Below are positions 1-64,000 of a DNA stretch of 64,000 bases, piece by piece. Source of the stretch: Nitrososphaera sp. GTDB lineage: Archaea; Thermoproteota; Nitrososphaeria; Nitrososphaerales; Nitrososphaeraceae. The notes under the pieces were generated by a model that did not search any database, was not told the DNA's origin, and saw only the letters and a list, made by a program, of their open reading frames with translations. Within the stretch, counting starts at the first letter, position 1, and each line of letters begins with the position of its first letter. The position numbers and the translations under genes are program-made. The DNA lies in the NCBI GenBank assembly GCA_029263715.1, contig JAJUFP010000003.1, positions 124,001 to 188,000 of the forward strand, written 5' to 3'.

Positions 1-126
1 GTGCCGGAGAACAGCGTCACCGCAGAGATAAGGCGTGGGTACATGCTCAACGGCAAGGTCCTCAGACCCAGCATGGTAGAAATCTCAAGGAAGATAATTA
101 AAAATAGCGATAGCTCCGATGAGTAG
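1..126 (+). CDS. grpE: GrpE C-terminal end (partial)
   Basis: Frame 1 is open from the window edge to the TAG at 124-126 and encodes the last 41 residues of a protein. It contains GYMLNGKVLRPSMVEIS, the conserved C-terminal beta-domain motif of GrpE, the nucleotide exchange factor of DnaK. dnaK begins 23 bases downstream and dnaJ follows, so this is a grpE-dnaK-dnaJ operon as in bacteria; mesophilic archaea are thought to have acquired this set by lateral transfer. The start lies outside the window. The acidic, serine-rich tail after the motif is unremarkable. Confidence 0.9.
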   Translation: MPENSVTAEIRRGYMLNGKVLRPSMVEISRKIIKNSDSSDE

Positions 127-149
127 ACAGTAACAGAGGCTGAAACATC

Positions 150-1961
150 ATGGGAAAAATAATTGGCATTGATCTTGGAACAAGCAATTCTGCCGCAGCT
201 GCAATGATTGGCGGCAAACCGACAATTATTCAGGCTGCAGAGGGCACATCGGTAGGCGGCAAGGCATTTCCTTCGGTTGTTGCATTCACAAAAGACGGGC
301 AGCTGATCGTTGGCGAACCGGCAAGACGCCAGATGATCTCAAACCCGGAAGGAACCGTCATTGCTGCAAAGCGCAAGATGGGAACCGACTTCAAATTCAG
401 AGCGCACAACAAGGAATACACCCCGCAGCAGATCTCGTCTTTCATCCTGCAAAAGATCAAGCGTGATGCCGAGGCCTTCCTAGGCGAGGTGGTAGACCGG
501 GCCGTCATCACCGTCCCGGCTTACTTTAACGATAACCAGCGCCAGGCCACAAAGGACGCCGGCGAGATTGCCGGCCTGCAGGTTGTAAGGATAATCAACG
601 AGCCCACCGCCGCGTCGCTTGCATACGGACTGGACAAGGCCAACAAGGACCTGAAAATAATGGTCTTTGACCTTGGCGGCGGAACGCTTGATGTCACCAT
701 AATGGAGATGGGAGGCGGCGTATTTCAGGTCAAGAGCACTTCTGGCGACACCCAGCTTGGTGGAACAGACATGGACAATATTCTGGTCGAGTTCGTTGTT
801 CAAGAGTTCCGCAAGCAGTCGGGACTTGACATCCACAACGACAAAGCCGCGATGATGCGGGTCAGAGAAGCTGCAGAGAAGGCCAAGATAGAGCTTTCCA
901 ACGTTGTCACCACGGAGATCAACCTGCCGTTCCTTGCCTACGATCCATCGGCAGGGCCAAAGAACCTTGTCATCCAGCTGACGAGGGCCAAGCTGGAAGA
1001 ACTCCTCCGGCCGATCGTTGAAAGGTGCAGGGCACCCATGCTGCAGGCCCTGCAGGACACCAAGATGACTCCACAGGAAGTGGACAAGATAATCCTGATC
1101 GGCGGTCCAACGCGCATGCCGATGGTACGGCAGTTCGTGGCCAACGTCATGGGCAAAGAACCAGAGCGGGGTGTTGATCCGATGGAAGCCGTGGCAATGG
1201 GAGCAGCCATACAGGGCGCAATTATCTCCGGGGACGTGTCAACCGACATCCTGCTTGTAGACGTTACTCCGCTTACACTTGGAGTCGAAGTTCTTGGCGG
1301 CCTCAAAGAGCCCCTCATTGAGAGGAACACCACGATACCCACCAAAAAGGGCAAGGTCTTTACAACAGCAGCAGACTACCAGACTGCTGTAACCATCCAC
1401 ATAGTGCAGGGAGAGCGCCCCATGGCCTCAGACTGCGTCTCGCTGGGCATGTTCAACCTTTCCGGCATCCCGCCCGCACCCAGAGGCGTGCCACAGATCG
1501 AAGTCACCTTTGACATAGATGCAAACGGCATCCTCAACGTCTCTGCAAAGGACCTGGCCACGTCAAAGGAAGCCAGAATCACCATAACTGCAAACAACAA
1601 GCTATCCAAAGATGAGATCGAGAGGCTGAAGAAAGAGTCAGAGCAGTTCTCCGATGCAGACAGGAAGAAGAAGGAAGAGGCAGAGACAAGGAACGAGGCG
1701 GACAACCTTGTCTACGCTTCAGACAAGCTGGTCAAGCAGGACCTCAAGGACAAGATCAAGCCAGAACAGGCCGAAAAGGTCAACAAGGCAGCCCAGGAGC
1801 TGCGCGATGCAATTGCCAGCAACAACATCGAAAGCATCAAGGCAAAGATTCAGGAGCTCAAGAACATACTTGCTGACGTAAGTGCCGAGGCTTACAGGAG
1901 CGCCAGTACAGCATCTGCTAGCTCGACAGAACCGTCTGCGGGCCCGGCCGGATCTCAATGA
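150..1961 (+). CDS. dnaK: Chaperone DnaK (Hsp70)
   Basis: 603 residues, normal for bacterial-type DnaK. The ATPase domain opens with [11 protein letters not shown] (phosphate-1) and contains [30 protein letters not shown] (phosphate-2) and LIGGPTRMP (adenosine motif). The substrate-binding domain includes the [10 protein letters not shown] linker region near residue 370 and the [10 protein letters not shown] strand. The tail after about residue 585 is rich in Ala, Ser and Pro and lacks the bacterial EEVKD-type end. Cytosolic ATP-driven holdase/foldase working with DnaJ (next gene) and GrpE (previous gene). The ATG at 150 follows the grpE stop by 23 bases, so the genes are cotranscribed. Confidence 0.97.
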
Positions 1962-1998
1962 AAGTGATCGATAACATCAGCCGCTGGGGTGATCCCAG

Positions 1999-3099
1999 AT
2001 GACAAGCAAAAGGGACTATTACGAGGTCCTTGGCGTTCAGAAGAACGCCAGCAAGGAGGAGATCAAGAACGCGTACCGCAAGCTGGCGCTGCAGTACCAT
2101 CCCGATCGCAACAAGGACCCTGGCGCTGAAGAAAAGTTCAAGGAGATCTCCGAAGCGTACGCGGTCCTCTACGATGATGAAAAGCGCTCAAGATACGACA
2201 GGTTCGGTCACGTAGGCGGCGAGGAAGTCTTCCGGGGATCCGAGGCCAACTTTGAAGAGGTATTCCGGGACATGGGTTTTGGCGGCTTTAGAGACATTTT
2301 TGAGCAAGTGTTTGGCGGCAGGGGCGGCTTTGGGGGAGACTTTTTTGGCTTTGGAGGGCGCAGGGCAGGCCGTGACATAGTCTACGACATGGAGCTTACC
2401 TTGGAAGATGTGTTGCGGGGCAAAAAGGAAGAAGTTGATGTCCCAAAACTTGACAGGTGCGATAGATGCGGCGGCAGCGGCGCCGAACAGGGCACAAAGC
2501 CGCGCAAATGCTCGGCCTGCGACGGCCAGGGCCAGACAAAGCGGGTGTACAGCCAGAACCGGTTTTCTACCTTTGTCACCGTAGAGCCCTGCAGAACCTG
2601 TCACGGCAAGGGCCAGGTAATAGACCACCCGTGCGGCAACTGCAGGGGAACAGGCAGGGCTACAAAACAGAAAAGGATTCGGATCGAGATCCCGCCCGGT
2701 GTGGAAGACGGGATGGCCATGCAGCTAAGAGGGGAAGGCGAAGTCTCAGAGTACGGAATTCCGGGCGACTTGGTAGTCAGAATCCATGTCAAGAAGGATC
2801 CGCTGTTTGAAAGGCTGGAAAACGGCCATCTCCTTTACAACCTTGATGTCAAGTTCACCGATCTGGCGCTTGGAACCGAGCTTAAAGTGCCCACACTGGA
2901 CGGATCTGAGAAACTAAAGATACAGCAGGGCACGCAGCCTGAAGGCCTGCTGCGTTTGAAGGGAAAGGGGCTTCCCCGGTACGGCGCTTCCGGCAGGGGG
3001 GACATCATAGTCAAACTAAACGTCAGGGTCCCAACCAAGCTTACTGACCGGCAGAAATCCCTGCTCAAAGAACTGGACCGGGAACTGGACACCAACTAA
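1999..3099 (+). CDS. dnaJ: Chaperone DnaJ (Hsp40, type I)
   Basis: 366 residues with the full class I layout. The J domain (about 4-70) carries YHPDRN with the HPD tripeptide that stimulates DnaK. A Gly/Phe-rich stretch follows (about 85-120). The zinc domain (about 145-215) has four CxxCxGxG-type repeats ([32 protein letters not shown]). The C-terminal peptide-binding beta domains come last. The start at 1999 gives [13 protein letters not shown], a standard J-domain beginning. It lies 37 bases after dnaK in the same operon, delivering clients to DnaK in the cytosol. Confidence 0.97.
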
Positions 3100-3132
3100 A
3101 TGCTTTAATAGAATTTTCAACGATCCTATTCC

Positions 3133-3714
3133 ATGTCTTCACCATTTGATGAATGGTTCGGCAAGAGGCGACGCTCGATGTTTCCTGACATCGACGAGAT
3201 GATGAAGGAAATGGAGAAAATGATGCAGGAGATGTTCAAAAACGTAGAACAGCAGGTGCCAAAGAACCTTATCCGGGAGCGCAAACTTGACGACGGCTCT
3301 ATTGTACGGGAGATGGGGCCAATTGTCTACGGTTACTCAGTAAAGATAGGCCCAGACGGCAAACCAGAGGTCCGCAAGTTTGGTAACATCAATGCATTTC
3401 CTAACGTTCTTGGCGGCGGTCTTGCAGTCAAGGAAGAACGCGAACCGCTGATAGATGTGATCAAAGGCACCGAAGACCTCAAGATCGTCGCAGAGGTGCC
3501 CGGCGTCAGCAAAGAGGATCTGCGTCTGACAGCCAATGAAAACTCCGTAACCATAGAATCTGTGGCCGAACAGCCGCACTACCGCAAGACTGTGGACCTT
3601 CCTGATCCTGTGGACCCCAAGACTGCCAAATCCACCTACAAGAACGGGATACTGGAAGTCACATTCAAACTGAAGAAGAAAGGCGAAGGCGGCGTTTCTA
3701 TAAAAATCGACTAG
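3133..3714 (+). CDS. Hsp20/alpha-crystallin family small heat-shock protein
   Basis: 193 residues. The N-terminal half is acidic and Met-rich (DEMMKEMEKMMQEMF), likely a self-assembly arm. The region from about residue 105 has the alpha-crystallin fold signature, including EREPLIDVIKGTEDLKIVAE and VPGVSKEDLRL, and ends with the usual GILEVTFKLKK strand. No C-terminal IxI anchor is obvious, although VSIKID at the end may serve. It follows dnaJ by 33 bases, which include an AT-rich stretch (ctttaatagaatttt) that could be its own promoter. Likely an ATP-independent holdase cooperating with the DnaK system upstream. Confidence 0.93.
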   Translation: MSSPFDEWFGKRRRSMFPDIDEMMKEMEKMMQEMFKNVEQQVPKNLIRERKLDDGSIVREMGPIVYGYSVKIGPDGKPEVRKFGNINAFPNVLGGGLAVKEEREPLIDVIKGTEDLKIVAEVPGVSKEDLRLTANENSVTIESVAEQPHYRKTVDLPDPVDPKTAKSTYKNGILEVTFKLKKKGEGGVSIKID

Positions 3715-3766
3715 GATCCACAAAAAGGATATTATTCTAGTCGTTATCATAGCACCCCCAACAAGC

Positions 3767-3890
3767 GCGGGGGTCGCCAAGCCCGGTCAACGGCGTGAGA
3801 TCAGTATCTGACACGAAGCTCAGATGTTATTCTGATGACTGGGTCACCTCATCCCTTAGGGGTTCGTGGGTTCAAATCCCACCCCCCGCA
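3767..3890 (+). tRNA. tRNA-Leu with intron in the anticodon region
   Basis: The ends form a perfect 7-bp acceptor stem (3767-3773 GCGGGGG with 3883-3889 CCCCCGC) and A3890 is the discriminator base typical of tRNA-Leu. The D-arm (GCCAAGC...GGC), the class II variable arm (TCCCTTAGGGGTTC at 3852-3865) and the T-arm (GTGGG TTCAAAT CCCAC at 3866-3882) all match archaeal tRNA-Leu. The gene is 124 bases, about 40 longer than a mature tRNA-Leu, and the excess lies in the anticodon arm (roughly 3804-3845), so an intron is inferred. The best anticodon reading is CAG after a U33-like T, but I could not place a standard bulge-helix-bulge cleanly. CCA is not encoded. Confidence 0.85.
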
Positions 3891-3985
3891 CTATTTTACA
3901 ATCTCAGGCAATGATTTTGGTTCTTCGCTCCCTCTTGCGTTTACCCGTAAAGCATATCGAATTTATCCCAATACAACAACATCAG

Positions 3986-3991
3986 TTATAC
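3986..3991 (+). promoter_or_regulatory. TATA box for the 47-residue ORF at 4012
   Basis: TTATAC is centred about 24 bases upstream of the ATG at 4012. This is the spacing expected for an archaeal TATA box serving a leaderless transcript. It is the main support for the small ORF being expressed. Confidence 0.4.
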
Positions 3992-4011
3992 ATGAGCGCG
4001 GGTATTGATGT

Positions 4012-4155
4012 ATGATGACCTATACGGCAACCGCGCCTGTAAGGGGTAGGTCCCGGAAAGCCGTAAAAGACACTCTGAAGGATAACGCGAAACTATACGA
4101 CCTTCTTGAGAATTATGATGAAAAAGCGAAGACGAAAGCTTCCAAGACTGCCTGA
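4012..4155 (+). CDS. Small basic hypothetical protein (47 aa)
   Basis: An open frame of 47 codons beginning ATGATG and ending TGA, in the otherwise gene-free 440 bases between the tRNA and the acyl-CoA dehydrogenase. The N-terminal part is Thr/Arg-rich (RGRSRKAVKDTLKD). It is followed by a predicted charged helix (NAKLYDLLENYDEKAK) and a Lys-rich tail. There is no recognised domain. A TATA-like box at 3986-3991 fits a leaderless start at 4012 or 4015. Composition looks like a real small protein, but without homologues this remains tentative. I see nothing in 4156-4334 beyond non-coding sequence. Confidence 0.4.
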   Translation: MMTYTATAPVRGRSRKAVKDTLKDNAKLYDLLENYDEKAKTKASKTA

Positions 4156-4334
4156 CAAACTTTTACTCGCAAAACCGGCGTAGATCTCATTTCTCACCTT
4201 CATAGCAACCTACTGATCGCGCAATTTACCTTACTGCTGTATAGCTTATTGGAAGTAAAGTCAACGTTTCCAAGTTTATGATAGAAATGCTGGCAGGATG
4301 GTGCAGACTATTTCCGAAGATGCGAACCTGTTCA

Positions 4335-5492
4335 TTACTGCAGCAGGCTGTGGGATATCACCAGCCTCATTATCTCTGAAGTGCCCTCGCCTATGGTCAT
4401 CATCCTTGCATCCCTCCAGTGCCTGTGCACGTCGTACTTGTCCGCGTATCCGTAACCACCATGTATCTGGATGACCTGGTCAGACACCTTCATGGCAGTC
4501 TCTGACGCAAATAGCTTGGCCTGCGAGGCCTGAAGCGAAAAATCCTTGCCGCTCTGTTTCATCCACGCAGCCCTAAAGGTAAGCTGCCTTGCAGCGCTTA
4601 TCTCCGTGGACATGTCTGCAAGCTTTTGCCTTGTCATCTGAAACTGCGATATGGGACTACCAAATGCAACCCTCTCCTTGCTAAATGACAGGGCCTTTTC
4701 AAAGGCGATCTGGGCAACACCCACCGCCAGCGCAGCTATGGCTATCCTCCCAATCTGCAGCATGTGCTTGGTGTACTCAAATCCCTGCCCCTCTGCACCA
4801 AGCAGGTTCCTGCCGGGCACTACACAGTCCTCAAAAAAGACATCCGTCCACGTCGAGCCCCTGATGCCCAGCTTTTCGATATTCTCGCCGATCCTCAGGC
4901 CCTTGCTGTCCCGGTCCACAAGAAATATGCAGGGCCCGTTGTCCGTTTTGGCAACTGCAAAGTAGACGTCTGCCTCGCCTCCGTTGGTTATGAAAGTCTT
5001 TTTGCCGTTCAATATGTAACTGCCGTCCTGGAACTTGGCCCTTGTGTGTATGTCGCCTGCATCAGAGCCCGAGTGCGGCTCCGTCAGGGCAAACGCTGCC
5101 AGCTTTTCGCCCTGTATAAGCGGTTTTAGGTACTTTGTCTTCTGCTCCTCGCTTCCGTAGAAGGCTATGCCGGTGCACGACGTGCCGTGGATGGCTGCCG
5201 ATACGCCGGTGCTTGCGCAGGTCATCCCAAGCATCTCTACTGCGGCAATGTAAACCGGGTAGGGGAGGCCCTGGCCGCCGTACTGCTTGGGAAATGCCAT
5301 GCTGGTAAAGCCGTGCGTGAACAGCTTACCCAAATTCTCGCGAGGGAAGATCCCTTCATCGATCTTTTTGGCGGTGGGCATTATCTCTTGTTCTAGAAAT
5401 TCGCCAAAGGATTCAAGCAGCTGCGTAAAGTTGGGATTTGTCGGATAAAGCATCGTGATGGTGGTCTGCAGTTCCGGCCCAAACAGTGTCAT
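4335..5492 (-). CDS. Acyl-CoA dehydrogenase
   Basis: 385 residues, the standard length of a soluble FAD-dependent acyl-CoA dehydrogenase, which oxidises acyl-CoA to trans-2-enoyl-CoA. Family marks: the FALTEPHSGSDAGDI segment contacting FAD and substrate, FITNGGEAD, and the C-terminal QIHGGYGY...RDARMM...GEGTSEIMR. The Glu of GEGT aligns with the catalytic base of medium-chain enzymes. The first methionine (MTLFGP) is used; MLYPTN at residue 14 is an alternative start. It is divergent from the iorAB-thiolase-DUF35 operon across a 200-base spacer, so it may act on the same acyl-CoA compounds; that link is inference. Confidence 0.93.
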   Translation of the reverse strand: MTLFGPELQTTITMLYPTNPNFTQLLESFGEFLEQEIMPTAKKIDEGIFPRENLGKLFTHGFTSMAFPKQYGGQGLPYPVYIAAVEMLGMTCASTGVSAAIHGTSCTGIAFYGSEEQKTKYLKPLIQGEKLAAFALTEPHSGSDAGDIHTRAKFQDGSYILNGKKTFITNGGEADVYFAVAKTDNGPCIFLVDRDSKGLRIGENIEKLGIRGSTWTDVFFEDCVVPGRNLLGAEGQGFEYTKHMLQIGRIAIAALAVGVAQIAFEKALSFSKERVAFGSPISQFQMTRQKLADMSTEISAARQLTFRAAWMKQSGKDFSLQASQAKLFASETAMKVSDQVIQIHGGYGYADKYDVHRHWRDARMMTIGEGTSEIMRLVISHSLLQ

Positions 5493-5680
5493 GGTAATTT
5501 TTCGTGCATCAATGCATTAACCTTTTACAACCGGATTTTTTGTCCATGTCCTGCGTTGTGATGAGTGTTTTGCAACGCAAATGAAAGAAATTGCATTATT
5601 TGCACCGTTCTGGTATAGTTCTAATCAATAGCCAGCAGAATGCAAAGTAATTGTAAAGGCCAATACTAATAACCTTGATT

Positions 5681-5693
5681 TTTGTATATATAC
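5681..5693 (+). promoter_or_regulatory. TATA box of the iorAB operon
   Basis: TTTGTATATATAC is a strong archaeal TATA element. Its centre near 5687 predicts transcription starting around 5713. A GTG codon lies exactly there, which argues that the GTG at 5695 is upstream of the transcript and that translation begins at 5713 on a leaderless mRNA. Confidence 0.6.
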
Positions 5694-5712
5694 TGTGATA
5701 GTCCAGAGATAC

Positions 5713-7881
5713 GTGCCTCCTAGGGGGGCGTCGGATCCTGCAGCAAAGGGAAACGATGCTGCCCTGCTTGCAAGGAAGGGCGAGAAGATCGTTGCAAGCG
5801 CGCCGCTGGCAATAATCCGAGCGGCGCTGGAATCCAGCATCAGTTACGTGGCCGGATATCCAGGTGCTCCCACAGCCGACCTCATCGACCTGCTTTCAGA
5901 ATCAAGCCCTGTTATCAAGGACCTTGGCATATTCTTCGAGTCTTCTACCAACGAGGCGTCTGCTGCGACAAAGCTCCTTGCATCAGTTTACGACAAGATA
6001 GGGGGTTTTGTCAACTGGAAGGTGGTGGGCACAAACGTGGCCGCCGACGTACTTGCGCACATCACCTCTTCTGGAACCGTTGGTTCCTCGGTGATAATCG
6101 TAGGCGAGGATTACGAGACCGACAGCACGACGGTGGAGATGAAGAGTTACATGTACGGAAAGGGCTTCTGCATGCCTGTGATAGACCCAGTTGGAAGCCC
6201 GATGCATGTCTACCGGCTTGCAAAGCATGCGTTTAGGCTGTCTGAATACTGCAACATGCCCGTCATGTTCCTTTTGAGAACCATGACTGGAAACTGCATC
6301 GGGTCCATAGTCTGCGAAGACGATATCCGGCCAGCTGAGATAAGCGCCAAAAACAAACAGCCGGTCTGGGATCCGGATACCAGCCGATATCCGTTGGGGG
6401 ACCGCTCAAAGGCGCATGCCACAGAGAAATACCTGGAGAGGATACCCAAGGCCATAGACTACATAGCCAGCAACGGCCTCAACAACTACGTAAAGGGGAG
6501 AAACAGCAAGGTAGGCTTCATCACCCATGGCGGCGTATTCAACTCGTTTATGGACGCCATGGTGCAGCTGGGACGGGCGGACATCTCCGGCGGATGCGAA
6601 TACGATGTCTTGAACCTGAATATCGTGTATCCACTGGTTCCTGACGAGATAGTCAAGTTCGCGACTGGCAAGGAAGCCATCTTTCTGATAGAGGAAGGAG
6701 CGCCTGCCTACCTAGAAGAGGCAATAAGAAGCATTTTTCATGGGGCAGGGATCGACGTGCAGCTTTACGGCAAGGAGGGCTCCGGAAGGGGCTTCATACC
6801 TGTGACCGGCGCCCTGGACGTGGACGTGCTTATGGAACCCCTCACCAGGATTCTCTCGGTAATAGAACCCTACTACACAGCACCGCGTGGAAAACTTGCA
6901 GAAATCATGAAGCACAGGGAGAAGGCCGCCAGGGAGTCCCTCAAAGTGGTGGTGCCAAGGACGCCCACGTTTTGCACCGGCTGCCCAGAAAGGCCGATCT
7001 TTACCGCGCTGAAGTGGCTTGATGAGCGGTTTGGCAGAAGTATCTACGCCGGCGACATCGGCTGCTACACCATGGCGCAGCTGCCGCCCTTTGGCACGTC
7101 CGATTCGTGCACGGGGATGGGGACGTCCCTTGACTCGGCGCTGGGCCTTTCCCAGTTCTACAAATCCCGCGTGATAGCCGCCATGGGGGACGGCACGTTC
7201 TTCCACCGGGGGATAACCGACGTTGACAACGTGATCTACAACCTCACCAAGGAGACCGACGTGAACATCATTTTCATAATATTTGAAAATTACTGGACGG
7301 CCATGACCGGCCACCAGCCCAACCCTGCAAGCAAGTCGGACTCGGGAATGAACGTGAACTACCGACAGGAAAGCGCGGCAAGGCCCAGCATCGAGGCCAT
7401 CCTCAAGGCGCACGGTGTGACCTGGATAAAGAAGGTCAACCCCTTTGACTTTTACAGCACCCTTGAAACGCTGCTGGATGCCTATTCCCAAGACCGGGGC
7501 CTTCGAGTCGTGATATGCGACGGCGAGTGCACCCTCGCAAGAACAAGAAGGGAGCTTCCAATTATGGAGTCCAACATCGCCAAGGGTGTGCGGGTAGAGC
7601 AGGTCAAGTACAAAATCGACGAAAAGATCTGTAGCGGCTGCTTCCCCTGCGAAAAGTACTCCGGCTGTCCCAGCGTGACGGTGGTAAAGAACCCAAACCC
7701 GCTGAGGACCGGCTACATAAAGCAGACCGAAGAAACGTGCACAGGATGCGGCGTCTGCGGCATAACCAGCATCTTTGGCCTATGCCCGTCTACCTACCGG
7801 GTTACAGAAATACACAATCCCAGCATGCTGGAGCGGCTGCGGTTCAGATTCTCCCAATCCATAATTGGGATGTTGCGGTGA
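5713..7881 (+). CDS. iorA: Indolepyruvate ferredoxin oxidoreductase alpha subunit-like
   Basis: 722 residues from GTG 5713 (728 from GTG 5695). The N-terminal pyruvate:ferredoxin oxidoreductase fold carries the YVAGYPGAPTADLI signature. The TPP-binding domain has GDIGCYTMAQLPPF and GDGTFFHRGITDVDNVIYN. The C-terminus has two [4Fe-4S] ferredoxin clusters (CSGCFPCEKYSGC and CTGCGVCG...CP). The family oxidatively decarboxylates aryl- or branched 2-oxoacids to acyl-CoA, reducing ferredoxin. The true substrate is unknown. The gene leads an operon in which every junction overlaps or nearly does, linking it to iorB, thiolase-fold and DUF35 proteins, so its acyl-CoA product may feed them. Confidence 0.9.
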   Translation: MPPRGASDPAAKGNDAALLARKGEKIVASAPLAIIRAALESSISYVAGYPGAPTADLIDLLSESSPVIKDLGIFFESSTNEASAATKLLASVYDKIGGFVNWKVVGTNVAADVLAHITSSGTVGSSVIIVGEDYETDSTTVEMKSYMYGKGFCMPVIDPVGSPMHVYRLAKHAFRLSEYCNMPVMFLLRTMTGNCIGSIVCEDDIRPAEISAKNKQPVWDPDTSRYPLGDRSKAHATEKYLERIPKAIDYIASNGLNNYVKGRNSKVGFITHGGVFNSFMDAMVQLGRADISGGCEYDVLNLNIVYPLVPDEIVKFATGKEAIFLIEEGAPAYLEEAIRSIFHGAGIDVQLYGKEGSGRGFIPVTGALDVDVLMEPLTRILSVIEPYYTAPRGKLAEIMKHREKAARESLKVVVPRTPTFCTGCPERPIFTALKWLDERFGRSIYAGDIGCYTMAQLPPFGTSDSCTGMGTSLDSALGLSQFYKSRVIAAMGDGTFFHRGITDVDNVIYNLTKETDVNIIFIIFENYWTAMTGHQPNPASKSDSGMNVNYRQESAARPSIEAILKAHGVTWIKKVNPFDFYSTLETLLDAYSQDRGLRVVICDGECTLARTRRELPIMESNIAKGVRVEQVKYKIDEKICSGCFPCEKYSGCPSVTVVKNPNPLRTGYIKQTEETCTGCGVCGITSIFGLCPSTYRVTEIHNPSMLERLRFRFSQSIIGMLR

Positions 7882-9596
7882 TGCAGATGGATAAATGGAA
7901 GATCTACCGGGTGCTTGTGCCGTCGGTTGGAGGGCAGGGTGGAGGCACCATAACCGAGATCCTGTACAAGGCCGTCGTTATCGAAAGAGAAAAGGTTGCA
8001 TCAGAGAAGGGCCTGGCCGACAGGATAGCTGCAAGAACCGACCTTGAATACCGATACATGATCCCCGGATTGGCCCAGAGGAACGGTTCTGTTTACAGCA
8101 CCGTCTCGTTCGTATCCCCGCAGGAGCTGGACCTCCCAGAATCAGCCTTCATCCTTTCTGAGCGGTTTTACACCGCCAGCGCGGACGTGATGGTGGCGCA
8201 GGAGCTGGCCGAGGCTGTCCGGTTTGCCAGCGAGGGCCTGCTAAAGGCAGACGCGGTGGCCATAGTCAACGAGCACAGGTTTCTGACAAGCGTGGAAAAG
8301 ATGCCTGTAACCAAGGACCTCGTTGACACAGGCGACCAGGTAAACACGATAAAAAAACTGGCCGGGACCTACGTCGGGCTAAATGCCCACGAGCTGGCCC
8401 TTGCCAACGAGATGAAGCCGGTGTACGCAAACACCATGCTTCTTGGAGCGCTGTGCGCCTCAAAAGCTGTTCCAATAAGCAAAGAGTCCTTCCTCAGGGC
8501 CATGGCTGAAAGGTTCTCCGGAAAGACCCTTGAAGAGAATGTGAAGGCATTTGAAATAGGCTACGCCCATGTCCTGTCAGCTAACGGTGAATCTCGGCCC
8601 ATCGACTCTCTCGGCATGGATGTCCGGCAGATCATTGACAGGAACTACCGGCAACTGCTGGGCTCAAGGGGAAGAAAGAGTGCAGAAATGTACTTGCAGT
8701 ACATGGACAGCATGACAACTAAACTGCCGGCAAACCTGACAGGCATATTTGCTGAGGCTGTGGGGCAGCTGGTGGACTTTGAAGGCTGGGACCATGTACG
8801 CATCTATGCTGACAGCGTCATGGAAATCCTGGAGCTGGACCGGCAGAAGGGTGACGGGAGCTTCAGGCTTGTCTCAAGCTACGCCAAGCACGTGGCCGGC
8901 AGGCTGATGAAATGGGAAGGCCCCTTTGAAGTTGCCAGGATAAAGTCAAAGAATGTCTACTCCACAAAGCCTGACACTATAATCAAGGTCGAAGCGCTCC
9001 TGCAGCCCAACGTGGAAGAGATCTACGGGATGGTCCCTGTGAAACTCCACAACCTGATCTGCAGAATGATTCCCTGGTGGCCGGAGTACATCGAAAAGCA
9101 CAAGCACGACGGCCAGCCCATGTCGGTCAACATAACCGGCGTTGGCTACCTGAAACTCTGGCTGCTCTGGAAGCTATCATTCCTGCACAAGCATTCCGTC
9201 CGGTACCATAAAGAGATGGCCTTTGTTAGACGCTTTACAGACACAGTCAAAGAGATCGCCGGCATAGACTACGAGCTTGGCTGCCTGGTGGCAGACTATG
9301 CCCAGTACATAAGGGGGTTCTCCTTTGTCAGGGCAAGGAACATCGAGGTGTTTGAGATCCTTGTACACACCGTGATCAAAAAGTGTGTCGAGATGGACAG
9401 AAGCCTTGAGAATGCCGATCACCGGATCGCAAGGTCGGCCTTTGTTGCAGCAAGAAACATGGTAACCCTTGACGGGACGGGGAAGGACAGGATCCTCAGA
9501 TTCATGGGTGAGCTAGAAGATCTATTCCAGAAAAAGAAGTACGGGCTTTTGTATGCAAAACTGGCGCTGCGGCAGCTCACGCCGGTAGCAGGATGA
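7881..9596 (+). CDS. iorB: Indolepyruvate ferredoxin oxidoreductase beta subunit-like, long form
   Basis: 571 residues from the ATG whose A is the last base of the iorA stop, so the two are translationally coupled. The N-terminal about 190 residues are the gamma-type domain of 2-oxoacid:ferredoxin oxidoreductases (VPSVGGQGGGTITEIL, then GLAQRNGSVYSTV). Ordinary archaeal IorB ends near residue 200. Here a further about 380 residues follow, resembling the extra C-terminal domain found at the end of large fused bacterial IorAB proteins (PYTRLL-type region around KWEGPFEVARIKSKNVYST). It should form the heterodimer with IorA. The function of the extension is not known. Confidence 0.85.
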   Translation: MQMDKWKIYRVLVPSVGGQGGGTITEILYKAVVIEREKVASEKGLADRIAARTDLEYRYMIPGLAQRNGSVYSTVSFVSPQELDLPESAFILSERFYTASADVMVAQELAEAVRFASEGLLKADAVAIVNEHRFLTSVEKMPVTKDLVDTGDQVNTIKKLAGTYVGLNAHELALANEMKPVYANTMLLGALCASKAVPISKESFLRAMAERFSGKTLEENVKAFEIGYAHVLSANGESRPIDSLGMDVRQIIDRNYRQLLGSRGRKSAEMYLQYMDSMTTKLPANLTGIFAEAVGQLVDFEGWDHVRIYADSVMEILELDRQKGDGSFRLVSSYAKHVAGRLMKWEGPFEVARIKSKNVYSTKPDTIIKVEALLQPNVEEIYGMVPVKLHNLICRMIPWWPEYIEKHKHDGQPMSVNITGVGYLKLWLLWKLSFLHKHSVRYHKEMAFVRRFTDTVKEIAGIDYELGCLVADYAQYIRGFSFVRARNIEVFEILVHTVIKKCVEMDRSLENADHRIARSAFVAARNMVTLDGTGKDRILRFMGELEDLFQKKKYGLLYAKLALRQLTPVAG

Positions 9597-10762
9597 TATT
9601 CATGACGGACAAGGTGGCCATCGTCGGCTTGGGGTACTCTGGCTTTTCTCCATCCACCGACCGCGTCTCGTACAAGGAAATGATGTTTGAGGCCGCAGTA
9701 AAAGCGTATAGGGATGCCGGCATAGATGCAAGAAAGGATGTGCAAAGCTTCATCTGCTGCACCGAAGATTTCTGGGAGGGAAACAGCATCGCCGACGAGT
9801 ACATGCCAGACCAGTTGGGAGGAGCCCTCCGGCCGGTATGCACGGTGGCAGCCGACGGTCTGTACGGCGTGATAACCGCGTTTATGCAGATAAGGGCAGG
9901 TCTTGTGGATATTGCGGTAGTTGAATCCCACAGCAAGCTTTCAGACGTCGTAAGCAAAGACGATATTGCAAGGTTTGCCATCGACCCGCTTTTTGGCGTC
10001 AGGAACTTGGATCCAAATCCCTCGTTTCTGGCGGGACTGGAGATGAACAGATTTCTGCATGAAACCGGCAACAGCAGGGAGTCATGCGCCGAGGTTGCAT
10101 CCAAGAATCTCAAAAACGCTACTTCAAACCCCCGGGCCAGCTACGGATCAAAAAAATCACCCAAAGAGATCCTTTCATCAGACGTCCTGGCCTATCCGCT
10201 GACAAAACTTGAGGCCAGCAAGCCGGCGGACGGTTGCGTTGTGCTTGTCCTTGCCTCTGAAAGCAGGGCGCGGTCTCTTGCGGAGCAGCCGGTCTGGATA
10301 ACCGGCGTGGGGTGGTGCTCCGAGTCCCCTTGGATAGAGGGAAGGGACATGTCGTCGGCCGGCTATGCATCGACAAGTTGCAGGATGGCGTACAAGATGG
10401 CCGGAATCAAAGACCCGGGAAAAGAGCTGGACCTTGCAGAGATAGACGACACGTTCTCTTACAAAGAGCTCCAGCACATGGAGGCGCTGGACCTGTGTGG
10501 TAGAGGGGAGTCAGGAAGGCTGGTAGAGCGCGGATTTACCGCAAGGGACGGCGTCCTGCCGGTGAATCCCTCCGGCGGGTCTCTTGGGCTTGGCTACATG
10601 GCAGAGGCAACAGGCCTTCACCGGATCCTCGAAGCATCGCTGCAGCTTCAAGGAAGGGCTCGGAAAATGCAGGTAAAGGATGCCAAAAGGGCTTTAGTCC
10701 AGAGCTGGCGTGGAATTCCCACGGCCTCCGGCGCCGTGGTTGTCCTGGAGGGTGGGCCATGA
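9593..10762 (+). CDS. Thiolase-fold protein 1 (non-canonical active site)
   Basis: 389 residues with the SCP2/thiolase fold (KVAIVGLGYSGF start; PVNPSGGSLGLG near the end), family COG0183. It overlaps iorB by 4 bases (ATGA). Three active-site elements look altered. The nucleophile motif after R80 reads PVCTVAADG, with Val at the aligned Cys position and a Cys two residues earlier. The GHP histidine is replaced (GYM, Tyr335). The C-terminal CxG motif reads VQSWRG. Claisen condensation or cleavage is therefore doubtful. Thiolase-fold aldolases such as Ltp2, which act with DUF35 partners and use Tyr, are a possible model. It pairs with the next gene. Confidence 0.8.
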   Translation: MIFMTDKVAIVGLGYSGFSPSTDRVSYKEMMFEAAVKAYRDAGIDARKDVQSFICCTEDFWEGNSIADEYMPDQLGGALRPVCTVAADGLYGVITAFMQIRAGLVDIAVVESHSKLSDVVSKDDIARFAIDPLFGVRNLDPNPSFLAGLEMNRFLHETGNSRESCAEVASKNLKNATSNPRASYGSKKSPKEILSSDVLAYPLTKLEASKPADGCVVLVLASESRARSLAEQPVWITGVGWCSESPWIEGRDMSSAGYASTSCRMAYKMAGIKDPGKELDLAEIDDTFSYKELQHMEALDLCGRGESGRLVERGFTARDGVLPVNPSGGSLGLGYMAEATGLHRILEASLQLQGRARKMQVKDAKRALVQSWRGIPTASGAVVVLEGGP

Positions 10763-11922
10763 CCAGAAGAGTTGCGATAGTTGGGGCCGGAATGACGCTC
10801 TTTAGAAGGCGGCTTTTAGAAACCGGAAAGGAGCTCTGCTTTGAAGCATCCCGTGCGGCTCTTGATTCTGCCAACCTGGACGCAAGCGACATAGAAGCAG
10901 TCGTTTTAGGCTCTGCGCCGGACGCGTTTGATGGCCTGCACATGAAAGGTGAATATCTTCTTGATGGAGCCGGGGCAAGCAACAAGCCGTACACCCGGGT
11001 GTACGTCGGCGGCGGCACCGGAGTCTTTACTCCCATAGCTGCATGGTGGCACGTGGCCTCCGGACTTTTTGACGTCTGCCTTGCAGTCTGCGAGGAAAAA
11101 ATGTCCCCGCTTTATCCGCATCCGCAGAAAGCTTTCTGGAGCATATTTGACCACACACTAGAAAGGCCCCTTGGGGTGAATCTGGTCTGGATCTTTGCGC
11201 TAGAGATGCGCCGGTACATGCACAAGTACAGCATCAGCGAAGAGGATATCGCGCAGGTGGCCGTCAAGAACAAGCGCAACGCGCTGGACCATCCGTGCGC
11301 GCAGCTTGCGGACAGGATAACCGTTGACGACGTGATGAAGTCTGAGCCGATAGTGTGGCCAGTCAAGAAGCTGGACATAAGCCCACCAAGTGATGGCGCG
11401 GCCGCCGTCATCCTAGCGTCGGAGGAAGTGGCGCGGAAAATAACGAAGGACCCTGTCTGGATAGACGGCGTGGGATGGAACCTTGACAGCACGTACTGGA
11501 CCAACAGGGAGCTGGCCTACCCACAGTACCTGGAAAATGCCGCCAGGATGGCCTACAGGATGGCCAAAGTAGAGAACCCGCGAAAGGAGATAGACGTTGC
11601 CGAGGTCTACGATCCTTTCGACTACAAGGAGCTGCACCACCTTGAAGGCCTGCAGCTGGCAGAAAGGGGCAAAGCGGCCAAGCTGACATCGTCCGGTGCA
11701 ACCGAAAGAAACGGCGAGTTTCCCGTCAACCCCTCAGGGGGGCTGCTGGGGGTTGGAAACCCCATCGCGGCTGCCGGCATGATGAAGATATGCGAGCTTT
11801 TTTGGCAGCTGAGGGGCGAGGCTGGAAAGCGGCAGGTAAAAAGGGATGCAAGGACCGGGCTTGCGCAGGCTTGGGGCGACTTGATGCAGTTCAGCTCTGT
11901 CGTTGTGCTGAGGAGCAGATGA
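10759..11922 (+). CDS. Thiolase-fold protein 2 (Cys-less)
   Basis: 387 residues, same family as the preceding gene and overlapping it by 4 bases. N-terminal MTRRVAIVGAGMTLF and C-terminal VNPSGGLLGVG are intact fold markers. The nucleophile segment reads RVYVGGGTGVF, with Gly at the Cys position. The GHP motif is GNP (Asn334), and the last motif is AQAWGD with no Cys. The Y-x-GGG-TG pattern resembles lipid-transfer-protein/Ltp2-type members, which work with DUF35 partners. Two dissimilar subunits encoded together suggest a hetero-oligomer with the two DUF35 proteins downstream. Annotation pipelines would probably call this an acetyl-CoA acetyltransferase; the residues do not support that activity. 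Confidence 0.8.
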   Translation: MTRRVAIVGAGMTLFRRRLLETGKELCFEASRAALDSANLDASDIEAVVLGSAPDAFDGLHMKGEYLLDGAGASNKPYTRVYVGGGTGVFTPIAAWWHVASGLFDVCLAVCEEKMSPLYPHPQKAFWSIFDHTLERPLGVNLVWIFALEMRRYMHKYSISEEDIAQVAVKNKRNALDHPCAQLADRITVDDVMKSEPIVWPVKKLDISPPSDGAAAVILASEEVARKITKDPVWIDGVGWNLDSTYWTNRELAYPQYLENAARMAYRMAKVENPRKEIDVAEVYDPFDYKELHHLEGLQLAERGKAAKLTSSGATERNGEFPVNPSGGLLGVGNPIAAAGMMKICELFWQLRGEAGKRQVKRDARTGLAQAWGDLMQFSSVVVLRSR

Positions 11923-11923
11923 T

Positions 11924-12424
11924 ATGGTCTACTCTGGCATCGGGATAAGCCCGCAAGACGTGGCAAATTCAAGATACTTGACCGTACCGTACTCTGCAAA
12001 CTTGCGCTACCGGTGGAGCACGGGGGCCGCGGTGGGAAGGTTTCTTGCCGAACTGAAGAACGGCAAGATCGTTGGAAGAAAATGTGACAAGTGCAAGCGG
12101 GTTCTGGTTCCGCCAAGGATGTTCTGTGAAAGGGATTTTATCCAGACTTCCAAGTGGGTTTACGTCCAAGATGCCGGAATCGTAGACACGTACTCTATCT
12201 CATACATAGCTGCCGATGCCAGCCGGCTAGAGAAGCCCTTGATCGTTGCGGTGATCAGGCTCGATGGCACCGGTGAGGCCGGGATACTTCACATCTTGGG
12301 TGGTATCGAGCCTAAAGACGTCATGATTGGAATGAGGGTAAAGGCTGTCTGGAAGCCTAAAAGAAGGAGGGTTGGCGCGATAACCGACATACGCTACTTT
12401 GCGCCGGCGGGAGACGCCAAATGA
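11924..12424 (+). CDS. DUF35 zinc-ribbon/OB-fold protein 1
   Basis: 166 residues. A short N-terminal helix region precedes a rubredoxin-like zinc ribbon (CDKCKRVLVPPRMFCERD at about 66-83) and an OB-fold beta barrel (GIVDTYSISY...DVMIGMRVKAVW). The ribbon keeps three Cys; the fourth position is Asp. DUF35 proteins bind thiolase-fold partners and channel CoA intermediates, as seen in archaeal acetoacetyl-CoA thiolase/HMG-CoA synthase complexes and Ltp2-ChsH2. The ATG starts one base after the thiolase-2 stop, so coupling is likely. It overlaps the second DUF35 gene by 4 bases. Confidence 0.88.
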   Translation: MVYSGIGISPQDVANSRYLTVPYSANLRYRWSTGAAVGRFLAELKNGKIVGRKCDKCKRVLVPPRMFCERDFIQTSKWVYVQDAGIVDTYSISYIAADASRLEKPLIVAVIRLDGTGEAGILHILGGIEPKDVMIGMRVKAVWKPKRRRVGAITDIRYFAPAGDAK

Positions 12425-12828
12425 CCAACATAGATCACTGGTCCAGCAGCATTGATCTAGACTACAGATATACTGCAGGAGTTGCCGGCGAGACATTCCT
12501 TCGCAAAATAGCCAAGGGCAGAATCATGGCCTCAAGGTGCTCGTACTGCCGGCTGACCTATCTGCCGCCAAGGCTTTACTGCGAGAAATGCCTAAGAAAA
12601 ATAGACACTTGGGTCCAAGTGCGCGGGAAAGGTGAGCTGTACTCCTACACTATGACAGGCCGCGGAAAGAAAAAATCGTTGTACGGTTTGGTAAAGTTTG
12701 CAGGGATAGAAGGCGGGCTTGTAGGAAGGATAGTTGGTTCGGATCTTGCAGACCTAAAATTCGGGATGCCTGTCAGGGTGGACTTGAAGAATTCAGAGAA
12801 AGGACTCCTCGTTTACCTGCATGTCTGA
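12421..12828 (+). CDS. DUF35 zinc-ribbon/OB-fold protein 2
   Basis: 135 residues, overlapping the preceding gene by ATGA. The zinc ribbon is complete (CSYCRLTYLPPRLYCEKC, four Cys), followed by an OB-fold (KGELYSYTMTGRG...LKFGMPVRVDL). It is shorter than its neighbour at the C-terminus. Two DUF35 genes after two thiolase-fold genes suggest two matched pairs or one 2+2 assembly. Which DUF35 pairs with which thiolase cannot be read from sequence. This is the last gene of the operon. Confidence 0.88.
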   Translation: MTNIDHWSSSIDLDYRYTAGVAGETFLRKIAKGRIMASRCSYCRLTYLPPRLYCEKCLRKIDTWVQVRGKGELYSYTMTGRGKKKSLYGLVKFAGIEGGLVGRIVGSDLADLKFGMPVRVDLKNSEKGLLVYLHV

Positions 12829-13073
12829 CCAATATTTTTGCTGCACGGTTTCGTTAGGTACTTCTACAGTCACCCGATAACTTGAAACCCTGATCGAATC
12901 AGATTGGTCAGCTATGTGGAGCCAAGTTGCTCCCATGTCTCTGTCATTGCTTTGAGCGCGAATCCCGACTTAAAAGCTAGCACAAATTCTACTCATTGTA
13001 TTTTTAATACAGTTTGCCGATTGCAGACAAATAGTTGCAACTTTTGCGAATAGCGAAATGCTCAAGACCTAAG
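12829..13073. other. Intergenic region with no recognised gene
   Basis: About 245 bases between the DUF35 stop and the promoter of the HD-GNAT gene. No ORF of convincing composition, tRNA or strong terminator hairpin was seen. Short T-rich runs just after the operon (aatatttttgc at about 12832-12842) may end transcription. Confidence 0.4.
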
Positions 13074-13087
13074 TCTTATATATTAAA
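13074..13087 (+). promoter_or_regulatory. TATA box for the HD-GNAT gene
   Basis: CTTATATATTAA is a near-consensus archaeal TATA element. It predicts a start site near 13106, leaving a leader of about 13 bases. The leader follows or includes AGGTG, which would serve as ribosome-binding site for the TTG at 13119. Confidence 0.55.
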
Positions 13088-13118
13088 TTGATGAGTTTGA
13101 AATAGGTGCCTTATCCAA

Positions 13119-14549
13119 TTGAGCGATTATGAAATCCAGTCCTCTGTGGGTAAAGATACCGTTTCCACGTGGGATGAATTTTCCAACAGGATAAGGCTCT
13201 TGCCATGGTGGCTCAGCTACAACAAGGGAAGCAACTACCAGGCATTCCTAAAAAACAGCATAGCCGAGCTGGGCGAAAAGGTTGGTCTGCAGGACAAGTG
13301 GCTTAAGAGCATACTTAGACACGCAGTTTCTGAATTCTCGAAAAAGGGGCTTGGCGCAGACTATTATGGCTACCACAATATAGACCATGAACTTGAAGCG
13401 GCTTACTTTACTCTTCTTGCTGCCAGCAACCAAACCGGCAGTTTCATGTTTACTCAGAAGGAGCTTTGCTACCTTTTTGTAGCTGCGCTTTTTCACGACT
13501 ACGATCCTTCGAAGGAATTCGATAAGCCTAACGAGGACGAAATAGAGCGCATCGTCAGAAGCGATGCAAAAATAAGGAAGTACATCGACGATGTCGGACT
13601 CGATATCGACGTAGTCATCGCGCTTATCTACCGTACAGCGTACCCGTTCAAAGGGGAGATAGCCAAGCATGCATCGGCAAGGATGGAAGAGCTTTTCACC
13701 CACGCAAAAATCCCTGAATCAGACCAGAAAACCAGAAAAAGGTACACAGACCTTGGATGGTTTCTGTCGGTGGCAGAACGAGTGGCCGGCTACGCGCTGG
13801 GCGATTTTGAGCATGCCAAGGACTTGGCAAGACGCAACGCGCATGCCCTTGGATGGCATCCCTCTGTGATAAACCGAAACTCTGTCAAATACTTCAGCAT
13901 GCTCAAAGAAGAAAAGGAAATGTTGGACTGGGTCCTGCGGGGCAGCACAGAAAAACAAAGGCAGAATTTTGAAAACAACATCCGGTCTTTTGAAGAAGCA
14001 TGGCAGAAGGAACTGGATGCAAAGGCAGCAGAACTGAAGCTAGTATCTGTCGTTGAAAAGATGGCAAATAACAAAGCCTCGGATACCGTAAATGAAGTAC
14101 TCCGGCTGTACAGGGAAACACCCATCCTCTTCAAGGTTGACGAGGAAGCTTTCATAAAAACAATGTTCGATACCGATTCGATACTGATTACACTGAGAAT
14201 AGATGGCGATGGCGGCAGGATAATTGGCTATGCCAAGGGCGGGCCGCTAGAGAAATACAAGCTGAGGCCGGGAACTTCAGACCAGAACCTGGGACAAAGA
14301 AACACTGCCTATCTTGAAGGCATTGGAATTCATCACGAGTACTGGGGAGAAAAAGGAGGACATGTTCTGCGTATGGAATTTCTAAACGAGGCAAGCAGGC
14401 TGGGCTACCAGTTCGTGACTGGGTACGCCCACCGCGACGTGATAAGCCAGAGGATCAACAACGGGGAAAACATAGAGATAGTGCGCAAATACGATCCGGA
14501 TAATCTGGACTATTACAGAATTGTTCTTGCAAAAACACCCGATCATTAG
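13119..14549 (+). CDS. HD-domain phosphohydrolase fused to a GNAT acetyltransferase domain
   Basis: 476 residues from TTG 13119, chosen because the TATA box and AGGTG lie just upstream. The N-terminal domain has an HD metal-binding pattern: YHNIDHELEA (His86, His90) and LFHDYDPS (His126, Asp127), followed by helices to about residue 260. HD proteins of this type hydrolyse phosphodiesters or nucleotides. A charged helical linker (about 270-330) leads to a C-terminal region resembling GNAT N-acetyltransferases (GRIIGYAKGG; YLEGIGIHHEYWGEKGG, the pyrophosphate-loop area; DYYRIVL last strand). I know of no named family with this order. The substrate is unknown. It stands alone with its own promoter. 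Confidence 0.7.
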   Translation: MSDYEIQSSVGKDTVSTWDEFSNRIRLLPWWLSYNKGSNYQAFLKNSIAELGEKVGLQDKWLKSILRHAVSEFSKKGLGADYYGYHNIDHELEAAYFTLLAASNQTGSFMFTQKELCYLFVAALFHDYDPSKEFDKPNEDEIERIVRSDAKIRKYIDDVGLDIDVVIALIYRTAYPFKGEIAKHASARMEELFTHAKIPESDQKTRKRYTDLGWFLSVAERVAGYALGDFEHAKDLARRNAHALGWHPSVINRNSVKYFSMLKEEKEMLDWVLRGSTEKQRQNFENNIRSFEEAWQKELDAKAAELKLVSVVEKMANNKASDTVNEVLRLYRETPILFKVDEEAFIKTMFDTDSILITLRIDGDGGRIIGYAKGGPLEKYKLRPGTSDQNLGQRNTAYLEGIGIHHEYWGEKGGHVLRMEFLNEASRLGYQFVTGYAHRDVISQRINNGENIEIVRKYDPDNLDYYRIVLAKTPDH

Positions 14550-14591
14550 TTTCGCAAATCTATGGGCAAAAAGGTTTACTCTCGCAGGAAG

Positions 14592-15416
14592 CTAGCTGGC
14601 GACTATTACCTTTCCCTTCATGCCTTCCTCTGAATGAATGGTGCAATGGTAATCGAACACGCCTTCCTCGTTGAAGGTGTACTCCCATGATTCATTGCGG
14701 TCAAAAAAGCCACTGTCCACCTTCACCTCCGAACCGGACTTCGTTTTGTAGGTCCCCACTACATTGTGCTGCAGGTTGGACTCGTTGGACCATCTTATCT
14801 TCGAGCCAACATCCGCGATGACCGTGTCAGGCATGTACATGTTCATCCCTCCAAAGACTACGTTGGAGTGCAACGTCTCTCTGATGACTCGCTCCTGTTC
14901 TTGGAAGATATCGGTAACTTGGCGCTTGTCCAGATCAACAAAAACATTCCATATTATCTGGTGGGCTTCTCCCTGCTTGTTTTCCAGCAAATCAAAGGTA
15001 ACCGGTGCAGAATAAAGCTTGCCGTCAATTACCTGCCAGTTGGAAGTGATTATCACCTGTCCGGCAGAGCTGTGAATAACCTTGCCGTCCGGGTTTACAA
15101 AGGCCGTCGGCTGAACAGCTGCCATGGTGACGGCGCTCCCCCTTATGCTGTTGATTATGTTCTTTACCCTTTCATCGGCTTGCGCAATGTCCAGCGACTG
15201 TCTGGCCACATCGTTTATCGCATAGATGTATGTGTTGTCATCGGAAGTTGGTTCTTTTATCACCCTGATCTCGGATTGAAGCGAGATCTCGGACAGGGAG
15301 CGAAAGTCTTGGGCATGCTCCTCAGGCAGGATTTTTGAAGTCATAAGTATAGTCCCACCTGCCACAAAAACTGCAACAACTGCCAAAAGCGAGATAAACT
15401 CCTTTTTCATGCCCAT
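14592..15416 (-). CDS. Membrane-anchored cupredoxin (blue copper) protein
   Basis: 274 residues. An N-terminal hydrophobic segment (about 6-26, FISLLAVVAVFVAGGTILM) is a signal anchor facing outward. The middle 150 residues are a domain I do not recognise. The C-terminal about 85 residues are plastocyanin-like with type 1 copper ligands: His in LQHNVVG, then Cys, His and Met in YHCTIHSEEGMKG. Ammonia-oxidising archaea carry many such electron carriers, so a role in extracytoplasmic electron transfer is likely. A TATA-like stretch on the same strand (about 15432-15446) lies about 25 bases from ATG 15416, implying a leaderless message. Confidence 0.88.
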   Translation of the reverse strand: MGMKKEFISLLAVVAVFVAGGTILMTSKILPEEHAQDFRSLSEISLQSEIRVIKEPTSDDNTYIYAINDVARQSLDIAQADERVKNIINSIRGSAVTMAAVQPTAFVNPDGKVIHSSAGQVIITSNWQVIDGKLYSAPVTFDLLENKQGEAHQIIWNVFVDLDKRQVTDIFQEQERVIRETLHSNVVFGGMNMYMPDTVIADVGSKIRWSNESNLQHNVVGTYKTKSGSEVKVDSGFFDRNESWEYTFNEEGVFDYHCTIHSEEGMKGKVIVAS

Positions 15417-15431
15417 GATAATCTCGTTTTT

Positions 15432-15446
15432 ATTTATTATATACTG
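15432..15446 (-). promoter_or_regulatory. TATA box for the cupredoxin gene
   Basis: On the minus strand the sequence reads AGTATATAATAAATA. Its centre is about 25 bases upstream of ATG 15416, consistent with a leaderless transcript. A second AT-rich element for the plus-strand gene (attttaata near 15478-15486) lies at the same distance from ATG 15510. Confidence 0.5.
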
Positions 15447-15509
15447 TACTGTCTAAGGCTGCCAGAACGTGGATCTGATTTTAATAACCAATGCAGTCCA
15501 TATTCCACC

Positions 15510-15761
15510 ATGAGCAGTATTGCCGTTGAATACTACAACAAAAAGTTTGGTGATAACATACAGGCCGCATTTATACATCTGGTCAGGGAGGTGGGCGAGA
15601 TCGCCTTTGCCATGGAAAAGAACAATGCCGAGCATGCAAAGCTAGAGATCACCGAGTCCGTTGCCCTCCTGAATTACCTGGCATCAAAGTACAATCTTGA
15701 TGTTGATGCCAGTATGCAGTCGGTTTACGCAAAAAAGCTGGAAACGCTCAAGGCCAAATGA
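15510..15761 (+). CDS. MazG-like nucleotide pyrophosphohydrolase domain protein
   Basis: 83 residues, the size of a single MazG-type helical domain. Acidic metal-binding positions are recognisable in LVREVGEIAFAMEK and in KLEITESVALLNYLA. The latter corresponds to the usual EELADVL motif, with Glu and Ser where Asp-Val is common. The family hydrolyses NTPs or dNTPs to NMP and pyrophosphate, often for house cleaning. Substrate unknown. The ATG follows a TATA-like element by about 25 bases. The stop overlaps the start of the next gene (ATGA), so the two are coupled. Confidence 0.7.
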   Translation: MSSIAVEYYNKKFGDNIQAAFIHLVREVGEIAFAMEKNNAEHAKLEITESVALLNYLASKYNLDVDASMQSVYAKKLETLKAK

Positions 15762-16057
15762 TCACTATCCGCCAAGACCTCGACAACATATCTGACATTT
15801 TGCACAAGACCTTCGAGATAGAGCCATTCAAGCGCAATTATGACGAAACCTTTGGCAAGATTGCAGGCATCCTGCGCCGATACGGAATTGAAGAAAACCC
15901 GCGCAACCTGCGGTTCAGATTCATCCTCTGCATGCAGGAATTCTTTGACGGCATACCGCAGGAACAGTGGCGGGTAAAGGACCCGGCGTTTGTAAAGCAA
16001 TCCGAGGAATTTGCAATAGCAAAGTTCCGTCAATGGGTGATTGAACAGGTAACCTGA
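15758..16057 (+). CDS. Hypothetical protein coupled to the MazG-like gene
   Basis: 99 residues, start overlapping the previous stop by 4 bases. It is predicted mostly helical, with no Cys/His metal motif, membrane segment or signal peptide. Sequence marks are a charged N-terminus (ITIRQDLDNISDIL) and Trp/Phe-rich C-terminal helix (AKFRQWVIEQVT). I do not recognise the family. Coupling to a nucleotide pyrophosphohydrolase suggests a partner or regulator of that enzyme, but this is inference. It is convergent with the PfkB gene, whose stop lies 1 base away. Confidence 0.7.
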   Translation: MITIRQDLDNISDILHKTFEIEPFKRNYDETFGKIAGILRRYGIEENPRNLRFRFILCMQEFFDGIPQEQWRVKDPAFVKQSEEFAIAKFRQWVIEQVT

Positions 16058-16058
16058 A

Positions 16059-17093
16059 TCACTGGATTCGTTCTATTAATTCAAAGACCTTGTTCATGGC
16101 TGGAGGCTCGGCGCTGATGTCTCTGACGTAAAGCGACGCGCATGCATTGGCGAAAAGCAGTCTTTCACCAGGATCCATGCCTGCCAAGTACCCAAGTATG
16201 TCGGCTGCGTCCCATACGTCGCCGGCGCCAGTAAGTATCTTGGGCTCTACTTTGATGGCGTGGGCAAACTCCGTCTCTTTGCCGTTGGACCAGGCCGCAC
16301 CCATCCTTGTGTGCAGGTCTGTGCTGATGCCGATCTTCTCGGCGATCTTTTTTGCCGCGGCCTTGACCTCGTCTTGGCTGTAACTTGTCCCCAGCAGCGG
16401 GCCGGTGCCCAGCGCGTTGGAAATGGAATTGCACTCATTTTCGTTTATGCTCAGGCAGTCGGTGACGCCTGACAGCCTTTTCAGGGAGTCAAGAAAATCC
16501 TGTCTTCTGGTGTCAATATCTGCAGGATCTATAAAATGAAACCCGCTTGGCGAGCTCTTAAAGGCCTGCTCTGCAAGCTCGGTTCCTTTCAGGTTGCTGG
16601 CCCAGTTGACCACCATGGCTGCATCAGCATTTTTCAGAATGGCCATGTCTTCCGGCGAGCTTATCCTGTCGGGGCCGAAATTCGCGTTGTCGCCTATGTC
16701 GCTTATCATGACGTTTGCGTTGCCGTTTTCACTAGGAAATTCAAATGATGTTGTAAATCCCTGCCTGCCGTTTGAGATCCTGAGCGCAACCTTGTCTCCA
16801 AACTTTGAAAAGACCTGCCTTAGCATGGCGGCCCCGATCTCGTCGGCTACAGTAAAGAGAGTAACCTTGACCCCAAGCTTTGCAAGGGTGTACGCAACAT
16901 TGACGGCGTTGCCGCCCTTTATGTCTGAAGTTGGTATGCCCCGGATGCTCCCGCCTCCGAATTTTGCCTTCTCCTCCAGCATGCTGCATAGTTTCTCTCT
17001 TGATTCCAGCCTGATGATGCGGTCTACGAAAAAGTCCGGCATAACCACAACTGAACCAACTATGCGCAGCTGCCGCAGTTTTTCAATTATCAC
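16059..17093 (-). CDS. PfkB-family carbohydrate/nucleoside kinase
   Basis: 344 residues of ribokinase fold. Near residues 58-66 KGGNAVNVAYTLAKLG is the first PfkB signature; the second, TGAGDVWDAADILGYLAG near the C-terminus, contains the catalytic Asp and anion hole. The insert after residue 30 (MLEEKAKFGGGS) binds the sugar in relatives. ATP-dependent phosphorylation of a sugar or nucleoside is expected; the substrate cannot be assigned. The GTG start is embedded in a perfect 14-base palindrome (17091-17104). It is downstream of and on the same strand as the thermosome gene, with 65 bases between. Confidence 0.85.
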   Translation of the reverse strand: MIIEKLRQLRIVGSVVVMPDFFVDRIIRLESREKLCSMLEEKAKFGGGSIRGIPTSDIKGGNAVNVAYTLAKLGVKVTLFTVADEIGAAMLRQVFSKFGDKVALRISNGRQGFTTSFEFPSENGNANVMISDIGDNANFGPDRISSPEDMAILKNADAAMVVNWASNLKGTELAEQAFKSSPSGFHFIDPADIDTRRQDFLDSLKRLSGVTDCLSINENECNSISNALGTGPLLGTSYSQDEVKAAAKKIAEKIGISTDLHTRMGAAWSNGKETEFAHAIKVEPKILTGAGDVWDAADILGYLAGMDPGERLLFANACASLYVRDISAEPPAMNKVFELIERIQ

Positions 17094-17104
17094 TTGCGCA
17101 AGTG
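17091..17104. promoter_or_regulatory. Perfect palindrome over the PfkB start codon
   Basis: CACTTGCGCAAGTG is a 14-base perfect palindrome whose first three bases are the GTG start codon on the minus strand. The position would suit a repressor operator or an mRNA structure covering initiation. It may be chance. Confidence 0.35.
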
Positions 17105-17158
17105 TTGAGAGATACGCTGTATTTGTTGTTTCTGATAAAATGGAAAAAGTGGGTGGGT

Positions 17159-18820
17159 TTATTCCATTCCCATGCCGCCCATTCCACCCATGCCGCCCAT
17201 ACCGCCGGGCGGGCCAGCCGGTGCCTTGGACTTGCTTCCTGCTATCACATCGTCTATTCTCAGGATCATGGAAGCTACCTCGGTGGCAGACTTGATTATC
17301 TGCTGCTTGACGACGACTGGCTCAAACACGTTCTGCTTGTACATGTCAGCAACCGTCGTGTTTCTGCAGTCTACGCCGGTCCATTTGGAACCCTTGCTCT
17401 GCTTTGCACGAAGCTCGGTCATGGTATCGATAGGATCCATTCCTGCGTTCTCGGCAAGGTTGAGCGGTATGGCATCCAGCGCGTCGGCAAATTTCTGGAC
17501 CGCAAGCTGGGCCCTTCCTTCCTGGCTGCTGGCCCATTGCCTCAGCGCGTTGGCTATGTAGGCTTCTGGAGCTCCGCCGCCTGCAACGATGGCTGGTTTT
17601 TCAAGGACATCCTTCATGACCATCAGGGCATCATGCAATGATCTGTCGGCCTCGTCTACGACCCTCTGAGAGCCGCCCCTTACCAGGATGCTGACTGCCT
17701 TGGGGTTCTTGCAGCCCTCGATAAAGACCCACTTGTCTGTCTCTACCTTGCGCTCCTCGACCAGGTCTGCAGAACCAAGGTCCTTGGATGTCAGGTCATC
17801 AAGGTTGTTGACTATTCTGGCGCCTGTGGCGCGGGACATCTTGGTCATGTCGCTTTCCTTGACTCTTCTGACGGCAAGGATGCCGGCCTTGGCCAGGTAG
17901 TGCTGCGCAATGTCATCGATTCCCTTCTGGCACAGCAGTACGTTGGCGTTTGCCGAGACGATCTTGTCGACCATGCTCTTGAGCATCCTGTTTTCCTCTT
18001 CCAAAAACATCTGCATCTGCTGCGGATCAGAAATGCGGATCTCTGCACTCATTTCCGTCTTCTCGATCTCAAGGGCAGAGTTGATGAGCGCAATCTTGGC
18101 CTTTTCCACGCGCTTTGGCATGCCTGCATGGACAACTTCCTTGTCAAGAACGATTCCCTTGATGAGCTTTGTATCGCGCATGGATGCGCCGGCCTTCTTC
18201 TCTACCTTGATGTCGTCAAGATCGACCTTCAAGCCGCCCTCGGTCTTTTCAGCTACCTGCTTGGCCGCCTCTACTACTATCTCGCCAAGCCAGGGGCTGT
18301 CCTCCGAGACCAGCTTGGAATCCATGGTGGTTCTTGCAACCTTTATGAGCGTGTCTTTGTCTGAAACATCGACATCTATTGCAATCTTTTCTAGCAGCTT
18401 CAGCGCCTGCTCGGCTGCGGCGTTGTAGCCGTCCACTATGACCGATGGGTGGACGTTCTTGTTGATCAGGTCCTCCGCGTTTTCCAGCAGGGCGCCGGCA
18501 AAGACCACCGATGACGTTGTACCGTCGCCGACCTCGTTGTCTACGGACTTGGCAACCTCTACCATCATCTTGGCCGCCGGGTGCTGGACATCTATCTCCT
18601 TGAGAATGGTAGCACCATCGTTGGTGATGGTGACATCACCAAGCGAGTCTACCAGCATCTTGTCCATGCCCCTTGGGCCCAGGCTGGTCTTGACGATCTC
18701 TGCGACAAGCTTTGCTGCTGTAATGTTATTTTTCTGGGCTTCTCTGCCCTTGTTCTCCTTAGTGCCTTCCTTCAGAATCAAAACTGGCATACCGCCAGCA
18801 GTTGTTTGAATTGACGCCAT
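17159..18820 (-). CDS. thsA: Thermosome subunit (group II chaperonin)
   Basis: 553 residues from the ATG giving [19 protein letters not shown], the normal thermosome N-terminus (an ATG 9 bases upstream, MVDMAS, is possible). ATP-site motifs are present: [34 protein letters not shown] and GGGAPEAY. The C-terminus is the usual flexible Gly-Gly-Met tail ([15 protein letters not shown]). It builds the cytosolic double-ring chaperonin with a built-in lid. This is the canonical paralogue in the window; the copy at 46069 is divergent and lacks the tail. It is a separate transcription unit upstream of pfkB. Confidence 0.97.
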
Positions 18821-18866
18821 GTCTACCATACACCTTTATAGAATAATCATTCTTTTCCAAAATCTC

Positions 18867-19295
18867 TTATATGTTTTTCATCGCCAGCCGTCTTTGTTTC
18901 TCTTCAAACTTGGCCCGGAACTTTGGAACGTTGATGACAAATCTCTCGTGCCTGCCTTCGCCTATCTTTTCTAGGCTATCGTAAGCCTCGACTTCAAACA
19001 TCACGCGCCTGCCGTCTATAGAAACAACCCTAGCCTTGAGGAAAACCTCTGCTCCGACCGGTGTGGCTGCAAGATGCTTGATGTCCACAATTGTCCCGAC
19101 AGAGTCCCAATCAGCTTCGGGTATGATCTGCTCCTTGAGCAAGAGCCGGCAGGTCTCTTCCATCTCAAGTATCATGGCCGGGGTGGAAAGGACATTTTCG
19201 CCCTCCCAGAGAAAGCTTGTTGTCTGGTTTTTATCAACAGTTATCGCCCTTTCTTTCGTCGCACCGGCCTTGAGACTGGAAAGATCTATGCCCAT
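18867..19295 (-). CDS. Hotdog-fold thioesterase (FlK-like)
   Basis: 142 residues with the hotdog layout of fluoroacetyl-CoA thioesterase FlK and relatives. LSTPAMILEMEETCRLLL is the central helix with the catalytic-type Glu. VGTIVDIKHLAATPVGAEV is the following strand with the conserved His, and the final strand is GEGRHERFVIN. Such proteins hydrolyse short acyl-CoA or remove unwanted thioesters. The substrate is not known. It lies 46 bases upstream of the thermosome gene on the same strand and about 25 bases downstream of a zinc-finger gene. Confidence 0.8.
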   Translation of the reverse strand: MGIDLSSLKAGATKERAITVDKNQTTSFLWEGENVLSTPAMILEMEETCRLLLKEQIIPEADWDSVGTIVDIKHLAATPVGAEVFLKARVVSIDGRRVMFEVEAYDSLEKIGEGRHERFVINVPKFRAKFEEKQRRLAMKNI

Positions 19296-19320
19296 GATGC
19301 TGTCTAGATTAAAGGTGCTT

Positions 19321-19542
19321 TTATTTCTTAAACTTGTGCCGCCGGACGTCTACTTTTCTCTCGTTTTCCTCCCTGACATGATGGAGCCTGTCCTTTTCAT
19401 GAAGGAAAAGCTTGCCGCATTCGCTGCATTTCACGATATGCTTCTTGTGAACCTCGTGTGCATGTTGGACCATCTCATCGTAGCTGGCAAATACTGCATG
19501 GCAGTCCTCGCATTCGCGCTTTTCACTATGGAAAAGTCTCAT
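19321..19542 (-). CDS. Small C2H2-type zinc-finger protein
   Basis: 73 residues, basic. Two finger-like units: CEDCHAVFASYDEMVQHAHEVH (C-x2-C-x12-H-x4-H, classical C2H2) and CSECGKLFLHEKDRLHHVRE (C-x2-C-x10-HH). Archaeal genomes encode many such one- or two-finger proteins, presumed to bind nucleic acid or proteins. Function unknown. It is upstream of the hotdog thioesterase on the same strand. The C-terminus (RRHKFKK) is strongly basic. Confidence 0.75.
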   Translation of the reverse strand: MRLFHSEKRECEDCHAVFASYDEMVQHAHEVHKKHIVKCSECGKLFLHEKDRLHHVREENERKVDVRRHKFKK

Positions 19543-19602
19543 AAAGAATCATCTATAGCGAACGCTATAAAGCTGACGAAAAAGAAAAAGTAGCGACCCC
19601 GT

Positions 19603-19728
19603 TTACTTACTGCGCCTTACACCGGACGCAATAGCATAGGCCAAGCCAACGATCAGGCCAAATGCCAGCGGAATCCATACTGGGAATGCTGCCGGGTCGA
19701 TTGATTGTCTAAGCAGAGCTTCAAACAT
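19603..19728 (-). CDS. Single-pass membrane miniprotein (41 aa)
   Basis: ATG at 19728, TAA at 19603-19605, 41 residues. The N-terminal part is amphipathic (FEALLRQSIDPAAFP), followed by one clear transmembrane helix (VWIPLAFGLIVGLAYAIA) and a basic end (SGVRRSK), giving a positive-inside orientation for the C-terminus. Composition and layout are those of a real membrane miniprotein, perhaps a small subunit of a larger complex. I do not recognise a family. It precedes the zinc-finger gene on the same strand. Confidence 0.6.
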   Translation of the reverse strand: MFEALLRQSIDPAAFPVWIPLAFGLIVGLAYAIASGVRRSK

Positions 19729-19839
19729 GGCACAAGGTTATTTTCACAAGTATATTAGATTTTCTACGGCCGTCCTTCTCAATCGCCTGAAAGCCGGCCA
19801 GATATACATTAAATTACCCCGTTGGAATTCCTGTGCTGT

Positions 19840-20112
19840 ATGAAGATGGAGAAGGAGATGCGCAAGTTCTGCCCCAAGTGCAAAACCCATACGGTGCACG
19901 CTGTGGCTCTGTACAAGAAGGGCAAGGACAGGACAGGGGCAGAAGGCGCTCGTAGGCACGCTGAGGATAAGAAGGGTTACGGCGGCCAAAAGTTCCCCGA
20001 GCTTAAAAGGACTGCCAAGACCACAAAGAAGATGACTTTGCGCTATACCTGTAAGACCTGCCAGAGAAAGACCATGAAGGAAGGATTAAGAATTCGCAAG
20101 TTGGAGATTTGA
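19840..20112 (+). CDS. rpl44e: Large-subunit ribosomal protein L44e
   Basis: 90 residues from ATG 19840, chosen because MKMEKEMRKFCPKCKTHTVH matches the normal L44e start; an upstream ATG at 19822 would add MEFLCC. Zinc ribbon: CPKC near the N-terminus and CKTC near the C-terminus. The basic middle (YKKGKDR...GGQKFPELKRTAKTTKK) is typical. It is a 50S E-site component. S27e follows 1 base later, the usual archaeal rpl44e-rps27e pair. Confidence 0.96.
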   Translation: MKMEKEMRKFCPKCKTHTVHAVALYKKGKDRTGAEGARRHAEDKKGYGGQKFPELKRTAKTTKKMTLRYTCKTCQRKTMKEGLRIRKLEI

Positions 20113-20113
20113 T

Positions 20114-20314
20114 ATGAAGCGAGAAAACACTCTTGTTCCAAAACCCCGCAGCCACTTCGTTTCTGTTCAGTGCAACAAGTGCGGCGAAAAGACCACGGTT
20201 TTCACCCACACCACTACAAACATCAACTGCAAGGCATGCGGCGAACCGCTAGCAGAGCGGTCCGGCTCCAAGGCCAAGATCCTAGGCAAGCTCTTAGGAA
20301 CGCTGGATCAATAG
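20114..20314 (+). CDS. rps27e: Small-subunit ribosomal protein S27e
   Basis: 66 residues with the S27e zinc finger (CNKCGEKTTVF...CKACGEPLAE). N-terminal basic stretch MKRENTLVPKPRSHFVSV. Component of the 30S subunit, cotranscribed with rpl44e. Its 3' end overlaps the 3' end of the convergent cobY gene by 21 bases (20294-20314), which is unusually intimate but clear in both frames. Confidence 0.96.
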   Translation: MKRENTLVPKPRSHFVSVQCNKCGEKTTVFTHTTTNINCKACGEPLAERSGSKAKILGKLLGTLDQ

Positions 20315-20884
20315 CCTTTCGGCCAGCTCTTTTTCCTCTTTTGTATTGACGTTTACCGCAATTTCTGGAATATTCATCCTGATGTAATGCTCTTCCATGT
20401 GATCGGCAATCCTTGTGGTGTCAAAGACGGAGATGCCTGAATGGCAGTAGCCGGATTCCAGAAGGACGCTGGGTTTAACGCCCAGCTCTTCAACAAATTT
20501 CTTTTCCATAACTATCGATACCACCGGGTATGCAGGCTGCAAAACTTGAACGATCTCGCTGACTATGCGCGGCGTCAAAAGGGGCATGTCTGCTGGCACA
20601 ACAAAAACCCTTTCCGGCACAAGCTTTGAAAGCAGAAACGACAGGTCCTCAGAATAGCCATGACCTGACGTATCGATTACTTCGGTGCCCGCCGATAAAA
20701 CAAACTGGCGGGTTTTTAGCGTATTGGGCGATACGACTGCCACTATCCTGCTGAACTTGCCAGAACCTTTCAGCGCCAGCAGGATGCGTTCAATGAAAGT
20801 CTTGCCGGCCAGCTTTAACAGGGGCTTTTCAACTTCTGCGTTCATGCGGCTTCCAATACCACCGCACATCACTGCAGCTATCAA
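20294..20884 (-). CDS. cobY: Adenosylcobinamide-phosphate guanylyltransferase (CobY type)
   Basis: 196 residues from TTG 20884, which overlaps the CobS stop. It then reads IAAVMCGGIGSRM, aligning with the archaeal CobY N-terminus (GTP-binding GGxGxRM loop), followed by EKPLLKLAGKTFIERI and VPADMPLL. The downstream in-frame ATG in this segment would cut into the loop, so TTG is preferred. CobY is the archaeal replacement for the GTP transferase of bacterial CobU; it makes adenosylcobinamide-GDP for CobS, encoded just upstream in the same operon. It is the last gene of the cobalamin operon and converges on rps27e. Confidence 0.88.
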   Translation of the reverse strand: MIAAVMCGGIGSRMNAEVEKPLLKLAGKTFIERILLALKGSGKFSRIVAVVSPNTLKTRQFVLSAGTEVIDTSGHGYSEDLSFLLSKLVPERVFVVPADMPLLTPRIVSEIVQVLQPAYPVVSIVMEKKFVEELGVKPSVLLESGYCHSGISVFDTTRIADHMEEHYIRMNIPEIAVNVNTKEEKELAERLLIQRS

Positions 20885-21630
20885 AGCATCACCGATGACA
20901 TGACGATAAGAGACGCCAGCCGCGTGATCTCGTTGGACGCTCCAAGAACGTCGCCAGATATGCCGCCAAAACTTTTGTTGGAAACCCTCTTTAGAAGGGC
21001 GGCCAGTGCAATAGAGACTGCAAGCGCAACCATGCCGACGTAGCCTGCTGCAAACCAGACTGCCGGGAGCATGATCGCCGTTGCGGCCAGCATCTTGCGC
21101 CGGTCTTTCATGGAGGCCGTAAAGGGGGAGCTGAAACCCTCCCACGCAGATATCCCGCGATGGGTTATCAAGACCATGACGTATTTTGCAATGACTTCTG
21201 CTGCAATTATGCTGGTAAAAATTCGAACCGGCGAGCCAAAGCCTGTGTTGAACACGATTATCATGCCGGCAAAGTACATGACCAGAGTCGCCACGCCGGC
21301 AGAACCAACGGCAGGGTCAAGCATGGCCTTGCGCTTGGATTCTTTGTCGCCTTTGGCCATGAGACCGTCAGCGAAATCCGCAAGGGCATCGGTGTGGTGA
21401 ACGCCTGTGATTATGACCAGGGATCCGGCAACCAGCAGCCCCACCAGCAGTGGGTGCAGGAAGTGTGAAATTCCAAAGGCCATCGCGCCCACCATAAGGC
21501 CGATGACTGCCCCGGCAACCGGGAAGAGGTACATGTTTCTGGCAACGTAGTAGATGTCATGGCTTTCCTTGCCTGCAGGCAGTATGGTTAGAAACGCAAG
21601 GACCGACTGGACGGGCTTAAGGAATGCCAA
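20881..21630 (-). CDS. cobS: Adenosylcobinamide-GDP ribazoletransferase (cobalamin synthase)
   Basis: 249 residues, polytopic membrane protein. The CobS signature region is present: HHTDALADFADGLMAKGDKESK (acidic Mg-binding motif) in the first third, with later hydrophobic helices (MLAATAIMLPAVWFAAGYVG). It joins adenosylcobinamide-GDP with alpha-ribazole (phosphate) to form cobalamin (phosphate) at the membrane. It overlaps cbiB upstream (14 bases) and cobY downstream (4 bases), so the operon is translationally coupled. Confidence 0.94.
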   Translation of the reverse strand: MAFLKPVQSVLAFLTILPAGKESHDIYYVARNMYLFPVAGAVIGLMVGAMAFGISHFLHPLLVGLLVAGSLVIITGVHHTDALADFADGLMAKGDKESKRKAMLDPAVGSAGVATLVMYFAGMIIVFNTGFGSPVRIFTSIIAAEVIAKYVMVLITHRGISAWEGFSSPFTASMKDRRKMLAATAIMLPAVWFAAGYVGMVALAVSIALAALLKRVSNKSFGGISGDVLGASNEITRLASLIVMSSVML

Positions 21631-22582
21631 ACAAAAACCTCCACCATCCTGCCAGATATAAAAATGACATTACCGGTGCCGAAAAGGTAATGCAGAACAG
21701 GGCCGTGGTCAGCTTCATGATGGATATGGCCGTCCTGCATTTTTCCAACGATGCCGGTTCCTGTTCATCGCCCAGCCTGTAGTGGCCTATTTTTTCAAGC
21801 CTGATGCGCAGCGCCCCGGCCATGGTGGCCATGGGGTACCCGGCATTGGGGCTAAACGTTTTGTTGTGATCGCGCTGCAGCATCTGAAGCGAGTTTTTCC
21901 AGTCAGCCCCCAGAATCTTTGCGGAGACTACCATCAGAAAGGCGGTTATCCTTGCAGGCACATAGTTGGCAGCAGTGTCAAGCTTGGCAGACATCCAGCC
22001 TATGTTCCTGTAGTAGTCCTCCTTGTAGCCGACCATGGAATCCAGCGTGTTGATGGTTCTGTAGGCAAATGCGCCGCCCGGTCCAAGAAGCGAATAATAG
22101 AATATTGGGCCGGTTATGCCGTCAACCGTGCTCTCACTGACACATTCTATAGTTGCCGAAAGTATATGCTGCTGATCCAGATCGTCGGTCCTTCTTCTCA
22201 CTATCATTGAAAGGCTCTGCCTTGCGCCGGGCAGGTCGCCTTTTTCTAGGCAGGCCAAAATCGCATTGGCATGGTTTTCCATTCCCCTGACGGCGATGGT
22301 GATCTTCAACAGCACCGCAGAAAAGACAATCAGCGCTACCATGCCTGCAAGGTAAAAGCTTGCCGTGGCCGCAAGATGCACGGCAATCCCGACCAGAGAA
22401 ACAAGCAGGACCGCAAACAGTATCCCATTGAAAAGTTCTGCTGCCTTTGACCCTGACTTTAGACGCGGAATGAAAAATCCGATAGCTCTGCCAAGCCAGG
22501 CCACAGGATGATATCGGTTGGGCGGGTCTCCCAGCCAGTCAAGTCCGATCGCGCCAGCAAGAGCGATAATCAGGGATAGCAT
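21617..22582 (-). CDS. cbiB: Adenosylcobinamide-phosphate synthase
   Basis: 321 residues, membrane protein with the CbiB/CobD signatures: LDWLGDPPNRYHPVAWLGR at the N-terminus, SESTVDGITGPIFYYSLLGP in the middle, and RDHNKTFSPNAGYPMATMAGAL. It attaches (R)-1-amino-2-propanol O-2-phosphate (or ethanolamine phosphate) to adenosylcobyric acid. The needed threonine-phosphate decarboxylase is encoded two genes upstream. Its ATG abuts the cobQ stop with no spacer. Confidence 0.95.
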   Translation of the reverse strand: MLSLIIALAGAIGLDWLGDPPNRYHPVAWLGRAIGFFIPRLKSGSKAAELFNGILFAVLLVSLVGIAVHLAATASFYLAGMVALIVFSAVLLKITIAVRGMENHANAILACLEKGDLPGARQSLSMIVRRRTDDLDQQHILSATIECVSESTVDGITGPIFYYSLLGPGGAFAYRTINTLDSMVGYKEDYYRNIGWMSAKLDTAANYVPARITAFLMVVSAKILGADWKNSLQMLQRDHNKTFSPNAGYPMATMAGALRIRLEKIGHYRLGDEQEPASLEKCRTAISIMKLTTALFCITFSAPVMSFLYLAGWWRFLFGIP

Positions 22583-23437
22583 TTACAGCCCGACGACCCC
22601 GGTTAGCTTTCCTACATCAACGCTTTCTTTTATTGCCTTTGCCAGCAGGTTAACCTGCCAGTCCCATGACTCTCTGGGCAGCTCCTCTTTCCTGCCGCCC
22701 ATGCCCGTGAGGGAGTCTTCCTCTGGCAGGTTGAACTCGATCTTGGGAATCACTCCAAGTATCCTCTTTTTTGTCATCTGCTGGGTGGTTTCTATAGCCG
22801 GTTCAAGCAGCGTTGCGTCGCCCCTGAACTTGTTTATCAAAAACCCTTTGACAAGACTTCGGTGCTTGGCCTTCAGCAGCTGCATGGTTCCAACAATGCT
22901 TGCAAAGCAGCCGCCCCTTTCAATATCTGCTACGATTATCACAGGGATCTTTAATTTCTCGGCCAGGAGCATGTTTGCAATATCGTATTTCGCGATATTG
23001 ACCTCTGCCGGTGATCCTGCACCTTCGATAACCACCACATCGTTTTCCTTCCGAAGGCCGTCCAGGGATTCAAGGGCCAGCGGAAAACCCCGCTGGATGG
23101 CGAACTTTTCATAGTATTCCCTGGCGTGCATGTCTGCGTAGAACCTGCCGTTTACAAACACCGTGCTCCTGTAGTCGCCAAGCGGCTTGAGCAGGATCGG
23201 ATTCATCCTCGAGTCCGGATCTTTTCTTGCAGCAATGGCCTGTATCGCCTGCGCAAGGGCCAGCTTTGAACCATCGTCCGTCTCGTAGAGTTTGGAAGAC
23301 ATGTTTTGCGCCTTGAAGGGGGCAACTCTGTATCCTCTGTCTGAAAGCAGCCTGCAAAAGCCTGCCACCATCGTGCTCTTGCCGGAGCCCGATGATGTGC
23401 CCTGGATCATCAAGAGCTTTGCATTCCTACCTGCCAT
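22583..23437 (-). CDS. cbiP: Cobyric acid synthase, synthetase domain only (glutaminase domain absent)
   Basis: 284 residues from ATG 23437 (MAGRNAKLLMIQGTSSGSGKS). The N-terminal dethiobiotin-synthetase-like amidotransferase domain is intact: P-loop GTSSGSGKS, APFKAQNMSS, MNPILLKPLGDY, VIEGAGSPAEVN, VADIERGGCFAS, INKFRGD and EEDSL. Full CbiP/CobQ is about 480-500 residues because a class I glutamine amidotransferase domain follows. Here the protein stops about 30 residues after EEDSL, and cbiB starts at the very next base, so the domain is not split off in place. It either uses free ammonia or a glutaminase encoded elsewhere. Part of the reverse-strand B12 operon. Confidence 0.85.
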   Translation of the reverse strand: MAGRNAKLLMIQGTSSGSGKSTMVAGFCRLLSDRGYRVAPFKAQNMSSKLYETDDGSKLALAQAIQAIAARKDPDSRMNPILLKPLGDYRSTVFVNGRFYADMHAREYYEKFAIQRGFPLALESLDGLRKENDVVVIEGAGSPAEVNIAKYDIANMLLAEKLKIPVIIVADIERGGCFASIVGTMQLLKAKHRSLVKGFLINKFRGDATLLEPAIETTQQMTKKRILGVIPKIEFNLPEEDSLTGMGGRKEELPRESWDWQVNLLAKAIKESVDVGKLTGVVGL

Positions 23438-24527
23438 GGTCGACCATCTCCAGTGCTTTGAGCAGAAGCAGGTTTTCCCTGCGCGTTCGGACTGCAACCC
23501 TTATGTGCTGCAAGCCCATTCCAGTAAAGGTGCTGCAATCCCTTACAAGGACTCCAGACTTTTTCAGAAGCAGATCGCGCAGCTTAGTTGAATCTCCATC
23601 CCTTAGCCTTACCAGAAAGTAGTTTGCATCGGACTTTAACGGTACGAATGATTTCAGCTTGCTGATCCTGTCGTAGAGAAACTGTCTTTCCCTTCTGATG
23701 ACGGCCCTTGCCCTTGCGACATGCCCTGCATCTGACAGCGCAGCTACTGCTGCGGCCTGCGCAAGGCCATTCACGTTCCAGGGTACTCTTTTTTCAGCCA
23801 ATCTTGAGGCAAGCTGCGGGCTTGAAACGCTGTATCCTATTCGAAGGCCGGCCATGCCAAAGGACTTGGTCAGCGACCTCAGGATAAGGAGGTTATCAAA
23901 TTCATCGATTCTGTCAATCATGGTGTTGGCCGCAGGATCGTCTGTAAGCTCGGCAAAGCACTCGTCCAGCAGAATTTTTGTTGAGCTGTCAACGTTTTCG
24001 ACTACCTTCCTTACCGCGGCGTTTGACAGCATCCCTGTAGGATTGTTTGGGTTGCAGAGAAAGACTGCGTCCGCACCCTTGGCCTTCTCGATTAGCAAAT
24101 CCGCGTCCAGCTCAAAGCCGTCTTTGAGAGAAACAAAGGTAACATCGGCCCCGGCCTTGTACGAGGCAAGCTCATACTCGCAGAATGTTGGCACGGCGAT
24201 GACAACACGCTTTGCCGCAAACGTCTGGGCAAACCAGTAAATGATCTCTACGGCCCCGTTGCCGACGGCCAGCTGGCTGGACTCGACGCCCAGGTACCTT
24301 GACAAGCTTGCCTTGAGATCTCTGCATTCTGGATCCGGGTAGACTGGAGCCAGGCTGCCGGCGTTCTTTTTTATAACCTCAATCGCCGCTTTAGGTGCTC
24401 CAAGAGGGTTAACGCTGGAACTGCAATCGACTCTGACCAGCCGGTGGTCCACAGAGTAAATACCGCCATGAGAGCAGGCATTCCTGTTCATGAGGGTAGC
24501 CGATCCAGTTTCCAAGACAGATCTCAT
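23427..24527 (-). CDS. cobD: PLP-dependent aminotransferase family, likely L-threonine-O-3-phosphate decarboxylase
   Basis: 366 residues, fold type I, HisC/CobD-like. Landmarks: DCSSSVNPLGAP start region, YPDPECRDLKASL, LCNPNNPTG, LLDECFAEL, and the PLP lysine in RSLTKSFGMAGLRIGY. Histidinol-phosphate aminotransferase is the alternative. The position at the head of the B12 operon, overlapping the cobyric acid synthase gene by 11 bases, favours the decarboxylase that makes aminopropanol phosphate for CbiB. It has a 75-base divergent spacer from the asd-like gene. Confidence 0.85.
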   Translation of the reverse strand: MRSVLETGSATLMNRNACSHGGIYSVDHRLVRVDCSSSVNPLGAPKAAIEVIKKNAGSLAPVYPDPECRDLKASLSRYLGVESSQLAVGNGAVEIIYWFAQTFAAKRVVIAVPTFCEYELASYKAGADVTFVSLKDGFELDADLLIEKAKGADAVFLCNPNNPTGMLSNAAVRKVVENVDSSTKILLDECFAELTDDPAANTMIDRIDEFDNLLILRSLTKSFGMAGLRIGYSVSSPQLASRLAEKRVPWNVNGLAQAAAVAALSDAGHVARARAVIRRERQFLYDRISKLKSFVPLKSDANYFLVRLRDGDSTKLRDLLLKKSGVLVRDCSTFTGMGLQHIRVAVRTRRENLLLLKALEMVDHGR

Positions 24528-24602
24528 TACCTTGAACTGTATTTAGAATATGCGCATTTGTAAAAACGATTATTAGTTGCATTACGGCAAAAAATTGTCC
24601 GT

Positions 24603-25679
24603 ATGCTAAAGGTAGCGGTGATAGGAGCCACCGGCGCTGTGGGCCAGGAATTCGTTGTGGCCCTGAACAAGCACAAGTGGTTTGAACTGAAACAGGTTGC
24701 GGCGTCAGAGAGATCAGCCGGCAAAAAGTACGTAGATGCCATTAGGGACCCCAATTCTGGCATCCTGAGATGGCACAACCGCGAGGAAGTACCAGAGTAC
24801 ATCAAGGACATGGTGGTAAGCAAGGTTGATGATATCAAGCCGGAGAACTTTGACCTCATATTTACCGCGCTGGAGTCGGACGATGCCAAGATAGTCGAAC
24901 CCCAGTTTGCCAAGACCACGCCGGTCATCAGCACCGCCGCCGCATTTCGATACGAGGCTGACGTGCCCATTCTGATACCCGGCATAAACGACGATCACGT
25001 CGATCTTCTTAACGTGCAAAGAAAGAACCGGGGCTGGAAGGGGTTCATCGCTCCGCTGCCAAACTGCACGACAACCGGGATGGCCATCACGCTAAAGCCG
25101 ATACTCGACAAGTATGGAATCGAGAAAGTCTTCATGACCTCGATGCAGGCGCTGTCCGGCGCTGGACGGTCACCGGGTGTTATTGCCCTTGACATCATGG
25201 ACAACGTGATTCCCTACATCCCCAAGGAAGAGGAGAAGGTCCAAGTCGAGACAAAGAAGATCCTCGGCGACATGAACAAGAGTTCCATCGTTCCAGCAGA
25301 CTTTAGGGTCAGCTGCACCTGTACGAGGGTCCCTGTTCTGGACGGCCACACCGAGACGGTGTTTGTAGAGACAACCAAGGCCGCCGAACCGGACGATGTT
25401 AAGAAGGAGATGTTGAAATTCTCAAAGAACGTGTCGATAAGCAAGCTGCCGACTGCGCCCAAGGATTACATCGTTGTCCACGATGACCCGACAAGGCCGC
25501 AGCCCAGGATCGACAGGGAGCTGAACGACGGCATGACCACCGTGGTGGGAAGGCTGCGCAAGGACACAGCTTTTGACAACGGCATCAAGTACGTGCTGCT
25601 GTCCCACAACGAGAAGATGGGCTCAGCCAAAGGCGCGGTGCTGCTTGCAGAGCTGCTAAAGGACCAAGAGATCCTTTAA
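24603..25679 (+). CDS. asd: Aspartate-semialdehyde dehydrogenase family (or malonyl-/succinyl-CoA reductase)
   Basis: 358 residues. N-terminal NADP-binding AVIGATGAVGQEFV; catalytic Cys in PLPNCTTTGMAI; SMQALSGAGRSPG; substrate-binding HTETVFVE. This is the archaeal/fungal branch of ASD. In archaea fixing CO2 by the 3-hydroxypropionate/4-hydroxybutyrate cycle, paralogues of this same branch serve as malonyl-CoA or succinyl-CoA reductase, and sequence inspection alone does not separate them. The neighbourhood (B12 operon, Lrp regulator) does not decide it. It has its own promoter region and a hairpin terminator candidate just after the stop. Confidence 0.88.
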   Translation: MLKVAVIGATGAVGQEFVVALNKHKWFELKQVAASERSAGKKYVDAIRDPNSGILRWHNREEVPEYIKDMVVSKVDDIKPENFDLIFTALESDDAKIVEPQFAKTTPVISTAAAFRYEADVPILIPGINDDHVDLLNVQRKNRGWKGFIAPLPNCTTTGMAITLKPILDKYGIEKVFMTSMQALSGAGRSPGVIALDIMDNVIPYIPKEEEKVQVETKKILGDMNKSSIVPADFRVSCTCTRVPVLDGHTETVFVETTKAAEPDDVKKEMLKFSKNVSISKLPTAPKDYIVVHDDPTRPQPRIDRELNDGMTTVVGRLRKDTAFDNGIKYVLLSHNEKMGSAKGAVLLAELLKDQEIL

Positions 25680-25683
25680 GCAC

Positions 25684-25708
25684 TTGCCCAAGAAACGGGC
25701 AATTTATT
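25684..25708 (+). terminator. Hairpin terminator after the asd-like gene
   Basis: TTGCCC (25684-25689) pairs perfectly with GGGCAA (25697-25702) around a 7-base loop and is followed by TTTATT. It starts 5 bases after the stop codon. Confidence 0.5.
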
Positions 25709-25819
25709 ACACCACCTGCTCATCATACTCCTTCTTGTAAAATATTGAATTACGACATGGTTTAACACTAGTTTATACATTTATTAACACCCAGTATCTT
25801 AAGATGTAACTGGCTTTCC

Positions 25820-26284
25820 ATGGGAAAGATTGATGATCTGGATGTAAAAATTTTAAGCGAATTGGCTAAGGATGCTAGCATTTCTGTACCAAAGCTTTCA
25901 AAGAAAATCAACGTCAATGCATCAGTAGTCTACAGCAGAATAAAGCGGCTTGTAAAAAGAGGCCTGATAAAGAAATTCACCATCGTGATAAACGACGAGG
26001 CCCTGGGCTTCAATGTCAAGGCGCTCACAGGGATCAACATGGATTCCAAGCTTCGCGACAACGTCCTCAACGAGCTATTCAAGATACCGGAGGTTCGAGA
26101 GGTCTCTGAAGTCACGGGAAGATTTGACATCCTGGTTACCATGAACGCCCATTCTCTGGATGAAATGCACCAGCTTATCTCAGAAAAGATAGGCCGGATA
26201 GAGGGAATACAGAAGACAGAAACGTTCATTGAAATGAGAAAGACGGTCCGGGAGCTGGCCTATCCGCCATCCATATCCAAGTAA
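25820..26284 (+). CDS. Lrp/AsnC-family transcriptional regulator
   Basis: 154 residues. N-terminal winged helix (DDLDVKILSELAKDASISVPKLSKKINVNASVVYSRIKRL, cited in part: ISVPKLSKKINVNASVV) and C-terminal ligand-binding RAM domain (DILVTMNAHSLDEMHQLI). Such proteins bind amino acids or related metabolites and regulate metabolic genes. A TATA-like GTTTATACAT at 25771-25780 lies about 45 bases upstream of the ATG. The ctaB gene follows 23 bases later, possibly with its own start. Targets unknown. Confidence 0.92.
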   Translation: MGKIDDLDVKILSELAKDASISVPKLSKKINVNASVVYSRIKRLVKRGLIKKFTIVINDEALGFNVKALTGINMDSKLRDNVLNELFKIPEVREVSEVTGRFDILVTMNAHSLDEMHQLISEKIGRIEGIQKTETFIEMRKTVRELAYPPSISK

Positions 26285-26307
26285 ATTTTAAGATATAAAT
26301 AACATCA

Positions 26308-27240
26308 ATGTCCCCTTCTAGGACAGATCTCGATCACTTGGACACGGTTCACCAGATCTCTTTTGGCAGCAGGATAAAGAATTACTACGAGGTTACCAAG
26401 CCCAAGATCTGGTACCTTCTTGTCTTCACGGCCTTCGGGGCTGCACTCACCGCCTCGTTCCTGTTTGACATGCCGCTGGACCTGATGACCTGGGCACTGT
26501 TGATAGGTGGTGTTGCCGCCGGCTCGGCGGCAGCCGACACGCTGACTGGCTACAATGACCGGGACATAGATGCCATAATGGACCGGACCAAGGGAAGGCC
26601 CATCCCTTCAGGGCGCATAAAGCCACGAAACGCCTTCATCTTCGGCGTTACACTTGCAGCTATATCCCTTGTCTGCGCGTGGTTCATCAACCCCCTCGCA
26701 TTCGGTCTGATGGCCTTTGGTCTTTTTGACAACATCATTGTCTACAGCAAGTGGCTCAAGCGGCGCAGCCAGTCCAACATAATCCTGGGCGGCTTTTCCG
26801 GAGGCGCGCCGGCACTGATAGGGTACGTGGCAGTCACGACGCAGAACATAGAGATCGGGCTTGTAATGGCCGGCCTCGTGTTCCTCTGGATACCCACACA
26901 TATCTGGAGCCTTGCCTTGCACGTCAAGAAGGACTACAACAAGGCCAGAGTCCCGATGCTGCCGGTAGTCTCAAGCGAAACGAAATCCGTGCGGGTAATA
27001 GCCGGCACAACCCTGATGATGGTGGTGTTCAGCATCCTGCCGTTCTTCTTCAACCAGTTCGGGCTCATCTACCTTGCCACGGCCGGAGTGTTTGGGGCCG
27101 CGATGATAGCCATGTCTGTCTGGCTGCTGGTCAAGCCAAGCGAAAAAGCTTCATGGACGGTGTTCAAATTCTCAAGCCCATACCTGACGGCACTGTTCAT
27201 CGCCTTCATGGTGGATGCCTACCTCAAGCCGCCAATGTAG
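26308..27240 (+). CDS. ctaB: Protohaem IX farnesyltransferase (haem O synthase)
   Basis: 310 residues, UbiA-superfamily integral membrane prenyltransferase. First Asp-rich motif NDRDIDAIMDRTKGRPIPSG; second region DYNKARVPMLPVVS, both characteristic of CtaB/COX10. Seven to nine transmembrane helices are visible. It converts haem B to haem O for haem-copper terminal oxidase assembly, consistent with an aerobic ammonia oxidiser. The ATG lies right after an AT-rich tract (atataaataacat), suggesting a very short leader. Its 3' end overlaps the convergent nep1 gene by 17 bases. Confidence 0.95.
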   Translation: MSPSRTDLDHLDTVHQISFGSRIKNYYEVTKPKIWYLLVFTAFGAALTASFLFDMPLDLMTWALLIGGVAAGSAAADTLTGYNDRDIDAIMDRTKGRPIPSGRIKPRNAFIFGVTLAAISLVCAWFINPLAFGLMAFGLFDNIIVYSKWLKRRSQSNIILGGFSGGAPALIGYVAVTTQNIEIGLVMAGLVFLWIPTHIWSLALHVKKDYNKARVPMLPVVSSETKSVRVIAGTTLMMVVFSILPFFFNQFGLIYLATAGVFGAAMIAMSVWLLVKPSEKASWTVFKFSSPYLTALFIAFMVDAYLKPPM

Positions 27241-27916
27241 CTTTTTCGCATTCGTAGAGTAACCTTGCAATGACTACGTGGCTTTCCAACCCTATCTCGT
27301 CTATCGAATAGGTGAAGTTGAACAATTTCGCAATCTTTTCGGAAAAGTGGCCCCTTGGGAAGGCGCCGACCACGTACACGCAGTGATCCGCATCCATGTT
27401 CTTTCTGACAACCTTCTCCGCATCTGATTGGACGCCGGCAGTTGAAAGGCCTATAACCCTGCCCGGACCTATCTCCTGCAGCAGCTGCTCAAAGCTGCAG
27501 TCCCACATCCTAAGCAATGTAGTGTCCTCGCTTACTACCTGCCTGTCTTGAAACAGCTTTACCATCAGGCCTTCGAATCGAAAATAGGATTTCGGGATCC
27601 TCAGCTGGCCGGCCATTTCAATCACCTTATCGCCGACAGTATGCACGTAAACGTTCAGCATGCCTTTCATGAAAAGCGGCGTTGAAAGCGCTTCAAGCAT
27701 GGCAAAATGTACCAGGTCCGGCCTGCCCCGCTTCCAGCCCTCCTTGAGGCCTTTCATGGCTGCGTGATGGTAGCTTCTGTCCAGGAGCGTCTCTGAAGCC
27801 TTGAGGCCAAGCCTTCTGGCATGGTTTATCACAGAGGGGTGCCGCGCAATCTCGTCTGGGACCGTTTCAAGCGCGGCCTCTGCAATGATCAGTGTAATTT
27901 TTGTCGTAATGGCCAT
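27224..27916 (-). CDS. nep1: Nep1 (Emg1) rRNA pseudouridine N1-methyltransferase
   Basis: 230 residues, alpha/beta-knot SPOUT fold. LIIAEAALETVP start; RRLGLKASETLLDRSYHHAAM; GRPDLVHFAMLEAL (the conserved Nep1 motif around RPD); GAFPRGHF in the knotted SAM site. It methylates a pseudouridine in 16S rRNA during 30S assembly. Divergent from rnp4 (Rpp21), so this region gathers RNA-maturation genes. Confidence 0.93.
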   Translation of the reverse strand: MAITTKITLIIAEAALETVPDEIARHPSVINHARRLGLKASETLLDRSYHHAAMKGLKEGWKRGRPDLVHFAMLEALSTPLFMKGMLNVYVHTVGDKVIEMAGQLRIPKSYFRFEGLMVKLFQDRQVVSEDTTLLRMWDCSFEQLLQEIGPGRVIGLSTAGVQSDAEKVVRKNMDADHCVYVVGAFPRGHFSEKIAKLFNFTYSIDEIGLESHVVIARLLYECEKATLAA

Positions 27917-27981
27917 TTACTTGATGACCTTATATTAAGAACTGCCAGCTTGGTTTATCAGACCGATGCTGCCAATCACAG

Positions 27982-28305
27982 ATGTTGAGGGGAAAGCAGC
28001 GTGCAAAGGAAATAGCCAGAGAGCGTGTTGACATCCTTCTGGATACAGCCTTGCATGAAAAAGATCAGGAGCTTGCAGACCGTCAGGCCGTCATGGCAAA
28101 AAGGATGGTCATGCGGCATCGGATCAAGCTTCCCTATGATTTGAAGCAGCTGTACTGCAAACATTGCAAGGCATTCATAGTACCCGGCAGGACGGCGCGG
28201 ATTCGCACAGGACGGTCCTGCACAAAGGCCGTCAGGGTCACCTGCCTCCGGTGTGGCCACACATACCGGAAGATAATCGCCAGACCGCAGAATAAGGATT
28301 TATAA
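27982..28305 (+). CDS. rnp4: RNase P protein component 4 (Rpp21/Rpr2)
   Basis: 107 residues. N-terminal helices (KEIARERVDILLDTAL...ADRQAVMAKRMVMRHRIKLP) and a C-terminal zinc ribbon (CKHCKAFIVPGRTARIR; CLRCGHTYRK). This is the archaeal Rpp21 homologue that pairs with Rpp29 on the specificity domain of RNase P RNA for tRNA 5' processing. It begins a short operon with rps19e and the PDCD5-like gene, a common archaeal arrangement. Confidence 0.92.
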   Translation: MLRGKQRAKEIARERVDILLDTALHEKDQELADRQAVMAKRMVMRHRIKLPYDLKQLYCKHCKAFIVPGRTARIRTGRSCTKAVRVTCLRCGHTYRKIIARPQNKDL

Positions 28306-28330
28306 GGGCTTTTACAAACTTTCGAAACAC

Positions 28331-28786
28331 ATGGCTAAAGTTTATGATGTTCCGGCCGACGAGCTGATAGCCCAGCTTGCTGACCAGCTCAAGAAGGACA
28401 AGAAAATAGAGCCTCCAGCATGGTCACCGTTTGTCAAGACTGGCTCGCATGCCGAGAAGATTCCCCAGAACAAAGACTGGTGGTACATCAGATGCGCTTC
28501 TCTGCTAAGAAAGATTTACATTCACGGTCCTATAGGCGTCTCCGACCTGAAGGTTGCATACGGCGGCAGAAAACAGATAGGTTACAACCTGGCCCATCAC
28601 AAAGATGCAGGCGGCGCCATCATACGGCATGCCCTGCAGCAGCTTGAAGCTTCCGGCTACATTACAAAGGTCCCAACCAAGGGAAGGATGATCACCAGCG
28701 AAGGCATGAAAAGGCTGGACAGGCTTGCTACGGAGATACACAAAGAGCTGATCAAGACCGCTCCGGCTATCCAACGCTACGCGTAG
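28331..28786 (+). CDS. rps19e: Small-subunit ribosomal protein S19e
   Basis: 151 residues. Motifs: VYDVPADELIAQLADQLK, PPAWSPFVKTGSHAEK, DWWYIRCASLLRKIY, GPIGVSDLKVAYGGRK, and LEASGYI with the C-terminal winged-helix end. Component of the 30S head. The PDCD5-like gene follows one base later. Confidence 0.97.
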   Translation: MAKVYDVPADELIAQLADQLKKDKKIEPPAWSPFVKTGSHAEKIPQNKDWWYIRCASLLRKIYIHGPIGVSDLKVAYGGRKQIGYNLAHHKDAGGAIIRHALQQLEASGYITKVPTKGRMITSEGMKRLDRLATEIHKELIKTAPAIQRYA

Positions 28787-28787
28787 T

Positions 28788-29078
28788 ATGTCGTACCCGC
28801 CACCACAACAACCAAACGACGAAGAAGCAAGACAGCGAGAAGCCGAGGCTGCAGCCATGAGGCAGCGTATTTTGCAGTCCCTGCTGGATCCTCAGGCGCG
28901 CCAGCGTCTTACCAACATCCGTCTGGTCAAACCGGAGCTGGCCACGGCCGTTGAGAACTATTTGATAAACGCCGCCTCTACGGGCCGGCTCAACAGGGCT
29001 CTAACCGACGAAGAATTGAAGCAGATACTTTTAAGCATTCAACAACCAAAAAAAGAATTCAAGTTCGACCGGCGCTAG
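28788..29078 (+). CDS. PDCD5-related DNA-binding protein
   Basis: 96 residues. Disordered, Pro/Gln-rich N-terminus, then a helix rich in Arg/Glu/Ala (DEEARQREAEAAAMRQRIL), and the compact three-helix PDCD5 core (LLDPQARQRLTNIRLVKPE; DEELKQILLSIQ; KKEFKFDRR). Family known as archaeal TFAR19-like/PDCD5; regularly located after rps19e. Biological role in archaea is unsettled; nucleic-acid binding is suggested. Confidence 0.93.
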   Translation: MSYPPPQQPNDEEARQREAEAAAMRQRILQSLLDPQARQRLTNIRLVKPELATAVENYLINAASTGRLNRALTDEELKQILLSIQQPKKEFKFDRR

Positions 29079-29119
29079 TAAATACCGGACTTTTCATAAA
29101 ATGCTGGTTATGAGTTAAC

Positions 29120-29127
29120 TATATTAA
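29120..29127 (+). promoter_or_regulatory. TATA box for the MDR dehydrogenase
   Basis: TATATTAA centred near 29123 predicts transcription starting near 29149. The ATG at 29152 then sits 3 bases into the transcript, whereas the GTG at 29137 would be upstream of it. Confidence 0.5.
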
Positions 29128-29151
29128 GTCAGCAGAGTGCCTTTGCATCTA

Positions 29152-30210
29152 ATGAAAGCAGCAGTATTCAGGGAGTATAACAAAGATCCTACAAAGGTAG
29201 TCAAGATTGAAGATATCGACGTTCCCAAGATAAAGCCTAATGAAGTCCTGATCAAGGTCGAGTCAGCCGCTTACAATTACAACGATCTCTGGGCAATCTG
29301 GGGAGAACCAGTCAAAACACCATTACCTCACATTTCCGGTAGCGACGTAGCTGGAACCGTGGTTGAAGTTGGATCTGATGTCGCCAAGCTGAAGGTCGGC
29401 GACAGAGTGGTCTCGCACTCCAACATGAGCTGCAGGGTCTGCGATGCATGCACCTCTGGCAGAGAGTACGATTGCAATGACAGGACGATCTGGGGATTCC
29501 AGACCGGCCCACTGTGGGGTGGATTCGCCCAATACACACACCTGCCAGAAGTCAATGTCGTCAAGATTGCTGACAACGTATCATTTAACGACGCAGCTGC
29601 CGTCTCGATGGTCGGCATGACTTCTTGGCACATGCTAGTCGGCCGCGCCAAGATCCGGCCAGGCCAACTGGTTCTCATCATGGGTGGTGGTTCTGGCGTC
29701 GGCATGGTGGGCATCCAGATTGCAAAGCTTTACAACTGCACAGTCATAGCGACCGCCGGCAACCAGGACAAGATGGACAAGTGCCTCCAGCTTGGAGCCG
29801 ACTATGTAGTCAACCACAGGGAAGCCGACTGGTACAAGAAGGTGCGGGAGATCAACAAGAAACTGGGACAGTCCGGAGTAGACGTGGTCTTTGAGCACAT
29901 CGGAAAATCCGTGTTCCCGCAAGAAGTTGCTCTTCTCAACATGGGTGGAACGCTGGTAGCTACAGGTGCAACCACTGGCTACGATTCCACGATTGACCTT
30001 AGGTACCTATTCTTCAAGGGAACCAACCTGCTTGGCTCAACGCAGGGAACTAAGGCGGAACTTGAAGACGTGATGTACTGGGTCAGCAAGGGCAAGATAA
30101 AGCCGGTCATCGATACCATATTACCTTTCAATGACATGGTAAAGGGCCATGTAATGATGGCAGAGGCGCAGCAGTTCGGCAAGATTCTCACCACGCCGCA
30201 AAAACTGTAA
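29152..30210 (+). CDS. Zinc-type medium-chain alcohol dehydrogenase/reductase
   Basis: 352 residues from ATG 29152 (MKAAVFREYNKD), a typical start supported by the TATA box; GTG 29137 would add five residues. GroES-like domain with structural zinc Cys (CRVCDACTSGREYDC) and the GSDVAGTVVEVG turn. Rossmann domain with GGGSGVGMVGIQIAK. This subgroup includes quinone-oxidoreductase-like and acryloyl-CoA/crotonyl-CoA reductase-like enzymes. The latter occur in 3-hydroxypropionate metabolism, but a specific substrate cannot be given. A CitE-like lyase gene follows 35 bases later. Confidence 0.88.
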   Translation: MKAAVFREYNKDPTKVVKIEDIDVPKIKPNEVLIKVESAAYNYNDLWAIWGEPVKTPLPHISGSDVAGTVVEVGSDVAKLKVGDRVVSHSNMSCRVCDACTSGREYDCNDRTIWGFQTGPLWGGFAQYTHLPEVNVVKIADNVSFNDAAAVSMVGMTSWHMLVGRAKIRPGQLVLIMGGGSGVGMVGIQIAKLYNCTVIATAGNQDKMDKCLQLGADYVVNHREADWYKKVREINKKLGQSGVDVVFEHIGKSVFPQEVALLNMGGTLVATGATTGYDSTIDLRYLFFKGTNLLGSTQGTKAELEDVMYWVSKGKIKPVIDTILPFNDMVKGHVMMAEAQQFGKILTTPQKL

Positions 30211-30245
30211 CGACAACCTTTTACCCTCTCTTTTTCTCTTTTGAA

Positions 30246-31109
30246 ATGATGTTCAGAAGCCTGATCTTCGTTCCGGGCAACAGCACGCGATTTATCGAGA
30301 AGGCCAAGACGCTGCCTGCAGATATTGTCTGCTTTGACCTTGAAGACTCGGTCCCGGCAAAAGAGAAGGATGCCGCAAGAAAGATAATCGCAGACGCCCT
30401 TGCAAAGCGGGCGGATTACAAGAGCTCGGTCTACGTTAGGACCAACTCTCCGGAATCGGGGCTGGTGCAACAAGACCTGCAGGTCATAGTCCAGCAGGGA
30501 ATAGACGGCATAGTCGTTCCAAAGGTAAACGACGCTGATGAAGTATCTGAAATAACAAAGGTTCTGTCCTCTCTTGAGGCAGAAAGGGGGACTGGAAAGC
30601 TGGCGTTGATCCCGTCCATAGAAACTGCAAGGGGCGTCGTCAACGCATATTCAATAGCCAGCGCGGATGACCGGATAAACGCGCTTGTCTTTGGGGTTTT
30701 TGATTTCCTCCATGACATGAAGATGGATTACGATGAAAACGATGACGCCGGCTACGCTTACGCCCGTGCCAAGATACCGGTTGATGCAAGGGCCGCCGGC
30801 GTTCATGCCATAGACGCCATATGGCAAAAAGTCGACGATGTAGACGGGCTTGTCAAGGACGCAACTGCCGCAAAGCGCCTTGGATATTCGGGAAAAAGCA
30901 TCATTCATCCAAACCAGATAGAACCGGTTCACAGGGTCTTTCTGCCCACAAAAAGTGAGATCGAATGGGCCAAAAAAGTGGTTGCGGCTCTAGGTGAGGC
31001 CATGGAGAAAGGTGGCGGTAAAGGAGCGGTAAGGCTGGAAGGCAGGATGATAGACGCCGTGCATTACAAGCAGGCAAAGACCATCCTGGATACTGCTAAG
31101 GATGTCTAG
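30246..31109 (+). CDS. HpcH/HpaI aldolase family, CitE/malyl-CoA lyase-like
   Basis: 287 residues, TIM-barrel CitE family. FRSLIFVPGNSTRFIEKA start; CFDLEDSVPAKEKD with the metal-ligand Glu-Asp; VRTNSP; LIPSIETARGVVN; GVFDFLHDMKMD with the second acidic metal site; SGKSIIHPNQI. Members cleave or form (3S)-malyl-CoA, citramalyl-CoA or related 3-hydroxyacyl-CoA esters. Which reaction applies here is unknown. Same strand as the MDR dehydrogenase. It overlaps the 3' end of the convergent transporter gene by 4 bases. Confidence 0.85.
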   Translation: MMFRSLIFVPGNSTRFIEKAKTLPADIVCFDLEDSVPAKEKDAARKIIADALAKRADYKSSVYVRTNSPESGLVQQDLQVIVQQGIDGIVVPKVNDADEVSEITKVLSSLEAERGTGKLALIPSIETARGVVNAYSIASADDRINALVFGVFDFLHDMKMDYDENDDAGYAYARAKIPVDARAAGVHAIDAIWQKVDDVDGLVKDATAAKRLGYSGKSIIHPNQIEPVHRVFLPTKSEIEWAKKVVAALGEAMEKGGGKGAVRLEGRMIDAVHYKQAKTILDTAKDV

Positions 31110-31993
31110 CGCGACATCTTTTTGATGACTATAATTCCTGCATAGTAAGGGATGTTGTAAAGTGCTGCCAGCGCAGCCACATGCGGGCCGAAAAACTGGG
31201 CGGCAAACACTGCAACCAGGGTATTGTTCACATAGGTCATGGATATCAGTCCTGCCGTTCTTTCGTTTCTGCTGATGGAGCTGACAAAGCCTGCAAAACC
31301 AAATGCAGCAAAACAAAGGACAGTAACCAATATGGTCTGCAAAAGGAATTCCTGGTCTGCAAAAAAGTAGCCAGAAAGCCCGGCGAACATCCCGAAATTG
31401 ATGAGCACCACAAAGACTATGGACAGCGTAAACGAATTCTTATGGGCAAAATCAGAAGCTTTTGGAATGTATTTTCTTGTAAGCCAGGATGCAGCAAGCG
31501 GCAGGAATAATGCGGCTGACAAAAGCACGATCATGTGAAGCAACGGTATGTCAAACTCTGATCCCGCCAGCACGTAGACTAGAGTGGGTAGAACAAAGGG
31601 TACGGCAAGCGACGTTGTTATTATCATTCCAACGATCAAAGGAAGCCTTCCACCAACAATGTTTACAACAAACGGCGCGCCAAGACCGGTGGAAATTCCG
31701 GAGAGCAGCAGCACCGGAAGCGCAAACGGCCTGTAGACAACATATGCCAGAACATACATGGCCAGCGGAAGCACCAGCAGCTTTACCAATGACAGGATGG
31801 CCAGCTGCCTTGGTCTTGCAAAGGTGGAGACGATGTCCGATGCTTCAAGCTTAATCAGGTTCAAGAACAACAGCGCTCCCAGCCACACCAGCAGGTACGG
31901 CTCAACCATCAAGCCTGCGGAGGGTAGCAGCACGCCGGCAGACATGGAGCCGGCTATGGCAACGGCAAGCGTTGCGTCTTTATTCTGACGCAA
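31106..31993 (-). CDS. Bile acid:sodium symporter (BASS/SBF) family transporter
   Basis: 295 residues, about nine to ten hydrophobic helices with almost no soluble loops. SBF-like features: ISTGLGAPFVVNIVGG in the first half and NERTAGLISMTYVNNTLVAVF in the second, corresponding to the crossover helices with their Asn/Ser/Thr-rich sodium sites. Substrates in microbes include organic anions such as pyruvate or pantoate; none can be assigned. It overlaps the pepF 3' end by 14 bases on the same strand. Confidence 0.75.
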   Translation of the reverse strand: MRQNKDATLAVAIAGSMSAGVLLPSAGLMVEPYLLVWLGALLFLNLIKLEASDIVSTFARPRQLAILSLVKLLVLPLAMYVLAYVVYRPFALPVLLLSGISTGLGAPFVVNIVGGRLPLIVGMIITTSLAVPFVLPTLVYVLAGSEFDIPLLHMIVLLSAALFLPLAASWLTRKYIPKASDFAHKNSFTLSIVFVVLINFGMFAGLSGYFFADQEFLLQTILVTVLCFAAFGFAGFVSSISRNERTAGLISMTYVNNTLVAVFAAQFFGPHVAALAALYNIPYYAGIIVIKKMSR

Positions 31994-33785
31994 GCTCTTT
32001 CAGCTGCTCTATCTTTTCCTTGACAAGGTCGAAACCCTGCTGCCAGAACTCTTGTTTTGAAATGTCCATGCCGGCTTCAGCCAAAAGCTCTTCCGGCTTT
32101 CTTGAGCCTCCGGCGGCAAGTATCTTTAGGTACCTGGGCACAAACGACTTGCCTTCAAGCTCGTACTGGCGGTAAAGCGAGAGCACCAACAGGTTGCCAA
32201 AGGAGTATGCGTAGCAGTAAAACGGCGTGTGATAAAAGTGCGGTATGTACGTCCATTCCCACTGAAACTCTGGTGCAACAGCAACAGAGCTTCCAAACTG
32301 CTCCTTCAGGTTTTCCATGTATAGCTGCGAAAGCTGGTCTATGGTGACGTTCTGCTCGCCGACGGCCTTGTGAGCTTCGATCTCAAAGAGCGTGAAAAAT
32401 GCCTGCCGCATTATGGTTGCGTACATGTCGTCTATCTGTTCGGCCAAGAGCAACTGCCGCTCCTTTCTTGCCATCTTTTCGGCCAGGCGCTCGTTTAGCA
32501 GCATTTCCGCAAACACCGACGCGGTCTCTGCCAGCGGCAGCGGGGCATGGGATACCATTATCGGCAGGTCGGAGGCAAGCATGCTGTGTATTGCATGCCC
32601 AAATTCATGGGCCAGCGTTGAAACATCCCTTGTCCTTCCGTCAAAATTCAACAGCACATACGGTGTTATGCTGGGCGTAATGGTGTGACAAAATGCGCCG
32701 CCGCGCTTGCCCTTCCTTATCTCCGAGTCGACATGCCGCTCCTTAAAAACGCGTTCGGCCAGCTCCCGTACCTGCGGGTCAAAGCCATCAAAGGTATCAA
32801 GGACGTTTTGAACCGCCTTGCCGTAGGTGAACCTTCTGGAACCGGCCTTTGTGGGGAGCGGTGCATACAGGTCGTAGCGGCGGAGTTTTTTGACCCCAAG
32901 TATCTTGGCTTTTTCGTGGAAGTATTCCTGAAAGACAACGTTGTTCTTCCTGCAAACAGCAAGCAGTGCCTCCACGGTGGAATCCTCCAGATCGTTGGCC
33001 ACGTTCCGGACAGATATGGGTGCAGCATAGCCGCGCATGGAGATACCCTCGTTTCTCCATTCCAGTACGATGTTTTGATAGATATCGCCAAGAACACCGC
33101 TGTTCTTTTTGTAAACAGAAAACAATGCCTTGTAAGCGGCTTCCCTTTCCTCCGGCTTGGCGCTCCTTACAAGCGAGAGCAATTTTTCCTTGTTATAGAA
33201 CTTTTTAACGAGATATTTTCTGCCGCGCCTGACCTTCGTTTCAAATTCAAAACCACTGGCCATCTTGTCGTAGATCTTGACCAGCGCGCCGGTTCCCGTA
33301 ACCTCCAGAGTGTTGATTATCTTTTCTTCCGGCTCGCTGAGGGAATACTTTGCCAGCCGACGCTTGTGCTTCAGGTATTCCCGGTATACTGCAGGAACAG
33401 AATTTATCAGACGGTCAGCATTTACGTCGTCCAGCGTTTTTTTGAACCAGAGATCAAAGAAGATCAGTCGATTTCCAATGTCGGCGGCCGTCTTCTCCAT
33501 CCTCGTGACAAGAGCCGACGCCTCGTTGGACGAGGTATTGGCATAATAACGCAGGTGCGCGTACCCGCTGGCTATGCTGACCTTTTCATAGATGTCCTCG
33601 ATAGCATGAAGCATGCTTTCAAAATCTGCTGCCGGGATCTCTGGCTTTAGCTTGTTCTTGTTGGACTCAAAGTCGCTGACCTTGTTTTCGATAGAGTCCA
33701 GAAACCGCTTGAAATCATCACTTGCCGGGTCTTTAACTAGGCCGGAAAGATCCCATGCTCCCGCCTTAAGGGTGACGTAGCTCAT
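31980..33785 (-). CDS. pepF: Oligoendopeptidase F (M3 family)
   Basis: 601 residues, full-length PepF. Zinc site: LAHEFGHAIHSML (HExxH) with a downstream Glu in SVFAEMLLNERL. C-terminal catalytic-domain motif FQWEWTYIPHFYHTPFYCYAYSFG is characteristic. Cytosolic metallopeptidase degrading short peptides. No signal peptide. First gene of a two-gene reverse-strand unit with the BASS transporter, perhaps linking peptide breakdown with organic-anion transport, though that is speculative. Confidence 0.95.
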   Translation of the reverse strand: MSYVTLKAGAWDLSGLVKDPASDDFKRFLDSIENKVSDFESNKNKLKPEIPAADFESMLHAIEDIYEKVSIASGYAHLRYYANTSSNEASALVTRMEKTAADIGNRLIFFDLWFKKTLDDVNADRLINSVPAVYREYLKHKRRLAKYSLSEPEEKIINTLEVTGTGALVKIYDKMASGFEFETKVRRGRKYLVKKFYNKEKLLSLVRSAKPEEREAAYKALFSVYKKNSGVLGDIYQNIVLEWRNEGISMRGYAAPISVRNVANDLEDSTVEALLAVCRKNNVVFQEYFHEKAKILGVKKLRRYDLYAPLPTKAGSRRFTYGKAVQNVLDTFDGFDPQVRELAERVFKERHVDSEIRKGKRGGAFCHTITPSITPYVLLNFDGRTRDVSTLAHEFGHAIHSMLASDLPIMVSHAPLPLAETASVFAEMLLNERLAEKMARKERQLLLAEQIDDMYATIMRQAFFTLFEIEAHKAVGEQNVTIDQLSQLYMENLKEQFGSSVAVAPEFQWEWTYIPHFYHTPFYCYAYSFGNLLVLSLYRQYELEGKSFVPRYLKILAAGGSRKPEELLAEAGMDISKQEFWQQGFDLVKEKIEQLKELASE

Positions 33786-34075
33786 CTAGCTGGCATAAAC
33801 GATTCCCGTTCAAATACGTAACTAATGTTGGCTTTGTTCAATTAAGTTTACATGATGACTATAGAATATTGGCGTGTTCCTTAAATAATTGAACTGCCAA
33901 TACTGATCACTCGCATTTGCGAGTTTCAGCATGGGAATAGGCGAGCAATATGCACGTATCGGGGACGAAATTTGGCCCGCGATGGCGTGCATGATAATGC
34001 CTATCCTCACGTGCTGTTGATTTTGATGACACGTTTGCCTAACGCTAACATTAATGACATACTGCATCGGATCAG
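33786..34075. other. Intergenic region rich in inverted repeats
   Basis: 290 bases between the divergent pepF and DUF167 genes without a convincing ORF. It contains GTTCAATTA (33836-33844) with TAATTGAAC (33886-33894), an interleaved TATTGGC/GCCAATA pair, and the hairpin ACTCGCA-TT-TGCGAGT (33909-33924). These could be operators or a structured small RNA; nothing further can be assigned. Confidence 0.4.
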
Positions 34076-34294
34076 ATGCCGTTGCTGTACCACATCATAG
34101 TAAGATTCAGCTCTGATGGCAAGATCGCTGTTGACGGCAATGAAATTACAGTTTCAATCAAGTCCCGCCCCGAGCGGGGCAAGGCCAACATGGAGCTGAT
34201 AAAAAAGCTTTCAAAGCATTTCAACGTGCCAGAAGGCAACGTCAGGATAATTTCTGGACTAACATCAAGAAAAAAGATGGTCGAGATATTATGA
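34076..34294 (+). CDS. DUF167 (YggU) family protein
   Basis: 72 residues, whole-family length. The signature SRPERGKANMELIKKLSKHF corresponds to the conserved glycine/asparagine motif, followed by VRIISGLTSRKKMVEI. Small cytosolic alpha/beta protein; structure known in bacteria and archaea, biochemical role unknown. It converges on the secreted repeat protein, with 34 bases between. Confidence 0.88.
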   Translation: MPLLYHIIVRFSSDGKIAVDGNEITVSIKSRPERGKANMELIKKLSKHFNVPEGNVRIISGLTSRKKMVEIL

Positions 34295-34328
34295 AATGTT
34301 TTTTATAAAAAAGGTGGGAGGCGCTGCC

Positions 34329-35837
34329 TCAGACCTCGACGAATGGGCAGTTTACCACTACGCCGCCGATGTCTGTTGTGAGCTCGCCTTGCTCGACCGC
34401 CGCCGAGATGCTCTGGGCAGTCGTCAGGAATTTGGCTTGACCGGCATCTTTCCAGGTGGCGGCAAGTATCCTCCATAAGGGGCTGTACGCATCGTCACCT
34501 ACATTGCTTCCAGCTATGCTGGCCTGAAATCCTAAGGGGCCGGTGCCGGGTATGCCGTTTGTGAATACCCACAAGTCGGAGGAAGCGCTTGTAAACAACG
34601 TGCTGCCTGTCTTTTCCACATACACTACACCCAGCGCATCTGCAACTTCCTTTACGGAAGCGTCAGTGGCAATGTAGTAGATGGTGGAGCCATCCGGAGC
34701 AAACCCTCTGTGAGCTACGAAGGTCGCCTGCATCTTGTCCGTGTCAATGCTCAAGACCTGTCCGCCGCCATACGGCGAGTCGTCAGTCAGATTCTTGTTC
34801 TCTCTAACCGCCAGTGATCCGCCCTCCCACTGTACGAAGGGGCAGTTAACCACCATGTCCGTCGGCGTTATCTTGACCTCGCCGGCGCTGGATGCATCAA
34901 GGATCTCTTTTTCTGACTTGAGCTCCCTCGGCGTTACGCCGTTCTGCCATTCAACTACGTTTATCCGCCAGAGGGGGCTGTAACGTGCATCACCCGGTTG
35001 CGAGTCGGCCACGTTGGGCTGGAAACCAAGTGGACCGGCTCCTTCGATGCCGTTTGAGAATGCATAGATGTTTGCCAGCGAATCAGCCGGTGCTTTTGTA
35101 AGGGATGGCGTAAACGCTACCCTAAAGCCGGTTAGTTTGGTTAAATGGTCTGCCAGATCTTTGTGCGAGGCCTCTGTTGAGATGTAGAATACCTCATGTC
35201 CATCTACATAGCCCCTGGTCAGCGGGATTGTCACCGGCACACTGGTCATGGTTAACTTCATCATGGCTCCTTCCATCATGGCTGCATGTGACGGCGCCAC
35301 GGTTCCGTAGATGGGTTTGTCGCCAAAGTGTCCGTTGACACCTTCTGGGCCTATCGTGATGACCAACACCGCATCGTTCACTATCTTGATGGTGACCGGT
35401 ACGTTATCGACGATGTCGTCGCCAGTCATGATGGTCACCGTGCCAGTTATGCTGTGAACGTTGCCTTCAACAGAGTGATCCTCTACGGAAAGCCCGGATA
35501 TCTTGTGCATATGCATGGCCGTTGCATCCGGTCTGACCATGTTGATCTTTGCTATGAAGGAAATGCTGTCCTGGGAATTGATGCGCAGAACCCAGTAGCC
35601 TGACTGGATCCAGCCAGGCTGGCCGCCTTCAAGCTGGACGTTTGCAACCTGTCCTCTCAGGATCGTGGACTTTTGCTCCATCATGGTGCTGTCAGACATC
35701 ATGCTGTCGCTTGTTGCAAACGCAACCCTTGTGTTGATAATTGGCGATGCTGATAAAACAAGCATAAAGGCTAGTGAAAAAACAACCGTTGTGCCTGCTG
35801 ACCACATCGCCTTAGACTTGATGTCGTTGGTTCGCAT
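34329..35837 (-). CDS. Exported protein with a duplicated uncharacterised domain
   Basis: 502 residues from ATG 35837, giving a basic N-terminus (MRTNDIKSK), a hydrophobic signal segment (TTVVFSLAFMLVLSASPII) and an Ala-rich processing region; the frame stays open further upstream. After a Met/Ser/Thr-rich linker and a beta-rich domain, two copies of one about 140-residue domain follow. Shared motifs: GHEVFYIST / GSTIYYIAT, NGIEGAGPLGFQ / NGIPGTGPLGFQ, YSPLWRI / YSPLWRI and VVNCPFV / VVNCPFV, the last ending the protein. The Cys in each VNCPF is conserved. Likely extracellular; function unknown. His/Met pairs (MHMHK) hint at metal binding. Confidence 0.8.
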   Translation of the reverse strand: MRTNDIKSKAMWSAGTTVVFSLAFMLVLSASPIINTRVAFATSDSMMSDSTMMEQKSTILRGQVANVQLEGGQPGWIQSGYWVLRINSQDSISFIAKINMVRPDATAMHMHKISGLSVEDHSVEGNVHSITGTVTIMTGDDIVDNVPVTIKIVNDAVLVITIGPEGVNGHFGDKPIYGTVAPSHAAMMEGAMMKLTMTSVPVTIPLTRGYVDGHEVFYISTEASHKDLADHLTKLTGFRVAFTPSLTKAPADSLANIYAFSNGIEGAGPLGFQPNVADSQPGDARYSPLWRINVVEWQNGVTPRELKSEKEILDASSAGEVKITPTDMVVNCPFVQWEGGSLAVRENKNLTDDSPYGGGQVLSIDTDKMQATFVAHRGFAPDGSTIYYIATDASVKEVADALGVVYVEKTGSTLFTSASSDLWVFTNGIPGTGPLGFQASIAGSNVGDDAYSPLWRILAATWKDAGQAKFLTTAQSISAAVEQGELTTDIGGVVVNCPFVEV

Positions 35838-35941
35838 TACCGGCGGGTTCCATTGCAAAAATAAAAAGCGTTTATCCAGATGATATCCAAATCTGTTCCA
35901 CATCACAACAGCAGATATAGTCAGGCCCGCTAATCCAGTCC

Positions 35942-36640
35942 GTGCTTTTAGATTTAAGAAGCAAACTTCAGGCCCTGTCAGACCCGGCAAAGGCAAGAGT
36001 ACTTCAACGGTACTTCAAGACTGCTCCGGGGGAGTACGGCGAAGGAGACGTCTTTATGGGAATTGCCGTCCCGCAGTTACGGGCAATATCCAAGAAGTAC
36101 AGGGATCTTTCACTATCGGATATCAAGATGCTGCTTTATTCCAAATTTCATGAAGAGCGGCTGGTGGCGCTATTGATCCTTGCCATGAAATACAACAACG
36201 AACAGGACAAGGAAGGCATCGTCCAATTCTACCTTGATAACATAGGTCAAGTAAACAACTGGGATCTGGTTGACCTTTCTGCGCCCAACATCCTTGGTTT
36301 GCATCTAGCACAAAAGAAGGACAGATCGCTTCTGTACAGACTGGCGGCGTCTGATAGCCTCTGGGAAAGGAGGATAGCTGTTCTTGCAACACACAGCTTT
36401 ATTCTTAACAACGATTTTGAGGATACGATACAAATATCCAAGATCCTCATGCATGACGAAAGCGATCTGGTTCAGAAGGCTGTTGGCTGGATGCTTCGTG
36501 AAGTAGGCAAACGGAACATCGGTCTGGAAGAAGAGTTTCTAAAGAGGCACTACAAAAAAATGAAGAGAGTTGCTCTAAGGTATGCCATTGAAAGATTCCC
36601 TGAAACAAAGAGACGCGCTTATCTTGAAGGGAAGGTCTAA
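35942..36640 (+). CDS. DNA alkylation repair protein (AlkD/HEAT-like)
   Basis: 232 residues from GTG 35942. Made of HEAT-like helical repeats. Landmarks: YFKTAPGEYGEGDVFMGIAVP (AlkD-family N-terminal signature), KFHEERLVALLIL, NNWDLVDLSAPNILG, and WERRIAVLATHSFI, including the conserved Trp/Asp/Arg that in AlkD lie along the DNA groove. AlkD-type glycosylases excise bulky or cationic N3/N7-alkyl purines. Divergent from the exported repeat protein. Confidence 0.88.
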   Translation: MLLDLRSKLQALSDPAKARVLQRYFKTAPGEYGEGDVFMGIAVPQLRAISKKYRDLSLSDIKMLLYSKFHEERLVALLILAMKYNNEQDKEGIVQFYLDNIGQVNNWDLVDLSAPNILGLHLAQKKDRSLLYRLAASDSLWERRIAVLATHSFILNNDFEDTIQISKILMHDESDLVQKAVGWMLREVGKRNIGLEEEFLKRHYKKMKRVALRYAIERFPETKRRAYLEGKV

Positions 36641-36683
36641 CTTGCAGACTGATGTTGAGGCGTAATGATATTTATGTAAGAAC

Positions 36684-36697
36684 GGCCAATATTGGCC
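36684..36697. promoter_or_regulatory. Perfect palindrome near the predicted start site of the metalloprotease-like gene
   Basis: GGCCAATATTGGCC is a perfect 14-base palindrome. A TATA-like GATATTTATG near 36667-36676 would place the transcription start at about 36696, right in it, so it may be a repressor operator for the gene starting at 36715. Confidence 0.35.
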
Positions 36698-36714
36698 TGC
36701 AAGCCATTAATTTT

Positions 36715-37305
36715 ATGCCAACGCCGATCATAACCTTTCTAACAGATGCCAATGCAGACGAGATGCAAAAGATCTCTTTGATGGTTGACCAGGCTAACCG
36801 GCTTGTGGCCAATTACTTTGGCATTACGTCTGCTTTTGATGTCTTGATCTGCTGTGGATCTTGGGAGATGGAAGTTCAGATGATATCAAGGCGAGGTCTG
36901 CCTTCTAACATGATGAATGGCAGCAATCTGGTAGGATTAACCGACTACCGGCTTGGTGAGATCGTGATAAGATTTGATAAGGCCAAGTTTGGCCATTACC
37001 TGCATGAGCTGATTCATGGGATAATGAGCAAGTCAAACCCCCACCAGCTGAGAGAGGGGATGGCCTGGCACTTTACAGAAATTCTGACAGAAAAGCACCG
37101 GTATGCCAAAGCCACCCCGCCGTTCTGGGCCGAAGACCTCTACATCAGGCCAGTAAGGAAGCTGGCAAGAATTCTGGGCAACGATTTCCTAAAAGACCTG
37201 GCCCTGGGAAATGCGTCCATAGAAATAGATTCACTGCCAAATGATGTACAAGATCTTTTCTTGCCGGAGGAATTATTTTATGAAAAGAAGCGTTACGGCC
37301 GTTAA
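36715..37305 (+). CDS. Putative zinc metalloprotease-like protein (HExxH)
   Basis: 196 residues from ATG 36715 (MPTPIITFLTDANADEM); the frame is open from 36652 but that start would bury a TATA-like element and palindrome inside the gene. The motif HYLHELIHGIM supplies HExxH, and LREGMAWHF about 12 residues later supplies a Glu in the EGxA context seen in MA-clan peptidases. No signal or membrane segment, so cytosolic. I do not recognise the family beyond the clan. Located between an AlkD-like gene and parB. Confidence 0.65.
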   Translation: MPTPIITFLTDANADEMQKISLMVDQANRLVANYFGITSAFDVLICCGSWEMEVQMISRRGLPSNMMNGSNLVGLTDYRLGEIVIRFDKAKFGHYLHELIHGIMSKSNPHQLREGMAWHFTEILTEKHRYAKATPPFWAEDLYIRPVRKLARILGNDFLKDLALGNASIEIDSLPNDVQDLFLPEELFYEKKRYGR

Positions 37306-37438
37306 GATGTAGAAAATTTCTAATATCTAAATTCTAAATTGAATTATTAGCCAGAATTGACTGCATAATGTATCATAATTCTGCAAATTTATGTTGAAAT
37401 GAGGAAAGATTAAGTAGTTCAGAAATAAGATAGTTTCA

Positions 37439-38299
37439 ATGGAGTATATCGATTCTAGTGTTGTAGAGCAAATTGAAATGAAGATGATAAGACCCTCGCA
37501 GTTTGCTATACGCGATAAATACCAGAAAAATGATCCTGACTTTGAGACTCTGGTCAATAGTATTCGCGAGCATGGTTTGCTACAACCCATTCTTATTCGG
37601 CCGCTTGCCACCGGCTTTGAAATTGTTGCAGGCCACCGACGTTTTCAGGCCTGCAGAACGTTACGATGGCGGTTTATCTCTGCTAAAATAAGGGAGATGT
37701 CCGATAAGCAGGCATACGAGATTCAGCTTACCGAAAACATTCAGAGAAAGTCCATGGACCCGCTGGAAGAAGCAGAAGCCTTCCGAAGGTATGTGGTGGA
37801 CTTTGGATGGGGCGGCGTAAGCGAGCTTGCCAGAAAAATTGGAAAAAGCGAAGAATATGTTTCACATCACATGCAGCTTCTAAAGCTGCCAGACGAAATC
37901 AAGGAAAAGATCGCGAGCAATTCTCTGAACGTTAGCCAGGCAATGGAAATCGCCCAGACGCCGGAAGAAAAGCAGTCAATAATCGTTCAGCATGTAATGA
38001 ATGATAAGCTGACGGTAAGACAGATACGGGAATTAAAAAATGCCCTAAAAGAAGAAAGGGATCTCGAAATGACTGTCTCTCCAAACACGCAAAAATCGCC
38101 GATCATTGCAAGAAAAACATACCTTACATTAAAGATTACACTGAGCCGGCTGGATGGCCTGATCAATGAGGTTCACACTACCGTTGAGCCGGATCAAAGA
38201 GCTGAAATAATTAACTTCCTTATGGGGATCCGGCTAAAGATTCACTCAATGATAGATGAAAGCATAAGATTCCGGAACAACAATATGAAAAAAATCTGA
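37439..38299 (+). CDS. ParB/Spo0J-like partition protein
   Basis: 286 residues. N-terminal ParB nuclease/CTPase-like domain: IRPSQFAIRDKYQKND, SIREHGLLQPILIRP, IVAGHRRFQACRTL (GxRR-type box II) and QLTENIQRKSMDPLEEAEAF. Helix-turn-helix: VSELARKIGKSEEYVSHHMQLL. The C-terminal segment is helical and likely dimerises. Archaeal chromosomes rarely have classical parABS, so it may be a nucleoid-associated or transcriptional protein. There is no parA nearby. AT-rich promoter region upstream (37306-37438). Confidence 0.88.
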   Translation: MEYIDSSVVEQIEMKMIRPSQFAIRDKYQKNDPDFETLVNSIREHGLLQPILIRPLATGFEIVAGHRRFQACRTLRWRFISAKIREMSDKQAYEIQLTENIQRKSMDPLEEAEAFRRYVVDFGWGGVSELARKIGKSEEYVSHHMQLLKLPDEIKEKIASNSLNVSQAMEIAQTPEEKQSIIVQHVMNDKLTVRQIRELKNALKEERDLEMTVSPNTQKSPIIARKTYLTLKITLSRLDGLINEVHTTVEPDQRAEIINFLMGIRLKIHSMIDESIRFRNNNMKKI

Positions 38300-38301
38300 G
38301 G

Positions 38302-38841
38302 CTACCTGGGAAGGAACGGCGGTATCCATTCGTCGAGGAATTTCTTGTATTCCTTGTTTGTGTATGCAAGGGAATGAAAAGACGGATCTTTCATCGGTAT
38401 AAAGTCGTAAACCTCGTAAGACTGGACAATATCTCCAAATAGATTTCTGTAAATGTCGCTTTCCTCGTCGGCCATCTCTTCAGAGGGAAATGCCTGGACA
38501 CATATCCAGTCGTAACCGCCCCTTGTACGACCGGAGAACAAGACGAACGGTGCATCAGCCAGATACTTCTTCAAACCTTCTAGTCTTTTTGGAAGATGCT
38601 GCGATGTCCTGAATGTGACTAGGACGACCCTTATCACGCGGCGCCTTAATTTTCGCGTGTCAACAGATATTGTATAGCCTGTTATGACGCCGTCCTTTTC
38701 TAGATTGGATATCCTTGATTCTATCTCCTCCTCAGTAAGGTTATGGCCATATTCTTTTAGAAAATCCCAAATCTCTAGGATATCTTGCTTTGAGTTCTTA
38801 CTCAGGGCCGATAGAATCAGCTCGTCGATGCTGTCAAGCAT
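38302..38841 (-). CDS. Lrp/AsnC-like transcriptional regulator
   Basis: 179 residues from ATG 38841 (MLDSIDELILSALSKNSKQD); a further ATG 18 bases upstream adds MFILYL. N-terminal winged helix, with an insertion relative to classical Lrp (DFLKEYGHNLTEEEIESRISNL), and a domain with an Lrp-like beta strand (RVIRVVLVTFRTSQHLPKRL; GGYDWICVQAFPS). The C-terminal tail (SLAYTNKEYKKFLDEWIPPF) is unusual. It sits upstream of and divergent from the urea-transporter island, so it is a candidate regulator of urea genes; this is inference. Confidence 0.75.
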   Translation of the reverse strand: MLDSIDELILSALSKNSKQDILEIWDFLKEYGHNLTEEEIESRISNLEKDGVITGYTISVDTRKLRRRVIRVVLVTFRTSQHLPKRLEGLKKYLADAPFVLFSGRTRGGYDWICVQAFPSEEMADEESDIYRNLFGDIVQSYEVYDFIPMKDPSFHSLAYTNKEYKKFLDEWIPPFLPR

Positions 38842-38981
38842 CAAGTAGAGAATAAACACCCTATGTTATAGATGTTTTCAGACAATTACCAAAATAGTTT
38901 TATCAAATTTCTTTGTCTTGTAAACTTGGCAGCTAGATTCTGCAATTTAACCTTAAATATGTCATCAAAGATCTAATTCGA

Positions 38982-41309
38982 ATGATAGCTCTTTCCGAGG
39001 GCATAGGGTACATTATACTTCTCGGAGTAGGGCTTGTCATGGCGCTTACGGTGACCTTGCTTGTCAGGGTAGAGACAAAGTGGCTTGGCACCAAGAAGAC
39101 CTTTGAATGGTTCTCAACGGCCGGCAGAAACGTCAAGGTAGGCCTGATAGCTTCCTCGGTGGTTTCCGCTTGGACGTGGGCCGCAACCTTGCTGCAATCA
39201 TCCACCGTGGCCTACCAGTTTGGCATAAGCGGACCCTTCTGGTATGCTGCAGGGGCAAGCATCCAAGTAGTGCTTTTTGCAATTCTTGCCACAGAGCTCA
39301 AGAGGAAGGCGCCTTCTTCGCACACTTTTCCGGAGATCATTTACGCCCGGTTTGGCAAGAATTCCCACAAGGTCTTCCTTTTCTTTGCACTGATGACCAA
39401 CACGGTTGTTACGGCCATGCTGGTCCTTGGCGGGGCAGCGGCATTAAATTCGCTGACCGGGATAAACATCTACGTCGCCGCCTTTCTGATTCCTGTTGGA
39501 GTCATCATCTACACGTTCTTTGGCGGCCTTAAAGCAACCTTTCTTGCCGAATACATGAACACAACTTTCCTCTTTGCTGTTGTTCTTGTCTTTGTTACGG
39601 CTGTGTATTTCACGAACCCGCAAATTGGAGGCATTTCCGGCATGTTTGAAAAGCTGACCTCAGCGGCGGCATTGAAGCCGGTCGAGGGGAATTCTGTCGG
39701 CTCGTACCTTACATTGGCTTCCACCGGCGCGCTCATTTTTGGAATAATAAATATTGTGGGAAATTTTGGGACGGTCTTTGTCGACCAGGCATACTGGCAA
39801 AGGGCCATCGCTGCAGGAACGCGATCCGTTTTCCGGGGCTTTCTTCTGGGCGGCCTTGCTTGGTTTGCAATTCCGTTCTCTCTGGCCACAACACTGGGCC
39901 TTGCCGCGGTTGCGATTAACCTGCAACTGACGCCGGAACAGACCAGTATGGGTCTGGTTGCACCAAACGCGGCATCCAGCATCATGGGCGACGTGGGCGC
40001 CATACTTATTCTGACCATACTTTTCACGGCGGTCACTTCTGCTGGTTCGGCAGAATTGATCTCTGTCTCGTCGCTGGTGACCTACGATATCTACAGGACT
40101 TATATCAAACCGTCCTCAAGCGGCAGGGATCTGATGCGTATCTCTCGTCTGTCTATTGTGTTGTTTGGCATGGGGATGGGATTGCTTGCTCTACTACTCC
40201 TGCAGGCAGGAGTCAGCCTGCAGTACGTTTACCTGGCAATGGGAATCCTGATCGGCTCTGCAGTTGTTCCGGTTGCTCTTGCCGTGGTGTGGAAGAAAAC
40301 CAGCAAGGTAGCCGCAACAGCCGGCGCCCTTATCGGGCTTGCCTGCGGCGTGGCTTCATGGGTCGGCACGGCCTACATGTTAAGCGGCGAAGTCTCGGTC
40401 CGCTCCACATCGCAGGACATTCCTCTGCTTGTGGGCAATGTCGTGTCCATTCTGGTTGGTGCAGCCGTTGTTCTTATTGGAAGCAGCATCCAGCCAGAGT
40501 ACTTCGATTTCAGCTTGATGAAGCAAAAGATAGTGACAGTTGATGGAAGGATAAAGGGGCTGTTTGAAAAAGAGGACGAAGAGTATCTAAAGAAATCATC
40601 GAAATTCGGGTACAAAATAGCCATCGCCTTGACACTGGTTTTGGTGGTGGCCTGGCCTATGCCGCTGTACCTGTCTGGGTACGTCTTTTCACAGACAGTC
40701 TATTTCATATGGGTTGGAATCGCAGTTGCATGGGCCGCCATCGCTGCCGGCGTGATCGTGTTTATGCCGCTCATAGAGTCAAGAGCCGGAATTTTCCGGG
40801 CCTTGAAGATGATAGGGCAAAAGACCAGCGAGGCCGCAACGTACGAGCTTGCCAGCAAGAAGTGGCCCGATGTTGATATGACAAAAGATCCCGAGTTATA
40901 CATGGCCAAAAGGATACTGGTCGCAATTGACGGCTCTCGCCAGTCTTTACACGCGCTGAATTATGCGATAGGCGTCTACAACGAACCTGGTCCTTCGAGG
41001 ATATTTCTTTTACACGTAATAGAATGGGCAGAGGAAAGCGAAGAGCCCCTAGATGAAGAGATGACTTTGAAAATGGAAAAAGAAGGAAGAATACTCCTTA
41101 ACAGTATAGTAACCCCGAAAATAGCAAACGATGTCGTAAGGATAGTCAAGGTCGGAGACCCGGCGGCAAAGATCGCAGAAATGGCCGACAAGATAGGCGC
41201 AAACATGATAGTCATGGGATCCAACGGTCTGAGTAATGCTGAAGAATTAGGTAGTGTGACAAAAAAAGTGCTGAAACTGACTTCAAGGCCGGTAGTGCTT
41301 ATGAAGTGA
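38982..41309 (+). CDS. dur3: SSS-family urea transporter (DUR3-like) fused to a UspA domain
   Basis: 775 residues. Residues 1 to about 630 are a sodium/solute symporter with about 14-15 helices, including ASSVVSAWTWAATLLQSST (the DUR3-type start), FGGLKATFLAEYMNT, VDQAYWQRAIAA, and TSAGSAELISVSSLVTYDIYR. DUR3 members take up urea at high affinity. Residues about 641-775 are a universal stress protein domain (MAKRILVAIDGSRQSL; GDPAAKIAEMADKIGANMIVMGSNG), with a glycine loop two residues shorter than usual. The cytosolic Usp tail may sense ATP or AMP. First gene of the urea island. Confidence 0.88.
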   Translation: MIALSEGIGYIILLGVGLVMALTVTLLVRVETKWLGTKKTFEWFSTAGRNVKVGLIASSVVSAWTWAATLLQSSTVAYQFGISGPFWYAAGASIQVVLFAILATELKRKAPSSHTFPEIIYARFGKNSHKVFLFFALMTNTVVTAMLVLGGAAALNSLTGINIYVAAFLIPVGVIIYTFFGGLKATFLAEYMNTTFLFAVVLVFVTAVYFTNPQIGGISGMFEKLTSAAALKPVEGNSVGSYLTLASTGALIFGIINIVGNFGTVFVDQAYWQRAIAAGTRSVFRGFLLGGLAWFAIPFSLATTLGLAAVAINLQLTPEQTSMGLVAPNAASSIMGDVGAILILTILFTAVTSAGSAELISVSSLVTYDIYRTYIKPSSSGRDLMRISRLSIVLFGMGMGLLALLLLQAGVSLQYVYLAMGILIGSAVVPVALAVVWKKTSKVAATAGALIGLACGVASWVGTAYMLSGEVSVRSTSQDIPLLVGNVVSILVGAAVVLIGSSIQPEYFDFSLMKQKIVTVDGRIKGLFEKEDEEYLKKSSKFGYKIAIALTLVLVVAWPMPLYLSGYVFSQTVYFIWVGIAVAWAAIAAGVIVFMPLIESRAGIFRALKMIGQKTSEAATYELASKKWPDVDMTKDPELYMAKRILVAIDGSRQSLHALNYAIGVYNEPGPSRIFLLHVIEWAEESEEPLDEEMTLKMEKEGRILLNSIVTPKIANDVVRIVKVGDPAAKIAEMADKIGANMIVMGSNGLSNAEELGSVTKKVLKLTSRPVVLMK

Positions 41310-41432
41310 TCGTCAGTGCTTTCGTAGTCGACGCAGTAATGGATCCACCTAACACAAGCAGCAACCTTCTGTTCATTTTTAAATAGCCTCCATGATTTTC
41401 TGTAGTTTAATAACACATGGATTGGATCCGCG

Positions 41433-41454
41433 ATTTAGCCGACATCGACTAAAT
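41433..41454. promoter_or_regulatory. Palindromic operator candidate upstream of the UT urea transporter gene
   Basis: Left arm ATTTAGCCGAC (41433-41443) and right arm ATCGACTAAAT (41444-41454) form an imperfect palindrome. The reverse complement of the left arm, GTCGGCTAAAT, is identical over 11 bases to the right arm of the palindrome upstream of ureA. The site lies about 80 bases before an AT-rich TATA candidate (about 41519-41530). Confidence 0.55.
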
Positions 41455-41578
41455 GTCTGAAAATCTACGATAATCCAAAATAGAAAAAGTCCTAATTTTG
41501 CCGGCAAATCGACGCTCTATTAATAAATTATCATCCCATTCAAATCGTTAAACAATACTCTCCCGCAATCAGAATCCA

Positions 41579-42712
41579 ATGGGCGTTGCTAATTACTCCA
41601 CAGGCGATCCCGGACTAGACTTCTTCTTCACTCTCTTCAACGGAATAGCAGAAGTGCCTCTATTCAGCTCCCCCATCACAGGCATACTCATCCTTGCCGG
41701 TGTTTTCTTGGCTTCGCGCAAGGCTGGCGCCATGATGGTTCTTTCGGGACTTATAGGAGCAGGCGTCGCAATCATGGCTGGTGCACCGTATGGACTGGTG
41801 ACCTTCGGACTTTTTGGGTATAACTCGATCCTGACAGGTATGGCCTTCTGGTCGGGGCCGTTCGTCAAAGCCAACAAGGCGACATTCTTCATCTCTGTAT
41901 TTGGAGCTGCGATAACTGCATTCACTTGGATGGCGTTTGCCCACTTGATGGGAGACATGTTCATACTCAACGGCCTTGCTAACTCATGGGCTATCCCAGG
42001 TTTCACATCATCGTTCATCTTTACAACATGGGCAATGATGTACGCGACCAAGAGGTTTGGACATGATATCTGGCCAGCTCCAGGACCTGCACCAAAAGAA
42101 GAGCTGATAGCTGGAAGTGGCAATCCTAACACAAGCGACAACTTCAAGTGGACAGCCAAGGAATTCATGATAGCGACTTTAAAGGGAGTTTCCCAAGTCA
42201 CCTTTGTAGAAAACTGGAAGACAGGCATTTTCTGGGTTGTTGGCCTGACCCTTTCATTTGAGCTTGGGCCCCTCTTGGTTGCTGCAACCGGCGAGACGAT
42301 ACAAGACAGGCCTTGGTGGACCAATGCCTACACTGCCCAATGGGACGAATTCTCGCCTCTGTACCTGGGCGGTGCTATGGCCCTGCTGGGTTCTGGCATA
42401 GGAGTCGCCATGGCTATCCTGACCAAACTTCCTACCGCAGAGATACGGCTTGGATTGCATGGGTTCAATCAGGTGCTCGTGATGATAGCGTTGACCAGCT
42501 TCATTCCGCTCACGCCGCAGTCTTTCATGATGGCGGTGTTTGCCACCATAGGCTGCTCATTCCTGATGCCCGCCCTCCAAAGGTTCTTTGGAAACTGGGG
42601 TCTACCTGCATTGACCGGACCGTTCGTCTTCACAGCCTGGATATTCCTCCTGGCAACCTCTGGCTTCTTTAACATCCCTGCAGGTATAGGCTGGGCAAGA
42701 CCGGCATCGTAA
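41579..42712 (+). CDS. yut: UT-type urea transporter (urea channel)
   Basis: 377 residues, integral membrane. The two-fold repeated UT fold is visible: GLVTFGLFGYNSILTGMAFW in the first half and TAEIRLGLHGFNQVLVMIALT in the second carry the pore-lining segments. Early ITGILILAGVFLASRKAG is the other half-repeat marker. An inserted soluble loop (about 165-200) includes HDIWPAPGPAPKEEL. It passes urea passively, complementing the active DUR3-like transporter upstream and feeding the cytosolic urease. A TATA-like element precedes the ATG by about 55 bases. Confidence 0.88.
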   Translation: MGVANYSTGDPGLDFFFTLFNGIAEVPLFSSPITGILILAGVFLASRKAGAMMVLSGLIGAGVAIMAGAPYGLVTFGLFGYNSILTGMAFWSGPFVKANKATFFISVFGAAITAFTWMAFAHLMGDMFILNGLANSWAIPGFTSSFIFTTWAMMYATKRFGHDIWPAPGPAPKEELIAGSGNPNTSDNFKWTAKEFMIATLKGVSQVTFVENWKTGIFWVVGLTLSFELGPLLVAATGETIQDRPWWTNAYTAQWDEFSPLYLGGAMALLGSGIGVAMAILTKLPTAEIRLGLHGFNQVLVMIALTSFIPLTPQSFMMAVFATIGCSFLMPALQRFFGNWGLPALTGPFVFTAWIFLLATSGFFNIPAGIGWARPAS

Positions 42713-42741
42713 AGCGGGAGGCCCACTCTCCTTTTTTATTC

Positions 42742-43341
42742 ATGGAGATGACGATTTTGCAAATTCAAGATTTCGAAAGGTTTCTGGCCGACTCTGGAAA
42801 CAAGATTCGCGGCAAGTCTGATTCAGAAAAGGTAAGGATTTTCATTTCATGGTGCAAGAAAAACGACATAGAAGAGGTGCTTTTGCGGCTAAGCTCGGAA
42901 GAAAAGGGTGGCTGGTCAAAGAATTATTTCCTGGATTTTACGACATCCAGAATCATTGTAACAAAAAAAGGCGTTCTCACCAAGTTTGCTGATCTGGGTT
43001 TTGTGGCAGGTCTGGCGCCCTTTCCTTACATGCTTACCATGAAGAACCCTGATCCCACAAAGATAAGAAAGCAGGCAAACTATACGCCAGACGACCTGAT
43101 CAAGAATGAAAACTTTGCCTATTATATCCAGTATCCGGAGATCGAGGAGCTTATACTCCGTAAAGGCATAGAGACCACGGTCACCAACATGTTTGGCAGG
43201 GCAATAGTCTCTAATTTCCTGACCATCAAGACTGCGAAGCAGAACCACAATTTCACTCTACCCGTGAACAAGGACGGGCAGTACGAACAGATCCGATTCT
43301 GGCTTGATGTCGTACTGCCGTTCAACATGACCTGCTGCTGA
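42742..43341 (+). CDS. Hypothetical protein between the UT transporter and ureA
   Basis: 199 residues, no signal peptide or membrane segment. The N-terminal third is helical (ILQIQDFERFLADSG; DSEKVRIFISWCKKN). The rest looks beta-rich, with NYFLDFTTSRIIVTKKGVL reminiscent of bacterial PH-like domains. The protein ends in Thr-Cys-Cys. I do not recognise a named family. Its position, 29 bases after the transporter and before ureA, suggests a urea-related role, but members of such families also occur elsewhere. The stop is followed within 10 bases by the ureA-proximal palindrome. Confidence 0.75.
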   Translation: MEMTILQIQDFERFLADSGNKIRGKSDSEKVRIFISWCKKNDIEEVLLRLSSEEKGGWSKNYFLDFTTSRIIVTKKGVLTKFADLGFVAGLAPFPYMLTMKNPDPTKIRKQANYTPDDLIKNENFAYYIQYPEIEELILRKGIETTVTNMFGRAIVSNFLTIKTAKQNHNFTLPVNKDGQYEQIRFWLDVVLPFNMTCC

Positions 43342-43349
43342 GTATAAAA

Positions 43350-43371
43350 AATCCGCCGACGTCGGCTAAAT
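43350..43371. promoter_or_regulatory. Palindromic operator candidate upstream of ureA
   Basis: AATCCGCCGAC (43350-43360) and GTCGGCTAAAT (43361-43371) include the perfect core GCCGACGTCGGC. The right arm is the exact reverse complement of the left arm upstream of the UT gene. It precedes an AT-rich promoter candidate (AATAATAATT at 43401-43410) by about 45 bases, a position suiting an activator. Confidence 0.55.
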
Positions 43372-43477
43372 CACGAGCAAGTTGATTGTTTCATAGGCAA
43401 AATAATAATTATTCAATGAATTCATTTTCAAATTCTAAAATAGTTCTTTTCAATATTTGATTGCGAGGTCATGCAAA

Positions 43478-43780
43478 ATGATGCTTGCACCAAGAGAGAT
43501 GGAAAAAATGTGGATCTGGACAGCAGCACAAATTGCTGAAGGTCGAAAAGCGCGAGGTATAAAACTGAACTATCCTGAAACTGTGGCGTACATAGCAAAC
43601 TTTGTAGTAGAGGGCGCCCGCGAGGGCAAAAGTGTCGCAGATTTAATGCAGTCTGCGAGGAAAATACTGAAAAAGACCGACGTGATGGCCGGAGTTCCGG
43701 AGCTTATTCACACCGTCCAAGTAGAAGCGACGTTTCCCGACGGCACAAAGCTGGTCACTGTGCATGATCCTGTCCAATAG
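43478..43780 (+). CDS. ureA: Urease gamma subunit
   Basis: 100 residues, normal for Ure[12 protein letters not shown] start; [31 protein letters not shown]-like [29 protein letters not shown] end. The ATG at 43478 is preceded by GAGGT at 43465-43469 with good spacing; an in-frame ATT upstream is not used. Small structural subunit of the nickel urease (UreABC)3. First gene of the structural operon. Confidence 0.97.
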
Positions 43781-43789
43781 GTGAATGAA

Positions 43790-43840
43790 ATGGCAAAGAA
43801 AAAGACTACATCAAAAAAAAGGAGGTTGGAAAACCAATGA
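43790..43840 (+). CDS. Lys/Arg-rich 16-codon leader ORF overlapping ureB
   Basis: An ATG at 43790 opens a 16-codon frame (MAKKKTTSKKRRLENQ) whose TGA overlaps the ureB ATG (ATGA at 43837-43840). The ORF contains the AGGAGG ribosome-binding site of ureB. Its location suggests translational coupling of ureB. It might instead be non-coding sequence that happens to be open. It is very basic and could not fold alone. Confidence 0.35.
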   Translation: MAKKKTTSKKRRLENQ

Positions 43841-44205
43841 TACCAGGAGAATACATTCTATCACCAGACCCGGTGAATTGTAACGCCAACAGAAGGACCA
43901 TCAAGCTAACAGTGCAGAACAAAGGAGACAGGCCGTGTCAGATCGGATCGCACACACACTTTTTTGAAGTGAACAGGGCCCTTGACTTCCCACGGGAGCA
44001 GGCGTTTGGCTACAGGCTAAACATCCCTGCAGGGACGTCAGTTAGGTTCGAACCCGGCGACAGCAAAGAGGTAGAACTGTGTGAGATCGGTGGCGCAAGA
44101 GTGTGCTTTGGATTCAACGGGCTGACCATGGGAAGCCTGAACTCTAGCATAGTCATGCGCAACGCAGTGGAGAAAGCCAGGAAGCTTGGCTTTAACGGAG
44201 CATAG
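43837..44205 (+). CDS. ureB: Urease beta subunit
   Basis: 122 residues. MIPGEYILSPDPVNCN; VQNKGDRPCQIGSHTHFFEVNRAL (the conserved GSHxHFxExN motif); FPREQAFGYRLNIPAGTSVRFEPGD; GARVCFGFNGL. An AGGAGG lies about 10 bases before the ATG. Separate gamma and beta genes give the bacterial-type ABC subunit layout. ureC follows 12 bases later. Confidence 0.97.
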   Translation: MIPGEYILSPDPVNCNANRRTIKLTVQNKGDRPCQIGSHTHFFEVNRALDFPREQAFGYRLNIPAGTSVRFEPGDSKEVELCEIGGARVCFGFNGLTMGSLNSSIVMRNAVEKARKLGFNGA

Positions 44206-44217
44206 GAGGATGAGAGA

Positions 44218-45945
44218 ATGGTACTGAAACTAACCCGCAAGCAATACACGGATCTGTTTGGACCGACAACAGGCGACAAGGTAAGACTGGGCGACACTGA
44301 CCTGACAGTTCAGATCGAAAAGGACCTGATCACCCCAGGAGACGAGTGTGTCTTTGGAGGCGGCAAGACGTTAAGGGACGGCTTGGCGCAGACACCAGGA
44401 GTAACCAACAAGAACGGCGCGCTTGACTTCCTGATTACAAACGCCGTGATCATCGATCCGGTGCTTGGAATCGTAAAGGCAGACATTGGAATCAAGGATG
44501 GCAAGATCGCCGGCGTTGGCAAGGCAGGAAACCCGCTGACCATGGACGGCGTCAACCCCAACATGGTGGTCTCTGCCTGTACTGAGGCCACGGCTGGTGA
44601 GCACACGATATGCACTGCAGGCCACTTTGACACGCACATACACATGATTTCCCCACAGCAGTACATCGATGGCATCAGCAACGGCATCTGCAACATGATT
44701 GGCGGAGGTACCGGTCCGGCAGACGGAACGAATGCCACGACCTGTACGCCAGGTGTCTTCAACATAAGCAGAATGCTTGAGGCAGTAGAGGACACTCCAA
44801 TGAACTGGGGATTCCTGGGCAAGGGTAACGACTCACACCCGTCACTGGCCACACAGATGGAGCAGATCGATGCAGGAGCCTGTGGTCTGAAAGACCATGA
44901 GGACTGGGGAACTACAGCCGCAGTATTGGATGCCTCGCTGAGAGCGGCAGACTTGACTGACACGCAGGTTGCCATACACACCGACTCTATCAACGAGTGC
45001 GCGTACGTAGAGGATACTATCAATGCCATTGATGGCAGAGTAGTCCACACCTACCACACGGAAGGCGCAGGTGGAGGTCATGCCCCAGACATCATGAAGA
45101 TTGCCGGAGAAACGTTTGCCCTCCCATCTTCGACCAACCCAACTAGGCCGTACACAAAGAACACCGTGGATGAACACCTAGACATGCTGATGTTCTGTCA
45201 CCACCTTAACCCGGCAGTGGCAGAAGACGTGGCGTTTGCAGAGTCTAGAATCAGGGCAGAGACCATCGCTGCGGAGGACGTCCTGCACGATGAGGGTGTC
45301 CTGAGCATGTACTCTTCAGACAGCCAGGCAATGGGCAGAATAGGTGAAGTCGTAATCCGTGCATGGCAGACGGCCGACAAGATGAAGAAGATGCGTGGTA
45401 AGCTCCCGCAGGAAACTGGAGACAACGACAACTTTAGGGCAAAAAGGTACATCGCCAAGACAACCATCAACCCGGCTATAACCCACGGTGTAGCGGATTA
45501 CCTGGGCTCCCTAGAAGTGGGCAAGTACGCAGACATTGTGATGTATCCGACGTCCTTCTTCCCGGCAAAGCCAAAGATGGTCCTCAAAGGCGGATTCATC
45601 GCATGGTCCATAATGGGTGATCCCAACGCTTCACTGCCGACGCCAGAGCCAGTGTACTACAGACCAATGTTCGGAGCACTGGGCAAAGCGGTTCAGAAAA
45701 CTTCGTACTCGTTTGTGTCCAAGAGAGCCGTCGAGCTGGGTGTCCCGCAGAAACTGGGCCTTGAAAAGATCGTGCTTCCTGTCAAGAACTGCAGAAACAT
45801 CAGCAAGAAGAACATGATGTACAACGACGCCACGCCAAAGATAACCATCGACCCGGAGACGTACGAGGTCAAGCTGGACGACAAGATCGCCACCGTCGAA
45901 CCAGCATCGGAGCTATCCCTAGCACAGAGGTACTTCATGGCGTAG
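44218..45945 (+). CDS. ureC: Urease alpha (catalytic) subunit
   Basis: 575 residues. All nickel-site elements are present: [13 protein letters not shown] (HxH), [14 protein letters not shown] with the Lys that is carbamylated, AIHTDSINE and [15 protein letters not shown] (His ligands), the mobile flap MFCHHLNP with its Cys-His pair, and SDSQAMGR (Asp ligand). It hydrolyses urea to ammonia and carbamate; in an ammonia oxidiser this supplies both substrate and CO2. The gene is preceded by AGGAGG 8 bases from the ATG. A terminator-like hairpin overlaps its stop codon. Confidence 0.98.
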
Positions 45946-45985
45946 GTTTTTCCAGACCTACCCACTTTTTTCATTTTTTTAATTT
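45942..45985 (+). terminator. Terminator at the end of ureABC
   Basis: GTAGGT (45942-45947, containing the ureC stop) pairs with ACCTAC (45956-45961) around an 8-base loop and is followed by T6 and T7 runs. It should end or attenuate the structural operon before the chaperonin-led accessory unit. Confidence 0.6.
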
Positions 45986-46034
45986 TAGCAACAGATTTTT
46001 CTTACAGGAAAATCAGGAAAATTCAGCCAGCTCA

Positions 46035-46044
46035 ATATCTTTAT
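46035..46044 (+). promoter_or_regulatory. TATA box for the urease-linked chaperonin
   Basis: ATATCTTTAT centred near 46039 places the start site at about 46065, four bases before the ATG at 46069. With the terminator at 45942-45985 it indicates a separate accessory transcript. Confidence 0.45.
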
Positions 46045-46068
46045 CTTCATCCGCGGCAAAGCGGTATC

Positions 46069-47625
46069 ATGTCTTCATCTAATTTTGGAGTCTGGCGTCC
46101 GATAGCAGAAAATGTAGAATACAACGCGCTGGAGTCAAACTCAAACGCCGTGATGGCAGTAGCCGACACTGTCAGAACTACTTTGGGGCCAAAGGGTCTG
46201 GACAAATTGCTCATAGACCAGGCCATGAACAGGCACGTGTCAAATGACGGCGTGACCATCCTGCTCTCACTCAAGGCCATCCATCCCGTTGCCAGGATGA
46301 TAGTGGAGATAGCCGAGCGGCAGGAGCAGCTGGTTGGTGACGGCACGACCACTGCCGTGGTGATGTCCGCCGAGATGATCAAGGAGGGCAAGCGGCTCAT
46401 CCGTGAGCTGGGAGTTCATCCCACCAAGGTTGTGGAAGGCATTGAAAACGGTGTAAGGCATGCCTGCCACCTTTTGGAAGGTGAGGCCAAGTTAATTTCC
46501 ATAAACGATGTTGAACTTGAGCAAGTGGTCAGAACGTCGCTGGCGTCCAAACTGGACGGTGCGCGGCTGGCCGAGCTGGTCATCACGGCTCTGAGGATGG
46601 TTGGCGAGAACGCCAAGTACAACGGCGAGTACGACTTTAACAAGTCCATCATGGTCATCCGCAAGACCAGCATGGAAGATCAGATAGTCAACGGGATCGT
46701 GCTTGAGCGCAAGAGGCTGGATCCTGAACTCCCCCTTGAGGTCAACGGTGCAAGAATCTTGCTGACAAAGCTTGACCTAAAGCCGGTAAAGGAAGCCTGG
46801 ATAAAGGAGAACAAGAACTACCAGGAGATCCTGCTGATGGAAAACGACCGGATGTCCAAGTCCCGGGAAATAGTGGACTCGATGGTAAAGACCGGCGCCA
46901 ACGTGGTTCTGATAGCCTCGCCGGAGGTCGATCAGGCTGTCGAGGATATGCTGGTTGCAAGGGGGGTCTTTGCAGCAAGGGTCGCTACTGAAGAGATAGA
47001 CCACCTGATCCGATACACTGGTGCCAAGCCCGTCCGGGTTTCAGAAGACCTCAAAAAACCGGACATTCTGGGCAAGGCCGACAGGATCCGGGAAGATGAA
47101 GACAACGGCCTGATTTACCTGGAAGGTGGCATAGGCCGCAACATGGTTACCATCATAGTCTCTGGAACCACGAAGGAGACGTCCCTTGAACGCTGGCGGG
47201 CCACCATAGACGGCGTCAACGCAGCAGAAGCAGCCTTGAACAAGGGCGTGGTCCCCGGTGGCGGCGCAGCAGAGTTGCACATCATCGACAAGGTAAAGGG
47301 CCTCAAGTTGAAGGGGCTTGAGCAGGTGGGGCTTGAAGTTGTGACATCAGCTCTAGAAAGCATTATGCGGCAAATATTGACTAATGCTGGCTTTAACGGC
47401 CTTGAAAAGGTAATGATGGCCAAAGTTTCACCGTCGGGCTACGGCATCGACATCAATTCCGGCGACCCGGTGGACATGTGGAAGATGGGCGTGGTGGACC
47501 CCCTGCTGGTCAAGACCATGGCGCTCAATGCGGCCGGCGAGATCGCCAAGTCTGTGCTAAGGATAGACCGGAACCTTGCAGCAGAGGACCTGAGCCAGCA
47601 GGCATTGTCTGAAACAAAAAGATGA
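46069..47625 (+). CDS. Divergent group II chaperonin in the urease accessory operon
   Basis: 518 residues, thermosome family throughout. RTTLGPKGLDKLLID, SNDGVTILL and LVGDGTTTAVVM form the ATP site. TIDGVNAAEAAL keeps the Asp that aligns with the catalytic Asp of chaperonins, followed by GVVPGGGAAELHI. It differs from the main thermosome (17159-18820): the N-terminus is MSSSNFGVWRP, the apical region is diverged, and the protein ends LSQQALSETKR without the Gly-Met tail. It lies between ureC and ureE with a short spacer to the next gene. A dedicated role in urease folding or nickel-site assembly is inferred; it may instead be a general paralogue. Confidence 0.9.
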   Translation: MSSSNFGVWRPIAENVEYNALESNSNAVMAVADTVRTTLGPKGLDKLLIDQAMNRHVSNDGVTILLSLKAIHPVARMIVEIAERQEQLVGDGTTTAVVMSAEMIKEGKRLIRELGVHPTKVVEGIENGVRHACHLLEGEAKLISINDVELEQVVRTSLASKLDGARLAELVITALRMVGENAKYNGEYDFNKSIMVIRKTSMEDQIVNGIVLERKRLDPELPLEVNGARILLTKLDLKPVKEAWIKENKNYQEILLMENDRMSKSREIVDSMVKTGANVVLIASPEVDQAVEDMLVARGVFAARVATEEIDHLIRYTGAKPVRVSEDLKKPDILGKADRIREDEDNGLIYLEGGIGRNMVTIIVSGTTKETSLERWRATIDGVNAAEAALNKGVVPGGGAAELHIIDKVKGLKLKGLEQVGLEVVTSALESIMRQILTNAGFNGLEKVMMAKVSPSGYGIDINSGDPVDMWKMGVVDPLLVKTMALNAAGEIAKSVLRIDRNLAAEDLSQQALSETKR

Positions 47626-47639
47626 ACAGGTGACAGCCA

Positions 47640-47993
47640 ATGAAGATCAGACACTGTGTAGAGGAATCCAACATTGATGAGAACATGAAGGTGATCGACC
47701 CGCTAAAGATCCGGCATGTGACCGTCCTTGCCGGCAAGATAGGGGACATTTCTGGCCTCATCGACCCGGCATCGCACCTTAACCTTGACTTTCCAGATCA
47801 CAAGGTAGTGGAATGCGTCATAGCAGAAAAGTTTGAAAAGAACGCAAAAGTCAGAATGGACAACGACGGTCTGCTGTTTGCCACGGTGGACAGGTCGGCC
47901 TTTTCACATTACGGCCCGGTTGACTACACGCAACGGTTAACCGACATGATAAAGCTGGTCAAGGATGACGCAGCAAAAAAGGGGACAAAATAG
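47640..47993 (+). CDS. Hypothetical protein in the urease accessory operon
   Basis: 117 residues, soluble. It begins MKIRHCVEESNIDENMKVIDPLKIRHVTVLAG (cited: MKIRHCVEES, LKIRHVTVLAGKIGDISGL) and ends with a helix rich in Lys. Middle motifs: DPASHLNLDFPDHKVVEC and DNDGLLFATVDRSAFSHYG. No Cys-pair or nickel-binding cluster is obvious, although Cys6 and several His exist. I do not recognise a family. Gaps of 14 bases to the chaperonin and 1 base to ureE place it firmly in the accessory operon, so a role in urease maturation is possible. Confidence 0.8.
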   Translation: MKIRHCVEESNIDENMKVIDPLKIRHVTVLAGKIGDISGLIDPASHLNLDFPDHKVVECVIAEKFEKNAKVRMDNDGLLFATVDRSAFSHYGPVDYTQRLTDMIKLVKDDAAKKGTK

Positions 47994-47994
47994 A

Positions 47995-48504
47995 TTGATA
48001 ACCGCAGACTCTGTTCTGGGCAACATCAAAAACGATTCAATGAAGGAAAAGTACAGAAAAATGTCGTCCAAGTCTCTGTGCGAGGTAGTCAGGATAAACA
48101 GGCTGGAATCCCAGCGGGTAAGGATGCGCAAGTCTTCAGACAAGGGCACAGATATAGCCATCACCCTTCCAAGCGGGAGCCATCTGAGGCATGGAGACGT
48201 TATCCTGCTTACCGACAGCAAGATGGTTGTAGTTGAGCTGGAACCGGAGAATGTGGCGGTAATAGAGATCACCCATCTCCATGACGACGATGCGATAGAA
48301 GTTCCAGTAAGGATTGGCCACACGATTGGGAATCTGCACCGACCGATAAAGCTGCAGGAAAACAAGATCATCTTTCCAATTCAGGCAGAATCGGAGATTG
48401 ACATGTTTAAAAAATTGCTTGGACACATGATGCATCACGTGGAGATAAGGAGCGCCAAGATGGTGTTTGAGCCAGAGGAGGGCATGGATGTCCATGAGCA
48501 CTGA
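47995..48504 (+). CDS. ureE: Urease accessory protein UreE (nickel delivery)
   Basis: 169 residues from TTG 47995 (MITADSVLGNI), preferred because it is just downstream of the previous stop and matches the family's start; ATG 47965 would add ten residues overlapping the previous gene. N-terminal peptide-binding domain (RGxDIAITLPSG-type: TDIAITLPSGSHLRHGDVILL). Metal-binding C-domain: HTIGNLHRPIKLQENKIIFP and LGHMMHHVEIRSAKMVFEPE with several His; tail ends in His. It hands nickel to UreG. It overlaps ureF by 17 bases. Confidence 0.92.
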   Translation: MITADSVLGNIKNDSMKEKYRKMSSKSLCEVVRINRLESQRVRMRKSSDKGTDIAITLPSGSHLRHGDVILLTDSKMVVVELEPENVAVIEITHLHDDDAIEVPVRIGHTIGNLHRPIKLQENKIIFPIQAESEIDMFKKLLGHMMHHVEIRSAKMVFEPEEGMDVHEH

Positions 48505-49198
48505 AAAAATAGACACATCTGACATCAGCATCCTTCAGCTCTCAGATTCGTTCTTTCCTACGGGCATGTACACCATGTCAAATGGCCTTGAGCATCTATT
48601 CTACAGCAAAAAAAAGATGAAGGTAGAGGAGCTTCGCGACCTTATCAAGGTGTACATCGAATACCAGATCGGGCCGGCGGACTGCGCTGCCCTTGGCAAT
48701 TCCTACGAATATGCATCAAAAGGCGACATCAAAAACATCATACTGACAGACAAGATGCTGCATTCAATGAAGCTGGTCCAGGAGATCAGAAATGCCTCTG
48801 CAAGGTCGGGGACTCAGATGCTTCGCTGCGTGAATTCCTTTGTCACCAATAACAAAACTCTAAACGAATACGCAGCAGCCATAAAGAACGGCGAGACTCC
48901 CGGCTCGTACCCTGTCGCACTTGCAGTCTCCTCCAATGCCATGTCCATACCCAAAAGGCGTGCTGGCCTGGCCATGCTGTACTCTTTTTCCGTGGGGATG
49001 GTCGGAGCCGCCCTGCGGCTTGGAATGTTTCAGCATTTCGACGGGCAAAGGATAATCGATGAATTAAAGCCGTTCATCGTCAAGGCTGTTGAAACCAATA
49101 TTGACAGACCGTTGGAAAGCATGTGGCAGTTTGCTCCGCAGCTGGACATCGTGCAGATATCCCATGAAAAGATGGCGTCTAAAATGTTTATTACTTAA
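48488..49198 (+). CDS. ureF: Urease accessory protein UreF
   Basis: 236 residues from ATG 48488, which follows GAGGAGGG at 48475-48482. All-helical family: ILQLSDSFFPTGMYTMSNGLEH (the N-terminal UreF motif), LQRYIxYQ-like IKVYIEYQIGPAD, and GSYPVALAVSSNAMSI, then SVGMVGAALRLGMF. UreF joins UreD and UreG on apo-urease and gates GTP-dependent nickel insertion. It overlaps ureE; ureG follows 18 bases later. Confidence 0.94.
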   Translation: MSMSTEKIDTSDISILQLSDSFFPTGMYTMSNGLEHLFYSKKKMKVEELRDLIKVYIEYQIGPADCAALGNSYEYASKGDIKNIILTDKMLHSMKLVQEIRNASARSGTQMLRCVNSFVTNNKTLNEYAAAIKNGETPGSYPVALAVSSNAMSIPKRRAGLAMLYSFSVGMVGAALRLGMFQHFDGQRIIDELKPFIVKAVETNIDRPLESMWQFAPQLDIVQISHEKMASKMFIT

Positions 49199-49216
49199 CT
49201 TTGGGGGATTACAACC

Positions 49217-49876
49217 ATGTCTAGCTACAAACGCATACCCCGGGTTGGGGTTGGAGGCCCGGTGGGTTCGGGTAAAACGATTCTTATTGAACGAGTAGTG
49301 CCGCAGCTTGCGGCCAAAGGTTACAAGGTGGGAATAATCTCTAACGACGTGGTCTCCCGCGAAGATGCTGAAAGGATGCGCAAGAACCTTGCAAAAGAGC
49401 AGGGGCTGCTGCCGGAAGACCTGGTAGTCGGACTGGCCACCGGCGGCTGCCCGCACACCGCTGTAAGGGAAGACCCGTCCATGAACTTGGCTGTGGTAGA
49501 AGAGATGGAAAACAAGCACCCGTACCTTGACCTTATACTCATTGAAAGCGGAGGAGACAACATCACCACCACGTTCAGCCCTGCCCTGGCGGACTACTTT
49601 ATCTACATCATCGACGTGTCAAGCGGCGACAAGTACCCCCGTAAAAGAGGTCTTGGCATAGAGACTGCCGACCTTCTTGTGATAAACAAGATTGACTTGG
49701 CGCCCTACATAGGAGCTGACCTGAAGATAATGGAAAGGGACGCAAAAATAGTCAGGCCAAACAAACCGTACGTGTTTGTAAACTGCAAGACAGGCCAAGG
49801 AATAGAGGAAGTCACAAACCATATCGTACGGGACGTACTGTTCGAGTCCCAGCCAAAGGCCGTTGCCAAAAGATGA
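49217..49876 (+). CDS. ureG: Urease accessory GTPase UreG
   Basis: 219 residues. P-loop GGPVGSGKT; switch region SNDVVSREDAERMRK; nickel-binding Cys-Pro-His in ATGGCPHTAVREDPS; LILIESGGDN; NKIDLAPY for guanine recognition. SIMIBI-class GTPase whose hydrolysis drives nickel insertion into UreC. GGGGG-containing leader (TTGGGGGATTAC) precedes the ATG. It overlaps ureD by 4 bases. Confidence 0.97.
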   Translation: MSSYKRIPRVGVGGPVGSGKTILIERVVPQLAAKGYKVGIISNDVVSREDAERMRKNLAKEQGLLPEDLVVGLATGGCPHTAVREDPSMNLAVVEEMENKHPYLDLILIESGGDNITTTFSPALADYFIYIIDVSSGDKYPRKRGLGIETADLLVINKIDLAPYIGADLKIMERDAKIVRPNKPYVFVNCKTGQGIEEVTNHIVRDVLFESQPKAVAKR

Positions 49877-50820
49877 ACCAGGTCAACACCGCGGAACTGG
49901 ATCACTACACCCCGGATCACATACCACCTGAAGTGCAGGTATATGGCTCAAAGCTGGACCAGCTGGGAGTCGGCAGGGCAGGCAAGCTTGGTGGGCTGAT
50001 CCTCCGGCTGGAACGAGACGAGCAGAACGGCAAGACGTCGGTAAAGGAGCAGTACTCCCGAGTGCCGCTGTACACGCAGCGCGCCCTGTATCTGGAGGAA
50101 GCGCTGCCTTCCATGGCGTACATGTACATCATATCGCCATCCGGCGGGATACTTCAGGGGGACCGCTATCGAATGGACATAACGCTGAGGAACAACGCGC
50201 TTGCCCACATCACCACACAGGGCGCAACCCGGGTTTACAGGATGGAAAAGAACTTTGCCACACAAATCGTCAACATCGACGTTGGCGAGGATTGCTACTT
50301 TGAGTACATACCCGACCAGATAATTCCTTACGTGGATTCCCGGTTCTACCAAATAGCCAACATCAAGGTGCACGACAACGCCACCATGCTGTATTCAGAG
50401 ATAATGACGCCGGGAAGGGTGGCCAGAGGCGAGCTGTTCAACTACGATATCTGTTACATGAAGGCCATCGGCAGGAATCAGAAAGACGACCTGCGGTTTG
50501 TAGACGTTGCCATTCTTGAGCCCAAAAAGCGGAGCATGAGGGCTTTTGGAGTTATGGAGAATTACGATACGGTGGGAAGCATGTATGTATTGACGCCGCG
50601 CAAGTACGTGCAGGAGCTCAATGCAGAGATCAATTCCGCACTAAGCGGCTTTTCAGACAAACTGTATGCAGGCGCCACCATACTCCCAAACGACTCCGGC
50701 GTAATCGTCAGAATGCTTGGCGATACCTTCAGCACACTTCGGAATGCCGTATTTGAAGTTGTAAGGACCACGAGGAAAAAGATCCTAAACGCACCGTTCA
50801 GCGGAATCAGAAAAGGATAG
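49873..50820 (+). CDS. ureD: Urease accessory protein UreD (UreH)
   Basis: 315 residues, beta-helical scaffold. SPSGGILQGDRYRMDITL (family motif), ALAHITTQGATRVYRME, EDCYFEYIPDQIIPYVDSRFYQ, and MLYSEIMTPGRVARGE are all characteristic. It binds the urease apoprotein and recruits UreF and UreG. The ATG overlaps the ureG stop (ATGA). Last gene of the accessory operon. Confidence 0.94.
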   Translation: MNQVNTAELDHYTPDHIPPEVQVYGSKLDQLGVGRAGKLGGLILRLERDEQNGKTSVKEQYSRVPLYTQRALYLEEALPSMAYMYIISPSGGILQGDRYRMDITLRNNALAHITTQGATRVYRMEKNFATQIVNIDVGEDCYFEYIPDQIIPYVDSRFYQIANIKVHDNATMLYSEIMTPGRVARGELFNYDICYMKAIGRNQKDDLRFVDVAILEPKKRSMRAFGVMENYDTVGSMYVLTPRKYVQELNAEINSALSGFSDKLYAGATILPNDSGVIVRMLGDTFSTLRNAVFEVVRTTRKKILNAPFSGIRKG

Positions 50821-50822
50821 GC

Positions 50823-50975
50823 CTACCTTCTGCCGGTAATCACGAACTCTCTTACGTTTACTTTGTGGCCGGTCTCTTGGCGATGGGCTTGCACATCCCA
50901 CCGGTTGTCAAACACTGACTCGCATTCCTCGCACCAAGCCGTGATGCTCATGCGATGTTTGTCAAAGGCGTTCAT
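50823..50975 (-). CDS. Small single C2H2-type zinc-finger protein (50 aa)
   Basis: ATG at 50975, TAG at 50823-50825, 50 residues. WCEECESVFDNRWDVQAHRQETGH has C-x2-C-x12-H-x5-H, a classical C2H2 finger, followed by a basic end (ITGRR). Similar one-finger miniproteins occur throughout archaea. It converges on ureD with a 2-base gap. No strong promoter was identified. Function unknown, possibly nucleic-acid binding. Confidence 0.6.
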   Translation of the reverse strand: MNAFDKHRMSITAWCEECESVFDNRWDVQAHRQETGHKVNVREFVITGRR

Positions 50976-51013
50976 GACAACACATTGCCGCGCAGAGTAG
51001 AAATATCTTTTGG

Positions 51014-51196
51014 TTACCTGATTATTATCGATGCGTTGATGGGGTCTACACCAAACTGGCCTCTGATGAAGTCCAGCAGCTGACGGTAACAGCCATCGCC
51101 CTCAAAGGTCTTTGTAACAAGAACGCCATCGAAAACCGAGGCGTGCACGGAAATCCTGTCGTTTTCCAGCACCAGCTGCATGAGGACTTCGCTCAT
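51014..51196 (-). CDS. Small hypothetical protein (60 aa)
   Basis: 60 residues, balanced composition, likely beta-alpha-beta (MQLVLENDRISVHASVF; GVLVTKTFEGDG; LLDFIRGQFGVDPINASIII). No Cys cluster and no membrane segment. I do not recognise the family. It lies upstream of the zinc-finger miniprotein on the same strand and divergent from msrB. Coding is supported by composition and by a good ATG, not by homology. Confidence 0.55.
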   Translation of the reverse strand: MSEVLMQLVLENDRISVHASVFDGVLVTKTFEGDGCYRQLLDFIRGQFGVDPINASIIIR

Positions 51197-51301
51197 AGAT
51201 GCTATTAGAAGCAGATGGAATTTAACGTTAGTCTGCTGTTCGCAACGATTTGGAAAGGATCTGGAAATATGTTATAATAATTAATCATCGTTTTCTAGGT
51301 T

Positions 51302-51691
51302 ATGGAAGAAGAAAAGACCGAGGAGTGGAAGGAAAAGCTAACAGAAGAACAGTACGAGGTATGCAGGATGAAGGGCACGGAGATGCCGTTTACCGGCGAG
51401 TACTGGAACTGCAAGGAAAAGGGCATTTACAGGTGCACCTGCTGCGGAGCCGAACTGTTTGATTCAGAGACAAAGTTTGACTCGGGTACTGGCTGGCCAA
51501 GCTTCTGGGCACCTGCAGAGATGAAGAACCTGAAATTCCAGATGGACAGCAGCCATGGCATGAGAAGGATTGAAGTAATGTGCGACAAGTGCGGCTCGCA
51601 CCTAGGTCATGTATTTGATGATGGGCCTGATCCTACCGGAAAGCGGTACTGCATAAATTCCGTCTCACTGAAACTTGACAAAACCAAATAA
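51302..51691 (+). CDS. msrB: Peptide-methionine (R)-S-oxide reductase
   Basis: 129 residues. Structural zinc Cys pairs (CTCC and CDKC); [35 protein letters not shown] with the catalytic Cys in RYCIN. Reduces methionine-R-sulfoxide in proteins with thioredoxin as donor; an antioxidant function in the cytosol. Start [13 protein letters not shown] is acidic as in relatives. Confidence 0.96.
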
Positions 51692-51716
51692 AATACATTT
51701 TTTGAACTTTTACGTT

Positions 51717-52139
51717 TTAGTAGCCTGAAAAGCTGGGTTTCCTGCTGCTCTTCTGCAGCTGGTCTACTACTTGCTGGAATTCCTGGTACCGGGACTCCAG
51801 GTACGGAGAGACAAAGAAAACAACACCGTATCTTTCTCCCTGCTTTATCACAAGGTTGTTCTTTTCCAACACCTTCAGGTGATGCTGGATTGCTTTGTAA
51901 TCCAGACCTAGGGCTGATGCAATCTGGTTAGTATTACACGGCCTTTCCTTTAGCAGCAAAACAATGTTGATGCGAACGGACCAACCCTGAGTCCCTGCAA
52001 ACAGGTACAGAAAGAATCTAACCGCGTCAGCATCCAATGGTCTTGCATCACTGTCATGCAGCGTTTTGTTCAGATTGCCCATCTGGATACTGCCCAGCGC
52101 TTTGTAATCCGAGACAACATCTGAAATCCTGTCTTCCAT
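51717..52139 (-). CDS. ArsR-type winged-helix transcriptional regulator
   Basis: 140 residues. Winged helix in the middle: RINIVLLLKERPCNTNQIASALGLDYKAIQHHLKVLEKNNLV (cited in part: NTNQIASALGLDYKAIQHHL), with wing VIKQGERYGVVFFVS. The N-terminal 45 residues are poorly conserved and the C-terminus is helical (YQEFQQVVDQLQKSS). No obvious Cys metal-sensor site, so the signal is unknown. Common thaumarchaeal type. Convergent with msrB. Confidence 0.85.
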   Translation of the reverse strand: MEDRISDVVSDYKALGSIQMGNLNKTLHDSDARPLDADAVRFFLYLFAGTQGWSVRINIVLLLKERPCNTNQIASALGLDYKAIQHHLKVLEKNNLVIKQGERYGVVFFVSPYLESRYQEFQQVVDQLQKSSRKPSFSGY

Positions 52140-52190
52140 CTAGGCTGCGCGTCCTTTCAAAATATTTAATAATTTTCACTTACCGGCGTC

Positions 52191-52931
52191 TTACAGTAAG
52201 CCACTCTCACTTTCCGTGATGGCCCTTTTGATGACGATGTCGTGGCATTCCATGAAAAGGTCCTGGACATCGGCGGGAAGAGAGTTGTACATGCATATCA
52301 CGCTAATGGGGCTGTCAAACTTTTGAACAAATTCGTGAAAACCTCTCTCAATGCTGAGGGCGTCTTCGTACCTCTTTTGTTCAATCAGTTTGCCGGGAAG
52401 CGTACCCAAGACATTGAGGCCGGATTTTCCTTTTTTCTTGGCCAGCTGAGCCAGATGATTCAGATGCTTCTGGGCCAGTTCCAGAGAAAAGGCGCCGTTC
52501 ACGTAACATTCCTCTGCATGCATTATCATCATGTCTTGTGATTTGAACATGGAATTTGCGTCCTCAACTGCCTTGTCCAGAAGACCGACAAAAGCAAACT
52601 CGTCCTGTCTTGAAATGAAAAAGACGCTGATCTGGTTCAGCGCGGCGCTGCGGTCCATGAAGGCCTTCAGGATCTCGTTGACGTGCGGCTCCCCGGTAGT
52701 AGTCAGAACAAGATGATCGTGATCCTTCATGTTCATGATAAAATCATGTATCGACTGCAGGTTGTTGTAAAATTTTTCCTGCTCGTCAAGGAAATCGTTG
52801 ATTATATGCCGCAATAGCTCGGTCTTGTTGGACATGCCCATGGACTTGGCCCTGGGCGTTTCAAGGAACTGCTCAAGGCGTTTGACCATCAACTTTGGCA
52901 GATTGATGTAGTACCAGTCCTGGCGGCCCAC
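52191..52931 (-). CDS. Ribbon-helix-helix regulator with a helical C-terminal domain
   Basis: 246 residues. N-terminal about 55 residues resemble a CopG-type ribbon-helix-helix (YYINLPKLMVKRLEQFLE; SNKTELLRHIINDFLDEQE). The remaining about 190 residues form a helical domain (LTTTGEPHVNEILKAFMDR; MMIMHAEECYVNGAF) that I cannot name. The combination suggests a DNA-binding regulator with a ligand or protein sensor. Divergent from the HAD phosphatase with an 85-base spacer. Confidence 0.7.
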   Translation of the reverse strand: MGRQDWYYINLPKLMVKRLEQFLETPRAKSMGMSNKTELLRHIINDFLDEQEKFYNNLQSIHDFIMNMKDHDHLVLTTTGEPHVNEILKAFMDRSAALNQISVFFISRQDEFAFVGLLDKAVEDANSMFKSQDMMIMHAEECYVNGAFSLELAQKHLNHLAQLAKKKGKSGLNVLGTLPGKLIEQKRYEDALSIERGFHEFVQKFDSPISVICMYNSLPADVQDLFMECHDIVIKRAITESESGLL

Positions 52932-53015
52932 ATCTTTCGGTTCTGAGCGTTGCTATTTAATTTTCTGATGTTCTCATTACACTTATAACATTCAGGCATC
53001 GCATATCTTCTTCGT

Positions 53016-53720
53016 TTGCCAATCAAGGTTTTCGCAGTTGACATAGATGGGACCCTGACGGAGAATGGGGGCGGAGCCGTGCATCTTGCCGCTCTTGCAA
53101 AACTCCGGTACCTCGAAAAGCTTGGCCACAACGTCATCTATGTCACTGGCAGATCGTCCATTGAAGCGTACGTGCTGGCAGTATTTGGGGGGACCACGCG
53201 GCTGGCAGTCGGCGAGAATGGCGGCGCGATAACGGTTGCCCCGCAAGAGCATTATCTTTTGGCAAGCAAGGAAAAATGCATGACCGGTTACGAAATTCTC
53301 AAGAAAAGCATCGACGGCGTCCAAATAAAGCCGGTCTTTCCAAGGATGACTGAAGTCGTCATGCTGAGAACCTTCGATATAAGGGAAGGCCAAAAGATCC
53401 TTGACGAGCAGGGCCTTCCACTTTACCTAAATGACAGCAAGTATGCTTACCATATCAACGAAAAAGGCGTTGACAAGGCCCTTGGATTGAAACAAGCTCT
53501 GCGCATGCTCAAGGCCGAACCAGAAGAGGTGGTGGGCATAGGCGACAGCGAAACAGATATCCCCATGTTTGACGTCTGTTCGTGCAGCATCGCGCTTGGG
53601 CATGCAGAAGATAACGTCAAGCAACGGGCATCGCATGTTGTACCCGGAAAGGAGGGCACCGGGCTTGTGGACGCCATAGACTACGTCGCGCTCAACTACC
53701 TGGGAGTAAAGCTGCCATGA
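53016..53720 (+). CDS. Phosphoglycolate phosphatase-type HAD hydrolase
   Basis: 234 residues from TTG 53016 (PIKVFAVDIDGTLTENGG). HAD motif I DIDGTLT, motif II VTGRSS, motif IV GIGDSETDIPMF. The middle C2B cap domain makes it the archaeal phosphoglycolate-phosphatase/sucrose-phosphatase-like subgroup. Likely dephosphorylates 2-phosphoglycolate or a sugar phosphate. It overlaps argS by 4 bases (ATGA), so the two are co-translated. Confidence 0.88.
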   Translation: MPIKVFAVDIDGTLTENGGGAVHLAALAKLRYLEKLGHNVIYVTGRSSIEAYVLAVFGGTTRLAVGENGGAITVAPQEHYLLASKEKCMTGYEILKKSIDGVQIKPVFPRMTEVVMLRTFDIREGQKILDEQGLPLYLNDSKYAYHINEKGVDKALGLKQALRMLKAEPEEVVGIGDSETDIPMFDVCSCSIALGHAEDNVKQRASHVVPGKEGTGLVDAIDYVALNYLGVKLP

Positions 53721-55618
53721 CTTTTCGGCTGCTTATCGATGAAACAAGAAAAATAGTGGCTGCCAGCCTTGCTGATGCCGGTTATCCTGACGTCCAGTTC
53801 GACGTTTCAGAGCCGCCAAAAAAAGAATTTGGCGACCTTACCTGCAACGTGGCCTTCCAGCTTAGCCGGCATTTGAAAAAGCCGCCACCAAAAATAACCG
53901 CAGAGCTTGTCGAGCGCATCAGACCTTACATCAATAAAGACAGGCCGGCGGTACTTTCCGTCGAGCCGCATCCTGCCGGCTACATCAACTTCAAGGCAAA
54001 CTATGGCTGGCTGTCGCCCTTCACGCTTAGGAAGGCACTTGAAAATCCTGACGAGTACGGACGATATGATGTCGGCGGCGGAAAGCACGTGGTCATAGAG
54101 CATACCAGCGTCAACCCAAACAAGGCGCTGCACGTGGGCCACGTGCGAAACGTGATTCTTGGGGACACGCTGTACAGGATAATGAAGGCCGCCAACCACA
54201 GAACCACCGTCCTTAACTACGTCGATGATTCCGGCCTGCAGGTTGCAGACATCGTCATCGGTTTCAAGTTTGCCGGCTTTCCAGTAGACACGCCGGCCGG
54301 CCAGAAGTTTGACCAGTACTGCGGCGATGAGGTGTACGTCAAGGTAAACCAGCTTTACGAAAAGGACCCCGCGCTGGCAGAAAAAAGAAAGCTGGTCTTA
54401 AGGGAGATCGAGGAAGGAAAATCAGAACTGGCCAGATTTGCGGCAGAGATCACGCTTCGCGTTCTAAGAGAACAGCTCAAGACCTGCTGGCGCATGAAGG
54501 TGCGTTATGACCTTTTGAACTTCGAATCCCACATCGTTGTCTCCAAGATGTGGAGCAAAGCCTTTGAGCTGCTTAAAAAAGAAGGCCTAGTCAAGCTGGA
54601 GCAAGAGGGCAAGAACAAGGGCTGCTGGATAATCGAGGTTGCAGAAGAAGAGGACAAGGTCCTGGTCAGAAGCGATGGCACGGCTACCTACATGGCCAAA
54701 GACATCCCCTATGCAGCATGGAAGCTTGGGCTCGTTGAAGATCCGTTTCTTTACCGCGAATTTTCAGATCAGTGGGATGGCTCAACCCTTTATGCAACAA
54801 CACTGGACGCAGGATCCGAGAAACAGTTCAACGCTGGCGACATGGTAATAACCATAATCGACTCGCGGCAGGCCCGGCTCCAACGTATAATATCGATGGT
54901 GCTGTCCAAGATAAGCACAGAAAAAAAGCATGACTATCGTCACCTGGGTTACGAAGCAGTGACGCTGAGCGCCAACACTGCCAGGATGCTAAATATCGAT
55001 ATCGGGGACCGCCAGTTCATGCACATGTCTGGAAGGAAGGGCATCTACGTCAGCGCAGACTATGTCCTGAACCAGCTGCACTCAAAGGCAAGAGAAGAGG
55101 TCAAGACAAGAAACCCCGAATTTTCCGACGACCAGCTGGACGCAATAGCAGAGGAAATAGCCATTTCAGCGCTGCGCTACAACATGATAAAACAGGATCT
55201 GGACAAGATGATCACCTTTGACATCAGCGAATCTCTAAGCCTTGAAGGTGATACGGGTCCGTACCTACAGTACGCCTACGCCCGCTCGCAACGCATACTG
55301 GAAAAAGCAGGCATGGATGCAACTGCAGATGCCAGGTTTGAGCTGCTGACTTTGCAAGAAGAGGTCTCCCTGATAAAGGAAATTGCCAAACTCGACTTGG
55401 TCGTGGAAGACGCAGCCAAATCCCTCAGCGTAAAATCGCTTGCACGGTACGCATCATCGCTGGCAACCACGTTCAACCTGTTCTATGAAAAGGCACCCGT
55501 GATCAGAGAAGCAGACCCGGAAAAGCGGATGGCAAGGCTTGGACTTGTAAAGGCGTTTGGAATCGCTCTTAAAAACTCGCTTGACATACTGGGAATAAGT
55601 GCGCTAAACAAGATGTAA
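53717..55618 (+). CDS. argS: Arginyl-tRNA synthetase
   Basis: 633 residues, class I. N-terminal Arg-tRNA synthetase domain; signature TSVNPNKALHVGHVRNVILGD holding the HIGH-type HVGH; HMSGRKGIYVSAD in place of KMSKS; C-terminal anticodon-binding DALR domain (YLQYAYARSQRIL... VIREADPEKRMARLGL). Charges tRNA-Arg in the cytosol. ATGA overlap with the HAD phosphatase upstream. Confidence 0.97.
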   Translation: MTFRLLIDETRKIVAASLADAGYPDVQFDVSEPPKKEFGDLTCNVAFQLSRHLKKPPPKITAELVERIRPYINKDRPAVLSVEPHPAGYINFKANYGWLSPFTLRKALENPDEYGRYDVGGGKHVVIEHTSVNPNKALHVGHVRNVILGDTLYRIMKAANHRTTVLNYVDDSGLQVADIVIGFKFAGFPVDTPAGQKFDQYCGDEVYVKVNQLYEKDPALAEKRKLVLREIEEGKSELARFAAEITLRVLREQLKTCWRMKVRYDLLNFESHIVVSKMWSKAFELLKKEGLVKLEQEGKNKGCWIIEVAEEEDKVLVRSDGTATYMAKDIPYAAWKLGLVEDPFLYREFSDQWDGSTLYATTLDAGSEKQFNAGDMVITIIDSRQARLQRIISMVLSKISTEKKHDYRHLGYEAVTLSANTARMLNIDIGDRQFMHMSGRKGIYVSADYVLNQLHSKAREEVKTRNPEFSDDQLDAIAEEIAISALRYNMIKQDLDKMITFDISESLSLEGDTGPYLQYAYARSQRILEKAGMDATADARFELLTLQEEVSLIKEIAKLDLVVEDAAKSLSVKSLARYASSLATTFNLFYEKAPVIREADPEKRMARLGLVKAFGIALKNSLDILGISALNKM

Positions 55619-55664
55619 GCATGTTGGATTGATTTTTATCACCTATGTTTTTGTTATCCGTTTA

Positions 55665-56480
55665 TTGAAGATTCAGGAAGGCTCGTACGTTCTGCTATTC
55701 CATACCTCTCGTAAGAAGTGGCTGACCAAGGTAGCGGCCGGCAAGAAGATGCATACGCACCTTGGGATCATCGATATTGGGTCGACCATCGATATGGAAT
55801 ACGGATCTGTCATCAGAACAACCGAGGACAAGGTGATCTTCCTTATCGAGCCGACCATCCACGATTTTGTCATGAAGTCAGAACGCAAGACCCAGATAGT
55901 ATATCCAAAGGACCTTGGATTCATTGCCGCCAGAACAGGCTTGAAGAACGGTTCTAGGGTTTTGGAAATAGGAACCGGAAGCGGTGCGGCAGCCACATAC
56001 TTTGCAAGCATCGTCAAGCCCGATGGTCATATCTACAGCTTTGACGTAAACCCGGACTTTATGGAAATAGCCAAGCGGAATCTGGAAAAGGCCGGCATGT
56101 TACAGTACGTTACTTTGCACCAGCACGATCCGCACCAGGGAGTTGATGTCAGAGAAGCCGACGTTGCCCTAGTCGATCTGGGAGACCCTTGGACGGTGCT
56201 TGACCAAGTGCACGAGGCGCTGAAAGGCAGCGGCGCTTTCGTGGCCATATGCCCCACCATGAACCAGATCGAAAAGACTGCGACAGAATTAAAGAAAAAG
56301 GGCTTTGTCGACATAGAGTCAGTCGAGCTTTTGATACGCAACATGGAGGCAAGGGAAGGCATGACCCGGCCGTCGATGCGCATGATCGGTCATACCACTT
56401 ATCTGGTGTTTGCAAGAAAGGTTCAGCGCAAAGTTGAAGCGCCCGTTGAAGAAGAAAATGAAGAAGACGAAGAGGGTTAA
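55665..56480 (+). CDS. trmI: tRNA (adenine-58-N1)-methyltransferase TrmI
   Basis: 271 residues from TTG 55665 (KIQEGSYVLLF), selected because the TTTTTATC stretch at 55633-55640 is about 26 bases upstream, as for a leaderless gene; the frame opens at TTG 55629. N-terminal beta domain then Rossmann methyltransferase: RVLEIGTGSGAAATYFA (SAM loop), DVNPDFMEIAKRNL, ADVALVDLGDPW. The acidic tail (VEEENEEDEEG) is unusual. Methylates A58 (and in archaea also A57) of tRNA. Its 3' end overlaps the DUF192 gene by 4 bases. Confidence 0.92.
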   Translation: MKIQEGSYVLLFHTSRKKWLTKVAAGKKMHTHLGIIDIGSTIDMEYGSVIRTTEDKVIFLIEPTIHDFVMKSERKTQIVYPKDLGFIAARTGLKNGSRVLEIGTGSGAAATYFASIVKPDGHIYSFDVNPDFMEIAKRNLEKAGMLQYVTLHQHDPHQGVDVREADVALVDLGDPWTVLDQVHEALKGSGAFVAICPTMNQIEKTATELKKKGFVDIESVELLIRNMEAREGMTRPSMRMIGHTTYLVFARKVQRKVEAPVEEENEEDEEG

Positions 56481-57013
56481 TTTTCTATCTGGAACTCCAC
56501 GTTGGTTCCGTCCACCACGTTGTATTTATTGGCAAAGCCTGCCACAGTCTCCAGCACGTAAAGCGACTCCTCTTCTGGCGTGTAATTGGGGCATGTGATT
56601 CCGCACGGCTCAAGGCTGTGCTCTACATGCACGACTTGCTTGTTGCTGTCCAGCCAGATTATGTCTATGGGAAATTTCATCCCCTTCATCCAAAACGAAT
56701 GCCGACTTTCTGTGTTAAACAAAAACAGCATGGCCTCGTTTTCGTCCATGCTGTCCCTGACTGACAGGCCCTTGCTCTTCTTTTCCTGCGTGTCTGCAAT
56801 GTCTGTTATCAACTGCACACCGTTTACAACCACCGTAGTCTGATCGTAGCCCTCAAGCCCCGCTGGCTCAACAACAGGCGAGCCGGCCTCATTTTCAACA
56901 ACCTCGGGCTGTCTTTCAACGACCCTTTCTACAGGCATGTAAAATGCAAGGAACGCCGCGATTACTGCAGCCACTGCTCCTGCGGATATGATGATCACTG
57001 TGCCGATGCGCAA
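56477..57013 (-). CDS. Membrane-anchored DUF192 protein
   Basis: 178 residues. N-terminal transmembrane anchor (TVIIISAGAVAAVIAAFLAF) with a short basic start, then an acidic linker, and DUF192 (about 63-178): TQEKKSKGLSVRDSMDENEAMLF, HSFWMKGMKFPIDIIWLDS, LYVLETVAGFANKYNVVDGT. The domain faces outside. DUF192 proteins are secreted or anchored; function unknown, with suspected roles in metal or copper-linked processes. Convergent with trmI. Confidence 0.85.
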   Translation of the reverse strand: MRIGTVIIISAGAVAAVIAAFLAFYMPVERVVERQPEVVENEAGSPVVEPAGLEGYDQTTVVVNGVQLITDIADTQEKKSKGLSVRDSMDENEAMLFLFNTESRHSFWMKGMKFPIDIIWLDSNKQVVHVEHSLEPCGITCPNYTPEEESLYVLETVAGFANKYNVVDGTNVEFQIEN

Positions 57014-57046
57014 TGCAGATTTGTGGTAGTTCTTGTTATTTAGAGG

Positions 57047-58225
57047 TCACGCTATCGGCCTTGACAGCTTTAGATGAACCGTCTGCAAACTTTGCTTGTT
57101 CTGGATTATGCGGGCCTCGTTTCCTGTCAGCCTAAAGTATGATAGCAGCACAAACGCGCAGAGAAGTGCATTTCTGCCGTCGGTCTTGGACTGCAGGCTG
57201 ACAATGTTGTTGCTCTTGTCGTACTTTAGCCCTCCAAGGCACGTTATCTTGAGCACCGAGTCTGCTACATCCAGCATCTCTGCTGCCTTTATGTCTGCAA
57301 GCCTCAAACCATACTGCTTTTCAATCACATCCAAGAGCTCGATGGATGGATCCTCGCCGTTGATGGCGTAATCCAAAATATGTGCAGAAATCCCGTTTTC
57401 TAGCATCTTTGACAGTTCAAAGGCCTTTGCAAGGGCCACGGGCTGCGCATTGAGCACGTACTTTAGGTCGGTTGCCCTGTTCCATGCATCCTCAAATCTT
57501 GCTAGCTGGGCAGCGCCGTACACATCCAGAGACATGAAAAGCGCTGCCTTGCCGTTGCGGCTGTCTACAGAAACCATGGATCTTGAGTCAAATATAATCA
57601 CACTTGACTGGACGGCAGCCATCCGGACTTCGATGCCGTCTGGCAGTAATGACAGGCTCTCACTTCCTGCGCATTGCGTATCGACAACCAGCCTGATGCG
57701 AACGCCGTTAGTCAGCGCCCTCACCAGCTGGCTCTTGCATTGCGATAGGAGCCGCAGCCCCCAGCTGTCCAGCGTTGCAGTTACTGAGGATCTGGAGCTT
57801 GCGACAAGATTGCCAACCTTTGACAGGGCTGAGTCCGGGTCCAGTATGAAGTAGCGTCTCTCCTCAGAACTTTTCGGGCGCTGGCCTTCGTCGTTGATTT
57901 TTTGCAGCCGCTCGACAATCTTTCTCATGCTTTTGACGCGTCGTTCATGAAGGTTCAATATCTCGCCAAAGGCTTCCTCCGGCGGGATGGCGCTGCATAT
58001 CAGCGGCTTTTGTTTTGAGACCACGGCAAGCCGCTTCTTTTCCAGCTTCTTGACGGTCTGGTAAACCTTGGTGCGCGGCAGATTGGCATAATACGCAAGA
58101 TCGCTGGCAGCCAGCGAGCCCTTGCCTATCATTGTAAGGTAAGCCTTGGCCTCGTACTTGGAAAGCCCGAACTCCTCCAAGCTGGCCGGAAGGTCGCCAT
58201 TAGCGATAGACTTTTCAGCAAGCAT
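57047..58225 (-). CDS. TrmB-family transcriptional regulator
   Basis: 392 residues. N-terminal winged helix of the TrmB type: GLSKYEAKAYLTMIGKGSLA, LPRTKVYQTVKKLEKKRL. Then a coiled linker (ERRVKSMRKIVERLQKI) and a phospholipase-D-like effector domain (SSVTATLDSWGLRLL; RIRLVVDT; SSVIIFDSR). The C-terminal portion beyond about residue 250 is an extra domain. Divergent from the cdvB-cdvB-cdvC cluster over a 170-base spacer with a perfect 10-base inverted repeat, so it may regulate itself and division genes; this is inference. Confidence 0.85.
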   Translation of the reverse strand: MLAEKSIANGDLPASLEEFGLSKYEAKAYLTMIGKGSLAASDLAYYANLPRTKVYQTVKKLEKKRLAVVSKQKPLICSAIPPEEAFGEILNLHERRVKSMRKIVERLQKINDEGQRPKSSEERRYFILDPDSALSKVGNLVASSRSSVTATLDSWGLRLLSQCKSQLVRALTNGVRIRLVVDTQCAGSESLSLLPDGIEVRMAAVQSSVIIFDSRSMVSVDSRNGKAALFMSLDVYGAAQLARFEDAWNRATDLKYVLNAQPVALAKAFELSKMLENGISAHILDYAINGEDPSIELLDVIEKQYGLRLADIKAAEMLDVADSVLKITCLGGLKYDKSNNIVSLQSKTDGRNALLCAFVLLSYFRLTGNEARIIQNKQSLQTVHLKLSRPIA

Positions 58226-58301
58226 ACAGCGCAGGTTTATGGAAAAACAAGGTAAGTCGGTTGGTCAAACATATTGCATCAAATTTCAAAAAAATGCTGA
58301 T

Positions 58302-58335
58302 CTGTCACCGCCAGTGCATGTTACCGCGGTGACAG
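58302..58335. promoter_or_regulatory. Inverted repeat between the TrmB-type regulator and cdvB
   Basis: CTGTCACCGC (58302-58311) and GCGGTGACAG (58326-58335) are perfect 10-base inverted arms with a 14-base spacer. They lie in the divergent promoter region, about 60 bases before cdvB, where an operator of the neighbouring TrmB-type regulator would be expected. Confidence 0.5.
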
Positions 58336-58396
58336 GACCTACCTGTACATGGGCAGTATTATCCGGACTGTAGAAATGCTAAGCCAGTGATACGAT

Positions 58397-59020
58397 ATGG
58401 CTTCCAAATGGGTTAAATCAGAATCGCTAATTGAAGACGGTGTAATCGCCTCGCCCAAGCCTGGCGGTCCGCTGAGGCCCCGGCTCGAGGTTGTTCAAAG
58501 AAGGATCGAGAACCAGGTAAAGAGGCTTGACGAGCTTCAGTCAAGCCTGAAGGCAAAGGATGAAGAGACCTTCAAAAAGCTCATGGCTTCTGTCCGGGAA
58601 AACAATGCACAGTACTCCACCGTGCTTTCAGCAGACCTGGCCAAGGCAAGACAGATGAGCAGGACCGTGGCAGTGGCCAAGGTCACTTTAGAAAAGATCC
58701 ATGCCAAGCTGACCTCGGTTTCAGACTTTGGCGATCTGGTAATAGTGCTGAGCCCGACTATGGCCGTCGTAAGAAGCATCAAATCGTCATTGACGCCCCA
58801 TGTGCCGGAGATGGAAGAAGAACTCGGGATTGTCTCAGAGCTGCTGAGCGGTATTCTGGTCGATGCAGGCCAGGTTGGCGGCTACACCATCAACTTTGAG
58901 ACGGCAAACGAAGAAGCAGTCAGGCTGATAGAAGAAACATCGCAGATAGTAGAACAGAAGATGAAAGAGGAATACCCCGGCATACCTGATTTCCCAACAA
59001 TCCAGTCAAGAGTTGTCTAA
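58397..59020 (+). CDS. cdvB: ESCRT-III-like cell division protein CdvB (paralogue 1)
   Basis: 207 residues, highly helical. N-terminal basic helix GGPLRPRLEVVQRRIENQVKRL (ESCRT-III helix 1) and long coiled segments (KARQMSRTVAVAKVTLEKI; FGDLVIVLSPTMAVVRSIKSS). The C-terminal end has EYPGIPDFPTIQSRVV, a Pro-rich stretch that might act as a MIT-interacting motif for CdvC. Forms membrane-bound polymers during cytokinesis. Divergent from the TrmB regulator; its stop codon lies in a 13-bp hairpin. Confidence 0.88.
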   Translation: MASKWVKSESLIEDGVIASPKPGGPLRPRLEVVQRRIENQVKRLDELQSSLKAKDEETFKKLMASVRENNAQYSTVLSADLAKARQMSRTVAVAKVTLEKIHAKLTSVSDFGDLVIVLSPTMAVVRSIKSSLTPHVPEMEEELGIVSELLSGILVDAGQVGGYTINFETANEEAVRLIEETSQIVEQKMKEEYPGIPDFPTIQSRVV

Positions 59021-59049
59021 CTGGTTCGTGGCTGTCCCAGTTAGACAAC
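59012..59049 (+). other. Perfect 13-bp hairpin at the cdvB stop codon
   Basis: GTTGTCTAACTGG (59012-59024) pairs with CCAGTTAGACAAC (59037-59049) around a 12-base loop; the left arm contains the cdvB stop. No T-run follows directly, so it is not a typical T-rich archaeal terminator. It may stabilise, process or attenuate the cdv message and lower expression of the second cdvB relative to the first. Confidence 0.5.
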
Positions 59050-59141
59050 CCTGGCCACTGGTCATCCATGGTAGGCCAACAGCCCAATATCTTTTGACTC
59101 TGTTGTTTTTCGTTAATCTTCATGCATACCGGTAAAATTCA

Positions 59142-59702
59142 TTGTTGTTCAGGAAAAATGATGCCGCAGCCATAAGGGAGAGAGCCAATGCTGCTCTTGC
59201 AAAACTCCAACGGGATGCTCAAGCCATGGGCATGCTGCGGGCAAGGCTGGAATCCCGGGTCAACTCCACATCCAAGGGAAATGACAGCTACAACGAGCTT
59301 GTCAAGATGCTGGAGCTGGTCAAAAACGGCGAGCAGATTCTAAACGGCTTGTCTGACAAGGTGGGGGCAATCCGCTTCCTTGAAGAGTTTGTCATGATAA
59401 TGGACAGCGCCGCCGCCTCGGTTGGCGAGATAAAGGGCGACATCGAGTACATGATCCCCCTGGCTGAAAAGGCCCTTCAGGAGATACACGATACCATCTC
59501 CAAGATGTCCGGGGAATCCTATCAGGAAGCTGACAAGAGCGCCCTGGACATGCAGCAAAGCATCATTGATGAGGCCGTTAGGGTTGCCGCTGCAAGTACA
59601 GCAAACGGCGCAGATCTTGCAATACTCAAGAAAATACAAGAGCCGCCAATACAAAAAAGCAGCGAACTGTCCAAAAAAGAACTTGAGGCAGAGCTAGCCT
59701 AG
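59142..59702 (+). CDS. ESCRT-III-like cell division protein CdvB (paralogue 2)
   Basis: 186 residues from TTG 59142 (a second TTG follows directly). Basic N-terminus (FRKNDAAAIRERANAALAKLQRDAQAMGMLRARLESRV, cited: NAALAKLQRDAQAMGML), then Snf7-like helices (LDKVGAIRFLEEFVMIMD-type GLSDKVGAIRFLEEFV; IEYMIPLAEKALQEIHDTIS). The end has ILKKIQEPPIQKSS, a short Pro motif followed by a helix, potential CdvC contact. It differs clearly from paralogue 1. Thaumarchaeota have several CdvB paralogues with different roles in division. Confidence 0.8.
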   Translation: MLFRKNDAAAIRERANAALAKLQRDAQAMGMLRARLESRVNSTSKGNDSYNELVKMLELVKNGEQILNGLSDKVGAIRFLEEFVMIMDSAAASVGEIKGDIEYMIPLAEKALQEIHDTISKMSGESYQEADKSALDMQQSIIDEAVRVAAASTANGADLAILKKIQEPPIQKSSELSKKELEAELA

Positions 59703-59787
59703 GTGTAATCTTTTTTGTCCATTGAGCAAGATAGATTTACACCAATGTAATTCAAACATGGATCCTATTTCTGTTTGAGCTGTAATT

Positions 59788-61014
59788 ATGAGTCTCGCAC
59801 CCCAAGAACTAGAAAATAGCGCTAGCAAGTATGCAGCTGAAGCCATTAGACTGGATTCACAAGGATCGCGAGGTATGGCCATACAGTCATACCAGCGGGC
59901 CATCGAAGCTCTGGTCAAATTGGTTCAGATCTATCCAGATTATAAATTGAACAAGGTCTACATGGAACGGGCCAATGCATATCAAAACAGGATCAAGGCA
60001 TTGCAGATGTCCCATGGCCTGGAAGATGACAAGCCGGCGGTCAATCCCATTGAAAGCAAGAACGAACCTGCCAATGGCAACGGAAACAGCAAGGGATCCG
60101 CGCCGTCCTCCAAGTCAAGCAGTGTTGAAACGCTGAAGGCTGACTTTGATGACCTGGTTATGAAGGAAAAGCCAAAGGTGAGCTGGGACGAGGTCATCGG
60201 TCTTGACGATGCAAAGCGGGCCATCCGCGAGTCGATTGTTTACCCCATGAAGAGGCCCGACCTGTTCCCACTTGGCTGGCCCCGCGGTATACTTCTGTAC
60301 GGGCCGCCGGGATGCGGCAAGACCCTTCTTGCTGCAGCTGCCGCGGCTGAAATTGATGGTTACTTCATCAATGTGGATGCCGCATCCATGATGAGCAAGT
60401 GGCTAGGCGAGGCTGAGAAGAACATATCAAAGCTGTTCAGCATGGCCAGAAAGCTCAACGAAAGCGAAGGCGTTCCAGTTTTGCTGTTCATAGACGAGAT
60501 CGACTCGCTTCTGGGCACCAGGAACAGCGAGGTCGGAGGCGAGGTGAGAGTCAAGAACCAGTTCCTGACAGAGATGGACGGTATCAACGGAAAATCCAAG
60601 GAATCTCAACTTTACGTCATCGGTGCTACCAACAAGCCTTGGAGCCTTGAAGCAGGGTTCCTGCGAAGGTTCCAGAAGAGGATCTACGTGACGCTTCCAG
60701 ACAATGCTTCTAGAACAAACCTGTTCAACCAGTACACCAAACCGCTGAACACCGAGGGCAGTCTGAAGATAGAGGAGCTTGCCAAGATCACCGACGGTTA
60801 CAGCGCCAGCGATGTCAAGGATGTTTGCCAGTCAGTCCAGCTACGGGTGGTCAACGAGCTCTTTGAGAGCGGCAGGGCCATGGAGCAGGGCGCCAATCCA
60901 AGGCCAGTCAACACTGGTGATTTCAAGGAGATACTAAAGATCCGCAAGCCCAGCGTAAGCGTGGATATGATAAGGGCCTACATGAGATGGAGCGACCAGT
61001 TCAAGGCGCTCTAA
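59788..61014 (+). CDS. cdvC: Cell division AAA ATPase CdvC (Vps4-like)
   Basis: 408 residues. N-terminal MIT domain (about 6-80, three helices: ELENSASKYAAEAIRLDSQG...AIQSYQRAIEALVKL) that binds CdvB tails. A Ser/Asn-rich linker follows, then the AAA domain (PKVSWDEVIGLDDAKRAI; Walker A GPPGCGKT; Walker B LLFIDEID; sensor IGATNKPWSL; arginine finger FLRRFQKR), and a C-terminal helix. It remodels CdvB polymers for abscission. Directly after two cdvB genes, 85 bases downstream with its own AT-rich leader. Confidence 0.95.
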   Translation: MSLAPQELENSASKYAAEAIRLDSQGSRGMAIQSYQRAIEALVKLVQIYPDYKLNKVYMERANAYQNRIKALQMSHGLEDDKPAVNPIESKNEPANGNGNSKGSAPSSKSSSVETLKADFDDLVMKEKPKVSWDEVIGLDDAKRAIRESIVYPMKRPDLFPLGWPRGILLYGPPGCGKTLLAAAAAAEIDGYFINVDAASMMSKWLGEAEKNISKLFSMARKLNESEGVPVLLFIDEIDSLLGTRNSEVGGEVRVKNQFLTEMDGINGKSKESQLYVIGATNKPWSLEAGFLRRFQKRIYVTLPDNASRTNLFNQYTKPLNTEGSLKIEELAKITDGYSASDVKDVCQSVQLRVVNELFESGRAMEQGANPRPVNTGDFKEILKIRKPSVSVDMIRAYMRWSDQFKAL

Positions 61015-61561
61015 CTACTTTTTCTTCCTGTGCCTTGAACCTTTCAATGGCCTCGGCGATCTTTTTCTTGGCCGTTTCTTTGTTTTCCCAGCCGGTCACC
61101 TTGACGTATTTGCCCTTTTCCAGCTCCTTGTAATGCTCAAAAAAGTGCTCTATCTGGTTCAGTATGTAGCGCGGAACGTCGGTGATGTCCTGAACTTCAG
61201 AAAAGCTAGGATCTATCTTTGGTATTGGAGCTGCAATTATCTTGGAGTCGGGCCCTTCTTCGTCTTCTGTCAAAAGCACGCCAACGGGTTTGGCGCGGAT
61301 AACCGACATGGGAACAACAGGGTAATCCCCAAGCACAAGGACGTCGACCGGGTCACCGTCGCCCTCAATCGTGCGCGGGATAAATCCATAGTTGCACGGG
61401 TAGACCATGGTTGTGAACAATCGCCTGTCAACAAAGACGGCGCCGGTTTCCACATCAAGCTCGTACTTGATGCTGCTACCCTTTGGGACCTCTATTACCA
61501 CGTTAACTTCATCAACAGTACCACTGGGTAAGTTTGTATGTACAAAATGTTGAACGCGCAA
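61001..61561 (-). CDS. ppa: Soluble inorganic pyrophosphatase (family I)
   Basis: 186 residues from TTG 61561. Active-site elements: GSSIKYELDVETGAVFVDR, YPCNYGFIPRT, DGDPVDVLVLG (metal-binding Asp cluster), and KIIAAPIPKIDP...DVPRYILNQIEHFFEHYKELEKGKYVKV. Hydrolyses pyrophosphate in the cytosol with Mg2+. It converges on cdvC, overlapping it by 14 bases, and is divergent from the membrane pyrophosphatase gene across a spacer of about 140 bases, so two types of pyrophosphatase are encoded side by side. Confidence 0.95.
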   Translation of the reverse strand: MRVQHFVHTNLPSGTVDEVNVVIEVPKGSSIKYELDVETGAVFVDRRLFTTMVYPCNYGFIPRTIEGDGDPVDVLVLGDYPVVPMSVIRAKPVGVLLTEDEEGPDSKIIAAPIPKIDPSFSEVQDITDVPRYILNQIEHFFEHYKELEKGKYVKVTGWENKETAKKKIAEAIERFKAQEEKVVRAP

Positions 61562-61699
61562 GATGGCATAGCAATGTACACAACCCCTTTATAATTCAAA
61601 AGGGATTTAGCGAAAAATCGTTCCAGATAGCAAAATTTCATCATATGTTCGACCATCGTCGTATCAGTCTTTATATATTCAGATTAGGACATTGCCTTA

Positions 61700-63793
61700 T
61701 TGGCGTTTGAAGACATGCTTCCCATCGGGGCCGCGATAGCCTCGATGGCGGCCGCAGCTGGCCTAGCTGTATGGGTTGGGAGGCAGCACAGCGGCACTGA
61801 AAAGATGATGAGCATTTCGTTGGCTGTCGGAGCCGGCGCCATGGCTTTTCTGAAGCGTGAATTCAAGATTGTAATACCGGCGGCAGTCGTGCTTGCAATA
61901 ATAATCGGCTTTACTTCCGGTTCGTCAAACGGCGTGGCTTTTGCCATTGGAGCCGCGCTTTCTGGCGTGGCAGGTCTGATCTCCCTTAAAATTACCGTCA
62001 AGGCGGCTGTAAGGGCAGCCCAGGCCACGTCCAAGGGCTTGGGGCCAGCCTTTGCCACGGCGTTCCGTGGCGGTGCAACGGTCGGACTTGCGGTGCCGGC
62101 TATGGCCCTCATCGCCATAACAATGCTTTATTTTGTTTACCCAGACCCGCTGACGATAGCTGGCGTGGGCATCGGCGCAAGCCTGATCGCGCTTTTCATC
62201 AGGGCCGGCGGTGGCATATTCACCAAAGCAGCAGATCTTGGAGCCGATCTTGTGGGCAAGGTTGAGGCTGGCATACCTGAAGACGACCCAAGGAACCCCG
62301 CCACGATAGCAGACAACGTTGGTGACAACGTTGGCGATGCAGCAGGGATGGGCTCCGATATCTACGAGTCGTACATCGTAACTACACTTGCTGCAATGCT
62401 GCTTGGCGCGCTGATAGTTCCGGCAAGCCTGCAGGTAATTGGCGGCGACAGGTTTGAATTAACTACTCTCCCAATGGTCGGCATTGAAGTAAAGCCACTT
62501 GTGCTCTACCCGATCCTGATCGGAGCATCAGGGCTGATAGCTTCGATAATTGGCGCCATGACGATAACTTCAAGGAAGATATCCGACCCCATGAGGCCGC
62601 TTGATGTGGCATTCCTTGTAAGCGCGGCTACAGCCATTGTGCTCAACTTTTTCTTTACGACTGCTTTTCTTGGCTACAATACACTGTCGTATGCACTTTT
62701 TGCCACCACTGTTGTAGGCGTAATTCTGGTGCCCGTCATACAAAGGATCACAGACTATTACACCAACTACAAGTACAAGCCGGTGCAGGAAATCGCTGAC
62801 TCGACAAAGTGGGGCTACGCGTCAAACACGCTGACTGGTATCATTATGGGCATGAGGTCTACAGGACCATTCATGCTGGCGATTGTTGTGGTGCTTGGCG
62901 TTTCCTACGGCATCACTTTTGGCATAACGCAGGACCCCCTCATGGGCATCTACGGCACAGCGATGGCGGCAATGGCGATGCTCAGCCTGGCCGGCATCGT
63001 GCTCTGCATCGACGCCTTTGGACCAATAAGCGATAACGCCGGCGGCATCGTGGAGATGACTGGCATGGGCGATGAAAACCGTGTAATAACGGACAAGATA
63101 GATGCCGTGGGCAACACCACAAAAGCGATCACAAAAGGCTTTGCTATTGCAAGCGCTGGCCTTGCCGCATTGGCAATGATACAGGCGTTCCAGCATGAAG
63201 CCGACAAGCTGTTCCCGGCCCAGGCGTTTGAGTATTCGCTGTCGGATGTCGGCCTTGTCATAGGTCTGCTCATTGGCGGCCTCATACCGTTCTTTGTTAC
63301 AAGCCAGCTCATTGCAGGAGTCAGCAAGACTGCCTCAAAGATGGTCGACGAAGTTAGGCGGCAGTTCAAAGAAAAGCCGGGTATCTTGGACGGCACGGAC
63401 ACGCCGGATTATGCCCGGTGCGTCGACATTGCCACGGGGGCAAGCCTAAAGGAGCTATGGAAGCCTGCGCTTATCACGGTGGCGGCGCCTATAGTGACTG
63501 GAGTCCTGCTTGGGCCTACCGCTGTGGCCGGAGTACTGATGGGCGCGGTGGTAAGCGGCCTGTTTTTGGCATACCACCTGGCAAACAGTGGCGGCGCCTG
63601 GGACAATGCCAAGAAATACATCGAGATGCAGGGCAAGAAAAAGACAGAGGCTCATGCAGTTGCTGTCGTAGGAGACTTGATAGGCGACCCGTACAAGGAC
63701 ACGGCCGGTCCAGCGCTAAACACGGTGATCAAGCTGCTAAACACCGTTGCTATAGTGTTCGTTCCGATATTCGTTGCAATACTGGCGCTGTGA
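61700..63793 (+). CDS. hppA: K+-independent membrane pyrophosphatase (proton-pumping type)
   Basis: 697 residues from TTG 61700, about 16 membrane helices. The hydrolytic centre is intact: GAGGIFTKAADLGADLVGK-type DLVGKVEAGIPEDDPRNP, ATIADNVGDNVGDAAGMGSD, and FGPISDNAGGIVEM, with GDLIGDPYKDTAGP near the end. The GNTTKAITKGFAIASA motif has Lys where K+-dependent enzymes have Ala, and Thr in the following position, the recognised mark of K+-independent H+-PPases. It couples pyrophosphate hydrolysis to proton export. Paralogue type and ion are inferred from these residues. Confidence 0.95.
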   Translation: MAFEDMLPIGAAIASMAAAAGLAVWVGRQHSGTEKMMSISLAVGAGAMAFLKREFKIVIPAAVVLAIIIGFTSGSSNGVAFAIGAALSGVAGLISLKITVKAAVRAAQATSKGLGPAFATAFRGGATVGLAVPAMALIAITMLYFVYPDPLTIAGVGIGASLIALFIRAGGGIFTKAADLGADLVGKVEAGIPEDDPRNPATIADNVGDNVGDAAGMGSDIYESYIVTTLAAMLLGALIVPASLQVIGGDRFELTTLPMVGIEVKPLVLYPILIGASGLIASIIGAMTITSRKISDPMRPLDVAFLVSAATAIVLNFFFTTAFLGYNTLSYALFATTVVGVILVPVIQRITDYYTNYKYKPVQEIADSTKWGYASNTLTGIIMGMRSTGPFMLAIVVVLGVSYGITFGITQDPLMGIYGTAMAAMAMLSLAGIVLCIDAFGPISDNAGGIVEMTGMGDENRVITDKIDAVGNTTKAITKGFAIASAGLAALAMIQAFQHEADKLFPAQAFEYSLSDVGLVIGLLIGGLIPFFVTSQLIAGVSKTASKMVDEVRRQFKEKPGILDGTDTPDYARCVDIATGASLKELWKPALITVAAPIVTGVLLGPTAVAGVLMGAVVSGLFLAYHLANSGGAWDNAKKYIEMQGKKKTEAHAVAVVGDLIGDPYKDTAGPALNTVIKLLNTVAIVFVPIFVAILAL

Positions 63794-63901
63794 TTTTAGC
63801 CTTGGCAGCGTAAGGCATTTGTCCAAACCCGATAAATCAACAAGCCCCGCAAAACCTGACCAAAAATATAAACACGAGTCGCAGGATCGACATTCGCATA
63901 G

Positions 63902-64000
63902 ATGGAGTTTAGCACAAGATTCGACGCCAAGGCGATCGAAAACGAGGTTCGCAATTATCTTGATAACACGGATTTAAAGACGATGCTGGAAAACGAGCTG
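63902..64000 (+). CDS. N-terminal start of a gene, possibly isoleucyl-tRNA synthetase (partial)
   Basis: ATG 63902 opens a frame continuing past the window edge: 33 residues (MEFSTRFDAKAIENEVRNYL, then a Leu-Lys-rich helix). An AT-rich element aaaaatataaac near 63862-63873 lies about 30 bases upstream, supporting a leaderless start. The short N-terminal stretch, a charged helix with 'IENEVRNYL', resembles what I recall of the beginning of thaumarchaeal isoleucyl-tRNA synthetases, but this cannot be confirmed without more sequence. Confidence 0.35.
   Translation, partial: MEFSTRFDAKAIENEVRNYLDNTDLKTMLENEL

Follow-up and report, generated by a model that had tools for sequence, protein, structure and literature searches.

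Within the 64,000-nucleotide stretch of Nitrososphaera sp. DNA analysed here (the window), six genes that overlap or almost touch succeed one another in the order iorA-iorB-thlA-thlB-DUF35-DUF35. The real unit inside this chain is the four-gene set thlA-thlB-DUF35-DUF35, which is found across TACK and Asgard archaea. Neither of its two thiolase-fold proteins has the nucleophilic Cys or the GHP His, and one of them, ThlB, carries an invariant set of other residues, a putative new active site. These sequences best fit an enzyme that acts on an acyl-CoA by aldol or retro-aldol chemistry. There is about an even chance that ThlA, ThlB, DUF35-1 and DUF35-2 form a heteromeric acyl-CoA carbon-carbon lyase or aldolase complex.

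Gene layout and the block beside the tRNA gene

The features of the region are the following:

3767..3890, + strand: intron-containing tRNA gene directly upstream of the block (Rfam tRNA, 32.9 bits, gathering 29; ARAGORN with introns)
4335..5492, - strand: acyl-CoA dehydrogenase (ACAD), divergent from the operon (Pfam Acyl-CoA_dh_N/M/1; Glu369 in the EGT motif)
5713..7881, + strand: iorA, alpha subunit of a TPP-dependent 2-oxoacid:ferredoxin oxidoreductase (Pfam TPP_enzyme_C)
7881..9596, + strand: iorB, long form with a C-terminal DUF6537 (Pfam POR and DUF6537)
9593..10762, + strand: thlA, degenerate thiolase-fold subunit, PRK06066-like (Pfam Thiolase_C_1; NF004722)
10759..11922, + strand: thlB, Cys-less thiolase-fold subunit, PRK06065 (Pfam Thiolase_C_1; NF004721)
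11924..12424, + strand: DUF35-1, zinc ribbon and OB fold (Pfam zf-ChsH2 and OB_ChsH2_C)
12421..12828, + strand: DUF35-2, zinc ribbon and OB fold (Pfam zf-ChsH2 and OB_ChsH2_C), positional counterpart of SSO2064 (PDB 3IRB)

The close chaining of the six genes described in an earlier note on this DNA is exact at every junction. iorA ends and iorB starts at 7881 (1-base overlap), iorB ends at 9596 and thlA starts at 9593, thlA ends at 10762 and thlB starts at 10759, and DUF35-1 ends at 12424 and DUF35-2 starts at 12421 (4-base overlaps), while a gap of 1 base separates thlB (end 11922) from DUF35-1 (start 11924). For iorA, there are two candidate GTG starts, 5695 and 5713.

ThlB is a member of NF004721 (PRK06065; 670 bits, curated cut-off 455), whereas the best match of ThlA, NF004722 (PRK06066), stays under its curated cut-off (486.4 bits against 516). 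NCBIfam labels both families "thiolase domain-containing protein", a name that gives no function. IorA reaches 325 bits with TIGR03336 (indolepyruvate:ferredoxin oxidoreductase), under the curated cut-off of 650.9, and the DUF6537 carried by IorB occurs in only 8/398 Thermoproteota genomes. Both DUF35 proteins pass the gathering scores of the DUF35 models (PF01796 and PF12172); the fourth putative zinc ligand of DUF35-1 is Asp71, at a position held by Cys in 81/86 aligned sequences. Glu369 of the ACAD is presumably the MCAD-type base.

All seven genes form one block next to the tRNA gene, and a congener has an empty site, to which DNA identity stops at 3891 (blastn). At its far end, the block showed no repeat of an attachment site. 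The tRNA gene itself was missed by plain ARAGORN, run without introns. The G+C content of the operon (5695-12828) is 54.9%, against 46.8% to 54.7% for stepped 7.1-kb windows. As this is barely above the top value, and as dnaK, dnaJ and the thermosome gene of the same 64,000-nucleotide stretch are alike (54.5-55.6%), there is no clear sign of foreign origin.

Distribution of the four-gene set

A strong ThlA-family match is present in 76/398 sampled Thermoproteota genomes, and a ThlB-type match adjoins thlA in at least 73 of these 76 (at least 73/398). This pairing goes beyond chance. The four-gene set is also found in Asgard archaea and its order is kept from Thorarchaeota to Sulfolobales-type genomes, which probably reflects an important role. 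Two DUF35 genes are found among the next four same-strand genes in 86/114 loci (duplicates counted). An invention by ammonia oxidisers is ruled out by this TACK/Asgard-wide distribution. The combination is therefore not peculiar to these organisms; moreover, iorAB of Nitrosocaldus had already been published (PMC5817080).

In locus L036, the module's second DUF35 protein is identical over 144 residues to SSO2064 (PDB 3IRB), the first DUF35 structure. SSO2064 was however solved alone, and a general acyl-CoA-binding role is the only one proposed for it in the accessible part of its literature. Likewise, no description of the four-gene module was found in the available portions of the literature on SSO2061-2064, Nitrosocaldus acyl-CoA dehydrogenase, Sulfolobus indolepyruvate and archaeal thiolase/retroaldol.

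Residue conservation was followed in 102 ThlB and 100 ThlA sequences, 95 of the latter coming from the same loci as ThlB. These sets leave out any locus whose last 200 residues exactly match those of another, and any with a gene shorter than 330 residues; drawn from the best 80 of at least 528 relatives, they lean to close relatives. Two distant modules (L068 and L069) are inside the set of 102 and their genomes (G217 and G134) are outside the 76, while L062 and L063 did not cluster as thlB and are outside the 102.

The active sites of ThlB and ThlA

In alignments to the archaeal thiolase of 6ESQ, Gly85 of ThlB falls on the nucleophilic Cys and Asn334 on the GHP His. The corresponding residues of ThlA are Val85 or Ala86 (local gap placement is ambiguous) and Tyr335. 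Nor does ThlB have a second catalytic Cys, either in HDCF or in the C-terminal CxG: its motifs there are YDPF and AWGDLMQ. The loss of Cys and His in both proteins, reported by the earlier note, is confirmed, and the condition which that note named as refuting it (C83 as nucleophile with a restored His) does not hold: C83 of ThlA is Cys in just 42/100 sequences, and the lost His is not replaced. Both predicted structures have a thiolase fold (pLDDT 89.0 for ThlA; 84.4 for ThlB, with residues 331-335 under 50).

In 102/102 ThlB, a family of close relatives whose invariance is partly due to common ancestry, G84, G85, G88, Y284, D285, P286, F287, Y289, K290, E291, H293, H294, G333, N334, P335, W372, G373, D374 and Q377 are all invariant. 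Motifs W372-G-D374 and Y284-D-P-F287, together with Gly85 and Asn334, make up a putative new active site. By contrast, Tyr335 of ThlA falls in one of the least conserved columns (rank 324 of 389), with Tyr in 33, His in 19, Asn in 16 and Val in 13 of 100 sequences; Thr287 is kept in 37/100 and Asp285 stands where Ltp2 has Tyr294. From these patterns, ThlB is proposed as the catalytic subunit and ThlA is probably a degenerate, non-catalytic partner. That both subunits are Tyr-type aldolases is ruled out, as the ThlA site is not conserved.

Among the closest known systems is the steroid side-chain aldolase Ltp2-ChsH2(DUF35) of Thermomonospora curvata (6OK1), which also associates a thiolase fold lacking the nucleophilic Cys with a DUF35 partner. 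A bridging sequence, aligned to 6OK1 and to ThlB, places Tyr284 of ThlB on the catalytic Tyr294 of Ltp2 (YDxF); this match and Gly85 on the lost Cys are the grounds for the aldol or retro-aldol reading. The Ltp2-like aldolase suggested by the earlier note thus keeps its basis in ThlB and loses it in ThlA. However, Ltp2 has a homodimeric thiolase fold, a His in YDHF (Pro in ThlB), Tyr344 (Asn334 in ThlB), a DUF35 fused to a hydratase and 27% identity to ThlB in the fold alignment, and here it is gene adjacency that points to a complex with DUF35. The bile-acid aldolase Sal-Shy(DUF35) of Comamonas testosteroni (9MYR) has a YDxF-type Tyr and a DUF35 partner as well and, in the accessible text of PMC12329534, CtSal has a Gly at the thiolase Cys position, as ThlB does. 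It differs by its single thiolase-fold gene, 23% fold-alignment identity and the need for Cys304 (YDCY), whose counterpart is Pro286 in 102/102 ThlB. ThlB thus lacks the second catalytic residue that known aldolases have, with Asn334 and Pro286 in the places of Ltp2 Tyr344 and CtSal Cys304, and Pro is incapable of acting as an acid; the acid of ThlB would be a different residue.

Overall, ThlB is nearer in sequence and fold to the Cys-type thiolases of archaea than to either Ltp2 or Sal. The thiolase of the archaeal thiolase/HMG-CoA synthase/DUF35 complex (6ESQ), among the nearest folds, is also a thiolase fold with DUF35, but it has the Cys, HDCF and the GH histidine, and HMG-CoA synthase as partner. 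Another contig (C2) of the genome from which the window comes encodes a Cys-type thiolase with an adjoining ORF that is DUF35-like by BLAST and gives no match to the Pfam DUF35 model. PhlC, unlike ThlB, presumably uses a catalytic Cys. The multicomponent acyltransferases PhlABC and MucABC (5M3K, 9VBO) were also compared: PhlABC resembles ThlA-ThlB-DUF35 by its active and inactive thiolase-superfamily subunits and DUF35, as far as the available part of PMC2954200 goes, but has one DUF35 (PhlB). The title of a structure entry names a C88S variant of a PhlC-related enzyme.

The Ltp2 and Sal complexes are alpha-beta-beta-alpha; the analogous architecture proposed here would be a ThlA-ThlB heterodimer with one DUF35 per side. 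As the nucleophilic Cys is absent, no acyl-enzyme would be formed. Tyr284 may deprotonate or protonate the beta-hydroxyl, Asn334 may hold the enolate oxygen and a separate acid, perhaps Asp374, would handle the alpha-carbon.

The same enolate-stabilising pocket could also belong to a non-aldol acyl-CoA enzyme (decarboxylase, hydratase/dehydratase or isomerase), which appears rather unlikely. Asn334 and the glycine-rich loops could steady an enolate without carbon-carbon cleavage, ThlB has kept no known aldolase acid, and the cassette has no dedicated hydratase; the genome (93.57% complete) has one ECH match and no MaoC match. TbSLP, with a YDCF motif, is reported to decarboxylate malonyl-CoA very slowly (PMC12329534). 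An invariant Tyr at the Ltp2 base position with Gly at the nucleophile, as in two characterised aldolases, nevertheless argues for the aldolase.

Acyl-CoA dehydrogenase, IorAB and the putative pathway

An ACAD is found in 76/76 genomes with a strong ThlA match versus 101/322 others, a co-occurrence confounded by phylogeny. It lies at most 5.5 kb from thlB in 39/102 non-redundant loci. The other 63 showed none at that distance, just 55 loci having 6.5 kb on both sides, and it is further out in L060, L061 and L077. In one Nitrosocaldaceae locus, the ACAD and the four-gene module are both missing while iorAB remains, which ties the ACAD to the module more tightly than IorAB. This is the reverse of the earlier note, which made IorAB the core and the dehydrogenase an optional extra. 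Nitrosocaldaceae genome G273 has iorA and iorB, and G257 iorB, without the module. IorAB adjoins the module in this genome and in three non-redundant Nitrosocaldus-type loci, and a different IorAB type is linked to it in three Sulfolobales-type loci.

The EGT-motif Glu is present in 28/40 nearby ACADs, with Asp in 4 more; we take this Glu to set them apart from isovaleryl-CoA dehydrogenase. Neighbouring genes in relatives encode acyl-CoA dehydrogenase, ETF, AMP-forming acyl-CoA synthetases and methylmalonyl-CoA mutase, the latter near 10/102 loci. The Glu and the mutase lean weakly to alpha-branched substrates. Leucine to acetone and valine or isoleucine to propionyl-CoA were considered as routes, with no commitment to any. 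A motif scan for acyl-CoA synthetase specificity gave no match.

In the degradative order that we infer, IorAB would convert a 2-oxoacid to an acyl-CoA, the ACAD would make the enoyl-CoA, the single enoyl-CoA hydratase detected in this genome would hydrate it, and the resulting beta-hydroxyacyl-CoA would be cleaved by ThlB to an aldehyde or ketone and a shorter acyl-CoA. The Sulfolobales-type linkage of another IorAB lends some help to such a flow from IorAB to the aldolase.

Alternatively, IorAB could ferment aromatic amino acids, as proposed for Nitrosocaldus in the available parts of PMC5817080 and PMC7819960, the four-gene module being unrelated. The Nitrosocaldaceae genomes with ior genes and no module fit this idea. 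Its probability nonetheless seems low, given the two IorAB types beside the module, the seven genes gathered in one block, and arylacetyl-CoAs, which have no beta-hydrogen to offer the linked dehydrogenase.

A condensing role is distinctly improbable: the complex would then join the enolate of an acyl-CoA to an aldehyde or ketone for biosynthesis, and IorAB would act as a reductive carboxylase making the 2-oxoacid. The host is an ammonia oxidiser (its genome carries amoA), for which biosynthetic ferredoxin-dependent carboxylation is plausible; such carboxylation occurs in other archaea. The thiolase/HMG-CoA synthase complex (6ESQ) and, in the accessible part of PMC2954200, PhlABC are synthetic enzymes with DUF35 partners. 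The genes neighbouring the module in relatives, however, look catabolic.

Finally, an ordinary thiolase with an overlooked or moved Cys is scarcely credible although archaeal thiolases are the nearest folds and sequences and the NCBIfam names say thiolase: Cys never exceeds 73% of the sequences in any ThlA column or 71% in any ThlB column, none of these columns is at an aligned catalytic position, which rules out a displaced Cys nucleophile, and the invariant Gly85 and Asn334 of ThlB already contradict this reading.

The aldolase reading can be carried further, tentatively and with more doubt than confidence. A TACK/Asgard-wide, fully heteromeric lyase, with a Gly-YDPF-Asn-WGD thiolase fold, one dead partner and two different DUF35 scaffolds, might directly cleave branched beta-hydroxyacyl-CoAs to propionyl-CoA or acetyl-CoA and a carbonyl compound. 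A module annotated merely as "thiolase domain-containing protein", one subunit of which (3IRB) has a crystal structure from 2010 that is still an orphan, would then be an archaeal exit from beta-oxidation that dispenses with the keto step and with a Cys thiolase. The frozen site of ThlB against the free one of ThlA gives a concrete catalytic hypothesis, which tractable Sulfolobales relatives allow to test directly. In several thermophilic ammonia oxidisers, iorAB goes with an ACAD and an aldolase-like complex, for which branched-chain 2-oxoacids fit better than the published aromatic fermentation; as a transferable cassette, the genes might let an ammonia oxidiser use branched 2-oxoacids.

Gene set and distribution of the four-gene module

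A run of six plus-strand genes begins at 5713 (or 5695) and ends at 12828; adjacent genes overlap by 1-4 bases or are 1 base apart, exactly as the earlier note had described them. They and their surroundings are annotated as follows.

3767-3890: intron-containing tRNA gene (Rfam; aragorn with introns; missed by plain ARAGORN)
4335-5492, divergent from the six-gene run: acyl-CoA dehydrogenase (Pfam/NCBIfam)
start at 5713 or 5695, + strand: iorA, TPP domain (Pfam); 325 bits against TIGR03336, below the NCBIfam cut-off of 650.9
+ strand: iorB of the long type, POR and DUF6537 domains (Pfam)
9593-10762, + strand: thlA, thiolase fold; best NCBIfam match PRK06066 (486 bits, below the cut-off of 516)
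10759-11922, + strand: thlB, thiolase fold; clearly belongs to NCBIfam PRK06065 (670 bits against a cut-off of 455)
downstream end of the six-gene run, to 12828, + strand: two DUF35 proteins, zinc-ribbon/OB-fold (Pfam)
13119-14549: 476-aa ORF adjoining the seven-gene block, conserved at 75% in a congener; no Pfam or NCBIfam match

In the first DUF35 protein (11924-12424), Asp at residue 71 replaces one of the four zinc-ribbon Cys, as in 4 other loci (n=86). NCBIfam assigns no function to PRK06065 or to PRK06066.

The last four genes of the run form a module found well beyond this genome. Strong matches to the ThlA family (>300 bits) occur in 76 of 398 Thermoproteota genomes, its weak matches to other thiolases reaching 382 of 398 at E 0.001. 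A ThlB-type match adjoins the strong ThlA match in at least 73 of the 76 (67 among the matches listed, the rest in fetched loci); for G224, G355 and G387, it is not among the matches listed. The closely packed order thlA-thlB-DUF35-DUF35 is seen in 31 of 37 fetched neighbourhoods, the exceptions being L048 and L058 (without DUF35 match), L059 (opposite strands for thlA and thlB), L062 (DUF35 genes preceded by a gap of about 2 kb), L063 (single DUF35 match) and L064 (contig end). No description of this module was found in the open-access papers searched.

Searching genome contigs with a ThlB alignment confirmed at least 528 relatives, the best 80 of which belong to Nitrosocaldus, soil Thaumarchaeota, Bathyarchaeota, Geothermarchaeota, Marsarchaeota, Baldrarchaeum and Thorarchaeota. 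Exactly two DUF35 genes lie within the next four same-strand genes in 86 of 114 loci with a recognised thlB (duplicates counted); among the rest are several in which the contig is truncated or an acyl-CoA synthetase separates thlB from the DUF35 genes. In the tree of 102 ThlB sequences, the window is sister to Nitrosocaldus-type loci (support 100/94). Of the eight rows in family f22, seven fall into a single clade (100/100), the long-branched L043 being placed elsewhere. This family was named Sulfolobales-type because the second DUF35 protein of L036 is identical to Sulfolobus solfataricus SSO2064 (PDB 3IRB), which places the first DUF35 structure in the four-gene module. Binding of acyl-CoA by SSO2064 is proposed in PMC2954200.

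ThlB was also found in MAGs labelled Armatimonadetes (L146) and Anaerolineales (L147). The latter sequence falls among the Thorarchaeota, on an end branch of zero length, and its placement suggests a mis-binned MAG. A Rhodococcus plasmid (L158, NZ_CP088909.1, 688-6688) encodes in a row two acyl-CoA dehydrogenases, two MaoC proteins, a DUF35 protein, a ThlB-like protein and a shorter ThlA-like one annotated "hypothetical protein". The ThlB-like protein, 38% identical to ThlB, is Cys-less and carries the motifs GGATG, YAPF and NP. This single example suggests that the same logic, hydratase included, is present in bacteria.

Active site of the thiolase-fold proteins

All 102 non-redundant ThlB share Gly84, Gly85, Gly88, Tyr284, Asp285, Pro286, Phe287, Tyr289, Lys290, Glu291, His293, His294, Gly333, Asn334, Pro335, Trp372, Gly373, Asp374 and Gln377. 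Columns with an entropy below 0.1 amount to 118 of 387 in ThlB, against 17 of 389 in ThlA (100 sequences, 95 from the same loci). In ThlA, the corresponding columns vary: that of Tyr335 holds Tyr (33), His (19), Asn (16) or Val (13), that of Thr287 Thr (37) or Arg (26), and the DDTF motif begins with Asp in 80 of 100; Asp88 (98/100), Asn325 (100/100) and Arg373 (94/100) are retained, and the predicted structure is a thiolase fold (pLDDT 89.0). The two folds are not equivalent in this respect, and the simplest reading makes ThlB the enzyme, with ThlA as its structural partner. Invariance alone is no proof of catalysis, as the ThlB compared are close relatives conserved throughout.

In phmmer alignments with 6ESQ, the archaeal Cys-type thiolase complex, ThlB Gly85 aligns with the nucleophilic Cys and Asn334 with the GH histidine. 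Comparison with the steroid side-chain aldolase Ltp2 (6OK1) was bridged by a Rhodococcus DUF35-thiolase protein (phmmer to 6OK1, MAFFT to ThlA/ThlB), 6OK1 being numbered by counting along the aligned row (Tyr294 in YDHF, Tyr344 in GEAY). Tyr294 thus aligns with ThlB Tyr284, and Tyr344 with ThlB Asn334 and ThlA Tyr335. According to PMC12329534, the catalytic base is Tyr294 in Ltp2 and Tyr302 in the bile-acid aldolase Sal, where Gly occupies the thiolase Cys position. ThlB resembles both aldolases in lacking the Cys and having a Tyr base, but it has neither known acid (Ltp2 Tyr344, Sal Cys304). The invariant Asp374, in the C-terminal loop, is our guess for a candidate acid; residues 331-335 are poorly predicted in the ThlB model. 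In the fold search, Cys-type archaeal thiolases (7YVY, 6ET9) come nearest, and the first Sal and Ltp2 chains rank 21 and 27; any real aldolase chemistry therefore probably arose independently, starting from an archaeal thiolase. In our view, the module encodes a putative C-C bond enzyme of the thiolase-fold/DUF35 kind; its active site is new, and its gene set is fully heteromeric.

Gain or loss of the block and its neighbours

Two AmoA matches (G000:C10:185045-185593 and G000:C3:29066-29614) make the host an ammonia oxidiser. It is the only genome among 70 of its family, many incomplete, with a ThlB above the family cut-off. A congener (L191, G421) has the order dnaK-dnaJ-hsp20-tRNA-[476-aa ORF]-cupredoxin-like gene; the window has all seven genes between the tRNA gene, just past which the block starts, and the 476-aa ORF. 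DNA identity breaks off where the tRNA gene ends, at 3891, and is found again from 13168, within the ORF. Gain or loss must have involved the seven genes as one block, gain being more parsimonious; no attachment repeat was found at its far end.

The long IorB occurs without the module in two Nitrosocaldaceae genomes, G257 and G273. In the G273 locus (L183), the match to L061 is 82-93% for the larger flanking genes, 56% and 63% for two small neighbours, 88% for iorA and 74% for iorB; at E 0.001, the locus has no thlA-thlB-DUF35-DUF35 on one side of iorAB and, a paralogue aside, no dehydrogenase on the other. On the 9.4-kb contig of G257 (L182), which ends just beyond iorB, iorA was not seen. 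Genome-wide, ACAD_M matches number two each in the module genomes G197 and G350 and one each in G257 and G273. The dehydrogenase thus accompanies the module, and iorAB can occur where both are missing; a single event, gain or loss, may account for their joint presence or absence. The earlier note had given IorAB more weight than the dehydrogenase, an order that this pattern reverses.

Within 5.5 kb of thlB, 102 non-redundant loci (55 with 6.5 kb on both sides) show an acyl-CoA dehydrogenase in 39; the dehydrogenases of L060, L061 and L077 lie beyond iorAB and fall outside this radius. An acetyl/acyl-CoA synthetase is present in 26 loci and a second AMP-binding ligase in 8; thiolases are of the Cys-type archaeal kind (F5) at 18 loci and of the classical kind at 11, and methylmalonyl-CoA mutase occurs at 10 and ETF alpha at 5. 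Every genome in which ThlA is strongly matched also has an acyl-CoA dehydrogenase (76 of 76), versus 101 of 322 others, related genomes not being independent. IorAB is of the window type in 4 loci and of the short canonical type in 3, neither being found near thlB in 95 of 102. In L038, an acyl-CoA dehydrogenase stands directly ahead of thlA, and the second DUF35 gene is immediately followed by those for canonical IorA (617 aa) and IorB (188 aa); in L036 and L037, a single opposite-strand gene precedes that of IorA. That two lineages have different IorAB types beside the module speaks for its functional link with 2-oxoacid oxidoreductase. PMC5817080 reports iorAB in Ca. Nitrosocaldus islandicus, missing from the other AOA then sequenced, and proposes aromatic amino acid fermentation, repeated in PMC7819960; the word "thiolase" is absent from both main texts.

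In L131 (13536-17174) and similar Bathyarchaeota-type loci, the module adjoins methylmalonyl-CoA mutase, a B12-binding subunit, MeaB and a corrinoid adenosyltransferase, and a Cys-type thiolase/DUF35 pair is divergent on its other side.

Proposed pathway and substrates

The most economical reading is a pathway in which IorAB would convert a 2-oxoacid to acyl-CoA, the dehydrogenase would yield enoyl-CoA, the single ECH match of the window genome, which has no MaoC match, would form beta-hydroxyacyl-CoA, and ThlB would cleave the latter into a shorter acyl-CoA and a carbonyl compound. Ltp2 releases propionyl-CoA from an alpha-methyl substrate, and the methylmalonyl-CoA mutase neighbours in Bathyarchaeota-type loci are consistent with a propionyl-CoA product, which weakly favours substrates branched at the alpha position (valine, isoleucine or isoprenoid-like chains).
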